Shown one piece after another: positions 1 to 64,000 of a stretch of DNA of 64,000 bases. The translations under genes were made by a program, and so were the position numbers. Every line of letters begins with the position of its first letter. Positions within the stretch are counted from its first letter, which is position 1. Below the pieces are notes generated by a model. That model ran no database searches and was not told the origin of the DNA. It worked only from the letters and a program-made list of their open reading frames with translations. This stretch comes from Punctularia strigosozonata HHB-11173 SS5 (Eukaryota > Basidiomycota > Agaricomycetes > Corticiales > Punctulariaceae), in the NCBI RefSeq assembly GCF_000264995.1, contig NW_006767433.1:2001581-2065580 (forward strand), written 5' to 3'.

Positions 1-862
1 AAGCGGAGTTCACGCTGATTCGTATCAGGTGCGCGAGGCGTGGTAGTGTCGGTTGACTATCGTCTCGCTCCCGAAAACCCATATCCAGCCGCTGTAGAAG
101 ACTCGATCGAAGCACTCCGATGGCTTTACGAGAAGGGGCGAGATGAAATCGATGTTGATTCCTCACGCCTGGCTGTTGGAGGATCTTCCAGGTAAGCGGT
201 ATACCAGGTTCCTACGTGTGCTCAGTAGATGAATATGCCTCAGTGGTGGAAATCTCGCTGCCATCGCAGCTTTGAAGGCAGCGGAGATGCAGCCGCCCAT
301 TCCACTTATCTTCCAGATGCTCATTGTCCCAGTGACCGATAATACGGCATCGGAGGATGGCACGCCCCATGCATCGTGGGCCGAGAACGCAAACACCGCC
401 TGGCTCAACATCGCGCGGATGATGTGGTTCAGAAGAAACTACTTGCCTAACCCCGCAGACTGGACAAGATGGGACAGTTCCCCTATCTTTGCACCGGATA
501 ACTTGATCCAGAAGGTTCCCACGGCTTGGATCGCTTGCATGGAGTGCGACATCCTGCGAGACGAAGCCATTGCGTACGCCGATAAACTACGCGCTGCCGG
601 TGTTAAGGCCCACGTCGAAGTCTACAAGGGAGCACCACATCAATTGATGGTTTTAGATGGTGAGCTTCATTGCCTCTGGAACATGTTTGAGGACTTGCGA
701 TATATCATACTTATTCACAATCTATCACGGGTACAGGGTGAGTACATCGGCCATCGTGCCGCGACGAGCATTAACTGGTATCTCAGCGTATTGGACCTTG
801 CCAAGAAATTCGTTGCGGACGCAGCGCAGGCACTTGCTAATGCTTTTAACACTGCATCATGA
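1..862 (+). CDS. HSL-type alpha/beta-hydrolase (esterase/lipase), 5'-truncated by window edge
   Basis: Only the C-terminal two thirds lies in the window. The first readable exon carries the VSVDYRLAPE strand-turn typical of the hormone-sensitive-lipase (bacterial HSL, alpha/beta-hydrolase fold-3) family. An intron at about 192-242 splits the nucleophile elbow, which joins as GGSSGGN (family consensus GDSAGGN), so the catalytic Ser is present. The acid lies near the ECDILRDE motif and the histidine in GAPH just before position 650. Expected activity is hydrolysis of small carboxylic esters; the substrate is unknown. The frame stays open from 272 to the TGA at 860-862. A GTGAGC at 660 looks like a donor, but no acceptor keeps the frame cleanly, so the last 70 residues are uncertain. 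Confidence 0.8.
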
Positions 863-1359
863 TGAGTACAAGGTGAGAGCCTTGCAATACTGTCACAAGG
901 GACAGCAGAATAACCACGACACCTGTGTTGATCATGCCGACGGGGAATAGGGGGGCTGCCGCGATAGCGATCTGCCCGATGTTTTAGTGTCGTGGTTGAT
1001 TCTTGAATGTCTGCGATGGTGCCCTGACCGCGTACAAGAAAATGCGAATGATTTCAATGACCTGCAACGGCCCCTGATGTTAGTGACCCTAATCAAGCAC
1101 TCGGGCAACGCTACTAGATAGAGCCAAAACGGGGTCCGAATTGATTGCGTCCAATCGATCATCATCTACAAACGGAAAGTCATCCGAGGAAAGCGGATTG
1201 CATGTTCGATAGGTTCGACATGAGACCTGCCTCCGCATACAGTTTCCTCTTTTTGGTCAGAACGCAGCCTGTCCAAAGACATATCTCGGTGTACCCTATA
1301 GAACCTCAGAGGAGTTTAGTGCCATCTTAGGTGCTTCTTATAACGTGAAGTATCCGATA
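863..1359. other. Intergenic gap between convergent genes
   Basis: These 497 bp separate the 3' ends of the hydrolase and the RBM39-like gene. I see only short out-of-frame ORFs, no tRNA-like fold and no repeat. The two terminators presumably lie here. Confidence 0.5.
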
Positions 1360-3616
1360 TCACTGCAGTGCCTGCATGAAGGCATCGGGGATGAAGGTGG
1401 CGGTAACCTGCCTGCCACCAAAATAGCGGCCGTTGAGTCCTTCGATGGCCTTTTTCGCGGAGTCAACGGTGTCGAATTTGACATATATTTCTCCCTGGAG
1501 TTGGTGTCGCTCAGAGCGTTTACGAACAATATCACGGCATATGACGAACCTGGGACTCTTTGTCGACCTTGATGAAGTTGACCATGCCGTACTTGTTCTC
1601 GCACTCAACCTTGACATCATCTGCCAGATCCTTGTCCCAATCCTTTTCAGTTTCCCTAGTTGATAGTGAGTAACAGCGAGAAACCGCATCGGAATTCACA
1701 TACTCAGCGGGATCGAACATGTTCTTGAGAAGCACCGACTTCGATTGCAAGGTTTGCGTGATGACAGGCTTGGAGCTACATGGACAGCATCAGCGTACTG
1801 CGAGCCTGTACACAAGCTGAGCACATACACCGTCTCAACTGGAGCCCGAGCTGGTTCAATTCTGGCAAGCTTCTGCATCAGTGCTTGGCGTGATGCTGCA
1901 TTCAGATTACCGCCTGATCAACGAATATCAATGCGTTGTTTTCGAGCCAAGTCCAAAGGGGATAACACTCACCATTTTCTTCGAGAGATTCTTGCTGGGT
2001 ATACTTCACGGTGCCCTTCTCGTGCACTGTGTTGACGCGCAGCTGGATGACGGTGAGATGTCTGGATACTACGCAATGTACGTCGACATACTGTTCTACC
2101 AGCAAGCTCGAACCCTTCCATCTGCTCGAGAGCCATCTTGGCATCCTCGGCTCTCTTGTACCTGGGTCAACGTCAATCCACGCTCCCAATGTAGACGTGT
2201 TATTGCGCACTGGATGAAACAGTAACCCTTGCTGCGACCGGTCATTGGGTCTCTATGAAGATCCACAAATTCCAATTCGCCGAAAGGCTCGAAGACCTGC
2301 TTGATGTCGCTTTCTGTCAAGTTAAAGTGCAACGAACCAACGTAGAGTCTAGGGGAAACGGTATGATGAGCATATTAGTAATGACAGGAAGAGCTGAAGC
2401 GTACTGTCGTGGACCATGAGTGCCGCTCACGCCTGGAGGCAGATTGAGGCTCCTACAAGTAACATGAATAGACAGTCTAGAATGAATGGTGATCTCCTAC
2501 CCGTCTCCAGCATGTGTGCGATTTCGCTCCGCTTCCGTATGCTGTACTTTGATCGGAAGACCCATAACCACTGTGCCACTCAAGTTAATCGCTTGATCCA
2601 CGAGTTCAATAGTCTTTAACTCCACGTAACCGATCCTATGAATATTATTTGATATATTATTGTGATGCATGGAAAATTTGATTAGCGCACCCTTTGGAGC
2701 GTCTAGAAAGCCGGTCCGTGACGATCCTGGCATCCATCACTGTGCCTTCGCCGAGTTTGTCCTCGAAAAAGTAGCCCAAATCACGGGCGGTAAGGCGAGC
2801 AGCCAATTGCGACACAAAAACAGAACGAGCTTCGGAATCATCTTCCTTCGGTTCTTCCGGATTGTAGTCTTCGGGTGGGGCTTCGTATGTCGGCGAAGGC
2901 CGCCTGAACGAGGTAACGTTAGCGAGCAGATAGCATATCAGGACTGTAAGACCGTACTTGATGGGTGGAACGCTGCGTCGCGGAGGGGGTGGAGACTCCC
3001 TTCGTCGGCGATAGCGAGGGTCGTCAAACTCGTCCCGAGGGTCTCGAGCCCGTCTACGATCCTTGTCGTCGTGCCTGCGATCCAGCTCGCGCGAAAGCTC
3101 TCTGCGGTCCGATACCGCCCTGCTGCCGGAACGTGAACGAGGAAGGGCATCTGCCGGCAAGGCTGGCACATCTTCGTCGGGCTTCATCCTCTTCGAGCGA
3201 TCCTCGCCGTCTCCATCTTCTTCCTCTCTCCTACGACGCCTCTCGCGGTAGTCTCGTTCATCCCTGTCCCGGCGCTCTCTCTCTCTATCCCGGCGGCGTT
3301 CCCTGTCCCTATCCCTGTCACGGTCTCTGTCCCTCTCACGTTCCCGGTCACGATGCCTGTCCCTAGACCTGTCCCGGTCGCGGTGACCGCGTTCTCTGCT
3401 CCTGCGGCGCTCATGCCCCTCATCGCGATGTCTGTCACGCCTATCTCTGTCGCGGGAGTGAGAACGGTGAGACGAACGTCTGGTCCGCATCGTGTCGGTC
3501 GAGCGATTGCGCACCCTGGGGTAGAGAAGGGTGAGTATAGGCATCATTGTATTGGTTGGCTGTACCGACGATTTGCGGTCGGGCGACGTGGGATCCACTG
3601 CCATGGCGTCCGACAT
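1360..3616 (-). CDS. RNA-binding splicing factor, RBM39/Rsd1 (CC1-like) family
   Basis: Encodes a nuclear splicing coactivator of the RBM39 (CAPER-alpha)/fission-yeast Rsd1 family, which links U2AF/SF1-type factors to the early spliceosome. The N-terminal third is an RS-like domain, a long run of Arg-Asp/Arg-Glu dipeptides (coding 3250-3490). RRM1 begins at RSVFVSQL with a GYVEL RNP1-like segment. RRM2 has LHFNLTESDIKQVFEPFGE and SKGYCFIQ. The C-terminal U2AF-homology-type RRM ends GEIYVKFDTVDSAKKAI and GGRQVTATFIPD, with TGA at 1360-1362. The start is ATG 3616 (MSDAMAVDPTS). Several introns interrupt it, for example the one removing the segment between PPIK and RRPSPTYE. It is divergent from the membrane-protein gene. 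Confidence 0.88.
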
Positions 3617-3892
3617 GTGTGCGTGCTGAGAAAGGGGTGAACGCGCTCGCAGAGGAGGAAGAAAAGGCAAGGGGCTGGTAGTGCAGCCGCTTTAGGGCCG
3701 GGTTCCCAGGACCTTGGAACGTGGGCAACGTTCGCCCGCTTCTCGACCGCTTATGGTACGTCCTGGCCCTCTTCTGTCTCATCGGGCGCTCGCTTTGACC
3801 CGTCCTGCGACGCGCTCCATGCTGCTTGGTCCTGGCTGACACCCTGCACAGGCCGCCACCAGGTCACCAGCTGCGGAAGCGGCGCATCCGAC
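3617..3892. promoter_or_regulatory. Shared divergent promoter region
   Basis: 276 bp between the start codons of the RBM39-like gene (minus) and the membrane-protein gene (plus). Both 5' UTRs and promoters must fit here. No clear TATA box was seen. Confidence 0.5.
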
Positions 3893-6800
3893 ATGGCCGT
3901 CAAGGACATCGTCCGACAGTACGAGCGCTCCCTCTCGATCTCATCTCGCACCGCAGGCACCCAGGATGCCGAATACGAGACTGGCCACGAAGAACGGCCC
4001 GGAATACCACCTCCAACTCCTGCCCGGTTTCTGCGTCACCCTCTGCTACGTGAGCCGCAGATCGCTTCCTCGCGCAATCCAGGTCCCGAAGTTACGGCGG
4101 ACGCGAGTGCTGACGAACGGGCATGGCTGACTATACCGCACGACACGGATGAAACAGACACGACGAATGATACCTTGCAATCCCATACAATACCCGGTCT
4201 CGGGTCGAGTAACGATGACCTTACGATCGAAGACCTGTCTACATCCATCAATACCAAAGCGTCTACTTCCACTGCAATCGCCGGTTACAAGGCGGAAGAC
4301 GAAGACGATATGATTCCTCTTTTGCCTGTTAGAGGATCTGACCTTCGCTCTCGGGTCCCATTCACACATCCTCTCTCGCCGACATTGGAAGCGGGCATGA
4401 GCCAGGGAGTTGGTGCTATCAATGTTCCTGCACCGACGGCACCTACAGCTGCTCAGACACGAGATAACCCGACACATAAACCCATTCCCTTGACCACCAT
4501 CTTTTCTCGAAAGGCTGCACCTCTCTATCTGCCTAAACTGGACAAGGTCATTTCTCTTTTGCCTAAGCCCCATTTTAGACTGCCCCCCAGCAAAGTGTCG
4601 TCAAAACATGGCCAGTTGTTCCCACCCATGGACTTGCTGGCTATGTCAGGTCGCTCAGTGGAAGACCTTGAGAATAATCACCAGGTCACACCCAGCTGGA
4701 GGAATAGGACGAGTATTCTTTCAGGGCTTGTGGATATAATCGTCGGGGTTGCCGTGCGTTACATGCTCTTTATGATACTTGATGGGAATGGCTTCTAACC
4801 AAAGTGCAGAGCTCCAGCGCTCTCGTGACGTTCTACAGCATCCAAGGCCTTGTCAACACGCTGCAGATATTTGCTCTTCTGCTCAGCACTCTCAGTAGGA
4901 ACTTAGGTCACTGATTGCGATGACGCAACTGACCGCCTGTATAGCATTTCGAGGTACGGATCTGGAGGATAAATGGCGACAACTCTTCCTGGGCACAATG
5001 TGAGTGACTTTCGTGTTCACCGTGCTCTCGCATTGACTCTTCGGTTAGCCCCAATGTCCTGGCGCTGAACTTTGCTTCCACTCTAACGCAATCACTGATC
5101 TTGCTCATGATCTTCATGGCCATCTCGACGGCTCTTCTCTACTATTTCCATCGAGCAACGAAGCTCGTCAAACGATACAAACGCCTAGAGGGCTTCCAGA
5201 AGGTCGAGCAGAAAGGAGGACTTATCGTGTTCGTCACTTTTTTGCTCACCGTGCTATATCTGCCTTTGAGTACCATGGCGGTACATGTACGTTTGTCAAC
5301 TATCCCTTCGCTTGTCGTGTTCATGCCTTGCAGGTCCTTGTATGGAGCGATGACCTCTGGGCCGTTCCTAACCCATATACAAATGCAACGACCTATCCTC
5401 CAGTGGTACCATCTTTGGGACCTGCCGACGAATGGAGAGAGCCACTCGATTTCTGCTACACCACAACAATGAAGCGGAACGAGATAAACTTCGCGCCTCT
5501 TGTCGTAATCCTTTCCGCTATTGTGTTCGGCCTGGTATGTCTCGGTTGCTTCCTTATTCCTGTGATCATGTTTCGATGAGTGTTTCGAAAGTATACAGTA
5601 TGGTTTCCAATACGCCTACGTCAAGTCGTGGAGGAAGGCATTCCGAAGGTTGACAAGTACACCGAGTTGGGAAAGTCGCGCAGCCGCAGTGATATGGACC
5701 GTGAATACCAGCGACTTCTCGAACGAGATCGTGGTCCCTTCACCTTCCTCTATAGCAGTTTGTCATTTGTTTGTGGCTCCGTCAGTTAAGTTGACACGGC
5801 AGTCTTGCACAGGTTTTCGTCGCGGATATGCCAATTTTGAATCCAAGTATCTCTTGGCGAAGCTCAGCTCCTTGCTCATCATCGCTGTCGTGAATCCGAA
5901 CAACTGCCTCTTCCGGACTTTGAACCATGCAACATTAGCTGTCATCAAACAGTCGCTTTTACTTGCGGCCACCATAATCTTCTTGGGACAACAGTGCTAT
6001 CTACGCCCCTTTGTGGATCCTGTCAACAATGCTAGCGAAGTTGTCTCCAGAGTTAACTATGTTGTCACCGCTTTCATCGCATTATCGGTCACACTTCAGA
6101 TACCCGGCTACAAGATACTCAACGGACCCATGCTTTATCTGTATGGCATCATTTCGATCCTTTGATCTAGAAGCTCACGAAAGACTGCAGTTTGTATATT
6201 TTAACATATGTCCTTAGCGCATGTGAGGGTCAACAGTTGAGGTTCATGGCTTCTCGCTCATTGTTTACAGATTTTTTAATCGTCCAAATCAGCTACGTGC
6301 AGCGATTCATCAAGAGTAAGTGTTCACGTTGAGCCAATAAGGGGATGATTGCTCATTACGGCTAGTTGTGACCCGGCGCGTCGATTTCAGTGAGTCCATG
6401 ATAGATAATGGAAGTTCAACATACAACATACTGAACGCGCGAAGGCATTGACATATTTTCACCGCGGTATGTGCGTTTAGCGAGTATGGTCCCCGTGTGT
6501 TGAATTTTTCATCACGCTGCGCAGGCTCGATATATCCGCCTCGTCACCTCATACGAGACGGCGAATATGGCAAGAGGCCATCTCAACCCTCATCCTCACG
6601 AGCGAGGAGTGCAAGATTCCAAAGGAGCAAGACATGACATTCGCTCAGGCTCCAGATTCCGAATACCCTCCGTATCTGCTCAACTTCATGAGGACCGTAG
6701 GTGAACGCCATGTAGAGAATTTGAAGGTTTCGTCTTCATATTCTGTTGACTCGACTCTGTGGCCTAAGCCGTCGTCTAGATATTACGCGAAGTCGGGCTT

Positions 6801-8563
6801 GATTCATATAATCGCGCACTTGCAGTATTGTATGGACCCAATCACAACCGGTTCAGACGTTTGGTCGAGGACATCCAGCGCAACTACTTAGGCCCGGATA
6901 GTTACTGGAGGGATCCGGGTATACCTCCCAAACCAGGTTTCACCAGATACTTCGGCAATTCCTGGTGGATTCCCTTTCCTCCCACACTGGTGAGTGAACT
7001 CGTACTACTTGCCAAGCCAAGAGGCTGAGTAGTGGTAGGTGATGCGATACGACGACGGTCCACTTGTGGTTCTTCAGGATCCTGCGCATCTCCGGCTATT
7101 TCGAGCCCAGAACTCCACTGAGGACATCTTGCGCCGGAAAAGAATACGGATGGCGCTCCGCTCTCTTCACGGACAGATAGTGACATGGCCGTATACACAT
7201 GTTCAGGCAAGGGTCACCAGTACTTACCATGTGAAACCGGTGCTGACACTCCACATCCAGCCCGTAGGTGTAGGCGGATGGATGCGCAGATGGCGCTACT
7301 CTGCCGACAAGACAACTAGGTTCGAACGTTGCGTGTTTGTCCTGAAACACCGAGGTTGCCTTGTATTCGAGGGATCTGACTTCGGGTCCGGTTTTGACGT
7401 GTGAGTTAACAGCACAGAAAGAACGCCAGCCCCGACCTGATAATTCAACAGGGAACTGAAGTACACACATGATATTAGCGTTAATGGCGATATCATCGGC
7501 ATCACTGATGATTACGAGCTCACACCGCAACTGGCACAATTTTTGACGCTTAACGAAGCCCTCGTGGAATCTCTCGTGGAACGAGTTGACATCGTCCTGA
7601 CTCGATACCGCGAGGTATACTGGAAGGAGTGCCAGTTAAAATCGCAAACTATGTCATATCTCTTCTTGGCTTTCGTATACGACCGCCCTCGGCATCCAGC
7701 TGGACTCGCCGAGAGCTCCGTGCAGCACGAGCGGAATCTGATCCTGCGCCAATTGATGGTAGGGAGCGAGGAAGTGTTCAAGCTCACTTGCGACCGGCTG
7801 GCTGCTGTGTCTGAGTCAAGATTGGCTACTTGGTGGTACATCTTCTGGGTGTGTATCCTGCTGAGAATGCTCATTTCATGTAACCTCTGAGACTCTGTGC
7901 AGGATGACTTGTGGAGGCGCAATCACGATTCAATCTCGGGTCTTCAGACACATGCCTCAGACTTCGATCCGCATTCTCCTACTTCCATAGCATATTCGCC
8001 GTTACCACGGCCGGCGTTGGAAACATTCCTCACACAGCGTGGCTTACTGCCACGCAAGAATGGCTTCTTCCATGCCGGCTTTCTAAACAAGATCTACCTC
8101 CGTTTGAACGACATCGCATTTCAAGGATCTTCGACTGTGAGTATGATGTACTGGCTTATGATGCTCCTTCCTTCTGATTGTTGTCCAGGCGTTGATACTA
8201 CACCTGGGTGACAACAAGTCTGAGCTCGACATGGCGGAAGCAGACCGGGAAACGCTCGCCGCACCTTCCAGCTTGGGTACAGGTGGTGGAACTGATCACG
8301 ATGACGAAGATTACTCCAGACCGAGGCCAACATACCGTTGGGAGGGAATCTTTAGTGATACTCCACACCATCACCGCCCAACCTTGCGAGCAAAACTAAT
8401 GGTGGCGTTGGGAATCTCACCTCGGTGGCCAACTGCGGAAGTGTCCGCGGGCTTATCCCTCGACGTGCGATTGGACAATGGCCGATATATCCTGCTGCAC
8501 CGCGGTAACGAATCTGATAGTGGAGCTTCGACCTATACTACTACAGCTTCAAAATTCATATGA
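3893..8563 (+). CDS. Large polytopic membrane protein of unknown function
   Basis: I do not recognise a named family. The first exon (3893-4796, MAVKDIVRQYERSL) is a hydrophilic, Ser/Thr/Pro-rich N-terminal domain of about 300 residues. Hydrophobic segments follow at about 4830-4910, 5095-5150, 5215-5290, 5490-5580, 5860-5910, 5940-6000 and 6060-6160. Extracellular-looking Asn-Ala-Thr and Asn-Ala-Ser sequons occur near 5380 and 6030. The rest is a large hydrophilic region including WWIPFPPTLV, ending at the TGA at 8561-8563. Many small introns split the reading frame. The layout suggests a channel- or sensor-like protein, but this is only topological inference. Its 3' end lies 46 bp from that of RRP36. 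Confidence 0.65.
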
Positions 8564-8609
8564 AAGGAAACGATACTATATTATACACTATCAAGTGAGA
8601 GCTAAAACG

Positions 8610-10055
8610 TCAAAGTCGGGCTCGTTTCCTTGGGCCGTATCCATCGTCCACCGGACGCTCGCGCCGCTTGCCACGACCGTCGGTAGACTGTGGGGCAAAA
8701 GGGCGGGACTTCTTCTCTTTTTGGCTGACTTTCTTCTGCCTTTTCTCGATCGCCCGTTTGACCGCTTTGGTACCGCCACTGGCCGCCAATGCCTCGTAGC
8801 GTGCCTTTGTTAGTAGCTCTCTCTTGTCCGCTGTTTCAACGCGTCAAATACTGCGCTACCAAGCGAAGTGATGGTTGCACGTACCATTCTTCATGTACCA
8901 AGCCTGCTTTCCTGACTTTCTGCGCTCCTTCTCCTCTCTCGAGACCTTCTCAAGTGCTGCATGCTCGACACGTTCCCGTTTGTCCTTGTTAACGGCGCTC
9001 TCCGCGCGCTTCAAGGCCGCTTCGAGGTTTTTCACCTCCGCCTCTCGCTCAGCGCGAAGATCTCTGGGTGACGATGCGAGCAGTTTTCGCGCTCTCTTCA
9101 AATTTTCACGCAATTCTTTGTGTTCTTGCTCGTGTAGTTCGGCCAAGAAGTCATATTGTTTGCGGAACTTTTCGGGGGCGAATTCTCCTGCAAGTGGCAT
9201 GAATCGCGGATCGCGTGCTCGCTGGAACAGATTCAATGTTATTGGTAGAGATTCATATTGCAGCATCACTTGCCGCTTTCGGAACGTCTACCACGGTCCT
9301 CCGGCGAGTGACAGGTTTCTTGGAGGTGATTTCCGTTGGACTAAGGCATCGTCAAGGGATAAACGAACAGGGAGAAGAAGTAGACGTACGCATGCTTGTT
9401 AGGACGCTTGGCCAAATCCTTGCGGGGCCTCGTAGTCCATTCCCGTGTACCTTCTTTGGCCGGGAACGCCATGGTTTCGTCCCTTCTTTCCTCCTCAGAT
9501 TCTGAGGTGTCGGACCTACTATCATCGTCGGAACTGCTCTCCGCCTCGGCGTGCGATAGAGCGTGCTGTGCTTTACGTAGTGCGCCGAAAGGCAAGGAGG
9601 CTAAGTCTGCGAGAGGATGACCATCATAGACAGTAAGACCAGCTACAGCTTCAACATACTGTTCTGGACGGAGGTCTGGGGTATCCTGAGTGTGTGAAGA
9701 CGTCTGTACGCTGTGAAATACGCACCATATCTTCTTGCGTAATTTCGTACAGTGTAGAAGGTTCCTGTGCTTCACCCTCCGTCATGGAATCGTCGTCGGT
9801 CCATTGGACAAATCTTGGAGCGTCAACATCTTCGTCTTCACTAGCAGCGGAGTCCTCTTGCACAAGTTCTTCATCGCTAGCTTCACTGAAGTCACTCTCG
9901 CCATCCCTTTTCTGAGCATCACCTCTGGAGTCCGATGAGCCCACTCGCACTTTTCCAGCGGCCTGTTCGCGTTCCCGCGGTGCAGAGCCTGTAGCAGAAT
10001 GTGTGGTATGCTGTTGAGGAGATCGCCTGGACTGAGGCCTTGGTCTCCGCGGCAT
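8610..10055 (-). CDS. RRP36: Ribosome biogenesis protein RRP36
   Basis: RRP36 is a nucleolar component of the 90S pre-ribosome, needed for early pre-rRNA cleavages that yield 18S rRNA. The N-terminal half is acidic and Ser-rich (for example SEASDEELVQED and SDTSESEEERRDE). The conserved core begins after TRRRTVVDVPK with DPRFMPLAGEF, then a long charged helix (KFRKQYDFLAELHEQE onward) typical of the family. It continues with SGKQAWYMKN and a Lys/Arg-rich tail ending PRKRARL. The start is ATG 10055 (MPRRPRPQSRR) and the stop TGA is at 8610-8612. At least three introns interrupt it. The start lies 163 bp from the divergent CorA-type gene. Confidence 0.9.
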
Positions 10056-10218
10056 ATTTGGTCGTGAGAGAGCTGTGAAGAGGGATGTTTGAGCTGAGAT
10101 GCGCTTTGCACGGCTCGCTCATCATCCTTGTGCTCCTTGGCCGATGGGCTGAACCCCGCCAAACTGGCCCACTATCTGGGCGACTAAACTGTCCAATTCT
10201 CTTCCGGGCATTACGAGG

Positions 10219-12717
10219 ATGACACCTGGAATTGAAAACGCCGACCCCGTTACCTTCTCCGACGACCATGGGCTTGCTGCTGTCCATAACCTTGCTGATT
10301 TCGACGACGACGACATCTATAGAGGAGAACCTCCTACAGCACCTTCGCCTCCATCTCCACGACCTCGTACAACCTCTGTGAGCTCTTCGAGCAGCGGAAG
10401 TAGCTCCTCCTTTACTGGCCCTGGCGGTCGGCTGGGTACCCTCGCCGCTGTAGTTGAACATGCTATCACCCGATGGGCTCGAGCCAATTGGTCAACATCT
10501 TCGATAGATTCGACATCGACCTCTTCCTCATCTTCCAGCTCGTCCCACTCCGCTAGGACTTTATCCACGAAACCCGCGCGACCTCGCAGAGGACGGCGAA
10601 ACTCGGGTCATGCCACACTGGTCAACGCGCAATCTGAAAGAAATGTAGTCGAATCTATGCGAGTTCGCGAGGAGCTCAGGCAAGCTCCACGCTCGTTTGC
10701 CTTGTATTTGCCTCCGTCCTTGACCAACGTCATTCCCTTGCCTGACGGCTCCATTAATGACCATATGATTCGGACCGATTCGCTCCCCGACATCATCTCT
10801 CGTCTAGACTCAGCGCTCAAGCGTTCGGGGCGGTTACGCCGGGTGCAAGAACGTGAACGCGCCAGACAAACCTTGGACGCATCTCCCACGTCAAATCCCC
10901 CTTCTACATCGCGGGATCGGACGCCGCAATCCAGGCAGCCAAACATGCTCCCAGACGCGGGACGAATTCGCAGAATGCGGAAAGGCAAGGACAAGGAAGG
11001 GTTGTCCCCCGTGTCGCAATACGTACAATCGATGGCCCAGCATCATTCCACCCAATTGTATCTTACACCGGATATCTCCTCACCCGACGTCGCAAGCCGG
11101 AAAGCCTGGTTTCTCGATATCACGAGCCCCAATTCTCAAGACATGCGTTCCCTTGGCAAGGTAGGAACAGTTGTGAGATACCAAGACGTCGCTCACGGGC
11201 GATTCAAAGCTCTTGCACATCCATCCCCTCACACTTGAGGATATTCTTCAACAAGACCCCCGGGAGAAACTGGAATTCTTTCCGAAACTTGGTTACTATT
11301 TTATTGTGTTTCGGGCGATAGAGGGCCAGAAGACCCGTGATAGGTTCCGGCAAGTACGCCATAGAGAAGGCGATCACACACCCCTGGAGGATCATAGTGT
11401 CCTTGGACAAATCAGTGTGTACCTGGTGGTCTTTAGAGAAGGTATCTGCGTGGTGTGTAGTCGCGTTCACTTATTCTTTCTGCTCATCAATGAGGCCGGT
11501 AGTTCCACTTCTCGGACATTACAGGTTCGAGCGGCTTTGGGGCATTATCGTTGTATAGCTCATAAATTTTACAGAGCACACGGATCGCGTACGTAACAAA
11601 CTCATACTGCTAGATCAAACTCATGGCAGTTCCGCAGGTGAGTCGCTCTCCTGCTTTTGAATTCGCATCGTCTAAACAATATGCGTAGATTGGGTAGCGC
11701 ACGGGATTCTCGATTCGATCGTCGACGACATATTTCCTTTCACCGACGAACTCGAGAGCGAAGTGGCTGCCATTGAGCAGATCGTGACGTTAGGTGTCGA
11801 TGAGACCCTTTCTAGTCCATCGAGCGACCCGCGTGCTGCTTCTTCATCTACTTCAAGTTATTCTACTCAACATAATTGGGACCAAGAGGAGAAGTTTACT
11901 CGTGACTCCACGGATGGTGCATTTATCTCCGATATCGAGAAGCAGAAACCCTCGGCACGAGCGCATTTTGCCCTTCCGAGTCCAACAATTCGACAAATCA
12001 TCCGGCGATTTTGCAGTGCCCTTCGAATGAAGTTGTCAATGCCTGTCTATGGAAACCTTCGTAGACCGCTCGATGAGAGCTCGACGACCCTAACCCTCCG
12101 GCGAATGGCAAGGACACGCAGACTCGTCACCAATTTGACACGTCTCCTTGCTACCAAGACAGAGGTTATAGCAGGTATACAGAAACGTCTTCTATCCGTA
12201 GACGCCCGTGGGCCTGGTTCGGAGGAGATCGCGATCTATTATGGGGATGTACAAGGTATGTAGACGTCATCCTTTACTAGCAGTGAGGCTAAGATCGATT
12301 CAAGACCACATTTTAACTCTGCAGCAATCTTTGATTCACTATGAGCGTATGCTAAGCCAGTCGTATCCTACTTACCTCACGCAATTGCGCCTATCGGCCT
12401 CCAACCTCAACTCGAGGCTGGACAGAGTCCTTGTGTTCCTCACGACGGTCACTGTAGGCGTGTTCTGTATCCAGCCTCTCGTCGGTGAGCCGACTTGTGT
12501 ATCTTCGCCGGTCCAGACCTGACCCCATAATCTTCCAGCCTTATTCTCGATCAACGTCAAGATACCAGCCAACGGGCTGACACCAGGACATCCAACTATC
12601 GTCTTCCCGATAATCATCGTTGGTGCCTTGCTCGAAATCAGCTTCTATCTGGTGGTGGTCAGGTGGTGGTGGAAGAAAGCCAAACGTAGACGGGGCCGAC
12701 GGCAAGCATTACGATAG
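10219..12717 (+). CDS. CorA/MNR2-type divalent cation transporter
   Basis: Fungal CorA-superfamily membrane protein, expected to move Mg2+ across the plasma or vacuolar membrane as a pentamer. It has a long Ser-rich hydrophilic N-terminus with an SSSSSS tract near 10530. The CorA cytosolic domain starts at LHIHPLTLEDILQQDPREK and continues through YYFIVFRAIEG, a helix with HGILDSIVDDIFPF, and the long stalk helix (RRLVTNLTRLLATKTEVI). The two C-terminal membrane helices are VLVFLTTVTVGVF and IVFPIIIVGALLEISF, followed by a Lys/Arg tail to TAG 12715-12717. The loop where CorA proteins carry Gly-Met-Asn reads FSINVKIPAN across the last intron, so only the Asn of the selectivity motif is kept. 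Confidence 0.85.
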
Positions 12718-12887
12718 AAGATTGTTAACGACATCGTACTGATCTAATACATATGATACATTTCACGACTATGTACACGGTAATCCATGCCAAAAAAACC
12801 CTCGAAGTCGTCCTTACATCGGTGCGGTTACGTTTGGTTTTCCATGGAGTTGCTGTACAACTCTCTTCGTTTCCTCCAAGACATTAT

Positions 12888-14487
12888 TCACTGTTGGAGT
12901 AACCTATCAGCCACCCGCTTACTGCCACCACCAACATAAGAACCTTTAGCTCGTAGCATCCGATTCTTTTCCTCGAGCTGAATCTCGAATTGTCCAAGCG
13001 CTGCTTCTTGCTCGAGTAGCGCATTCTCCTCGAGTTGCAGTTTATCAAGCTGACCGCGGAGCCACGTGAGCGATTCGTTCATCTTGAGACGTTGACCCGT
13101 GATCTCTTCCAAACGTTCCTTGAAAATGCCGCGGATTTCTTGACGTTCCTGGTCTGTTGGGAATAGTCAGAAGGACATTGTGATCGGCATAGTGCTATTA
13201 AGTAACGCAAACCAGCTAGTTCGACCTCACGGGCTGCCAATTCAAATTGCGACTGGTCCATGGCCCAAGCGACATTCTTGGCTTGACTGACGTAGCTCAT
13301 ACGCCCCAAGCTGCCCGACCTCTTGAGACTGCTTCGCCTGCGGGTAAGACCCGGTCGCGAGACTATGGAGGCGTCATCATCACCGGGGCCTCCTTGTGGC
13401 TGCATGGATTCACCAGTCGGCTGCGGAGCTGGCATGTTCATCTGAGGTTCTGCAATAGGCATTTGCGTGGGAAAGCCGGAAGCGTCCATCGTCGCGGGTG
13501 GGTGATGATACGGGTGAGGTAAAGGCTCTGGAGATCTTACTGTACCAGGCAGCGGCACGGTATTTCCAGTGTATTGTGGCCGTAGATGTCCGGAGTGTTG
13601 TGGTTGTATATTAGCGTATTGTGTCGGAGCATTGTCTGTATACTGCTGCTGCATGCCGGGATGGAACTGGGCGGAGGGGTCTGGTATCGGTGTATAGGTG
13701 CGTGTTGGCTCGAGAACTGGGGACAGACGATCAGAATGGGCTGTCATAAATCGTTGATTATGCGCAGCGTCCGAACCAGCGTCGGATGAGGAAGTTGGCG
13801 AGAGCGGGAAAACGGATGGAGGGACCAGCGGCGGCTCCGGCGCGCTTAAACGCTGCTGTTGATCCCAGACAGGAGTGGTGGTAGTCGTTCGCATGGACAT
13901 GCGCTTGCTATCGCGTCGCCCATCCCCCTGAGAAACACGAGGCGCTTTCTCCTGTTGCGTTAGGTCTGGTTTGCCTATCTTGGCACCCTGGTCCTTGAGC
14001 CACCGTTCCATTTCTTTCAAGCGAAAATCGGGTGGGGCGTATACGGTGCGAAAGGACAGTGTAGGCGCCTGAGCAGGGTTCGTATTGGCTAAACGTTGAC
14101 ATTTGCGGATCATGCGATCTTTAAGGTGCCGGATTGCCATTATACGCTTCCAAGAGGCCGATGGACCATACGCAAGCTCGTCCTTCTCCATTTGAAGAAG
14201 CTGGGAGTACAGCAGTGCCGTGCGAGGCGGTAGCAACACCTTAGGGAACTCCACTTCAGCATAAGCCTGGCAGAAAGGTGCATCCATCCGACCTTCAGCT
14301 CGTTCGGTGTGTCAGTACACTGCGTTCCATATGAGTAAAGGAACGGTGAGAGGTCAGAGAAATCGTGGGTGTTCACCTGAATGTATCTCCATCCTGTCCG
14401 CGTTCCTGATTCGTGGGGCTCTAGCTGCCCACGAACCGGGCTAGCCTGGAAGTAGTGCGCGGGGGGAGCGGTACTGGTTGGGGGCAT
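12888..14487 (-). CDS. Hypothetical Pro/Gln-rich protein with C-terminal coiled coil
   Basis: Not recognised. A start at ATG 14487 (MPPTSTAPPAHYFQ) joins, via a 65-nt intron at 14254-14318, to LEFPKVLLPPRTALLYSQLL, a conserved-looking helical segment. A fallback start is ATG 14287. The middle is low-complexity Pro/Gln/Thr-rich (QYTDNAPTQYANIQPQ). After an Arg/Ser-rich stretch (RPGLTRRRSSLKRSGSLG), a C-terminal coiled coil begins at SQFELAAREVELAD and runs through KMNESLTWLRGQLDKLQLEE. The protein ends DRLLQQ at 12888. An intron near 13155-13215 joins ELA to DQERQEIRG in frame. Architecture suggests a scaffold or adaptor, but no function can be assigned. It is divergent from PEX16. Confidence 0.6.
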
Positions 14488-14757
14488 ATTGGAAGTGGTG
14501 GTTATGGTATAAGCGGTGTCCAGTAGACCTCTGGAAAGGCGTGTGGTACACGAGCACGTATTGTCCGTCCGCTTTACATACAGAACAGTGTGCCAATGCA
14601 CGGCTCGAGGAGGATAATGGTTGACTTTGTAACACAGCCACATCAGTACAGTCCCATACAGCCACGCTACTGCCTTTGCATCGATTTCACGCGCATACGG
14701 GGCCGGCTCGCCTGTTCCCGCGGGCGCGTTTCATTCTGACCGTTGGCTCCTGCTCCC

Positions 14758-16138
14758 ATGTCCTCAGTAGCTCGTTACGAATCGTTTCTCGTCCACAATG
14801 CTTCGACGATATCTGGACTGGAATCTACGCTCCGCTCCCTCTCCTGGCTACTGCCTGGTCGCTTCAAGGATGCAGAGCTAGCGACCGAACTCCGTTGGTC
14901 CCTCATATTTCAGTGGTGACGAGGCATTGACGCCCCTGCACATATATGTATGCACAACGACAGTGTCGGCCTCTCTCAATGTATTGAGCATGTACCACGA
15001 CACAATTCTCTCCCGCATCGTCAACGCCGATCCGAAGCACAAACCCCTATTGCCCTCGTCCCAGCACTCGCGTTACACGCGTTCTTGGACCGAGTCGAGC
15101 CAACTTTACAGATGGGCAGCCAGGACCCTAGAGCTCATCCGATTTACGGAACTGTTGGTGGAGATGGGTTTACGCCGGAAGGTTTCTGTCAAAGTGAAAT
15201 GGAGAGCCATTGTTCTGATTGAGACCATAAAGTCAGTTTATATCCCCTGACAACCGTCTCACCGTGCGACTCAATCTTGGCAGAGCGCTCCTCCGTCTTT
15301 TAATCCTGCGCATCACACGCCGGCCATTAGTGTCCCCCCTGATTCCCGAGCGGGAATATGATCCTTCGACGCTTCCTCCTTCAGGAGCCTCGTCGCCGAC
15401 TCTGGCCCCTTCTTCTCCCCCAGATTCCGCTCCAGCCACGCCCGAGCACTTGAAAAACAATCATGTTCCCTTGCCTCTGCATCCTCTTCTATTGCCTTCT
15501 GCCCCTGGACAATCCGCTGAGGATTATCTTCTCTCGAAAGCATTGACAACATCGGCCGTGCGGTCTCCCGTGAACCTCGTGAAACCGCTAACTTCATTAT
15601 TGGAGTGGGTCGCTGAGATCATCTATATCTGTCGGCCGCTCGTCTATGGTGCCCATTCCACTAAATTAGCATATTGCCTATTGATGTGTTTTGATATTCT
15701 TGTAGCTGCCATGCTGGCTCGTGACCGACGATCGAGCCGCCCTATGACCACTCTCGTGGCCCTTGAGATTTTGTCTCGTAACCTTCGCCGCACTCCCTCG
15801 CCTTCCTCGTCCCTTGAGCGTTCTGAGTATGCACGTCGTGATCGAGATATCCTTTGGTATCTCCTTCGGGGACGGATCTGGCAATCTTATACTCGGTACG
15901 CATTGAGTTTTGCTATTTCCTGCACTTTTACTTGTTTTGTGGTCGTTAAACCCTATGCGCAGGCCGAAACTGGACTCTTTCGCGGAGAAGGCTTCCCATT
16001 CGTCCTTCCTCTCAATTGCAGGGGGGCTCGTCAAGGATTGGTTGCCTCTGATTGATGAATATTACTATTGTGCGCGCAGGTCATCCTTATACATGCCCAC
16101 AGTACTAACCAGCTAACATTATAGATTCCGCGCCCTAG
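14758..16138 (+). CDS. PEX16: Peroxin 16
   Basis: PEX16 is an integral peroxisomal/ER membrane protein that helps target peroxisomal membrane proteins and form new peroxisomes. The N-terminus reads MSSVARYESFLVHNASTISG and SWLLPGRFKDAELATEL, the hallmark PEX16 start. The middle shows RTLELIRFTELLVEMG and KVKWRAIVLIETIKA, and a proline-rich insertion before EDYLLSKALTTSAVRSP. Membrane-associated helices follow (LEWVAEIIYICRPLVY). Near the C-terminus are RDRDILWYLLRGRIWQSYTR, SIAGGLVKDWLPLIDEYYYY and the end SAP at TAG 16136-16138. The last intron has an ideal CTAAC branch site 11 nt before its AG. Confidence 0.93.
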
Positions 16139-17037
16139 TCTCGGGTCTTCTTCACTCCGACGTCTCGCTAGCTGTAACCTCGTCATCATATCTACGCATC
16201 GTACTCTATATATGCTCCTGCCGCCGCTGCCGCCTCAATGAACGGTGGTAACTACAACAAACCTCAACTATGCAATTCAGTGCCAATGGTTTCTCTGCAT
16301 CACATCGAGAAGGCAAGGGAGATCATCGTCGCAGTATCCTCCTTGAATATTCCCAACGAGCCTAATCCGTGATCAAGCGCCAGGACATGGGTTTGCCAGC
16401 GCATACAATATTATATTTCTGCTCCGTAAATTGTAAGGTTCTCACCCTTACGGCACTCGAAGTTTTGTGGCACATGCAACAGACGATCTGTCCCAGCAAC
16501 CCTGTTGGATCCCTCCTCCAATGGGCCAACTCTGAATGCCTCCGCTCCGAACCTGCAACGCTCATTCTGCTCCTGAACCACTAAGCATAAGTATTGGGCT
16601 GCAGACCTGAGCTGCGACGCCATCTCGATCACGCTTATAAACTACACCCTTGACATGGAAATCACTAGGCCTACCTAGCAGTGACCTTGATGCAAACGTC
16701 CATGCATATCGTTATTAGCAGGGGGTCAACAGAGTCGGACAGGCGTGGAAATGCCACTATTGAATATTGAATCTCGAGGTCTCGATCTCTTAATCCGTCG
16801 CGAAGCTTCTATCGCCTGCCCTGAGTCCTGAGGTGCCGAATCACCAACTGACGCCATGCACATCACGGCTTTTGTTCTGCGGCGCGCCCGGTACCGCGAC
16901 CAAGAATACGTATCTTGCATTTCGGTGTATATAACCCGCGCGTTGCACAATCAGCTTAGCGCACCATCCTCTCAAATCCGAAGTCCAGGTCCCAATCACT
17001 CCACTGCCGTCCCTGTGGGCAATATCGCTGGAACACT
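16139..17037. other. Intergenic region between PEX16 and the cupin gene
   Basis: 899 bp without a supportable gene. Only short uncorroborated ORFs occur on both strands (for example 16369-16584). No repeat or RNA gene was evident. The right part should hold the cupin promoter. Confidence 0.5.
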
Positions 17038-17827
17038 ATGGGTCCCCTCGTCTCGAAGTCCGTGAATGCAGCGGATACGCCCCAGCTACTCCCAAACCCT
17101 CGTCGTATCGTGACCGCTCACGATGCGAGGGGCAACGCTGTCGTGCAGAGCGACGGGCTGATCCCAGCAGAAGTGGGTTCTCCTGCATTTGGCACAAGTA
17201 CCACGAGAGGTGTTGACCTTGGCACTGCAGGCGAGCAAAGAGCCGGGACTGCGAGGGGCGGCTCTGTGGGTATGCCTTACAATTCACTATGGTGAGCATA
17301 GCTCACCTTGACCATTATCTTCCAGATCACGAGCAGTATGCCCGTAGAAGACAACAATGACAAGTAAGTGGAGTGCTTGCAGGGTTATCGGGCTCATATA
17401 TATTCCCTTTGATTGCTAGTATCGACGGCGCCGCTCGTGAAATCGGGGGTTTAGGGCTCGTGATGCCCAATGGAACGAATCATCGGTATACTGATCTCGC
17501 TCCGGGAGCCGTAACGCCTATGCATCGTACCAACTCGCTGGATTACAACATTCTTATCTCTGGGGAGGTTGTACTAATCTTGGAAGACGGCACGGAAACG
17601 CACCTGAAGAACCCAGGAGATGTCGTTGTGCAGAAGGGCACAATGCATGCATGGAGGTACGGAGATCTCACCCGACTCCTGCTGTCACAAACTGTTGACG
17701 ACGGCATACATCAAGGAACCCTAGATCACAGTGGTGCAGATGGGTGAGCGTCCTGATCGATGCGAAGCCTGCGGTGATAGAGGGGAAGGCATTGGACGAG
17801 GCCTGGATTCCTACCGCGATAGGATGA
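17038..17827 (+). CDS. Cupin-domain protein (single-domain, small fungal cupin)
   Basis: Starts MGPLVSKSVNAADTPQ, followed by RRIVTAHDARGNAVVQSDG, the N-terminal signature of fungal single-cupin proteins. A short intron (46 nt if spliced at 17292-17337) leads to MPVEDNND. The barrel follows: SIDGAAREIGGLGLVMP, then cupin motif 1 (PGAVTPMHRTNSLDYNILISG, split here around the intact motif with His and two acidic positions) and motif 2 (NPGDVVVQKGTMHAWR). The end is VSVLIDAKPAVIEGKALDE at TGA 17825-17827. Metal-dependent dioxygenase, isomerase or decarboxylase chemistry is possible; the substrate is unknown. It is convergent with the SDR gene. Confidence 0.85.
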
Positions 17828-18116
17828 ATTTCCAAAATAATGACGACCTTGGATTGACCTAGGAGATAGAAGTGTAGACGATGCTTTGAAGCGGCACGCT
17901 CGGACCGATGGTCCACGGAACCCGATCGGCCTTGTGACCGATAGTGACTTCGATTGCGATCGCTGCGGGGCTCCACGGGGTAACCGGTTTATGAAGCGGG
18001 ACACCAGTGCGGGACAGACACACATGTTTACGCGATTCACATCATAGCTTAGGCTCTAACGATTATGACCTTCTCGCGATGATTAGTAACGTATGCAATT
18101 GGATATTCCGCGAGAG

Positions 18117-19205
18117 CTACTGAAGGTTCACAAAAAGACCTCCATCCACGAGCAACGATGCACCAGTCACGTATTTAGCCAAATCACTGCCAAGGAAGAC
18201 AACAGGTCCCGCCAAATCATCCGGTTCTGTGCTACCTGAGCATAATCAATGCACTCAAGGTGAAGGAATACTCACCGCCCAGTCGCCCCAGGCAAGTTCT
18301 GGAGATCATATGCTCGCGTTTGGCCGCGTCAGAAAGGTCCTCCTTGTTGATATCGGTGCTGTGCATTATTGCGCATTGTGATGAACAAAGATTTCTCAAA
18401 GCCGGAGTAGGTACTCACGCGATTGTACCGGGTAAAACTGAGTTGCAGCGAATGCCGTATTTACCGAGGGCAACAGCGCAACTTTGCATCAAACTATTGA
18501 TACCTGCCTTGGTCGGTGTATAATGACTGTAAAACGGTCAGGACGGCAGTACCAGGCGAATCCGAACGATTTACCATTGCATGGCGCCGCCTACCAATGC
18601 GGAGATCGAGGATATACCAATGATCGATCCGCCTTGAGGCTCCTGATTCTTCATGACGTTGCCAACCGCTATTCAATAATGAGCACCATATGCGTCTCGA
18701 GAACATGTTTAATACCTTGCACCATGTAAAAACAGCCATCCAGGTTGACCGAACGCGTCCTGGGAAAGGGTGTGAAGACTATGAACCTGAGCGCGTGTTT
18801 TACCGACCTTTCCCAAGTGCTGTGGGGCATGGACAAAAATTCCGAAAATGGACAGATGCCAGCATTACTAACAAGCATGTCTGTAAGATGGTTAGATGCA
18901 CGAGCAGGGAGGCAATCATGCAAGGTTTTACCGATCCGCCCAAAATTCTTCACGGCGACGTCCGCAACATTACGTGCGGTGGAAGGATCGGCAATGTCCC
19001 CGGGTACTGCAACGACGGTGGCACCGGGAGAGCTACGAGATATCTCAGTGGTGAGTGATTGAATCTCTTCTTCAGTCTCCTTGTCGCCTAGATAGTGTAG
19101 AACAAGACCCTTTGCACCATATTGCGCGGACTTGACGGCACAGGCCCTGCCAATACCGCGACTTGAGCCAGTGATGACCACGATCTTGTTCTCAAGGAGG
19201 GACAT
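18117..19205 (-). CDS. Short-chain dehydrogenase/reductase (classical SDR)
   Basis: NAD(P)(H)-dependent oxidoreductase. The start is ATG 19205 ([20 protein letters not shown]), which contains the TGxxxGxG cofactor motif as TGSSRGIG. Asp in [13 protein letters not shown] follows, then SNAG in the exon reading [11 protein letters not shown]. The catalytic Ser lies in SSISALVGG, and Tyr is expected in the YxxxK segment, which in this exon reads YTPTKAGIN or FTPTKAGIN depending on the splice site. The C-terminal part shows [27 protein letters not shown] and [12 protein letters not shown], ending TAG at 18117. Several introns interrupt it. The substrate cannot be told; sugar or polyol dehydrogenases have similar tails. 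It is divergent from the KARI-like gene (257 bp). Confidence 0.88.
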
Positions 19206-19310
19206 TCTTGAAGCAAGGGCCGGGGGAGTCCATGTCACGGAGGCTAGTGGCTAAGAGAGCAGCAGTTCGCTGGGCGGTCCGGGCCGCCGACTTCCTTCAT
19301 GACCTTCTCT

Positions 19311-19346
19311 GGTCACAGGGACGTCGATGGTCACAGGGACGTCGAT
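19311..19346. repeat. 18-bp perfect tandem duplication
   Basis: Two exact copies of GGTCACAGGGACGTCGAT (19311-19328 and 19329-19346) lie in the intergenic region between the divergent SDR and KARI-like genes, about 120 bp upstream of the KARI-like start. They may be duplicated promoter sites or a chance slippage product. Confidence 0.8.
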
Positions 19347-19462
19347 GGCTACAAGCCCGTATCTCACCTGGCCCGAAAGCCGGCATCCCTCAGAGCATAA
19401 AATTCGAATGCATTCACTATCAACTCAGTATCCACTTCACGCCCCCTGCCATCCAAGCTATC

Positions 19463-20813
19463 ATGTCCGCGAAAATGTGATCATCCCTATGTGCTTCGCT
19501 CACCAGCCCCAGCTCATGCCGCTTCGTCATCCAGCTACTACGACTCTGATGCCGATCTCGGTGTCCTTGCTGATAAGACGATAGTTTTCCTCGGGTGAGC
19601 ACGAAAGCATCGCAACTGGGTCCGTCGCACTCATCCTTCGGTAGCTTTGGCAATCAGGGTGCTGCACAGGCACAGAACCTACGAGACAGCGGTATCTCAA
19701 ACGACAAGATCATCATCGCGAACCGAGAGGACGCCTATGCGGAAGATGCCAAATCGCGCAAGTTCAATGTCGAGCATGACTTCTCCAAGGCAGCTGCTGC
19801 GGCAGATAGTGCGTATTCGCGCCGAGTATTCAGATAATCGTTAGTTCAACATCATTCCCAGTTCTCTTCTTACTCGTCCCCGATCAAGTGCAGCCCAGGA
19901 TCTTCAACGAGGAATTTGCCCCTCATCTCAAGGACGACGTTGCCGTCGTGATCGCGAGCGGCTACAATGTGTTCTACAAGCTACTGAACTTCAAGCCCAC
20001 CCAGGACGTAGTCATGGTCGCTCCGAGGTACTGATCTTATATTTCCATAGCTTTGGATATGCTACTCACGATGTGGCTTATGGTTCAGGATGATTGGGTC
20101 CTCCGTGCGCTCGCTATACGAGAAGGGCAAGGGCTTTCCCTGCTTTGTGTCAGTTGAACAGGATGGTACCGGAAAGGCACTATCGATCGCCCTTGCTCTC
20201 TCACGTGCAATCGGAGCGACTCGGACAGGCGCCATTGCCTCTTCTGCTCGCGAGGAGACTGCGATGGACCTGTTCGCCGAGCAAGCCCTGTGGCCCAACA
20301 TCATCATGCTTTTCAGGTCAGTCTTCCTACCTGCCACGTCAAATGCGTTAATCAAAGGAGGAATCATCAGGGAGGCCTTCGGCGTGCTGAAGGAAGCTGG
20401 TTGCTCGGACGAGGCTCTATGCTACGAAATGTACGTTCGTCGTTTTCACGGAGGTGCAAGGCAACTCACGCCGATGGGGCAGGTGGATGTCGAAAGAGCC
20501 AGCTGAAATCTTCGAGGCTGCCGCGGAAGAGGGTTTCATTACTCAACTGAAACATCATTCGAGCGTCTCGCAGTACGGCCAACTGAACGGCGCTCTCAAG
20601 CTTGACGGCTCTGCCATTCGCTCACACTTCAAGGATATCCTTTACAACCAGGTTCTCAACGGCAAGTTCTGCAAGGAGTTCTCCCAGATCGAGACCGATC
20701 TCGAGAAAGAGGGCGATGCAAACCCGTTGAACGCACTTTACAAGCAGGCAGAAGAGGGCGAGATGGGTCAAGCCGAGAAGCGTGTTCGTGCAAGATTGGC
20801 AGGGCTTCTCTAG
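19463..20813 (+). CDS. Ketol-acid reductoisomerase-like protein, probably not a canonical Ilv5
   Basis: The spliced start MSAKIYYDSDADLGVLADKT and the Rossmann turn GFGNQGAAQAQNLRDSG closely match class I KARI (IlvC/Ilv5), the Mg2+/NADPH enzyme of branched-chain amino acid synthesis. No mitochondrial presequence precedes it, unlike fungal Ilv5. Downstream are LLVPDQVQPRIFNEEF and the C-terminal knotted domain, with EETAMDLFAEQ keeping the first Asp/Glu metal pair. Two departures are visible. The catalytic His loop (normally xHGFNI) reads ASGYNVFY. The second metal segment, normally Glu-x3-Glu, reads YEMWMSKE with Ser at the second position. It ends GLL at TAG 20811. It is likely a diverged paralogue; its reaction is unknown. 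Confidence 0.8.
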
Positions 20814-21114
20814 GTCAAATTCGGTTCGTGTGTATCGTAGAGGTGTACAATTAGGTAGAGGAAATGAATGCATAGACGTGCCGCATACATTGCCCAACAG
20901 GATGAAGTGTTTCCCTCCTTAAACGGCTCAATTGTATTTGCCATTCTTCAACTCCTTGACGAACACACCCACACTGCTCTCCTCTACGAGCCTCGTTACC
21001 CTGGACTCTTCGAGCACTGGCTCTCCAGACTCGTTCTGCATTGCCTCATGCTTATGAAGCTTGCTGAAGACGTCTTTACCTAAGTAGGAGGACAGCGGTT
21101 CAGAAAGGGCTATT

Positions 21115-23339
21115 TCAGTTAGATATGGAAGTACCTATGCTGACGCCCTTTTCGAACACACTGGCAAGTGCCATTTCCACGCGGTCGTCACCATGTTTCT
21201 TCACCCCTTGCGGCATGTAAGGTAGGTGTGTGCCCGGCACAAATGGCCAGTAGTGTTTCAACTCGGCCTCCAGTTGCGTAAGCTCTGCTACCAACGCAGG
21301 ATTTGCGTCGATATTCTGCTTTAAAGCGGGCATTAAATGGGACTGATGCAACACCGAAAGGTGAATCTTCTCGTGCGTGACATCGTTCGTGGACGTCGGA
21401 AGCGTGCGAGTCACAGTGTCCGTCAACTTCATGATACCAGTCCGGGGGTCATGAGGAGGGAGTTGTCCCCATGGAGCGACAGGGTCGACAAGCGAGGTTA
21501 AATAGCGGGCGTCGACAGCAATAATGTCTTGAATTTTAGAGACCATCCACCACAGAGTCAAATCGGAGAGATCGTGTTCTTGCCAACCACCGCCAATCTA
21601 CGGAACGATCAGACCTCTGACATAATGAGGGAACAGACGCCCTCACGTCTGAATGAGAACCTATTGTCATGGTTAAGCTGATGCAAGACCAAAAAGAGCC
21701 TGAAACACGTGCCGGAGAACCAAACCTGTCACAGTTTCAGCAATAGATCTGGATGAAGGAGGTACTAAAGATTATCCACCTGGTCTAGTTTTTGCCCCTT
21801 AGAATGGCCTCCAGGTGTTTGCTCGAATTTGCAGACGTTCTACAATTAATTGCGCCAGAGTTGAACTTGGTTCTCTTGAGATATATGGAGAAACTTACGA
21901 AGTCCTCGCGGGTTTCGTTCAAGGCCATGGCGTGATACTGTGCATGATGTATCAGCATGGCCAACTTGATTCACGGCTTGGCACTTGCCGCTCGTTGGAT
22001 ATGTTCTCCTAGGGTACGATCAGAGAAGCCGAATAATGTCTTCACGGTCTGAGAGTGGGTCAACTCCTCGGGGAGACCCACGCTTCCGACAGTGTCGAAG
22101 ACGCCGACACATTTGATAGAGAAGGAGTGCTCATCGGAGTCCGCTCTGAGCTTCCCAGGGGAATTGTGCTGTACCCAAGGGTGCAGTTCCTTGTCCAACT
22201 TTGCGATCTCTGCGATACTTCAACCCATGGTCGATGAAGCTATCCGGTTGAACACTTTCCTTCAGGATCTTTCTCTTTGCCGCGCTTCTGAAACGCCATG
22301 AAGACCGAAGCAAAATGATCCATATCTGTGCGGTCAAGAACGCCTATCTCTCCCTGTTGGCGCGCATTCCGTCAAGGGTCGTTTAGCAAGAGTGTCCCCG
22401 ACGTACAATCATAGCTGCCACCATACGAGCGGTGTAAGCACCCTGCGGAGCGAGAGTCAGGTCACGAGCACAAGAGCAATCAATGCGATACTAACCCTCG
22501 AAAATCCGAAGAGGAATATCTAGCCGATGTATGTTGATGATGGTTGGTGACAATATGACACGTCGCGTGCGACAGTTGGTGACTCACCTCATCGCCTGGA
22601 CGATAGTTGCTGTGAAGCAGGTTTAGCATCGGTTCCCCAGCGGGTCATCGACGAATGCACTGACTGTGCGATGAAAGAATAGGCTTCCTGTACCTTTGAT
22701 GCTGCGGTATGCTTGACATCAACGCATTGGGGTGTTTCAAGATCGATATAACTCACCTAGGTGGGCACCCACAGCACCTTTTGTCGTACTATTCAGTGAG
22801 AGAAGCCATGCATAGCTGTTCAAATACCTTCAATCTTGGAAAGCAACGATGTATCGTCGGTTCCCACTCCGCTTTGGTAGAAGACAATCTGGCATGGGCC
22901 GAGTCAGAAGAATATGCACTGTGTCGTTCATCGACACTCCACCTGCGGAACAGGAGGATCACTAGAGGATTTCCGAACAGCGTGAGTTAATGTATCAATC
23001 GAGAGTATGCCTGAGCATACTAGCGATCATCTGTGTGCTTGATGGTCCTTGCAAGCTTCTGAAATATAGTATTACTGATCAGAGTAGAACGGCTGGATGA
23101 ACTCTTTGGTGCATGCCAGGACGTTGGTATATTTCCATCTTTCTGTGACTATAAGACCGTCATCCCAGGTTCTGGAAGCGCTTTGACTGAGCACAAGGGA
23201 GCGATTGTAAGGTCGTGCACACGAACCCATCGCAGCAGACGATGACGCGCTTGAAATACTGTCCCTTAGAGTTTGACCTCTGGCCAAGCTCAGTCGCATA
23301 CATTGGATGAGGCGGAGGGACACTTTGGTCGGCGGACAT
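21115..23339 (-). CDS. DUF2235 (Tle1-like) alpha/beta-hydrolase
   Basis: Family of cytosolic-type alpha/beta-hydrolases related to the catalytic domain of type VI secretion phospholipase effectors, widespread and multicopy in basidiomycetes. The start is ATG 23339 (MSADQSVPPPHPMYATELG). After the first intron the signature CCDGTWDDG is restored, followed by WKYTNVL. Later exons give QIVFYQSGVGTDDTSLLSKI, then YRPGDE and IFLFGFSRGAYTARMV, with the nucleophile Ser in GFSRG. CVGVFDTVGSVGLPEEL carries the acid; MALNETRE and IGGGWQEHDLSDLTLWWM follow. It ends SISN at TGA 21115-21117. At least eight short introns break it up. The physiological substrate is unknown; lipid hydrolysis is inference from Tle1. 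Confidence 0.85.
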
Positions 23340-23800
23340 CGTCGCGGTCAGCAGGATGTGTGCGTCGGCTCAGGGGAGTGGATGAGCTCTTCAAGGTCGT
23401 AGCAGGGGAGCGCCCACTGGTAAGAATGAATGCCTTGCGCTAAGATTAGCAACTTCAATCATTGTGTGGGCGCGTGCACCTGCTTCGGCAACGCGCACAA
23501 ACCGGTGCAGCTTGAGAAAACGTTAGCCAGAAAGCGCCATCTGTTTTGTCGTTCGGCCTATCAGCAGGCATGTATCCATCATTCATCGATGCAGTACAGA
23601 AACAGAAAAGGTAAAGTGGTCAGAGATCGGATGCATGCACCGGAACGGCGAATGAGCGAACCCGATGCTGCCAGGCACCCCCGTCAGCAGCAGTCACTTA
23701 TCTGCGCACCACATTGCTCTATGTTATCTCCACCGTCACTACTGGGAGTCGACTCAGACACGGCGAAAAAAAAACCAGATTAGTCGAAAGGTGCAGCAAA
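23340..23800. other. Intergenic region
   Basis: 461 bp between the DUF2235 gene start and the NUS1 stop. It contains a nine-A run at about 23766-23774 and no supportable gene. Confidence 0.5.
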
Positions 23801-24979
23801 TCATTTCCCTAAGCGCATTTCCGCTCCGGCGAACTCGTCGAGTGCCGTCCGGAACTCCAACTCGGTCAACGACGTGGGACAAGGCGCCCTCCATGGACTT
23901 AGCCAGTTCGGTGTCCTAAACATCTCGTGGCTAAAACAAAGATATAAGGATAAATTACGAGTGCACCTATAGGTACGGCAGTGCTCACTGGAATTCTGTC
24001 AGCCTGATCTGCCATGGCGGAAACTCGTGCAATTCCAAGGGAGTACGAGGAGCCCTGTTGCCGTATACATTGTGTACAATCAATAGGTCCGGTGGTGGTA
24101 ACCCGTGAGGACCTTGTATACGTTTCAGGAGGACCCACTGACACATTACTCAGAACTGACCTTCAAGGATATTTTGTATTGTCTCAACAGAGAGCGAATC
24201 GGAAGAATATCTTTCCACCCCAGTCGATGCCTGACTCATTCGTTCGCCGAAGGTACGCGCGATCTGGACTATAGCCGGTTTCGAGCCATGCGCAGAGACA
24301 ATATGCACCGTCAAAGGATGTGCTCCTTGAGATGTTTTGCTGACTAGTACGAGATTAACGATATAGCGCAGGTTAGCTTGCGGAAGCATCCCACCTGCGG
24401 AATACCGCCTCTTGACGCCGAACTTCGGAACCTGAAGTTTTCGAGCGGGTATACCACCAGATGTGATGGTCATCACGCGAAGATGAAGTCCCAGCTCGAA
24501 GTGATCAGGTGACAAAGGCCTTGAGTCAGAGGAATCAGAGAGAGGGGGTGTAAGAGGATACGCTATTTCGTGATTGCTCTGGTCCATTTGTTCGTCACAT
24601 GAAGCGGATACAATTCGTCCACGGATGTCCGACACCCGCTCCACAAGAAGTCCTGAGAATCTATCAAAAGGGGCTGGATATGTGCTGCTGCTTGCAAACG
24701 CGTACCTTCGCGATCATAGACCGTTAACCTAGGAATACGAGCGGCACGGCACCAGGTAGCCGCATTTTCAACGGTATTGAGCAAGGCAGTGACCGTAGCT
24801 TGCAAGTTTTCTTCTGTATTCGATGCAAGCACGACTGCTAGGTGCTGTGGAGTTTTGCGACGATGCGCTAGGAGGGAGTGTGGTTGCCTGCTGAAGCGGT
24901 AGCGAACGGAGGCCAGCAACGTGACTACCGTGTAAAGACAGTGCAGCAGACGCAGAACAACTGAAGCTACGACAGGCAT
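23801..24979 (-). CDS. NUS1: Dehydrodolichyl diphosphate synthase subunit NUS1 (NgBR)
   Basis: NUS1 pairs with Rer2/Srt1 to form the ER cis-prenyltransferase that makes the dolichol backbone for N-glycosylation. The first ATG is at 24979 (MPVVASVVLRLLHCLYTV), giving an N-terminal membrane anchor. The next conserved block is AATWCRAARIPRLTVYDREG. A long hydrophilic insertion (PLTPPLSDSSDS) separates this from LTVHIVSAHGSKPAIVQIAR. The C-terminal exons restore PPWQIRLTEF and, after the last intron, EFAGAEMRLGK before the TGA at 23801-23803. The terminal Arg-Leu-Gly is the RxG motif required for catalysis in eukaryotic NUS1/NgBR complexes, so the subunit looks functional. Confidence 0.9.
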
Positions 24980-25219
24980 AGCGGACACGACGAGGCGTCA
25001 ACGTTTCTATGAGCGCTCACTGGATTTCGAGATGCACAGGCATACTGGCGGCCGAGGACATGCAGCGACTGACGCGACGTGGAGCTTTATTTCGAGCAGT
25101 CTTCATGAAGCGCTGCATGCACAGCCACGGGCTTATGACCGGTTAATATAGATAGGACTGCGCAAACAAAAGTTCGAAATACAAGAGAACATCGTAAGTA
25201 ACGCGACAAACCACGTCGT

Positions 25220-26255
25220 CTATCTCAACGCGGGCTCGTCAACATCCTGGAGGCCACGTTTAATCTTGAGCAACATAGCAGTCTTCCAGTTGTCGAGCTT
25301 CATCACTTGGTCGTACTCCACAACCGCACCAGTGAATGTTTCCTGATCATCGTTCTCGACAGCATCGGTCAGAATATTGACAAATTTGGCTTCGCGGGTG
25401 GATGCAAAGGTCGTGTCCAACGCGGTGTACTTCTGCATGTTGCGCTTGCATAGCACGGTGTCCTGGATCGGTTGTCAGAAGATGACGCGAAGGAGCACAC
25501 CAAGGAAACCTAACCCTCATCGCTAATGCACAAAGGCTGGCTCGGAGCCAGTACTCTTTGACGCTGTAGCGCGTGAGATTCGAGGTGAGAGAGTGATCGG
25601 CGACCTGTTCATAACGTGCTATTGCTTGAGGGTAATCCTCGAGTTCTGCATGAAGATCGGCTGCATCCTTGTAACATGCGTTCGCCGTCCTATATACGAG
25701 ATCATCATGAGCTGGTATACGCAGGTCCACGAGAGTGAGAACTCACGCCTTAGCGTCCTCCTGGTCATACCATTCTCCTGCGCGCTCGTAGCTCTCACAG
25801 GCCCTCCGCATATCGTGAAGCTCCTGCAAGTATATCTGCGCGATCTCTTTCTCCCGATCGGCTGCTTGTCTGAATCTGCCGCCCTTGGTCAAAAATTCGA
25901 TAGTTTGACCCAACGCCATGATAGCCACTTCGGGAACCGATGAGCACCCGCATCCATCAATACGTCGCTTGTACTTACGATCAGGGTGCCCCTGCTTGTA
26001 CGCCTTCGCGGCATTCCACCAGGCGTTGGCGGCTTCGTTCAGTTCCTTGCACTTCTCTCTGCATTCCGCTTCCTTTGCGAACGCGTCACCTGCTGCTTGA
26101 AACTGTTTGTCTAGCTTGAAGGCGTTGGCGGCTTGCTGGAACAGGTCGCCGCCTTCTTCCCATTTGGTGGTACTGGACGAGAACCAGCCAGAGGACGAGG
26201 CTGCCTTCTTCTCTGCTTTCTCGAGGAGAGCCTGTGCAGGCGATTTGGCAGGCAT
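25220..26255 (-). CDS. SEC17: Alpha-SNAP (Sec17) vesicle fusion adaptor
   Basis: Alpha-SNAP loads the ATPase NSF/Sec18 onto cis-SNARE complexes so that they are disassembled after membrane fusion. The start is ATG 26255 (MPAKSPAQALLEKAEKKA), with WFSSSTTKWEEGGDLFQQAA as the first helices. TPR-like helical repeats follow: CKELNEAANAWWNAAKAYKQ, ADREKEIAQIYLQE, ACESYERAGEWYDQEDAKA, and YPQAIARYEQVADHSL. The C-terminal Sec18-stimulating region reads EYDQVMKLDNWKTAMLLKIK and ends EPALR at 25220. Four short introns interrupt it. Length and order match the family. It is divergent from the acetylglucosamine mutase gene with 367 bp between starts. Confidence 0.95.
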
Positions 26256-26622
26256 GGTTGATGGTAAGCTGCAGGGTGGAACACCCGTAGTACCAAGGCT
26301 GTGGCAATCTCCGGCTGTCACACGTGTTGTCGTCATAGCCTCAAGCGCTGCGTTCGGGCATTGGGGGTTTGAACAGCTATACAACATCGCGATTACGACC
26401 ATACTGTTGCCCCCACTACTCTCTATAATACGAGATTGGACAAGAAATATTGCAGTGCGTGTAACACGGCTGTGACGGATCTCTGCGATTTCTCATCAGA
26501 ACTTCACTGCGCTGCACCGGGTCGCTCATAATATGCATTATGCATCACGACGCGTATAGTCTTCAGACCGCTTGCAATCGCCTTTCAAAAGCAGATCCTC
26601 CGCTACTGATTCAACAAACGGG

Positions 26623-28533
26623 ATGACTTCTTCAATCATTCACGACATCAAGCCTCTCGCCGATCTGCACCCCAAGCCGGAATCGGTTCATTTTCAATAC
26701 GGCACCGCCGGTTTTAGGACTCTGTACGTAGCGTCAAGTCCTCAATACAAACATAGGCTGACGAGTAGAGGACAGAGGTCATGTGCTGGACTCTGTCCTG
26801 TTCCGCGTAGGCATACTTGCAGCTTTGAGGAGCAAGAAGCAGGATGGCAAAACCATCGGAGTGATGGTCACCGCTTCGCATAACCCAGAAGTTGTGAGAT
26901 AGGCCCATCTTGATCGCGCCGCCATTACCACTCAGATCGTTAACAGGACAATGGTGTGAAACTTGTTGATCCTCGTGGCGAGATGCTCGAAAGCTCCTGG
27001 GAAGCGCATGCCACCAATATCGCCAATGCACCCACCACGGACGCCCTCGTCGCTGGTCTGGTCAAATTTGTAGATGATTTGAAGATAGATTTATCCAAGC
27101 CCGCGAGGGTTGTATATGCCCGTGACACTAGGCCTTCTGGAGCCGCCCTGGTGTCTGCACTAGACGACGGTTTGAAGGCCCTCGGCGCAGAAGTTCGGGA
27201 TGCTGGTGTGACGACAACACCGATTCTGCATTACCTGGTCAAGGCGATCAATACCAAGGGTACATCTGATTCATACGGGGATGACTCGGAGGAGGGGTAC
27301 TACCAGAAATTGAGCTCTGCCTTCAAAAGGCTGGTGGTGAGTTACTGGGCACATGCTCTTGACGCGTTTCGTAACCACTGCTATAGAAAGGGCGGCCAGC
27401 CATACCTCCGTTACTGATTGACTGTGCAAACGGAGTTGGTGCATTTGCTGCTGAAAAGCTCGCTCAGCATTTGCAAGATTCCATCACCTTCATCTTGGCA
27501 AACACGTCAACAACAACTCCAGGTGCTCTGAATAACGCGTGCGGCGCTGATTTCGTCAAGACGCAACAGAAACTTCCGCCTTCTCTCGAGGGCAAACTGA
27601 AGTCCGGACAGCGGGCGTGCAGTCTGGACGGAGATGCCGATCGTCTGATGTACTTCTACCTCGACGAGCATAGTCAATTCCACATGCTCGACGGCGACAA
27701 GATCGCTGCCCTTGTGGCTGCGTTCATCGGGGAACTGGTCAAGGCCGCTGGCCTCGACGAAGACATCAAAGTGGGCATCGTGCAAACTGCGTACGCTAAC
27801 GGCGCTTCCACGAAGTACTTGGCTGACGTGAGTCTTGTAACTCCGCGTCCAACCTACGTTCTGACCTCCCCCTATCAGAGGGTACCAGTGAAATGTGTGC
27901 CCACCGGCGTTAAACACCTGCATCATGCTGCGGAGAGCTTCGATATCGGCGTGTATTTCGAAGCCAATGGGCATGGTACAGTCCTGTTCTCCCGCGAGAC
28001 ACAGGAGAAGCTTAGATCACACGAGCCAACATCTCCCGCTCAATCCACCGCGCAGGGCCACCTCATCGCTCTGACCGAACTGATCAACCAAACCGTCGGG
28101 GATGCATTGTCGGACATGCTGCTCGTGGAGGTCGTACTGGCACACAAATCATACACCGGCATCGAGTGGGATGCGTTATATGCAGACCTGCCGAACCGTC
28201 TTGTCAAAGTGGTGGTTGGGGATCGTAATGCCTTTAGGACAGTGGATGCAGAACGCCGCTTGGTGAGCCCTGCAGGGCTGCAAGAGAAGATCGACGCTCT
28301 CGTAGGCGGATTCGAAGGTGGAAGGTCTTTTGTCCGCCCAAGCGGTACAGAAGACGTCGTACGAGTGTATGCGGAAGCTTCCTCACGTGTTCAGGCGGAC
28401 GGTAAGCCATTCACCTCAGGAAGAGCCGTACGCTTTTCTGAACGGATCCACAGAACTCGCGTTTCGCGTTGCTGGCCTTGTTTACGATCAGGCAGGCGGA
28501 GATCCCGCGAAGCGTCCTGTCGAGTTCCTGTGA
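26623..28533 (+). CDS. PCM1: Phosphoacetylglucosamine mutase
   Basis: Converts GlcNAc-6-phosphate to GlcNAc-1-phosphate on the route to UDP-GlcNAc, used for chitin, N-glycans and GPI anchors. The start is ATG 26623 ([18 protein letters not shown]), followed by [11 protein letters not shown]. The phosphoserine loop is VTASHNPE and [19 protein letters not shown] follows after a short intron. RDTRPSG and the Mg2+-binding DGDADRLMY motif are present. [12 protein letters not shown] marks domain 3, and [14 protein letters not shown] is the phosphate-binding loop of domain 4. The last intron joins QAD to [16 protein letters not shown]. It ends PVEFL at TGA 28531-28533. All catalytic motifs are intact. 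Confidence 0.95.
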
Positions 28534-28747
28534 TAATGATGTTCCAAGTTTCGAAGTGCATTTCATTGGCATATGCACGACAAGAATCCGATGGTTTATT
28601 ATATGACTGACGTCGATCGCAGTCGAAACCACGCGTTCATATAGATGACACCAGGGAGCCTAGCGAAGACCAATCCCCCTAATGCCGGATACATGCAATT
28701 CATAAGATCAGCGTTGATTGAAGATCAAGCGTTGTACAACTTTTGCA

Positions 28748-29625
28748 TCACGATATCTTCGCGTTAGAGAAATCGAGCTCTGGATGAGCTGCTTTGAACT
28801 TCTCCAATGCCTACGACACTTAGTCAGTACGGACACACCAGACAAGCATGGAACGCTTCGGACCTCCATCTTTTTCAGCTCATCAGAAGTGGGTTTTCCC
28901 ATTTGCTGAAAACTCATGAGCATCGATTCAGTGACTTTGATCCCTGAATTACCTTCTGTTGTTGATCAAACTGCAGAAGCAGCTTGTTGAATGCCTGCAG
29001 CCTGACAGAAATGCATACGACGTACCATCATCTTCTCGACCATAGCCCTGCAAGACAAAGATCAATACAATGCTCAAGCATGCCTAGTATTGTATCACCT
29101 CGTGTCGCCGTCCAGGTCGCTCAACTTGCTGTTCTCCGGTTGGATCTTCGTAGTGTCGATCTTCGGATGGTGGGTAAGGACGTTCTCCCACCATTGCTGT
29201 TTGTTCAACTTCTCGAGATGGATATGCACTTCTTCCTGATCCTCTGTATACATGTTAGCGAGATATATGACCAGTATTGCGGCTGAACTAACGGAGGGTC
29301 CAAGTACTATCCTCGATCTTAATCTCCTTGCACAACTCTCCATCCATAATCGGTTCTTGGCCTTTGAGGCCGACCGTGAGTTTCTTCTTTCCGATATAAA
29401 CATTGAGGCTTTTGCCGCGTGTCCCTTTTGGTACGGGAATCACTATGTCCAGTTCACCAAGCTCCTGCTTCCAGGTATATGGCAGTTCTGAGCCGGTATA
29501 GGTTAGCTGCAAAGGATGTGAGATGTCGGCTCACGGGCCTGCTCTTGAGCTTCGCGTTCGCGATCCTCTTTATCTTTCGCTTCCCTCTCTTCGGGGGTGA
29601 GTTTATCGTATTCTTCAGGAGTCAT
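28748..29625 (-). CDS. nudC: NudC nuclear movement protein
   Basis: NudC is a CS-domain (p23/Hsp20-like) cochaperone that stabilises dynein-pathway proteins and is required for nuclear migration in hyphae. The start is ATG 29625 ([18 protein letters not shown]), a charged N-terminal helix. The CS domain follows: [36 protein letters not shown], then STWTL and [20 protein letters not shown]. The tail has [44 protein letters not shown] and [19 protein letters not shown], ending at TGA 28748-28750. At least five introns interrupt it, leaving exons as short as about 20 nt near 28980-29035. Confidence 0.95.
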
Positions 29626-29830
29626 GGTTAGGGTGAAGGTGTATGCTATCAGATAGGCAGGCGCGTTCGCGTTACCTCAGGCGCCGGTCACGGGGGTCTG
29701 CGTCACGAGGAAAAGTCACCGGTCACCCGCGCCGCCTTTGCCTCCCGCTGCTGCTTGCTGCTCGCTTGCCCAATCTGCCGTCGATTCTCGGCTCAGATAG
29801 ACATAATCGAGGTCGTCGGACTCGTAATCT

Positions 29831-32298
29831 ATGGCGAACCATGATCCGTGGTGGGACTTCGAGGTGCCTGCAATTGCTTGTAGGCCACAAATGCATTCCT
29901 CTGACACCGACGCTGTTCCCAGACTTTGAGGCACAACATCAAGCAAAACACGGTGGACAGGTTAAAACACATCATCAGCGGCCTCAACGACGAATGTTCT
30001 ACCAATATCTCCAAGACCGGCAAGAAGCAGGAACTCATCGATAGAATCAACGGCGCTCTCGACGGTTGGCGGCAAGCGTCGCATACCGAGAAATGGACGA
30101 AGGCGAAATCGGTCCTGTATCAGGTTCGAAATTCCGGAACGTAAGTGCTATTTCTTCATTTCTCCTCGCGCCATCAGCGGAATCCCATTCGGCTATATAC
30201 AACCAACCCGTCGTATAGGTACACGGCCAACAAGATGTCATCGGAAGGCACGCCGACATATAGTTCGACATACCCCGTTGCCGGCTCCAGCAAGCTGCAT
30301 TCGACTACTCCTACTGCTGTATCTTCCATCGGGCGATATGATACCGCGACTCCACGGAAACCGGTTGCCTCCCTGCCAACTACCGTGTCAAGACCCCGTG
30401 TGTCCAGTTTGTCGCCTTCAGTAGGCTATAATACTCATCCAGTATCCGCTAGAAATACGTTTTCAAACTTCCCCTTTCCTTCGAGCGGAACAAGTAGTTT
30501 CCACCGTCGTGGAGTGTCCTGGTATGCGACCTAGGCGTCTGCATTACCTCTCGTGGTACTGCCATACTGATGTGCCTTCAGAATCCAGCAGCGCCATGGA
30601 CAGGAGGCAACAATCTCTCGTCTTCAGCTTGACTCAAGATCAGATCGCGAAGTTGAACTCCACCAGGTGGGCATTCAACGCATTGCGAAACTGGGCGGCA
30701 TTAACCCCCATCCCCAGCCCCAAATATCAACTTCGCTTGTATTGCACCTCCAATACGTATTATACTCCAGGACAGTGGTCGGGTTCTCTTTGTCCAATCG
30801 AATTCCCGCCCACGTGTGAGGTCCGAGTCAACAACGTGCAACTGTCAGCCAATCTTAAGGGTCTCAAGAAGAGGCCGGGTACAGCCCCACCAGCTGACCT
30901 GGGAAAGTCCATAAGACAAGTGGGTCAGAATCGCGTCGAAATGGTGTATGTCAACAGCCAGCAAGGAACGCCGGCAAAGGTGAACCATTCCATATCCTAC
31001 ACGGAGTATACGCTAAATCCACCGCCCAGAAATATTATATGGTTGTGCAGCTGGCAGAAGTAACCACCGTTGAGCAGCTCGTTGATCGTGTCAAAAAGGG
31101 TAAATACAAGTCCAAGGATGAGATCCTTGCTACCAGTGAGTGTCGTAACACCTACGTTTGTTAGCGTATATGCACTCACACCGTCGCAGTGAAAGCTGCT
31201 GCAGCACAGGAAGATGACGATATCGTCGCCGGTCCTCAAAAGATGTCTCTGAAGGATGCTGTGCATATCTCTCCTCTCCAGAATCTGAGAAAACCACGCC
31301 TGACTTACTGCTCGATGTAGTTGACATTCGTACGCGTCGGTGATCCGTGCCGAGCCGCGTCCTGCCCGCATCCTCAGTGCTTCGATGCAACGACCTGGTT
31401 TACCGTCATGGAGCAGACGACAACTTGGTTATGCCCTGTATGTGAGCGTGTCCTTGATCCGAAGGATCTCATCATAGACGGGTACGTATTTTTACGCGTT
31501 GATGCCTATTACCTATTAATGTGACTGCGCAGATACTTTGAAGACATATTGAAGCAGACTCCGGAGAGTCTGGAGGACGTCATGGTCGAAGCAGATGGTG
31601 AATGGCATAGTCAAGACAACCGATATGCGTCACCTGGATGGAAGGCCTCACATCCATATATTCCCCCTCCACCCACACCATCCACACAACGACGGCCATC
31701 TCCTAAGCTCTCACCTCGGGTTGATGCGGAGAAAAAGAAGAAACCCAACGGTGATGCGATTCTCGTACTCGATGATTCCGATGAAGAGGACGAAGGCCGT
31801 GTCAAGAGGGAACTATCACCTACCAATCCGCTCAGTGCGGAGAACTCGCTGGATGGCACCCTTCCTCCGCAGTCTCAACTCTCGCGCGCCGCTAGTACAG
31901 TGATCGAGAGCGATGTCATCGATCTGACCGTTGACGATGAAGACGAGCCGGTTGTCCGATCCGTCGCAGGTCGCAAGCCGGAGAAACGGAAGGCTCCAGA
32001 CACGGGTACCCATTCGGAGCATGTATGGAAGAAATCTCGAACAGACTCTATCAGGCCGAACGGTCACGCCAACGGCACCCAACCTGCGACTCCGAGTATT
32101 CCGGTGTACAGCTCCGCACCATATACATATCCACCTCAATCAGCACGACCGTCAGCGAGTCGGACGCCGTCTGGTTCCGGACCGAACGTGTATGCGTCAA
32201 ACGTAACTTCCCAGTTCTACTCCACGACAACGGGATACCCTGCAAACCGAGATGGTTATCACAGTCAGAATCGGACGAATGGGTCTTCGAGATGGTGA
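29831..32298 (+). CDS. PIAS/Siz-type SUMO E3 ligase (SP-RING)
   Basis: Nuclear SUMO ligase that bridges Ubc9-SUMO and substrates. The start is ATG 29831 (MANHDPWWDFE); a 61-nt intron joins it to TLRHNIKQNTVDRLKHII, the SAP DNA-binding domain, which ends near KKQELIDRINGALDGW. A Ser/Thr-rich linker is followed by the PINIT domain, including YQLRLYCTSNTYYTPGQWSG and VEFPPTCEVRVN-like sequence (here IEFPPTCEVRVN). The SP-RING reads SLKDALTFVRVGDPCRAASC after an intron, then HPQCFDATTWF and TTWLCPVC, so the zinc ligands are present. The C-terminal tail carries DDSDEEDE and VIDLTVDDEDE, SUMO-interaction-like acidic motifs. It ends at TGA 32296-32298. Divergent from nudC. Confidence 0.93.
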
Positions 32299-32517
32299 TT
32301 TTTCCCTAGTGTACTATGTATGTAGTGTCCGTAGAGGTTTTCGTGTTTACGGTAGAGCGTCATAATCATTGCGCGGGCTTCTTGAACGCCCGACTCCCGA
32401 GGCTCGGGCCGACGGGAGGATGTGATTGGACGAGGCGTGTGAAGTGTGGGCGTGTGCTCGGCCAATACCGGAGCCCCAGCGAGTTCATAAGGGAAATTTG
32501 TGCCATCACGCATCCTC

Positions 32518-32571
32518 TCATCCTGTCCACCACAACCCCCACTCCCTCCCTTCTTTCCTCTCCCTCCAAAA
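32518..32571 (+). promoter_or_regulatory. Pyrimidine-rich leader of the ADP/ATP carrier gene
   Basis: About 45 of the 50 bases before the start codon are C/T-rich (CCACTCCCTCCCTTCTTTCC and similar), followed by CCAAAAATGGCG, a strong start context. CT-rich initiators of this kind mark highly expressed fungal genes. Confidence 0.6.
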
Positions 32572-33842
32572 ATGGCGGACGTGAAGAAATCCAAGACTCC
32601 TAAGGAGTTCCTGAGTGCGTTGCGTCGCACTTGCGGTCTTCGTGCGCATTGACACTTGCTGACCTGGCACTTTTTGCACAGCTGATTTCATGATGGGTGG
32701 TGTGTCTGCGGTTCGTATACGTGTCATTTTGTCTTGCGACGATATCCGAATCATTCCCGTTTTTCAGGCTGTTGCCAAGACCTCCGCTGCGCCCATTGAG
32801 CGTATCAAGCTCCTTGTCCAGAACCAGGATGAGATGGTGAGTTATACGCGACACGTTTTGGTTGCATACCGAGTCCGTTTCCCCAGATCAAGCAAGGTCG
32901 TCTCGCGGAGCCCTACAAGGGCATCTCCGACTGCTTCGTCCGCACCTACAAGGACGAGGGCCTGATCTCCCTCTGGAGAGGAAACACTGCCAACGTCATC
33001 CGGTACTTCCCCACCCAGGCCTTGAACTTTGCCTTCAGTGCGTGATGACGTGTCGCGTGGTCTTGTGACGATATTCATGTTGTCGTGCAGAGGACTACTT
33101 CAAGTCCCTCTTCGGCTTCAAGAAGTCGGAAGGCTACTGGAGGTGGTTTGCTGGCAACGTTGCCTCTGGTGGTGCCGCTGGTGCATCATCGCTGCTCTTC
33201 GTGTACTCGCTCGACTATGCCCGTACTCGTCTCGCAAATGACGCCAAGTCGGCGAAGGGTGGAGGAGCTCGCCAGTTCAACGGCCTCGTCGATGTCTACA
33301 AGAAGACCCTTGCTTCCGACGGTATCGCTGGTTTGTACCGTGGCTTCGTGCCCTCCGTCGTCGGTATCATCGTCTACCGTGGCCTCTACTTCGGTGTCTA
33401 CGACTCGCTCAGTACGTTTCCACGCTCGCCAACGTTGGCACCGCATTCTGATTGATCATACAGAGCCCGTGGTTCTCGTCGGTGCTCTTGAGGGCTCGTT
33501 CTTGGTCTCCTTCTTGCTCGGCTGGGGTGTCACGATCGGCGCTGGTCTCGCTTCGTACCCTCTTGACACTATCCGGTGCGTGTCCTGACTCACAGCGATG
33601 TTTTATTTTGCTCAATATGCTTGTGTAGTCGTCGTATGATGATGACCTCTGGTGGCACTCAGCACTACAAGAGCATGTTCGATGCTGGCTCTCAGATCAT
33701 CGCCAAAGAGGGTTCGAAGTCGCTTTTCAAGGGTGCAGGTGCCAACATTCTTCGTGGCGTTGCTGGCGCCGGTGTGCTTTCGCTCTACGACAAGCTCCAG
33801 CAGGTGATGTTCGGCAAGGTCTACTCCGGTGGATCTGGCTAA
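32572..33842 (+). CDS. AAC: Mitochondrial ADP/ATP carrier
   Basis: Inner-membrane antiporter exchanging cytosolic ADP for matrix ATP. Short exons spell [34 protein letters not shown] (helix 1 and PxE/D signature, [15 protein letters not shown]), then [20 protein letters not shown] and [20 protein letters not shown]. Repeat 2 includes [16 protein letters not shown] and repeat 3 [21 protein letters not shown] is the nucleotide-carrier signature specific to ADP/ATP carriers. It ends VYSGGSG at TAA 33840-33842. Six introns, including three within the first 450 bp, and strongly C-ending codon use (a mark of high expression) stand out against its neighbours. Confidence 0.97.
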
Positions 33843-34186
33843 ATGCACTTGGAGTTCGTGAGCTAGTGGTACTGGTCCCAGGATGTAGTTTCTTATCCTT
33901 TATAATTGGCGTTTTACGAACAATAGACCTGCTGGTTATCCTTAACATGCGGCGTGCTGTTGCGTAGGATTATCGTCGATGACTATTGGTATATATCGCG
34001 GTATAGAGCACAATTCTGAACTGAGGAGCCAAGGATCTCCATGAACTTGACAGACGGGCGCGCCGGGACTTCGCGGATGAATGATGGTGCACGTTGAGTG
34101 GTGTTCATTGTGGTGGGAATTTCGCATCTTGCGTTCAGCCTCACCGAGTGTCAAGCACTACCAGCCATTGCCCAGTTACATATCCG
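33843..34186. other. Intergenic region
   Basis: 344 bp holding the ADP/ATP carrier 3' UTR and the upstream region of the helicase gene. No gene or repeat was seen. Confidence 0.5.
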
Positions 34187-36786
34187 ATGCAATGCCTCGG
34201 CGTTGTCTTGCACGGTAGATTTGCAGCGCCTTTCCTAGCCCGATCAGCAAGTTCTGCAGCACCCATCACACTCCGCCCGTACCAGGAATCATGTCTACAA
34301 GCATGCATGGAGGCTCTCGCAGGAGGTGCTACCCGGATCGGTGTCTCGCTCCCTACGGGAAGCGGTAAGACCACTGTGTTCATGTCTTTACTCTCCCGGA
34401 TTGCCCCGCCCAGAGACAATCCGTGCGCCACCCGATCTTTGGTCATAGTGAACAGCATAGAACTTGCCAGACAGTCTGCTGCCGCGGCCGAAGCTCTGCA
34501 TCCGGAATGGAGGGTGGAGATAGAACAGGGGGCTAAATATCAAGCATCCGGCCTTGCAGACGTGTGAGAATGTACCGTCCCACTTCTTTAACTTGCTTCT
34601 GACGCGCCTTACTTGCATACTAGTACAGTGGCAACGTATCAGACATTGCTGCAAACCCAGCGACTAGCGAAGTTCGTGCCATCATCACTCAAGGGTGTGG
34701 TGGTAGATGAAGCCCATCATGCTGCTGCCCCCTCGTAAGTCCAGAGCGCTCACTGGGTTGTGGCGAGTGTCTTGACTTGTCCAAGATATCGGCGCATACT
34801 TTCCCATTTCGATGCCAACATTCGTAACCCGGATGCTTCCTTCGTACCCCCGGACATACCACATCAAATTCCTATCGTCGGGTTCTCCGCTACATTCAGC
34901 CGCCATGATGGTCTGGCGTTGGGATCAGTCTTCGAACGCATCGTTTACCATCGAGACTGGCTGGAAATGATCAAGGATCAATGGTTAGTAAAGCACAATC
35001 TTACCGTGTTTTCGTGTGGCTCAGCCTTTTCCAGGCTCAGTGATGTACGGTTCACCTCTGTGCATGCCAACATCGACTTGAGCAATGTAACCATCAGCGC
35101 TCGTACCGGTGACTTCAACGCCACTAGCTTAGCGCATATCATCAACACCCCTACTGTGAACAAATTGATTGTTCAAGCGTGGTTGGATAAGGCCGGTGAG
35201 TGATTTGATTCATACGCACACGACATGAGGGCTAATTAACGCTGCGCAGCGGATAGGAAGTCCACGTTGGTGTTCTGCGTCAATATACACCACGTCAGAG
35301 AGCTGACGCGGGCGTTCCGCGACGCTGGGGTTGACGCTCGCTATATACACTCCGGCACTCCCGCCGCCGAACGGGCTGCGCTTCTTGCGTCGTTTCGAGC
35401 CGAACAGTTTCCCGTTCTGCTGAACTGCGGTACGGCGTTCAACATGTGCACTGGATGCACTCTGATCTATCGCTCGTAGCCATACTCACGGAAGGAGCTG
35501 ACATTCCCAATATCGATTGCGTAATGGTTGCACGCCCTACGCGCTCGAGAAATGTGTTTGCTCAGATGGTAGTATGACAAAACCGTGAAATTAGCTGCAC
35601 CTGACGAAATACATCAGGTCGGACGTGGAATGCGCCTTTCTCCGAATACAGGGAAGAAAAACTGTCGAATCATCGACTTTGTCGATAGCACTTCCCGAGT
35701 CACAGGAATTGTTTCCACGCCGACACTCTTCGGACTGGATCCTACAGAAACCATTGATGGTCAGTTGTCAACCATCGTCGCCGATTACCTTAACAAACAA
35801 TCCAGCGCAAGGATATAGATGCATCCACGGACTCTCTGGAGGAAAGAGCTGCGAAAGCAGAGAATAATACAGGAATGGAACTGTCCCGGCATGACACTTC
35901 TTCAGATGTGCCCAATCCGAAGACAGTCACCTATATCGACCATGAAAATCCATTCTCACTCGCGCACAGTGCATCTGGCGCCCCCCATATCACCCAGATG
36001 AGTAGGAACGCGTGGGTTGGCTGTGGTGGTGAAGTCTACGTACTGGAGTGTCTTGGAAAGGGCTATATTCGGATAGAACCGGTGGAACCGAAGACAGGTC
36101 AGTCGTGCGTTGTCAAGGGTACCCGAACGAAATTCGAAGGATTTTCAGATATGGATGAAGTTGCTTTTCAGGCGCATTTCACACCGGCCATGATGGATAA
36201 AGGGACGGCCCAAGCACTACGATTGTCGCCTTTCGCAAGGAGCCGAAAAATCCTCAGCGCGTCTAGTCTCAGCGATGCAATCAAAGGATGCGACACATAT
36301 GCCGCGACTAAGGTCTTGTTTGGTCCGATGTCTCTGGGGTAATTCAGACCTCTCTCTAAATCATCACGATGGCACTAATCATGTTTCAGGCTTCTCCGTT
36401 CTGCGAGGTGGAGGACACATCCTGCCACCGAAAGTCAGAAGGCGTTTGTCGCAAAGCGCTGGCGTGTTCGGCCCCAGACTGTACTTGATGAAGGCGGGAA
36501 GAGCGACGGGGGTGCAAGCCTGACATCAGGAGAACGAATTGTTACGCTCACCAAAGGAGAAGCAGCTAATATCATCACTCGCCTGAAGCATGGCGCACAG
36601 GTGATTCATATTTGCTCGCTCATGCTCTCGCAGTTGACATGTGCCTGATGACAGTCCCGGTGGGAAAAGAAGATGAAGGCTGCTCAGAAGATTGAGAGTG
36701 CAGCATCAGAAGCCTTGCTCAAAGAGAAGATCAGACGAAGTCGAGAGAACGTCAGGGTTGGACCTCTGAGGGCTATTGACTCGTGA
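34187..36786 (+). CDS. IRC3: IRC3-like mitochondrial superfamily 2 helicase
   Basis: ATP-dependent DNA helicase/translocase related to yeast Irc3, which maintains mitochondrial DNA. The ATG at 34187 ([20 protein letters not shown]) gives an Arg-containing, acid-free N-terminus fitting a mitochondrial presequence. Motifs in order: [15 protein letters not shown] (Q-like), PTGSGKT (I), VATYQTLL (Ib region), DEAH (II), GFSATFSR (III), [12 protein letters not shown] (IV), [14 protein letters not shown] (V) and GRGMR (VI). The Irc3-type tail follows, with [30 protein letters not shown] and [13 protein letters not shown], and a basic C-terminal region ([10 protein letters not shown]) ending at TGA 36784. 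About ten introns interrupt it. Confidence 0.88.
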
Positions 36787-37374
36787 CAGTGGTCCCTCTC
36801 CAATGACGCGTTCCAGGCGTGCGGGATCCAGTTTCGCCTGCGCCCTTTGCGCAATTGTTCCTCTTGGGTGATACGTTATATCAATAGCTTATCATCGAGG
36901 TCGCATTGGCGCCTTGATCGCCAGCGGAGACTTGAGCCGGGTGGCTTGCCAAATATTGGAGAATGTGCACGTATTTGACAAAGGGAGTGCGTTCTTACTG
37001 CGCACATCGTATGACGACCAGAAACCATTGTCACTGGAAAGAATGGCGGGTGCCCCGCCAGTCCACCTTCGCTTGCATGTAAATTGACCCATTTGCGATG
37101 CTCGCTTACAGACTTGAATTTGTCATTCACGTGACTTTCTCGCCCTCTCATTCGCTGTTCGGCTCTTCTCAACGGACCTCCGCGGTTTAATATGCCAGTT
37201 TCCACCCCACGCTTGCAGTGCCGTACGGGAGCATAAAATTACAGCATATTCTACAGGTCGGGGTTTGAAGCGTTTATTCTGTGTTTCTGTCGCTCCAGAT
37301 CTTACGGATAGTCATCCAGTATATTATCAGTGATTCACGATAAGTGCATAACTGTTGCGCACGCCAGTCGTATT

Positions 37375-37621
37375 GTTGATTAGAGACCTTCTGGTTTTCA
37401 ATATATATCGAAATATCGTATTTTGTGGCCATAAACCGCGCCAAATCGGGCGATTTGGATACGATATACAGTATATCGATTTCAGAAGCTCTCTATTGAT
37501 TAGAGAGCTTCCAGTTTCGATATATATCGAGATTTTGATATTCTATGGCCAAAAATGCGGGCCAAATCGCACGTTTTGAAAATAAATTCTCGATATATAT
37601 CGATTTTGGAAGCTCTCTATT
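37375..37621. repeat. Two tandem MITE-like repeats with terminal inverted repeats (about 120 bp each)
   Basis: Two diverged copies start at TAGAGACCTTCTGG (37381) and TAGAGAGCTTCCAG (37501), exactly 120 bp apart. Each copy begins with TAGAGAGCTTCCA-like sequence and ends with its inverse (CAGAAGCTCTCTA at 37483-37495; GGAAGCTCTCTA at 37608-37619), with internal CGATATATATCG inverted segments just inside the termini. TTGATTAGAG or TATTAG flank the ends. No coding capacity. This is the structure of a small non-autonomous DNA element or a hairpin-forming satellite. Confidence 0.75.
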
Positions 37622-37722
37622 AGGTGGCTTGTTATGTGAGAATCTGTTCAATGTCACGTGGCAGAATAAAGGCAGTGAATCCGCACTGCATACACTGCTT
37701 ACTAATTACGGTGTTGAGAGAT

Positions 37723-37773
37723 ACCTGAGCTTGCTCAGGTAACTGTGAATTAGTAGTAATCAACTCACAGTTA
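37723..37773. repeat. Two adjacent hairpins
   Basis: ACCTGAGC-TT-GCTCAGGT (37723-37740) is an 8-bp stem with a 2-nt loop. It is followed directly by TAACTGTGA (37740-37748) and its exact inverse TCACAGTTA (37765-37773) with a 16-nt spacer. They lie about 100 bp right of the MITE-like pair. Confidence 0.7.
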
Positions 37774-37997
37774 AAATATCATGGCGATATCCAGGTGTCC
37801 GATTGGCTCAGGCCTCCACAAGGAAGAAAGACACCTGAAAGTATGAGGGCTACGTATGCGCAAGTTCAACTTCACTAGGAAGGCAGATTGAAAGTAATCC
37901 CCGAATCACACGCCGTGTGGCACGGGCCTTGCTCACCTTCCGTCAACGCTCCTCACTCGGGATTGTTGGTGTTCATCCATCTTTCCCTGTAGGAGCT

Positions 37998-39424
37998 ATG
38001 ACCGGGGGTCCAAGGCTCTTCTGGACTGCACTGTCCAGCACTGCGAAGTATGTCCATCATCTTCCACCAACTGCGTTCACTACTGGGTCTAAACTCTCAC
38101 TAGGACATCAACGGTCCTCCAGATCTTACTATTCCTTCCGCTTACTCTCAGCACACTCGGGACAGCGGGCTTCCTCTCTCTTTCCCTTCTTCTCTTCCTT
38201 CACGCCCTCATTCATGGGACTTTGCTTCTCGTTTGGGACTATAATCCTGCGCTCAGCGTTATGCAGGTCCCGATGCACTCCTTCCTCCTCTTGGTATGCT
38301 TCAACACGTTTACGGAAACGGGGATGGGAAAGGACTGGATGATAGTTGCGTCTGGGTGGTGGGGCAAGTTCTTGAGTTTTAGCAGTCCTGGTTTCATCAT
38401 ATTGGAGGGGCTGTCCAGTTTGCTGGTCGTGCAGAGTGTGTTGGATTACTTCATGTCCTAATCGTTCGAACACTCACGTTCTTCCTGACAGAACTGGGTC
38501 AAGAGGGAAAGCAGCTTGTGAGCGAGGGCGAAGACCGCGTTCAGTTCGGTCTACTCATTGGTGCGGCGGTTGCCTATGTTGCTTCTGCGTGGTGGATTGT
38601 TATGGTGCGATCCGACACCGGCAATGCAAGTCCTGATTTCTCATAACCTTTGCGTTGCAGGCGTACCCAACAGCAGCAACATCACCCCTCTCTTCAACAC
38701 TGCTAGGTGTGGCGCTCACAGCCTTCCTATTCCTAACTTTCATTGGCTTCGGCCTGCGACGCACGAACATTATCGAGTCGGCGGGCCTTTCCCTTTTCCT
38801 GGCGTACAATGTCTGGTTATGTGGCTTCGATCAGAAGGCCTTCACAGATCCTGCTTCGTCCTAGTTAGCTCTTCCTTTTATCTACCGTTGACGTGGCACT
38901 CATACAGACATCGTCCGCAGCGCGCCGTTACTTGGGAACATCATTCCTCACTTGCAAACGCTTACCAATTTTGTGTCGAACACACTTCCGAAACCTGTGC
39001 TTATCGCATTGGTCTATAGATTGACCGTATTCCACTTTGCTTCGCACATCCTGCCTGCCATTGGTGCGGATAGCTGGGACTACGAGGGAGCGATGGACGA
39101 TGCAGATACACGGCCTGTTCGTTAGTTTCAAGCTGTCACGGAACGAAGTTGATGTCATTTGTCTAGACTGCCAAGGTTGCCCGGTTCATGCTGACCTACC
39201 GTCAAGCCATATTTGTGACGGTTTACTCAAATCTACTGTGTATGACACCGTTTGATTGCTCGTATTGTCGGCGAATTGACGGAGAAATTTTTGCAGTACT
39301 TGACCATTCGTCGCAAATCTGGTGGCGATGGATCAATATATTTTTTACTCTCGTCATCTGGTCGATTGAACTTCTTGTGAGCACGGACGATGATATCGTC
39401 ACCAAGGAATGGAAAGTCCAATAG
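37998..39424 (+). CDS. ICE2: ICE2-family ER membrane protein
   Basis: Ice2 is a polytopic ER protein affecting cortical ER inheritance and lipid-droplet/phospholipid balance. The start is ATG 37998 (MTGGPRLFWTALSSTAK); the first intron leads to TSTVLQILLFLPLTLSTLG, then AGFLSLSLLLFLHALIHGT and GFIILEGLSSLLVVQ, a well-conserved helix. RVQFGLLIGAAVAYVASAWW and LLGVALTAFLFLTFIGFGLR follow. Late exons give PVLIALVYRLTVFHFASHIL, SRILLTYRQAIFVTVYSNLL and the terminal WRWINIFFTLVIWSIELL, ending KEWKVQ at TAG 39422. At least five introns and eight or more hydrophobic helices. Convergent with the MoaE gene. Confidence 0.8.
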
Positions 39425-39625
39425 GAGATGGCACGTTGTACATTCGTTATGAAAGGTGTGATTTCCAACCACTCGCTGCATTGGTAACGTGTTGACGGAG
39501 ACGGTCAGAAACCGATCCGTCATGGCATCCTGTTTTCGTTGCATCTATCCCCTGATACCCTTAGCCAGGACATACCCCTCGCTCCTATTGTCCTCGTACG
39601 CATCAACACACGCACCAACACAGCA

Positions 39626-40303
39626 TTATGCGTTTGCTTTCCACTCAGCCGTTTCATCCCCTTCGCCTTCGTAAAACTCCCGCTTCCATATCTGCGCTTT
39701 CTTCTTAACTTCCTCGAGGATATATTCGCATGCTAGGAACGCCTCGCGTCGATGCGGAGACGACACAGCGATCACAATCGATAGTTCGCCAACCGGGACA
39801 GGGCCCAGGCGGTGATATAGGGCAGTTCTGATTAACCGAGAAGATTGAGCGGATGCCAGAGCCGAAGCTGAGCCCTGGATAGAGGAGGGCTGATGTTGAT
39901 GTGAGGAGAGCTGCGGTAAGCTTTGATGCGCCACAGTGAGGATGGCTTGCATCGTCTTGAGGGCGAGTTTGCTAATCCGTATATGGTTTGTATCGTGACG
40001 GAACAGGGATAGGCTGGGCCACTACCTGTATGCCTGGTATTCCAGTCTCGTCACAACTTTTCCTGCGGTCCGTACCGATTATACATCGCGTAGCGTGTCA
40101 CGCGGAGGGAGCGCACCCTTGAACGAGTTCCTGGTTGTGCCAAGGAACACGGCGGTTGCGCCCGCGCCGTCGTCCCCCACGGATGCGATGATCTCGTCTA
40201 CCTGTAGGGGCGCATAGCTAAGAGCACATGTACCATATGGTGATTCCAGGGTTCCGTCAACGGACTCCGATGGGTATGCATTGGAGGGAGTGGAAGTGCT
40301 CAT
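39626..40303 (-). CDS. MOCS2B: Molybdopterin synthase large subunit (MoaE/MOCS2B)
   Basis: Catalytic subunit of molybdopterin synthase, which inserts two sulfurs into precursor Z for molybdenum cofactor. The start is ATG 40303 (MSTSTPSNAYPSESVDG), followed by LSYAPLQVDEIIASVGDDGA and GATAVFLGTTRNSFKG. A short exon restores KVVTRLEYQAYS, then SKLALKTMQAILTVAHQS. The core ends with RTALYHRLGPVPVGELSIVI, SSPHRREAFLACEYILEEVK and KAQIWKREFYEGE. The lysines of VKKK and IWKRE are those used in catalysis. It ends at the stop at 39626. A Ser/Gln-rich insertion (LSSHQHQPSSIQGSASA) sits mid-domain. Its presence implies molybdoenzymes such as nitrate reductase or xanthine/sulfite oxidases in this fungus. 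Confidence 0.92.
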
Positions 40304-40482
40304 GCTGCACTGACTGATTAGATAACTGCCATGCGCGATGATCATAGCCGGAAAGCGCCGGTGGCCCGGAGTGCCGATTCAAAGGCGCGCGGTTTGTTCT
40401 GACTTCCTCGGTAGACGTCTCCTCCGCACCCATCCCAAATCCAACTTGGTTCGCGCAAGCTGCGAGCGACTGGCTCTTACGG

Positions 40483-43400
40483 ATGTTGCAGTTTGCAACA
40501 AGACGCGTTCCAGCGAGCGTGCTTCGTCTGCGCGGAGCATTCGCCTCGTCGATTGCTGGGCCCGGATTGCCCTCCTTCGTCGACGTGCATCCCGAAGTAC
40601 AGGATGCTCTAGCGCACAACCGTCCTCTCGTTGCACTAGAGACCACCATTGTCACACACGGTATGCCTCAGCCGACCAACCTCGAGACCGCACGCTCTGT
40701 CGAGCGTATTGTAAGGTGCACCTGGCGTTGGCTTGTCGACGCGAGTAGACACTGGCACTGATAATATCCTCAAAGATCCACTGGGAGTGTTCCTGCAACA
40801 ATCGGGGTGATTTCGGGGCGCGTTAAGATTGGGCTTGAACCAGCTGAGCTCGAATATCTGGCTGACGTGAAGCAGAATTCGGGGGTGGTCAAGCTTTCGC
40901 GGAGGGATATTGGGCCTGCTATCGCAATGAAGCGGGATGGTGGCACCACCTGCAGCACGACCCTCATATTTGCAGCGCTCGCAGGCATCAAGGTATGAAC
41001 TGTATCTTGATTTCATTCATCTCTCCATCACGGACAGGGAGGATAGGTTTTCTCAACCGGAGGGTATGCTTACTTGTCTATGTCGTATAATCACAGCTGA
41101 TAGAACTGCAATGGCAGGCTAGGCGGTGTCCACAGAGGCGGGGAAAATTGTAGGTTTTGTCAATCAGAACTAATTCAGTACCGGCGCTCATCATTAGGAT
41201 TAGCTATGGACGTTAGCGCTGACCTTCACGAACTCACCCGATGCCCGGTCGGCCTTGTATCCGCCGGTGTCAAATCCATCCTCGACATTGGCAGGTGAGA
41301 TAATGGAACCCAGGCGTCGGACCGGTGCTGAATTACCGTCAAGAACTCTGGAATACCTAGAAACTCTCGGTGTTCCGGTTTTGACATACGGAGAAAACAA
41401 CGAGTTTCCGGCATTTTACAGCCCCCAGAGCGGTTTTAAGGTACGCTGTCTTGCAAATACACGATCTGCACGCTGATATTGAACCGCATGTACACAGAGC
41501 GCATGGTCCGTAAATGATCCCTACACCGCGGCTAGGATCTTGCGTACGTGCAGAGCTTATTCGTCTAGTATCGTCAGCTCAACGATAACACTAGATTCGC
41601 AAGCTGCTTTGAACATGACCACCGGAGCACTCTTCGCGGCACCCATTCCATCAGCCTACCACGGCGTCGGAGCAGAGCTTCAGGCCGCCGTGGAACAAGC
41701 CGTCAGGGAATCGGAAGAGAACGGCATGAGCAAGCGAGGGAAGGAGGTCACGCCATGGCTTCTGGCGCGCGTCGGCGATCTGACTAGGGGCAAGTCTCTG
41801 GCGAGCAGTGCGTTGAGCTCCCTGAGATTACCATACATCGCACGCTAAACTCCATGGCACAGACGTGGCTCTCATCGAAAACACGGCAAAAATAGGTGGT
41901 CAGATAGCCGCAGCATACTCGCAATTGGTTGGCGGAACCGAGACAAGCTTTACAGTAAGGTTGGCGTAGATTCCTTTCGCGTTTGTAATGACCTTGTACT
42001 TGTCTGTAGCCCTATGAAACGGTAATAACCGAGGTCAATGTACCGCAGACACTCCCAAGGAACGTTCCCGCTTCCGCAGTCAGTTTTTCTGTCCTATGAT
42101 CAAGTGGGGTTTATGGCCGAAATGCAGATCAGGGTTCCGCCAAGTTGGCTGTCGTAGGTTCCGCAGCTGTTGATATTACGGCAAGACCTCGCTCAGACTC
42201 CGAGGTCGCCCTCGGAACACATAGCACCGCCCCCGGCATGGTCAATATATCTTTAGGCAAGTTCGCATTATTTATATACTCATCGCAAGACACTGATTCT
42301 GTTATTAGGTGGTGTCGCCCGCAACATGGCCGAGGCCGCACACCGTGTTATCACCTCACGAGCTCCCCAAGAAACGTCTGCCACAGCACTAATATGCGGC
42401 ATTGGCCATGACTCTTTCGGACGTCTGATAAAAGACGAGACGCAGCTTCTTGGAATGCGGACAGATGCGTTTGTCCAAAGCGACCAAAGTCGCAGTGCAG
42501 TGTGCAATATGCTCTTAGACGTTCATGGAGGGCTGATGTCTGGCATCGCGGATATGGATATCACAGAGCAGTTGACGGGCGAGCAGGTTTTGCAGGAGCT
42601 GCAGCGATTGAGACCTTGCGTAGTTGCGCTGGATGCGAATTTGGCCCCGTCAACCTTGGATGCGGTCATCCGATACTGTCAGAGGGAGGGCATTACTTGT
42701 ACGTGAACCTGCACTCGAGGCGAGTCTTTGGTACTGATGAGGGTCTCAAGCGTTCTTGTAGGTTCCACTGGTCTATTCCGCACGTAAATGATCTGACATG
42801 CACTCAAAGCGAGCCCACCTCCGTGCCGAAGTCCACGAGGATATTGCCGGGAATTGCGACCAGCCTTTCCAGATGTGCTGCGTCAGGTCCTTCCCCGGTG
42901 TCCTTTGCCTCGCCCAATCTCCTGGAGCTAGTTCACCTTTACGCCGCCGCCAGAGCGGATTCGCCAGAGCTGACTAGTCATAATTACTGGTGGGATGCAG
43001 TCCACAGCTTCAAGATCGGCGGAGAGTTTCGAATGGACCTTGAGCACCTTGCTAGGCGGAACGTCACCGAGGAAGACTCTTCCAAGGGCACCCTCTCCTT
43101 CCTCGTTGAGAAGGGCATCGGGCAGATGGCCATCAATATGTTGCCATTCTTCGGCGGACTCGTCATTAAGTGCGGCGACAAAGGCATTATTGTTGCGATG
43201 CGTATCCGAGGGAGAACGGCCTGGAGCTCCGAGCGAACGAATCTAGCGGGGAGATACGTGGTTGCGCATGGGGATGACTCCGTTGTGGTGCTCAAGCATT
43301 GCCCGGGCATCGTTGTTCCGCCAGAGAGCATCGTCAATGTCACAGGCTGCGGTGATTCCTTGGTGGGATCGCTCCTAGCGGACCTCGCAATGAATCCTGC

Positions 43401-43503
43401 GGTCCTCAACGACCCGGACGGTTTGGAAGGGACTATTTCTAGGGCTCAACGAGCTGCAGTATTGACACTGCAGAGCGTCTATGCTGTATCTCCGAAGTTA
43501 TGA
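40483..43503 (+). CDS. Bifunctional pseudouridine-5'-phosphate glycosidase / PfkB pseudouridine kinase
   Basis: A fusion of PsuG and PsuK, which together break down pseudouridine: the kinase phosphorylates it and the glycosidase yields uracil and ribose-5-phosphate. The start is ATG 40483 ([18 protein letters not shown]), a basic mitochondrial-type leader. The PsuG half has [66 protein letters not shown], and [13 protein letters not shown]. The linker leads to Pfk[45 protein letters not shown], and the anion-hole motif [19 protein letters not shown] near 43340. It ends VSPKL at TGA 43501-43503. About nine introns; those at 42700-42815 are uncertain. The 5' end is 179 bp from MoaE. Confidence 0.88.
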
Positions 43504-43707
43504 ATACGAATATCTTACGATCTTTAGCAGAGTTCACAAAGAAGGAATATGACTGCCGCTGACTAAGCGGCAGGCGAAACTATGGCAGCTCGGAGGTGTC
43601 ATCGGATGGCACATGGCTGGCGCGAGCTTGCGCGACACAGACATGCCAAATATCCGTTCCACCCCGGAGATGACTCGTTTTTGCCTCCGCTTCTCCTCCT
43701 CTCCTCG

Positions 43708-45165
43708 ATGTGCCGCTTTGTGATCTACAAGGGAACCCCAGTGCAACTCTGCCATGTTCGTAGAACTCTTTCGAGCCCATGCCATAACCCGTACACTCAA
43801 CATTGGCGTCCATATAGTTGCTGACTCGACCATGTCATTCAATCATTAACCAAGCCTTTGACTCACGGCTCAGACTTGACCGGCGGAGACCTATCAACGG
43901 AGACGGATTTGGTGTCGGTAAGTCTCATGCATCAAAGAAAAGACCACGCGGATTGAAGTGTGCCATGCAGGCTGGTACGATTCGGTCCAGGACGCTGAAT
44001 TGGGTAGCCAGCCCTGCATCTTCACGTCCGTGACTCCGGTGAGTCTCCATGAAGAACTCTCCCCTCTATTCGTGGGTCGCTCATGCAACACCCAGGCATG
44101 GAACAACGTTAATCTTACTCGACTTGCTGAGAAGATTAAGTCACCATTGATCTTGTGAGTGTTCACGTCCGTCCTATCTCTGGGGCGTCTCTCATGTTTC
44201 ATAGCGCCCATGTACGTGCAACAACCGCAGGTTCTCTCTCCCTCGATAATTGTCATCCATGGGCATACGGCAAGCTGATGGTGGGTGCACCGTCAGTTGC
44301 CCGTCGACTTATCATCATCTCACCAGTAGCCTGTTTTCGCAGTGGATGCATAATGGTGGAATTGCCGAGTTCCATAAAATCAAACGACGCCTGCAGGCGA
44401 GTCTGTCCGATGAAATCTTCAACCATGTCCAAGGGAACACAGGTGCGGTTCGCAAATACTTCGCTTGTTGGTTTGACTCACGGAGTATGAAGATTCGGAG
44501 TGGGCCTTTGCGCTCTTCCTCTCGAAACTACCTGACCCGAACGCGAAATGCTTCACGACGAATTGCCTCAAGCAGGCCATGCTTGAGACGATCACCACTC
44601 TCAATGCATTCGCGGATGATGAGAACATCGCGGAGGTATGTGATTGGCCATCTCTGCAGCGAAACCAATGACGAATACGTGCCTATAGCCGAGCTTGATG
44701 AACTTCTGCGTGACAGACGGCGAGAGCGTCATCGCAACCCGTTACATTTCCTCTCGCCACCAGGAGGCTGCTTCACTATGGTTCTCTTCCGGCACAACGT
44801 TCAGCGAATACGCACCCGGAGGCCATTATCGAATGTCCAAGGCAGACAAACGCGAGAACATCATAATGGTCGCCAGTGAACCCCTTACCTTCGAGAAAGC
44901 GGACTGGATGGAAATCAAAACAAACCACATGATCGCCATCACGCCTCGGATGAACCTCCTGCAGATCCCCATCGTCGATAAATTCTTCGTCTCACCTTCG
45001 CAAGGCCGTGAAACCGGGTTCGCTGCGGAAAAGGGCTTCTTGAGCCCCCGCCCCGGTCCCTTGCGCGGCTCAGCCATCGAAGCAACAGAGAACGGTATAC
45101 CAATCAATGTGCCGGAGAATGCGGTCCTAACGGAGAACTTGCGGTCACCCGTGCTCGCACATTGA
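43708..45165 (+). CDS. DUG3: DUG3-type class II glutamine amidotransferase
   Basis: Subunit of the (Dug2-Dug3) glutathione-degrading peptidase. The start is ATG 43708; MCRFVIYKGTPVQLCH places the nucleophile Cys2 at the mature N-terminus. After the first intron comes LLTRPCHSIINQAFDSRLRL and RRPINGDGFGVGWYDSV, the family hallmark. FAHVRATTAGSLSLDNCHPW contains the glutaminase Asn and His region. WMHNGGIAEFHKIKRRLQAS and SLMNFCVTDGESVIATRYIS follow, then FSEYAPGGHYRMSKADKREN and VASEPLTFEKADWMEIKTNH. The tail ends at TGA 45163. It is tandem with the pseudouridine gene (205 bp gap) and convergent with ESF1. Confidence 0.93.
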
Positions 45166-45308
45166 CAGCACGTTGTTGACGCTGCATTTTCTGTCATCAT
45201 GAATTGTTATCTTGTTCGCTTTGTCTTGTTTGTTCCATAGAGTTGTACAACAGGAAAGGAGTAATATGATGAACGTTAATGAAAATTGTTTATCTGAGGA
45301 GTCAACCA

Positions 45309-47686
45309 TTAAAGCCTGCGTCGTTTTCCTTCGCTGGAGTTCAAGGTGCTACTTTTTCGCTTGACGCTCTCTACTAACTTTTGTAGGTTAGTATCACCAT
45401 CAGCGCCTACTTCCCTTGACGATAGTTTCTCAATCGGCTCTTGCGTCTTGCGGCGCTTTGCGCGCTCCTGTAGCAGTGCAGACATGTTCTTGGTCTTCTT
45501 GAAGCTGCGGGATTGCGCGTAGACCACGTCAGTAAGAGTCTGCAAAGGTAAATACATGTGCTCAACTGGGGATTGCTTGGGTCGATGGCAAATGTGTGAT
45601 CCTCATGCAGAGCCTTGAATCGCTCGTCCTTGACGTCGATAACGAAGTGCTCCTGCATCTCGTCAGGTCCATCATCCTCGAACTTGTCTTTTTTGCCCTT
45701 CTTCTTCTTTCCTTTTCCCTTCTCTGCCTTCAGTACCGCCTTCATGTCGAAGTGTTTGGTGCCGCCTTCGAGGTTGTCACCGCCTGTCAGCAGGGCGAGT
45801 TCCTCGGCTGTTGACTCTACACGCGCTCCCATGCGTTCTGTCAACCTCATCCTGTTCTTGCCCTTGTCACGCGTGTGCTCGGTTTTCTCATCTTCAGCCT
45901 CCTCGTCCTCACTAGCGGCACCGAAGAAGTCGTCCTCCGCGACCACTCCGCCTTTCTTCTTTTTCTCTTCCCCGGGGTTTTTATCCTTCGTCTTAGCTTC
46001 CGCCTTCCGTTTCTGCTTCTTTTCCTTCATTTTTCGCTGGTATTTCTCCAAGGTCGTCTCCTCATCGTCTCCCTTCGGCTTGGTACTGAAACCGGGTGCA
46101 AACGTGATCTCCATGTCGACATCATCTTCCTTCTTGTCGTTAGCAGTGCTTGCCCAGCCTTCTGGCATTGCATCGCCATTCCCTTCGAGCAGCAGCGCAC
46201 GCAGCCTGGCACGGTCCGAGGCCTTCTTATCTTTCTTATGGACGTCGCGAGCATCGGCTTCACTATCCGACTCGGACTCGGAAGAGGCGATGAGCGCCTT
46301 GAAATCTGCCTCCTCTATCTCCTGTTTCGACAGGGCGCGTCTCGTAATGCGCACTCGCTCTGGATCGTCTTCGTCCCAGGTGAGCTTGACTTTGGAATGC
46401 CGTAGGGCCTGGAAAGGCTGATTAGTCACGTAACAATCTCGGTTACAATTTGACGAACGTCTGTAACGAAGTCGAGCCCTTTGTACTGGTTTGAAGCTGT
46501 GTCATCAGTAGCTTCATCTCTGGGGGAATAGCATGAGCGCTGAGCACCTGATGGCCATGAAAAAGGTGTACCGGCACTCATCGTCGAACGTCATGTCATC
46601 CGGTACATAGCTGAGGTCAAAGACGTTCGCCGATCGTTCAAACTCGGTGCCTTCTAACTCAGAGTACACATAAGCTGCTGCTGGGACGCTATCGAACTCA
46701 GCGATAGCGTAATAGTACCTATGTTTCCGGGATTCAACGCTATTGCAATGCTCACGAAGCCATCACGTACCTCATGCGTTCGAGCTGGTACTTGCGCAGA
46801 GCATCCTCGTCGTAATCGTCTCCTTGCCCAACCTCAATTATATCCGAGGCGTCGCCGTCAGCGCTATCATCATCGTCCTTTTTCTTGAAAACCTCTGGAG
46901 GTGGACCCTCCCTTTCCTCTCTCGCTATCCTCTCTTTTCCGAACTGACTGGGATAAACCCGAACACTGAGAAGCCTGCCGCGCAACGAAGGCTGAGATCT
47001 TTGTGCAGCACGCTTTGAACCCTCCGAAGCGGGTGGTGAGAGAACGGAAGAGATGATCTTCCACAGGTGGAAGGCGCGAATGTGATCCCAGTCAAGATTG
47101 ACAATGGCAACACGCCGTGTAGGGTCTATGGTAGGCCGTCCATCTTCGTCGTCTTGAGCGCGGCGCGCAGCAGCGGCCTGGGCGTCCAGGTCTGCGAAAT
47201 TATCCTCATCCAGGTCAATCTCCGGCTCCTCGTCTTCGTCGAGCACTCGTATGGGTTTCGTTTTGTCTTGGTCGAGAGTTACGACGCCGTCGCCCTCGTC
47301 ATCGCTCTCCTCATCTTCCAAGCCGCTCTTCCCACCATCGTCTGACGACTCCAACAGGACTTCACCTCGCGCGTAGTCCACCAGCTTCGGCGTCTCCTCC
47401 TCCTCCTCCTCCTCTTCGTTCTCGAGGCGATAGAAGCGACGAAGATTTTCACTATCGTGATCCCCTAAAAGCTTGCGTCCATACTTGTCTACACGACCTG
47501 ATCGTCGCCGTCATCAACACCAGGCGTCACGACTGAGAATCATTGCGACGCACCCTTGGACTTCCCCTTGTCTGCCTTGCCGAAGACGCTCTTGAAACGT
47601 TCATCGACTACAACTTTCTGGTCCTTCTTTCGGATTTTTCTGAAACGCGGGTCTGTTTTGAGTCTCGCAAAACGAGGATCTGACAT
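45309..47686 (-). CDS. ESF1: Nucleolar pre-rRNA processing protein ESF1
   Basis: ESF1 is a 90S/SSU-processome factor needed for 18S rRNA synthesis. The start is ATG 47686 (MSDPRFARLKTDPRFRKIR), followed by KVVVDERFKSVFGK and KYGRKLLGDHDSENLRRFYR. A long acidic block includes seven Glu from a (CTC)n tract at about 47395-47420. The central domain has RRVAIVNLDWDHIRAFHLWK, VRVYPSQFGKERIAREER and YDEDALRKYQLERMR. Then come YYYAIAEFDSVPAAAYVYSE and the KLTWDEDDPERVRITRR segment. A Lys-rich region precedes the C-terminal NUC153 domain (DERFKALHEDHTFAIDPSNP). It ends KRRRL at TAA 45309-45311. Few introns. Confidence 0.95.
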
Positions 47687-48654
47687 GTCGATGATATATG
47701 TCTATTGTACACCTGGGACCGGGAGAGGGAAAACGGGTAAGAAATTCGGCATAGCCACCATGTCATTGCACATGGCTTGCAAGACCCTCGCATGCGGACT
47801 CCATTCATACCGTAAGTACTGACCGTTGTTCGAGGATTATTATCAACAACTCGGACACAGATATGCACGTCGGCATATAAAGACTGGGATCAGCGTTCAT
47901 CACGCGCTCCATTGAACAACGAGGACCGAGTTGGTCTATGTAAGTCGGACGGATCGCGCCCTAATAGCAGTCTCCACGCATCGCGGACTCTCAGGGTGCT
48001 TCATCTGCCGTGGTTGCTCCAGATCCGCCATCAAACCGGTAGACATGGGACGAAGGCCGTCCGAGCGAGTGGCACGGTGATGAAGACCTGAGTTTGCGCG
48101 CGCCCGTTTTGTCTGCGGCGAGCTGTGTGTGTGGGATACAAATTGCGATGCTCCAATGATAGCATGGCCGACGACCCCAGAATTCCATGGCTGATCGAAG
48201 GTGCCACATGCAACGCATAGGGCGGACAAATGCAAGCAAAGCGTGCTCGAGGAGAGAAGGAGTCTCGCAGGTGAATGATACGTTACGCTGGGCTGTTCGC
48301 CCCGGGTGGACGCTACGTAGACTGCAATATGAACTGGTGCGGCGAGAGATGATGCCAGGAATAGACACAGCCATCGAAGGAGCGAAATCACCGAGTTGCC
48401 TGACGACGACCAATCAAGTTCTCTGCCACGCGGGCCCTTATATACCCTCCTCCCTCTCTCTCTGTCGCCCATCCCCTCCCCAGTGAGTGCCGTCCTTATG
48501 CTCCGCCGCCGTCCATATTGACCGTTTCTCCAGATCGTTCTCCGTTCTTCAAACGCTAGGCCGCCGGACGACCTTTTCATCGCATCCTTTCCGCCCAGCG
48601 CACCCCACATCAAGTCGACCTTGAAACCACATTCTTTTTCGCCTTAACGTCGCC
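47687..48654. promoter_or_regulatory. Divergent intergenic region upstream of ESF1 and the repeat-peptide gene
   Basis: 968 bp, one of the longer gaps. Toward the right it holds a TATA-like TTATATACCC at 48438-48447, then a CT-rich tract (CTCCCTCTCTCTCTGTCGCC, 48451-48470, continuing to 48482). These fit a strong core promoter and initiator for the secreted repeat protein, with a 5' UTR of about 170-200 nt. No gene was supported inside it. Confidence 0.55.
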
Positions 48655-49598
48655 ATGTTCGCTCGAAGCGCCGCCGTTCTCGTCACGCTTGCCGTGATCC
48701 TCGTCAGCCAGGTTGCGGCAGTGCCTGCGGTCGAGGCAGTGAGTGAACTATCGATTCGCAGCTTAGCAGCGTTGATCTGAGACGATCCTTCCTTCAGCGC
48801 GCAGTTGCGGGCCGCGACCCTGTTGCGTTCGCTCCCATCCCTGCGTACGTCAAGCGCGCCAATGTCAACACCATACCCGCCGAGAAGGCGACCAAGGCAC
48901 CCAACGGTGTAATCGAGGAGTACGAGAAGCGCGCCGTCAACACCATGCCGGAGGAGAAGCCCACGAAGGCCCCCAACGGTGCGATCGAAGCGTACGGCAA
49001 GCGCGCCAACGTGAACACAATCCCCGCCGAGAAGGCGACCAAAGCCCCCAACGGCGTTATCGAGGCGTACGAGAAGCGCGCAAACGTGAACACCATCCCC
49101 GCCGAGAAGGCAACCAAGGCGCCCAACGGCGTCATCGAGGCGTACGGCAAACGTGCAAACGTTAACACCATCCCTGCCGAGAAGGCGACCAAGGCACCCA
49201 ACGGCGTCATCGAGGCTTACGAGAAGCGCGCGAACGTGAACACCATTCCGGCTGAGAAAGCCACCAAGGCGCCTAACGGTGTGATCGAGGAGTACGAGAA
49301 GCGCGCCGTCAACACCATGCCGGAGGAGAAGCCCACGAAGGCCCCCAACGGTGCGATCGAGGCGTACGGCAAGCGCGCCAACGTGAACACCATCCCTGCC
49401 GAGAAAGCGACCAAGGCGCCTAACGGTGTCATCGAGGCGTATGGCAAGCGTGCAAACGTCAACACCATCCCGGCGGAGAAGGCGACTAAGGCACCGAACG
49501 GTGTTATCGAAGCCTACGGGAAACGTGCCAACGTCAACACTATACCCGCAGAGAAGGCGACCAAGGCTCCCAACGGCGTGATTGAGGAGTACAACTAA
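48655..49598 (+). CDS. Secreted KEX2-processed repeat protein (KEP-like peptide precursor)
   Basis: 294 residues from two exons (48655-48738 and 48798-49598; intron 48739-48797). A signal peptide, MFARSAAVLVTLAVILVSQV, has a positive N-region, a hydrophobic core and an Ala-Val-Ala cleavage zone. A 20-residue spacer ends in AYVKR. Ten tandem repeats follow. The common unit is ANVNTIPAEKATKAPNGVIE plus AY(G or E) or EYE, then KR; copies 2 and 7 are a 24-residue variant (AVNTMPEEKPTKAPNGAIE plus AYGKR). The last copy ends EEYN with no dibasic. Lys-Arg at every junction is the Kex2 site, so secretion should release about ten 21-23-residue peptides. There are no Cys. Each unit has one Tyr near its C-end. 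The function is unknown: hyphal-surface peptides, signals or RiPP cores all have this design. Confidence 0.9.
48858..49598 (+). repeat. Coding tandem array, ten units of 75/72 bp, with a 372-bp higher-order period
   Basis: Units begin at 48858, 48933, 49005, 49080, 49155, 49230, 49305, 49377, 49452 and 49527. Units 1-5 and 6-10 match as blocks: each begins with an EEYEKR unit, then the shorter Met-containing unit. Units 2 and 7 differ at only one base, while other units with identical peptides differ at many third codon positions. Confidence 0.9.
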
Positions 49599-50244
49599 AT
49601 CGTGAGTTTATCTCACGTTCATTCGGGAACTACGGGTTGACGACTGCATGGCATAGGGTCATGGCTTGCTCAAGGCATGGTTGGTGGACGGATCCGGCGA
49701 CGCGGGATCCTCAACGCGGCCGGCGAGATGTGATGCGCGAAGGGACACGATGACTGTACACTTTATGGATGCGATCGTGCTAGCCACGATCTGGTATCTT
49801 TTTGTCGTTCTATGCGCAACGGAGAATCGATTTGCATGGGTTTTGGGTCAGCTGCACGCTTGTGAATTCAGATACGGGGTTCGAACGACGTCCTACTGCG
49901 TGCGCTGAAATTTGGATTCATTCCAGAAGAGCGCACGATAGGTACGCAGCAGAAGCAGATAGATGTATGCTTGGGCGGCCATTGAAACGTTACCTCCGCA
50001 TAGGTGATATCAAATTCATCCTGTATTCAGCCGTTCGCATCATGATCGACATCCACTTAGAGCAGGTTGGAATCTTATCGATACAGGTGCAGTATTAATA
50101 TTCCTTGCTTATCGCGCTCACCTTCCTCTCCGTCTGACACGGCCCACTTGGCCCACTTGGCCCACTTGGTTGATTTGATCAGCGTCAGCCCGCTCTCCAT
50201 ATAAACAGACCGCATCCGTTCCCCTGTTTCACTCGCACACACCA
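49599..50244. other. Intergenic region and promoter of the alcohol dehydrogenase gene
   Basis: 646 bp. No gene was supported. The right end holds a triplicated 9-mer (50141-50169) and a TATA-like CATATAAA at 50199-50206, about 40 bp before the alcohol dehydrogenase start codon. Confidence 0.55.
50141..50169. repeat. 9-bp tandem repeat (GGCCCACTT) x3.2
   Basis: GGCCCACTT at 50141-50149, 50150-50158 and 50159-50167, then GG. It sits about 75-105 bp upstream of the alcohol dehydrogenase ATG and 30 bp before the TATA-like element, so it may be a repeated activator site. Confidence 0.75.
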
Positions 50245-51700
50245 ATGTCCTCCCATCCTCAGACTTACAAGGCCGCGCAGATCAAGGAGAAGGAGGGCCC
50301 CTTCGAGCTCGTCGATGTCCAGTGGAAGGATCCCAAGGATGGCGAGATCGTCGTCAAGGTCCTCGCTTGCGGGGTCTGCCACAGGTAATCCTCTTTGTGC
50401 CGTCACCGTCCTAGGCTTGCTTCAACGGTACTGCAGCGACGGCATAGTCAAGCACCAGATCTACCCTACCGGCTTCCCGCGCATCCCAGGTGGGTTACTA
50501 TTTACATCTGCGAGATAAGATAGCTTCAACCCATATGCCGTCACAGGACATGAGATTGTGGGCGACGTTGTCGCAGTGCCTCCCACCGAAAAGCTCTGGA
50601 AGGTAGGCGACCGCGTGGGCGGTGGCTGGCACGGTGAGATCCCGGTACATATATCCGCATTCGGGACAGACAGTTCTGAGACGATCGAATAGGTGGTCAT
50701 TGCAGCATCTGCAAACGCTGTCGTGCTGGAGACTACGTGACTTGCGAGAACGAGGCCATCAACGGTTCGCTCGTTCGTTGTGGTGCAAACTACAGTGTCC
50801 TGACAGTCAATGTCCAGGCATTTTCTCTGATGGCGGCTACGCTGAGTATGTCACTCTCCGCACCGAGGCTGTCGCTTCCATTCCAAGGGAGTTGGACCCT
50901 GCAGAAGCAGCGCCGCTCATGTGCGCCGGAATCACGACCTTCAGTGAGTATAAGAGCGCGTTCAAGATTACGTTTGACGGCCAACAATATCTCGTCAGAC
51001 TCTATCAGGAACATGGGCGCGAAGCCCGGCGACGTCGTCGCCGTCCAAGGCATCGGCGTAAGTATGCAGGCTCGTTCCCCCGACCATATCTATAACAGAG
51101 CTTGTTTCCATGTAGGGACTGGGACATCTTGCGCTCCAGTATTGTCGCGCCATGGGATTTTACACGGTTGCGTTATCATCCTCGGAATCCAAGAAGCAAC
51201 TTGCACAATCCCTGGGAGCTCACGAATATGTCTTCGGCGAGAACCAGGTCGAGGCATTGCAGAAGCTTGGGGGTGCAAAGGTCACCCCGACATCCGCTCT
51301 GCCATCACGCTTGCTTACGCCTGCTACCGCAGGTCATAGTGTGTACTGCTCCCAACTCGAAGGTCATCCAGACGCTGGTCAACAGCCTCTCGGTTGACGG
51401 CGAATTACTCATCCTCGCGCTGGCGGATGAGCTCAGCATTCCCGTTGGTGAGTACAGGTCGAGTGCCTTCGAAAATATCATGTCTGACGTGCTCTGCCAG
51501 GGCCCCTCATCTCCAAGCGACTCTCCTTGAAAGGCTGGCCCTCGGGCACAGCTAAGGACTCTGAAGAAGCGGTCGCCTTTGCGAAAGCAGCCGGCGTCAG
51601 ATGTCATGTCGAAAGGTTCCCGCTCGACAAGGTCAACGAGGCATACGAAAGCATGGCCTCAGGCAAGGCCCGATTCCGCGCCGTGTTGGTGCCAGCATAA
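50245..51700 (+). CDS. Zinc-dependent medium-chain alcohol dehydrogenase
   Basis: Cytosolic MDR-family dehydrogenase. The start is ATG 50245 (MSSHPQTYKAAQIKEKEGPF). The catalytic zinc Cys is in VLACGVCH, with His-Glu in IPGHEIVGD. The structural-zinc lobe is intact after splicing: GGHCSICKRCRAGDYVTCEN. DGGYAEYVTLRTEAVASIPR and AEAAPLMCAGITTF follow. The Rossmann fold shows KPGDVVAVQGIGGLGHLALQ. Later exons give IVCTAPNSKVIQTLVNSLSV, SLKGWPSGTAKDSEEAVAFA and DKVNEAYESMASGKARFRAV, ending LVPA at TAA 51698. Closest to the fungal secondary/NAD(P) ADH and alcohol dehydrogenase-like group; the substrate is unassigned. Around seven introns. Convergent with the WD40 gene (82 bp). Confidence 0.92.
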
Positions 51701-51782
51701 GCATCTGCTTGTCAACTTTCGATGTCTCAGTACTCGTATGTTAACTCGTCAAATTGTAAAGTTGCCTGGACAAATATCGCCG

Positions 51783-53718
51783 TCATCGGGTGCCACTGCC
51801 GGCGTAATATGCGTAGATCCATATGCTGCCGAGAGAGCCCAAAACGACGATCAGATTCCCATCGCGGCCCATTGCGCAAGCCACGGCTTGCTCGGTAGCG
51901 GGGGCAGGCGCCAGCAGAACCCAACCGCTACCTTCCAATAGCGAGGGTGGTGGCATCGGGCTTGCGCTCGGGTCTCCCAGATCCGTGTAATGACTCAGAG
52001 AGGTCAGACGTGGACCCGACGCTCGTTCCGGCTCCTCCATCAATTCCTGGGCCACAGAGAACGGCACGCTCTCCGTTGGACTGAGGCGGGAAATGTTGAT
52101 TATCCGCACCCCAACTCCCGCGTGTGGAACGAGCAGAACAGGATGACCTACGGGCCTGTTCATGTGGTGTACGTGCATGTGAGGCGAATGTTGCGGAAGG
52201 GAGGTCCGAGACAAAAATTCAAAGCAAGCTAGAACGCATGTTAATCGAGACATAGGGTTGACTTTTGGTAGACGTACTGCTCTCTTGATAATCCTATGCG
52301 GTCCTCAGCGACAGGCGGTGAACAGCTGAAGTTCCTTCACTTACGGATGCACATGGCCTCGCCGCGTTCGGCCAAGCTGCCGCTCCCTTGTCTGGCGGGA
52401 AAAAGCGATGCAACCCGATCCATTGCCAAACGATAGCCTGGCCATCCTGTGTGTACAGGCTCTGCACGTCGTCGGGATCTCGGCGGAGTGAAGCGGGTGC
52501 ACTATGCGTCAACAACACATCGTCGCTCAACCTGGATGTCACCTCAGAGAAAGAATTCGACCGACAGGGTTGGACTCACCACGATACGGAGAGCACGCGG
52601 GCATCGTGAATCCTGCTGCTGCTGAAGATGGGCTTATCCTCTCGAGAGAAGACGTCCGGATTAGAAAGTAAAGGCAAGCGCCATATCTTGACTGCACGGT
52701 CCATGCCGCAAGTTGCTATGAGTGGAAACGTGTGGTGAAACGCCTAGCGACTGATCAGTATGATAGTAGCGTACGTTACCCTAGTTGAATTCTTACTGCA
52801 CCCATGACGGCGGCTTGATGACCACCCGCACGTCCGCCGGCCAAAACTGCCAGACACCGTCCAAAACCATTACCCTCACGGCCCGTCATCTGTAGCCCAA
52901 CAGGCGCGCCAGCAAGGTTCGGCACCTTGGAAGGAGGCATTGGTGGGTTGTTTGGCTCCTGCCTGGGCTCCATGTCCAAGTCAATGATACGGGCGCTGAA
53001 GTCACGCGACGTCGTGCAAACAATCGACGGATGAGTTGCCTCCACTGCGATGGAGGTGATGGACTGGGTATGATTTAGTCAGTATCGAGAGTGATAAGTG
53101 GAGAGTATCGCTACGCACGTTTCCGTGCCCTCGTATCTCAGCTACGAATTGGCGGCTCTTGACATTGAAAGCATACAGCATCCGATCGTGTGCGCATAAG
53201 ACGAGGGGATCCAATGGCGGCTTGGATCTCAAAGCCCACGCTACGGGATAGAGACTTTCATGGCCTCTCTCTTTCTGCATGCTCTGTATGTTCTACCGTT
53301 AACAAACACAAAAAAGAGTTTGAGGTCGATAACGTGCCTTGAGTGGTAATATATAGGGTCGTTGGGTGGAACCACGACGGACGTCCTGTATGCGCACGAA
53401 CGAACGCCCACCGAATACGACGGTGTGCTCAAACGTGGTTACGGTCTGTATCCACTCGCTCTCCAGACTTGGGTAGTTCTCTGCCAGGTAACCCTCAAAC
53501 AAGGTATGGAACGACGCAGCACTCCACGGGAACGTTGCAGCAGACCGTAGGTCATTGTATGGCGGCGTAGCTGGCTAGCTAAGTCGGTCTAGATATCGTA
53601 CGTTCAGACCGATTCAATGATGACTGACTGGGACTGCGTGGACTAAAGAGAAGGGGGGCGGATGTGGAGGACCAGTGTACCAGAACCTTTCGTTCCCGGG
53701 ATATCCTCTACGTTCCAT
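51783..53718 (-). CDS. WD40 protein, probable EED/ESC (Polycomb PRC2) homologue
   Basis: EED-type beta-propellers read H3K27me3 and activate PRC2. The spliced start (ATG 53718) gives MERRGYPGNERFWYTGPPHP; the next exon has FEGYLAENYPSLESEWIQTV and FGGRSFVRIQD. Propeller blades show LDPLVLCAHDRMLYAFNVKS, FVAEIRGHG, THPSIVCTTSRDFSARIIDL, RCLAVLAGGRAGGHQAAVMG and FPLIATCGMDRAVKIWRLP. The pairing of a GH(R/Q)xxV repeat with SCGMD-type sequence (here TCGMDRAVKIW) is the EED-like feature. The C-terminal half is diverged, with SLGSIWIYAYYAGSGTR before the TGA at 51783. Another transducin-family WD40 protein remains possible. Confidence 0.7.
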
Positions 53719-54011
53719 CCAGCAGGAATCCAGAAAACTAAGACTCGCAGGGAAAGAGAGCAAACGCAGATTTCACACAGCTAGTAAGCAGGTAAACAGC
53801 TAACCAACTTTGAGCTCCTCTGCTAACACGTGCACAGTCGAACCAGTTTACTCGGGGACGAACATCGGCACATAGAGCAGCGCACTTAGTTCAGAAATCC
53901 GAATTGCGCAGGAGCAAGGACCACACGATCCTCAGCAGATGTTGCGTATGCATACAGCCATGACATAAAAAACGCGTGTACAGCATGATGGGATACAGAA
54001 CAGAATATCCT

Positions 54012-54550
54012 TTACCGATAACTGATAGCAGGTTAGTTTCCAGTCGCGTGCGCAAGGACAGTGGAACTTACGATTTCTGCCTGCGAGCGCGCGCTCCCCG
54101 ACCGCCGAACTTCTTCGGCTCCGCCCGCCTCGGGTCTGCTATCAAGAGCGTACGGTCGTACGTGACGAGCTTCTTCTTCAGCTCGATCGCGCTGTATGCG
54201 TCGATATACTTGGCGTAGTAGGCAACAACGGCCTTGGCAATAGCCTGGCGGATGGCGTAGATTTGCGAGGTGTGTCCACCGCCTTTCACGCGCACACGGA
54301 TGTCGAGGACACCGAACGCATCCTCACCGGCGACGAGCACGGGTTCGTAAACCTTCAGACGGAGGATTTCAGGGCGAACGAGGTCGATGGGTGAGCCATT
54401 GATGCGAATGAGTCCCCGACCCTCCTTGGCGTGCGCAACAGCAGTCGCAGTCTATACGAGCTAAAGGGTAAGGCTAGCCTATGCCGACGAAATACTACTA
54501 CTCGCCTTCTTTTTGCCGAAGGTTTGAACGGCCTTCGTTGTTGAGGCCAT
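54012..54550 (-). CDS. RPS16: 40S ribosomal protein S16 (uS9)
   Basis: Small-subunit protein whose C-terminal tail reaches the P-site tRNA. The start is ATG 54550 ([15 protein letters not shown]); an intron leads to [20 protein letters not shown]. Then [40 protein letters not shown] and [20 protein letters not shown]. The open frame ends KS at a TAA at 54068, but a GTAAGT donor there and an acceptor at 54022 add a 10-nt final exon, giving the universal C-terminus QKSYR with TAA at 54012-54014. The intron is 54022-54071. Divergent from mitochondrial uL4. Confidence 0.96.
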
Positions 54551-55101
54551 TTTGAAGGATTGAGGGTGCCGAGCTTCTGAACGGCAAGTGAATCCTAAGA
54601 GCAAGAGCCATTTTCAGCGATGAGTTGTAGCCAGGCAGCCGAGTAGCAACAAGAGAGTAGGCGTAGTCGGCTAGAGTCATCCAGAACTGAAGTGTTGCAT
54701 CCAACCCATGAATCCGGAAATCTCAATCACGAACGACCCAAAGATTCGAAACTGTGTCCCTCGTTCCGTTCGGAGCTGTAGAAAGCGTAACTCACGTCCT
54801 CTACCGTAGCTGGTCTTGAGGGAGGAGGTAACGGGTTGCCCTTCGATGTTGCGGAAGTGTCCGAGTCAGGGGTCGCGTGGCGAGGCGCGTCCTCGGGGGG
54901 TCCCCGTTTAGTTGCTCCTCTCCGTCACCGAGACTCGAGACTACGGTCGAAATGCTGGCGGCATCCTGGGCCTCAATCAACCAAGTTCGTGGACCGATGC
55001 CGAGCAGAAGTAGCGACAACTTAATCTGTTAATAGCTGCCCAGAATACCTTGTAGGGCATATGCGATTGCAACTTCCCTGTCCCGTGCGGGACCATCCCG
55101 A
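54551..55101. promoter_or_regulatory. Divergent promoter region of RPS16 and mitochondrial uL4
   Basis: 551 bp between the start codons of a cytosolic and a mitochondrial ribosomal-protein gene transcribed in opposite directions. No TATA box or known ribosomal-protein element was recognised by eye. Confidence 0.45.
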
Positions 55102-55977
55102 ATGAGCAAGGCTAAGCGTATGTTTCCGTGCTCCTACTCAAGGCGTGTACCTAACACCACCTCAGCTTTGTTCAGGGAGGCCCCTGCGTACATATCTCTT
55201 TCCCAGCTTGTTCCTCCGGAAATAATGTCGCTAGCGCGAATCGATACCGATATACCGCCACCCAGCCACGAACGTACCAGCTCGCTATTCGAGTCTGAAT
55301 CGGCCGCAGAAGAGCCGAGCGCGTCGGCGGAGGAATCCATAGCTGGCGCTACAGAGGCGTTGGATAAAGTCGTGGCACTTGACCCGACGGTTTTCCTGCA
55401 TCCCATCCGCAAAGACATCCTTCATCTTTGTGTCGTCCACCACCTTGATGGCCTTCGTCAAGGCTCGGCCAACACGAAGACAAGGTCAGAGGTTGCCGGC
55501 TCCGGCCGGAAGCTTCGACCACAGAAGGGAACTGGCCGTGCTCGACTCGGTGACAACGGAAGCCCCATGCTGAAGGGCGGAGGTGTTGCATTTGGACCCA
55601 AGCCGCGGGATTTCTCGACGAAGCTCCCTCGCAAGGTGATACAAATGGGAATGCGCATCGCTTTGAGCGCCAAGGTGCACGAAAAGGCTCTGGGAGTGGT
55701 GGACACTCTGGACTGGCCATTGGAGGTTGCGAAGACCAAGGCAATGGCAAGGCGTATTGATGAACTGGGTTGGAGGAGGACATTGTTCGTGTCGGGTGGA
55801 CCTACTCTACCAGAAGGCTTGCGCCGCTGTACCAGCAACTTGGAGAACGTCGATGCAGTTACTGCAGAGGAACTGACCGTCTACGACGCGACACGGTGGC
55901 CTCGGTTGGTCCTCGACATCGACGCAGTGGCATACTTTGAGCAGACGCTCTCAAGGGCAGATGTTGCGGGGGGTTGA
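55102..55977 (+). CDS. YML6: Mitochondrial large-subunit ribosomal protein uL4m (Yml6/MRPL4)
   Basis: Lines the exit tunnel of the mitoribosome. A single exon of 291 codons begins MSKAKRMFPCSYSRRVPNTT, a basic presequence-like N-terminus (ATG 55123 is an alternative start). The L4 domain shows VFLHPIRKDILHLCVVHHLD, RSEVAGSGRKLRPQKGTGRA, RLGDNGSPMLKGGGVAFGPK, and PRDFSTKLPRKVIQMGMRIA. KPQKGTGRAR-type sequence (here RPQKGTGRAR) and the GGGxxFGPxPRDF motif are the uL4 signatures. It ends DVAGG at TGA 55975-55977. Lack of introns sets it apart from its neighbours. Confidence 0.93.
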   Translation: MSKAKRMFPCSYSRRVPNTTSALFREAPAYISLSQLVPPEIMSLARIDTDIPPPSHERTSSLFESESAAEEPSASAEESIAGATEALDKVVALDPTVFLHPIRKDILHLCVVHHLDGLRQGSANTKTRSEVAGSGRKLRPQKGTGRARLGDNGSPMLKGGGVAFGPKPRDFSTKLPRKVIQMGMRIALSAKVHEKALGVVDTLDWPLEVAKTKAMARRIDELGWRRTLFVSGGPTLPEGLRRCTSNLENVDAVTAEELTVYDATRWPRLVLDIDAVAYFEQTLSRADVAGG

Positions 55978-56177
55978 AACGCGGACGTGGCAGATGCCGG
56001 AAATGATGTGACATCTTTGTAGCATATTAAGCCACGCAGCGTCGTGCTAATACAGCACCATCCTGATTTCGAGCTTGGACGGACGCTCTGCTTACACAGC
56101 CACTACCGGTTATGTTCCTGCGTAATGTCAGGTTGAGTACAACGCTCTAAGCCTGAGGGAGCTGCCCCTAGCTTGAA

Positions 56178-59100
56178 ATGTTCTCCCAGTTCAGACAAGC
56201 TGTAGAAAACCTTGCCACGCAGCCGCCCCGACGCTCTACATCTGTTGACGAACACGGAAGCCCCCTAGAAGAGCGGTCGCGCACGCCAGAAGCGCAACAC
56301 AAACCGTCCACGTCGTTAGGCTCCGCACACCTAGCAGATGCTGCATTGTCGAACCTCAGAAAGACTCTGGGATCCCAGCGTACATCAAGTCCTATTCGGA
56401 CGGCGAGCCCGGGACCCGCAAGTGGCCCTGATACGGGGCGCCGGCCGAATCTGGAGGAAAGGTTACGTGCCAAGTTCACTATTGGGGAGGCATCTCCGAC
56501 ACCTGTTGGAACTCCGGATCCTTCAGGCAGGTCATCTCCCGCCCTACAGCCTGAACATGCAGACATTGAGGCTGCAAACGCACTGAAGAAGAAGGCCTCC
56601 CCCGCTCTTGAAGCTGATGCCGGACATCCGCTGTCACCCACATCTACCCCATTGCCCGACTCGCCTGCCCTCTCTCCTACAGAAGAGACTTCGCTTTCCC
56701 TAGACTCCGCAATTGCCTCTCTTGACTCTCTACCAAGACCGAACGCGGAGTCTCCATATAACGCAAGAACGACACCCTCTCCATCTCCCTCTCCAGCGTC
56801 TCGTGAGCCATTGGAATCTGGATTTTTGCCTGAGGTCAAGACAGACGAAGTGTCGCTCTCAGTTCAAACTAGGCAGCAACATGAACATGAGCACATCGAC
56901 GCGGACATCCCTTCTTGCGCGCTTGCGGAATCCGCCTCTCTCGATGTTTCTTCCCCGGCTCTGGCCTCCGTTGGTGAAGTTGCTCTTTCGGGCGATGAAA
57001 TGACCTCGGAACACCAGCCACGACAGGAGTCTGTTTCCCCGAAATCGCAACTACGAGATCTAGCCGACCTCTCCACTACAACGGCTGATGATTCCTTCAC
57101 TGCGGAAGCGGATGGTTCGTCTATAGGTGATCACGAAGTTACGAAGAACCAGGAAACCAGCATTTCCGAAACAGCACCCTCGGAAAATCCATCGATTGCC
57201 ATTCAGACCCCGCTTCCCCGGAGTCCGATCAGTCCACATTTGACGTCCGAGGCGAGGATTGCGGCGCTTGTGTCTCCAGTTGTGGGGGGCGAAATGGATC
57301 AGGTGTCCCGACCGTCTTCACGATCGCCCGCATCAGCGGACGTAGAAGCTCTGCAACAGCGACTCAAACTGGTCGAGCAACGTTTCGCAGGCAAGTCGAC
57401 AGGTATACTCTACACCTTCTCAGTTGTTGATCGCTCGTCTTTGCTTTCCACCAGATGTATCAACCTCGTTCAAGCGTTTACAGGCTGAGAAAAGGGCTGT
57501 GGACGGCATACTCCGCGAATTGACGCCCATCGAAGGGATGCAAGATCAGGTGGCCCTTCGAGATTACCTTCAGAATATGAATCAGAAACTCGAGGTACGT
57601 TTTATCATCTCTTTGCGCGCCTCGTTTCAAGCTCTCGTAGATATCACAGGACGAAATCATGAGATTGAATGGAAAGCTCACACGTAAGCCCCACATATCC
57701 TCGCAAGTTGCATCGCTACACCTATAAGCGCAGGGCAGGAAGAGCGTTTGGAAGAACTGAGAGATACCCATCGACTCGAATCCGCTTCCTTCACAGAGGA
57801 GGCTGACAACCTTCGTCAGCAACTCGAGGCCGCCAAGAACGCGCTACAAGCAGCGGAATCTGTGAAGGCTAAGTCGGACGAAGAAGCAGCAAAGCATAGA
57901 GCAGAAATTGAACGATTGAAGAATGAGAACGAGAAGGCGTCTACCATGGCCAAGGACGAGGAAGAGAAACGCGTTAAGGCCATTGCGCTCCTCAAGACCG
58001 TTCGTCAGAAGCTCGTTAAAACGGAGAAGGACAGGGATGACGCAATAAAGGATGCTAACGCAACGAAGGGAAAGGATAAGGAAGAGCTCGCAAGGCTTCA
58101 TCATGAAATTGAGAAGGTCAACGCAGAAAGGGAGCAAGCGATTACCGGAATGCGTGCGCATTTTGATCGTGAACTTGCGGGTCTCAAAGAGCGCCAGGCG
58201 AAAGATATCGCTGCTCTGCGCGGTCAGTTCGAACTGGAGGCAATCAGCACCAAGGTGAGGCTGGAGATCGTTGGTCGCCGGTTGGCGTGCTCAAAGTTTG
58301 TCAGGCTGCGCATGCCAAGGAGCTTGCCGCTCGTGACTCCAAGATTGCCGTTTTGGAAAATTCTGTTCGCAATCTCACGAACGAGAAGAACAAATATTTC
58401 GACCTCTTGCAAGTGCGACAGGGCGAATATGAATCAGCAGAATCGCATTCGCAGTCCCTGGAGGCGCAAACTACCGAGTTGCAATATCAGTTGCGCGAAG
58501 CGAACGAGCGTATTTGCTTGCTCACGGAAGAGTTATTAGAAGCCAGACGCGAACAGGATCATGGCCGACGCAAACCGTCAGTTTCCGCGGAGGAAGTTAC
58601 GTTAAACCTGCAAGCGACCGAAGCACGATATGAGAATATGTTGAGGGAAGTCAGGAAGCAGATTGAGGCGTTGGAGGCTGAGCGCGCTGATGCCGAGGCA
58701 ATGTGGGCTAGAAGGTTGGAAGAGAAAGCCAAGGAGGTGGAGAACTTAAGGGAACTGGTGGATACGAACCGGGAGTCAAGCGGGATAAAGGAGCAATCGA
58801 TGAAGGAGTCTCAGCAACAAGTAGACCGTCTGAAAGAAGAGCTGCGGTTGGTTAGGTTAGATGTGCAGAAAATGCAGCGAGAGGTCGACGCCGCAAGGGA
58901 AGCCCAGGTGAGGCCAGCGCAGCAGAGATCGCAACGTGCCGCTTATCTCAGACTGTAGACCGGCGCTCAAGAAGAATCGAAAGAGCTCGGTAGCAAGCTC
59001 GCCGCTCTCGAGAAACTGATCGAGGAGGTGAAGCTGCGAGAGACACAACTTAAGGCCGCCAACAAGGTATCAGAATGTATAGCATTACGTTCCGATCGTG

Positions 59101-59529
59101 AACTGATTCGTTGGTCAGGCTCTCCGAGGAGAACTGCACAAAGTACAGACTTCCGCGGCACTGCTCGAGCGTCAACGAAACCCTGGTGTCGGCTATTGGA
59201 GCGCCTCGAGACAAGATTTGCCTGACAATGTTGAGATGGATTCACGGATCTCGGTCTCGTCTACCTCGGATGTGAGCAGAAACAGCACGCCTCGTATAGG
59301 ATCACCCACTCCAACTTCCGGGTCTGAAGAGGAAATCAATCTCGAGTACCTACGCAATGTGATTCTGCAATTTTTAGAGCACAAGGAGATGAGGGTGAGC
59401 GTATATCCGTCGCGTGTACCTGGCTGTACTTATGGACATGGACAACTGCAGCCCAACCTCGTACGTGTGCTTGCTGCGATCTTGAGATTCACACCACAAG
59501 AAACACGTAGGCTAGTTGCAAAGGTCTAA
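56178..59529 (+). CDS. Golgin with C-terminal GRIP domain
   Basis: Long coiled-coil tether of the trans-Golgi, recruited through its GRIP domain by Arl1. The start is ATG 56178 (MFSQFRQAVENLATQPPRRS). The first exon codes about 400 residues of Ser/Pro/Glu-rich disordered sequence. The coiled coil starts near SADVEALQQRLKLVEQRFAG and runs through exons such as LRQQLEAAKNALQAAESVKA and KSDEEAAKHRAEIERLKNEN to VDRLKEELRLVRLDVQKMQR. The C-terminal GRIP domain reads NLEYLRNVILQFLEHKEMR, then after an intron PNLVRVLAAILRFTPQETRR, ending VAKV at TAA 59527. The conserved Tyr and the two hydrophobic helices of GRIP are present. Likely counterpart of yeast Imh1. Seven or more introns. Confidence 0.88.
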
Positions 59530-59650
59530 GAGCCGTCGTTTGTACCCCAGGACAAACAGCTGTGAATAGTACCTTACAGACCCTACAATAATGTACACAT
59601 GGGCGACGGTCCATGGCCGGATTGTGGACGCCGGAAACGGAATGTACATA

Positions 59651-61009
59651 TTACACTGCAGCGTCGGCTTTCGTCCCATACATCTTGACCAGTCCGGCAC
59701 TCGCGCCACCTTCCAAGGTCTTCGCGTATGCATCCACCTGGCCGATGAGCAGCATACTTTCCAGCCGGCTTGGCTCAGGCGGGACTTTGACGAGCCGTTG
59801 CACGTCAGCCTCTGGGAGGGGCTGGAGACCTTGGGCCTGGCGCACGGCGTTTTCGTCTCTCCGTTTTTGCAGAAGGCCTTCCGCCTTCGCCTTTTCCCTG
59901 GCAATCTGGCGGGAGAGGTATGCGAGGTTATTCTCTTCGGTTTTGTAGGCATCGAGCGCATCGATCAATCTCGAAAGCGGTTGCCTGATCGTCGTCGAAT
60001 CAAGAGACAAGACTTGATAGGATGATGGTACGGCTGCTGGCTCCAGGTTGGCTACTGGACCGGTCGACGATGTTGACGTGGGCTGAGATAGACGCGAAAT
60101 GAACGAGGATAGGAGAGCATTGGTACGGATCTTCAGTGGTATCTCTTGCAAGATGGAAGAGAAAGTGAGGCGGTGGTTCGCGAGGCTGGTGATGCAGTAT
60201 TAGACGCAGATAACCAGATATGGAAGAATGTCACGTCACATACCTCGCTGAGCTGAAGTTCTTACGCTTGTGTGCGTCTATGAAAGCTTTGCTCAGTTTG
60301 AAGGCCTTGAAGGATGCGTTCCCTTTGGTGCTTTGCGTAATATCTACAAATGATGAATATAGCGGGTGCATCACTGCGCAGGGTATCATGAACGCACCAT
60401 GAACGATTACCACACCTCCATGGCGAAGTTTCTCCTGATAGATGGCTTGTGTCTCCATCAAAGTCTGGGTATAGAAAGCACCCATCGTGGTAGCCTGGTA
60501 AAAACCAACTACGCTATCATCCGCTTGCACTTCCTTAAGTGACCTCAGCATAGATCCCTGGTAGCGCGCTGCAGGCTTATGTGAGACGACGACTTCTGCT
60601 CTGACATATCTCATGACGGACCAATCGCCTTAGAAGACTTGTCATCTTCCTCTGAGGACGTATGCTGCGTGGGCAAAGGAAAGGAGTTGGAAACTTCTAA
60701 AACGCCGTCCAGATCGAGGCCAAGCAAGAGTCCCGTAGCGGATCTTGCCTCACTCGCGTGCTTGATGATTTTCGAAACCACCTATGCGAACGTGTATCAA
60801 GTAATGTTCAGACCCTCTTCCGCTTGTTACTCAAGCAAACAACATACTAAGCCATCCAGTTGCGCATAGCTGATGGGTATCTCAGCCTCAGGATCAACGG
60901 CCTTCGACATTGAAGCAGGGATTTGTTCGAGAACGGGGGCAGCTGGGGCGGGCGCTTGGGGCGCAGCGGGCAGTGACGCCGCTACAGCTGCTGCCATAGA
61001 TGTGGCCAT
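59651..61009 (-). CDS. Translation initiation factor eIF3 subunit h
   Basis: MPN-domain subunit of the eIF3 complex, missing from budding yeast but kept in most filamentous fungi. The start is ATG 61009 (MATSMAAAVAASLPAAPQAP), an Ala/Pro-rich leader followed by EAEIPISYAQLDGLV. The MPN domain spans VSKIIKHASEARSATGLLLG, LDLDGVLEVSNSFPLPTQ, VVGFYQATTMGAFYTQTLME and VVIVHGAFMIPCAVMHPLY. The JAMM metal ligands are lost, as expected for this non-catalytic subunit. The C-terminal half has LSRLIDALDAYKTEENNLAY, AYLSRQIAREKAKAEGLLQK, LQPLPEADVQRLVKVPPEPS and VDAYAKTLEGG, ending AAV at TAA 59651-59653. Confidence 0.93.
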
Positions 61010-62118
61010 GATAGATTAGTGCGGACGTTGCGAAAGTTGCGAGACAGCAAGATGGCAAGAGACTACAGTAGCATCTCTCGCACTCTCGTCGAAAATCTAA
61101 CCCTAACCCTGAAATCACTAGGTTGGCATGCCGCACATTCCTCCGTCCGTGCACGTGAGTAAGTGGCGCCAAGCGCCGCATTCCGCCTCCCCTTGCAGTT
61201 TGCTCGAGTAACTCGAAATCAGTGTGCATACAATACAGGTGTGGTACGATAATTGCAAGGACACAGCAGGAAGCCATGACATATACATGGGCACTCACGA
61301 ATTGACCATCTCTGACCGTGGGATGATCCGTCTGAACACAAGTTACTTGCCACGGTCGATAGAGGGTTTACATCTGCGGACATATCGGCCGTTGCCATGG
61401 TTTATCTTATCTTATCAAACAAGCGCTCAAATTTCCGTCCAGACACGGAAAGTGTCATTACGCAGAGAAAGCAAAGCGCAGTAGACACTACGATTATGTA
61501 AATGATACCGATAAGGCTGAAACAGACTTCGGCGGCTTGGCCAACTGATACATCACACGTACAGAGCGATACCAGTACATCATGTAAGCGTTCTCACACC
61601 TACAGTGTCACGCTGCTGCGTCCCATCTAAAACTAGCGCTCGTCCGTCCGATATTCGCGGATTATCACACTTTATCACGCTTTTGTAACGTTTTGGCTGG
61701 GGTCACATTTCTGTCACTGTGACGAGGCCCATGCGCAAAAACCAACTCCCTCCTTTGGGGGAGTCGGAATTCGCTCTACAGTGTGACAACAAATTGGGAC
61801 GCATGGTAATGAGGTACATCTGAGATTTGTGAATACTCATGAACGACAGCATGCTCCATCCAAGTCGACCTTTTCCTTTTTACGACCTTCATGCCAACAT
61901 CTCCGCAGCCCGGCTAAGTTGTAACAATCATGCAGTAAGTTACCACGGTCTTTGTCTATGGGAACACACGTACGTGAATATATCCCAAACAGCAGTTTGG
62001 TTCCGGTAGAAGGCGAATCCTACCTATATCCTTCAGAAATGTCTATTATGATGACAATAAGCAACTGCAGGAATACAAGCAGTCGTTTGTATCAAGCGTA
62101 CCATCGTTTGGAGAAGCC
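61010..62118. other. Intergenic region
   Basis: 1.1 kb between the eIF3h start and the 3' end of the mannanase pseudogene. Left part is the eIF3h promoter with a telomere-like motif. ACTCCC-TCCTTTGG-GGGAGT near 61744-61763 could form a small hairpin. No gene was supported. Confidence 0.5.
61097..61109 (-). promoter_or_regulatory. Telomere-like (telo-box) motif upstream of eIF3h
   Basis: CTAACCCTAACCC, two units of the fungal telomere repeat complement, lies 88-100 bp upstream of the eIF3h ATG. It is too short to be a telomere relic of certain origin; an AACCCTAA-type promoter box is possible. Confidence 0.4.
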
Positions 62119-63185
62119 TCATGAAGCAAGAGATGTCAAAATGAGTCTAAATGGAATACTGCTGAAAGCACGCACTCCATCCAATATGGCATCTGCATAT
62201 TTGATGATCCGATTACCCTTACTCTCAGTCAACCCAAGCTCGCCCCATTGCCATGGCATGATGCTACAATGTTTCGTTGAGTAAACGGCACATGTCCCAT
62301 TCAGTTGTTAATCATACCCTGCATGCTGGGTATCGAGCACTCACTGGACCCAGATAGGATATATGGACGACTTGTTCGAGAGACCCGTCATGCCGAACTC
62401 TTCGATGACTAAGGGCTTGTTCACCCTTCTCGTAGCTACAGGTACCCATGAGCCAAGCAGAAGCGTCACATTTGATAAGGGATAAGGAACTCGCCGTTAA
62501 TGTGGGCATCAATCCAGAATAAACCCCAATCTTGCATGGAGAAATTTGATCCTGGAAAGTCCTGGGATAAACGTGAGCACCCGTTCTACTACAGGCACAC
62601 TCATCAAACAATATGCAACGAAATGTACCAGGTTGCCATACCAGGTTTGCAGATACATGTGCTAGAGCTTCTCGGTAAGCGCCATTGACGCACACTGGCG
62701 AAAAGGAGCAACCCACGTATACGCCAAAGTCTATGTTGTGGAGCATGATGTCGGCATCGAAGTCTTCTCCAGGTTGACCGTCGAAGTTGAAGTCTTCGAC
62801 GAGTTGACCATTGACCCAGCTTGAGGGTGACTCGTGACCGGAGAATGGCATGTAGCAGAAGACATGCTCACTATTTCACAGGGTTCTTCCAGTTGAAATG
62901 ACCCTCTCCACCTATCAGCATTGAGAGTATATCACAATTCCTTAGCGTAACTTCGTTAACTTCACTATGATCATGCTCTCACCTGTGGTTACCATGTGAT
63001 GCGGGTCAAGGCTCTTCACAAAGGCGGCTTGGTTTTTATACCAGGTATGCAATGTCCCAGAGCCGGGTATGCATGCGGTGTCCCGCACCCTTTTTGCAAA
63101 AGGTGCAGAAACATGTTGTTGCGCACGTGCCTGACTTCAGCTTTGGAATTTCCCACGAGACAAGACATGCGTGAGAGCTGCGCTG
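62119..63185 (-). pseudogene. Decayed GH5 endo-mannanase-like gene
   Basis: Spliced fragments match fungal GH5 (mannan endo-1,4-beta-mannosidase type). In order: WYKNQAAFVKSLDPHHMVTT, then GEGHFNWKNPVK, YWVNGQLVEDFNFDGQPGED and DADIMLHNIDFG, then VYHMYLQTWYGNL, DFPGSNFSMQDWGLFWID, VNKPLVIEEFGMTGLSNKSS with the nucleophile Glu, and IMPWQWGELGLTESKGNRII. Damage is visible. Upstream, where an NEP acid/base motif should follow SWE(I/L), the sequence reads SWEIPKLKSGTC. Codon 62341-62343 is an in-frame TGA inside WVQ-VLDTQHAG. One intron donor is GC (after DAHIN). No signal peptide or start is found before the next gene. Expected role of the ancestor: secreted hemicellulose hydrolysis. Confidence 0.75.
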
Positions 63186-63231
63186 AGGGAAGCGCAAAGT
63201 CAGAAAAATTATTTGTTCAACCTGCACCACC

Positions 63232-64000
63232 ATGTTTGGATATCTCATCGCAGCTGCTCGCCACGTCGTCAACACTCTTTACCCTGCCTATGTGCAGGAA
63301 GATGAGAATCACGTCCCTCACTCCCTGCCACTCGCCATCGAGTACACACGCGAGACCGTGACCACTGTCCAGGTTCGCGGTAGCGAACACGTTGAATACA
63401 CTATGCGTCAATTCGAGCCGCCTGCCTATGATGGCCACATCTTCGACACCGATTCCCTTCGCATCCCTCCAAACGAGGAGACCTGTCTGTTTTGGATGAC
63501 AGAACATCCGCTTCCGCACGCACACTTCAAGCTTGGGGACATCTTTCAGTTACAGCTATACGATGGGCCCAACCAGATCACAGCAGACGTGCATTTCCAG
63601 CGAGCCATCTACAACAATGTCGACGATGTGATTGTCATCCTTGCTACTCTAGCTCCTCCCGCTTCACTCCGCCGAGGTCACACCAAGCTTTTCCGATACT
63701 TCGCCTACGAGCACTACGCCATGCTCTCTATGGTTCTCAAGAGTGAAGGTCTCCCACTTGCCGAAGATCCATGGCATTATATTCCCATTTTCGTACCTGC
63801 CAACCACCTTGGACGTACACATCATGACTTGCGTACGAGCACCCACCCCATCGGTCACGTCCGTCTCTACGCTGCAAATGGCATTAAGCAGAGCATGCGT
63901 CGCTTCACACTTCCTTACGACGATATCCGCGGACACTTACCCCGACCCTTTCCGGTCACAGGACTGCTTCAGTACTCGACAATGTACGAATCTGGATCTG
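63232..64000 (+). CDS. Unrecognised intron-less reading frame, 3' end beyond window
   Basis: Open from ATG 63232 (MFGYLIAAARHVVNTLYPAY) to the edge, 256 codons without a stop or an evident intron, which is unusual here. Sequence features: IEYTRETVTTVQVRGSEHVE, FEPPAYDGHIFDTDSLRIPP, HPLPHAHFKLGDIFQLQLYD, VILATLAPPASLRRGHTKLF, PWHYIPIFVPANHLGRTHHD. It is soluble-looking, rich in His, Pro and aromatic residues, with no membrane segment. I recognise no family. C-ending codon preference supports real coding. The 5' end lies beside the damaged mannanase, which it may have displaced. Confidence 0.7.
   Translation, partial: MFGYLIAAARHVVNTLYPAYVQEDENHVPHSLPLAIEYTRETVTTVQVRGSEHVEYTMRQFEPPAYDGHIFDTDSLRIPPNEETCLFWMTEHPLPHAHFKLGDIFQLQLYDGPNQITADVHFQRAIYNNVDDVIVILATLAPPASLRRGHTKLFRYFAYEHYAMLSMVLKSEGLPLAEDPWHYIPIFVPANHLGRTHHDLRTSTHPIGHVRLYAANGIKQSMRRFTLPYDDIRGHLPRPFPVTGLLQYSTMYESGS

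Follow-up and report, generated by a model that had tools for sequence, protein, structure and literature searches.

A predicted ten-unit KEX2-type repeat protein of Punctularia strigosozonata is a high-copy member of a widespread agaricomycete peptide family

The window analysed here is a stretch of 64,000 nucleotides of Punctularia strigosozonata HHB-11173 SS5 (contig NW_006767433.1, positions 2,001,581 to 2,065,580). On its forward strand, translation after splicing of positions 48655-49598 yields a predicted precursor of 294 amino acids composed of a hydrophobic leader, a spacer and ten repeat units (Table 1). The start ATG at 48655 and the stop TAA at 49596-49598 lie where an earlier note on this DNA had placed them. 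The genomic reading frames of leader and repeats do not coincide, so an intron is needed in the gene model: removal of a predicted 59-bp intron (GTGAGT...TTCAG, 48739-48797) brings both into one frame. Two further donor/acceptor pairs among those tried likewise preserve the frame, but their donors are weaker. The leader begins MFARSAAVLVTLAVILVSQVAAVPA..., and its Kyte-Doolittle hydropathy peaks at 3.12 in the 12-residue stretch that starts at residue 6. It resembles the leaders of homologous proteins in alignment; three Lactarius proteins rank first by leader score, and an unnamed metagenomic protein and those of Macrolepiota, Hymenopellis and Russula follow close together. The spacer ends in PIPAYVKR, and 20 of the 44 relatives, a set that includes many fragments, contain a loose PIxAYxxR-like pattern.

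Table 1. Coordinates of the predicted precursor gene, its repeat units and neighbouring genes in the window.
Feature	Position	Strand	Basis or remark
Exon 1, signal-peptide-like leader MFARSAAVLVTLAVILVSQVAAVPAVEA	48655..48738	+	translation; hydropathy; aligns with homologues' leaders
Intron, 59 bp	48739..48797	+	predicted from sequence
Exon 2: spacer RAVAGRDPVAFAPIPAYVKR, ten units, stop TAA	48798..49598	+	translation
Pro-spacer, ends in KR	48798..48857	+	PIxAYxxR-like segment recurs in relatives
Unit 1, ANVNTIPAEKATKAPNGVIEEYE-KR	48858..48932	+	
Unit 2, variant AVNTMPEEKPTKAPNGAIEAYG-KR	48933..49004	+	one synonymous difference from unit 7
Unit 3, ...EAYE-KR	49005..49079	+	
Unit 4, ...EAYG-KR	49080..49154	+	
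Unit 5, ...EAYE-KR	49155..49229	+	
Unit 6, ...EEYE-KR	49230..49304	+	
Unit 7, variant AVNTMPEEKPTKAPNGAIEAYG-KR	49305..49376	+	
Unit 8, ...EAYG-KR	49377..49451	+	
Unit 9, ...EAYG-KR	49452..49526	+	
Unit 10, ...EEYN, C-terminal, without KR	49527..49595	+	
NUC153 and RRM_ESF1, two parts of one ESF1-like gene	45410-47510	-	Pfam
Ribosomal protein L4	55036-55974	+	Pfam
Phosphoacetylglucosamine mutase	27387-28607	+	Pfam

Nine of the 29 other window ORFs that were scanned, which represent part of its gene content, gave a Pfam match. In addition to the genes in Table 1, the matches include PfkB, alpha/beta hydrolase, Pex16, SNAP and PINIT, and no biosynthetic cluster was recognized among the ORFs scanned. 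Judged by eye, the downstream gene from about 50245 presumably encodes a zinc alcohol dehydrogenase-like protein; pieces of its first exon gave no Pfam match. A short tandem repeat (GGCCCACTT, 3.2 copies) lies just upstream of this gene at 50141-50169. For the precursor itself, no Pfam match exceeded the curated cut-offs, and sub-threshold matches were treated as chance. An antisense stop-to-stop ORF of 352 codons (48552-49607, minus strand) spans the whole array; since the homologues match the plus frame, this ORF is probably a by-product of the codon use of the repeat. We did not detect a second precursor locus in the 33.6-Mb genome (32 contigs) with the window sequence and the relative P0006 as queries, a search that strongly diverged copies might escape.

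The ten units occupy positions 48858-49595 (residues 49-294 of 294) and measure 23-25 amino acids each, with Lys-Arg at all nine internal junctions and directly before unit 1. Units 1, 3-6 and 8-10 consist of ANVNTIPAEKATKAPNGVIE followed by EYE, AYE, AYG, AYE, EYE, AYG, AYG and EYN, respectively, and units 2 and 7 are a variant that is one residue shorter. The KEX2-repeat architecture proposed in the earlier note is supported, and its remark that each unit has one Tyr and no Cys is correct; its count of ten near-identical units holds for eight, the other two being the shorter variant. Tandem Repeats Finder reports periods of 75 (10.1 copies, score 835), 297 (score 983) and 372, the latter corresponding to five units (score 1157). 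In the available text of Le Marquer 2019 (PMC6339444), KEX2-processed repeat proteins (KEPs) are defined by criteria that include a secretion signal and no later transmembrane segment. That definition calls for at least three similar fragments between KR, RR or KK sites, of which the precursor has ten, and for repeats covering at least 15% of the protein, which here extend over residues 49-294 of 294.

Substitutions among the units are mostly silent. The eight units starting with ANV present a pS of 0.596 and a pN of 0.031 (ratio 0.05), and the corresponding values for all ten units are 0.571 and 0.056 (ratio 0.10). Residues 1-20 are invariant across the eight ANV units while the codons vary at 17 of these 20 positions, and the variable residues are those before the Tyr (A/E) and after it (E/G/N). 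Judged from this codon pattern, most units appear to be old and to have been kept alike through selection on the peptide. Units 2 and 7, in contrast, differ by one synonymous base, and an exact tract of 77 bp is shared by 48912-48988 and 49284-49360, which points to a recent copy. The two units are five units apart and therefore fit the 372-bp period. The earlier suggestion of selection rather than recent duplication alone is supported by the low pN/pS of the ANV units, although recent copying has evidently contributed as well in the case of units 2 and 7.

Three protein searches combined yielded at least 44 related proteins at E≤1e-3. The window protein alone retrieved at least one protein at this threshold, a search with two query sequences at least 12, and a search with nine query sequences 42. 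P0002 and P0010 were contributed by the two-sequence search only, and members of the query profiles score high by construction. One metagenomic protein matches the window precursor at 1.1e-40. Thirteen relatives carry a species name and all of these are agaricomycetes (Russula decolorans, R. earlei, R. aff. rugulosa, Lactarius vividus, L. indigo, L. psammicola, Amanita thiersii, Macrolepiota fuliginosa, Hymenopellis radicata, Lentinula raphanica, Agrocybe chaxingu, Sparassis crispa and Trametes cinnabarina); the other 31 are without one. Their common core is a block of 17 residues, IPxExxTKAPNGxIxxY, most often bordered downstream by a dibasic site or by the protein end. Defining a core unit as a 17-mer with at least six of seven key residues, we counted 129 units, including at least one truncated copy (P0009), in 40 of the 45 proteins (window included). 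By eye, the remaining five proteins comprise one fragment and four in which the repeat has diverged. A second pattern with free spacing returned a length of 17 in 100 of 100 matches; it missed the last repeat of P0018, which by eye is 18 long. Across the 40 proteins, the consensus residues are Pro2 (40), Gly12 (40), Ile1 (37), Glu4 (36), Pro10 (35) and Lys8 (33), with Tyr (34) or Phe (6) at position 17, counts that lean upward because the same positions were used to pick the units.

The borders of the core are largely conserved together with the core. Upstream, the border is a dibasic site in 115 of the 129 units and a single Arg in 13, and one unit has neither. Downstream, a dibasic site follows within 0-3 residues in 91 units, the protein ends in 19 (some of which are perhaps contig ends), a single Arg is found in seven, and 12 have no close basic residue. 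The 36 units of the 13 named species have 31 dibasic sites and five single Arg upstream and, downstream, 20 dibasic sites, six protein ends, five single Arg and five units with none of these. The earlier note had named orthologues that keep the repeat body without its KR junctions as evidence against its reading; the junctions are largely kept dibasic, with single Arg sites in some species, so this objection does not arise. These counts also bear on whether the repeat protein might escape cleavage and serve intact in the wall or matrix, the KR pairs being incidental. Such a reading draws on the fact that processing in P. strigosozonata is deduced from relatives. Yet a dibasic pair occurs inside none of the relatives' 119 core units and at most of the junctions, spacer length varies while core length is constant, and processing has been demonstrated in Coprinopsis cinerea and Pichia (PMC9769878, available text). 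We consider an intact protein extremely improbable.

After the upstream dibasic site, Gln starts 76 of 105 units of the relatives; it is absent from this position in the window, where all ten units start with Ala. The residue between the Tyr and the dibasic site is V in 24 core units, A in 19, G in nine, P in six, T in five and E in five, with others also seen and none at all in ten. We therefore rejected amidation via the Gly of YG-KR as a feature of the family; a genome search for PAM gave no match, and its control was also silent. The protein ends at the Tyr in six of the 13 named-species relatives, one of which (P0018) ends after a diverged repeat, and does not in the other seven. The Russula and Lactarius homologues P0005, P0007, P0021, P0023, P0024 and P0030 resemble the window precursor in their core, present in P0030 in diverged form only, and in a leader with a hydrophobic start, and in several of them NT precedes IP. 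They differ from it in having at most four detected core units against ten, and usually Gln or Asp rather than Ala after the dibasic site. Outside the window, no protein of the set exceeds six units, although many of these proteins are fragments. P0010 (Amanita thiersii) presents six units followed by a long repeat-free C-terminal part in the predicted protein, possibly a fused gene model. Identity between units is 87% within a protein and 57% between proteins, which suggests, from sequence comparison, that units are homogenized within genes alongside selection.

The earlier note stated that the peptide resembled none known to it. This does not stand: in addition to the relatives above, the core is identical at 11 of 17 positions (IPAE, TK, NG, IE, Y) to a peptide of C. 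cinerea KEP 497993, a comparison with the peptide and not with its full precursor. None of 100,000 shuffled versions of the C. cinerea peptide reached its alignment score with a window unit, a comparison of one pair chosen post hoc, after PMC9769878. Among the papers listed for the core strings, PMC9769878 is the one that contains the C. cinerea peptide; the other four strings are absent from it, and the remaining titles appear unrelated. According to that text (Vogt et al. 2022, PMC9769878), pyro-QIPAELPTKSINGNIEPY and a form ending in ...YK were detected by mass spectrometry, and the ...IEPY and ...IEPYK peptides vanish in the kep knockout. They are found mainly in premature caps and are undetectable in C. 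cinerea culture supernatant, a point against secretion as a free signal there; a different peptide of the same precursor is present in that supernatant. In the supernatant of Pichia expressing KEP 497993, pyro-QIPAELPTKSINGNIEPYKV was found. The same source reports at least 13 homologues in agaricomycetes and a KEP 497993 knockout without a phenotype. Synthetic peptides assayed there were not antibacterial, and KEP peptides persisted in every single kex knockout, which its authors attribute to redundancy. KEP 497993 and its homologues in other agaricomycetes share with the window gene a KEX2 repeat precursor, and the released C. cinerea peptide carries its Tyr at or near the C-terminus, as is predicted for the window peptides. 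The six Tyr-ending relatives among the 13 named species are consistent with the C-terminus measured in C. cinerea (Tyr or Tyr+1). At the other end, the C. cinerea core starts with Gln, seen as pyroglutamate, whereas window units start with Ala and carry an A(N)VNT extension of 4-5 residues. Since cleavage would leave Ala and not Gln at the N-terminus, no pyroglutamate cap would be expected, unless the peptide is trimmed further.

The family can also be placed among catalogued KEPs. In the available text of Umemura 2020 (PMC7329392), type #7 (G-1/P-2) comprises 64 KEPs in 49 genera, the most genera of any type, with 27 Pfam names listed and a DUF3328 neighbour in none of its 64 members. Like the window family, this type is composed mostly of mushroom genera, has a Tyr-rich motif and is without DUF3328 neighbours. 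We scanned 33 of the 45 proteins against Pfam (E up to 10) and compared the best 25 of 59 names; four (TubC_N, SspK, DUF2188 and DUF1648) are on the G-1/P-2 list, an overlap with P = 1.4e-8 under random drawing, and none matched the 55 names of the other listed types. Because of this difference, the window family is probably type G-1/P-2, an assignment that follows from overlap of chance Pfam names and not from the sequences of the type. The IPxExxTKAPNGxIxxY motif is not among the conserved peptides listed in the available text of PMC6339444.

The absence of DUF3328 neighbours matters for a second reading, in which the gene encodes a dikaritin-type RiPP precursor and UstYa-family (DUF3328) enzymes would cyclise its Tyr-containing cores to give a toxin-like metabolite. 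Dikaritin precursors such as those of ustiloxin and phomopsin have a signal peptide, tandem cores, dibasic sites and Tyr, like the window precursor with its KEX2 architecture and one conserved Tyr per core, and the genome contains eight UstYa matches. All eight lie on contigs C4, C14, C19 and C22 and none on the contig of the gene, C1 (intron-split genes could escape); the window core is longer than in dikaritins, and in C. cinerea the homologue was observed in linear form, with pyroglutamate (PMC9769878, available text). With no UstYa match on its contig, the gene more likely yields a linear product than a cyclic one. The RiPP option offered by the earlier note is therefore disfavoured, and we regard it as very improbable. 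The UstYa matches themselves (three at C4:729-15172, two at C14:132981-135381, two at C22:244254-247103 and one at C19:210994-211236) mark candidate cyclic-peptide clusters.

Taken together, the precursor is very probably a KEP of the C. cinerea KEP 497993 family that is released as linear peptides. At the level of sequence this is supported by the architecture, by the common core with junctions that are largely conserved, and by purifying selection; from C. cinerea comes a homologous peptide in cap tissue and, from Pichia, one in culture supernatant (PMC9769878, available text). The leader would send the precursor through the secretory pathway, where KEX2 would cleave after each Lys-Arg and a KEX1-type carboxypeptidase would trim the basic residues. 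Each precursor would then yield ten linear peptides of 21-23 residues, mostly ANVNTIPAEKATKAPNGVIE[A/E]Y, perhaps one residue longer, plus AVNTMPEEKPTKAPNGAIEAY, with the 17-residue block from Ile-Pro to Tyr as the conserved functional part. Computed [M+2H]2+ values are 1136.103 for the predicted ANVNTIPAEKATKAPNGVIEAY, 1164.613 with an added G, 1200.624 with an added E, 1165.105 for the ...EEY form and 1116.054 for AVNTMPEEKPTKAPNGAIEAY. A KEX2-like candidate exists on contig C9, where two P_proprotein matches were found, one in an ORF with Peptidase_S8. S10 carboxypeptidases gave 47 genome matches, counted exon by exon, none of which was identified as KEX1, and a single DPPIV locus is a further candidate. 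Expression, splicing and processing in P. strigosozonata are predicted on these grounds, and the peptides may act as diffusible signals, received by the fungus itself or by its neighbours.

Two other fates of the released peptides were considered. They might be structural or surface-active, assembling on hyphae like Rep1 of Ustilago maydis, which follows the same processing logic and whose peptides form amyloid-like fibrils (PMC9769878, available text); the many copies per precursor would suit this. The predicted peptides are, however, hydrophilic (GRAVY -0.24 to -0.73) with 2-3 Pro each, and a core of fixed length and strongly conserved residues is more reminiscent of a recognised ligand, making a surface role very improbable. 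Alternatively, they might be alpha-type mating-pheromone-like peptides trimmed by Ste13. Ascomycete alpha-pheromone precursors likewise contain tandem peptides freed by KEX2/KEX1, alpha-like KEPs are reported in basidiomycetes (available text of PMC6339444 and PMC9769878), and the genome has one DPPIV-family locus. Yet KR is followed by AN or AV in every one of the ten units, not by the XA/XP signature of Ste13, and the precursor has no Trp; STE2 gave no match in a genome search whose control was silent, which counts for little. A pheromone of this kind is highly improbable.

Under the linear KEP reading, the precursor is a high-copy member of a peptide family that is already described and widespread. 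What is unusual here is the number of units, the presence of two unit types, and Ala where most units of the relatives start with Gln. We tentatively propose, as a possibility that is more doubtful than the release of linear peptides, that IPxExxTKAPNGxIxxY is an agaricomycete-wide signal with a Tyr C-terminus and a dedicated receptor or host target, present here in ten copies and two forms and with its pyroglutamate cap lost. If so, loss of the cap would set the lifetime or range of the peptide. The fixed 17-residue core and its Tyr end define a target for a synthetic-peptide or receptor screen, in what is probably the KEP type represented in the largest number of fungal genera, of which the window member has the most units in our set.
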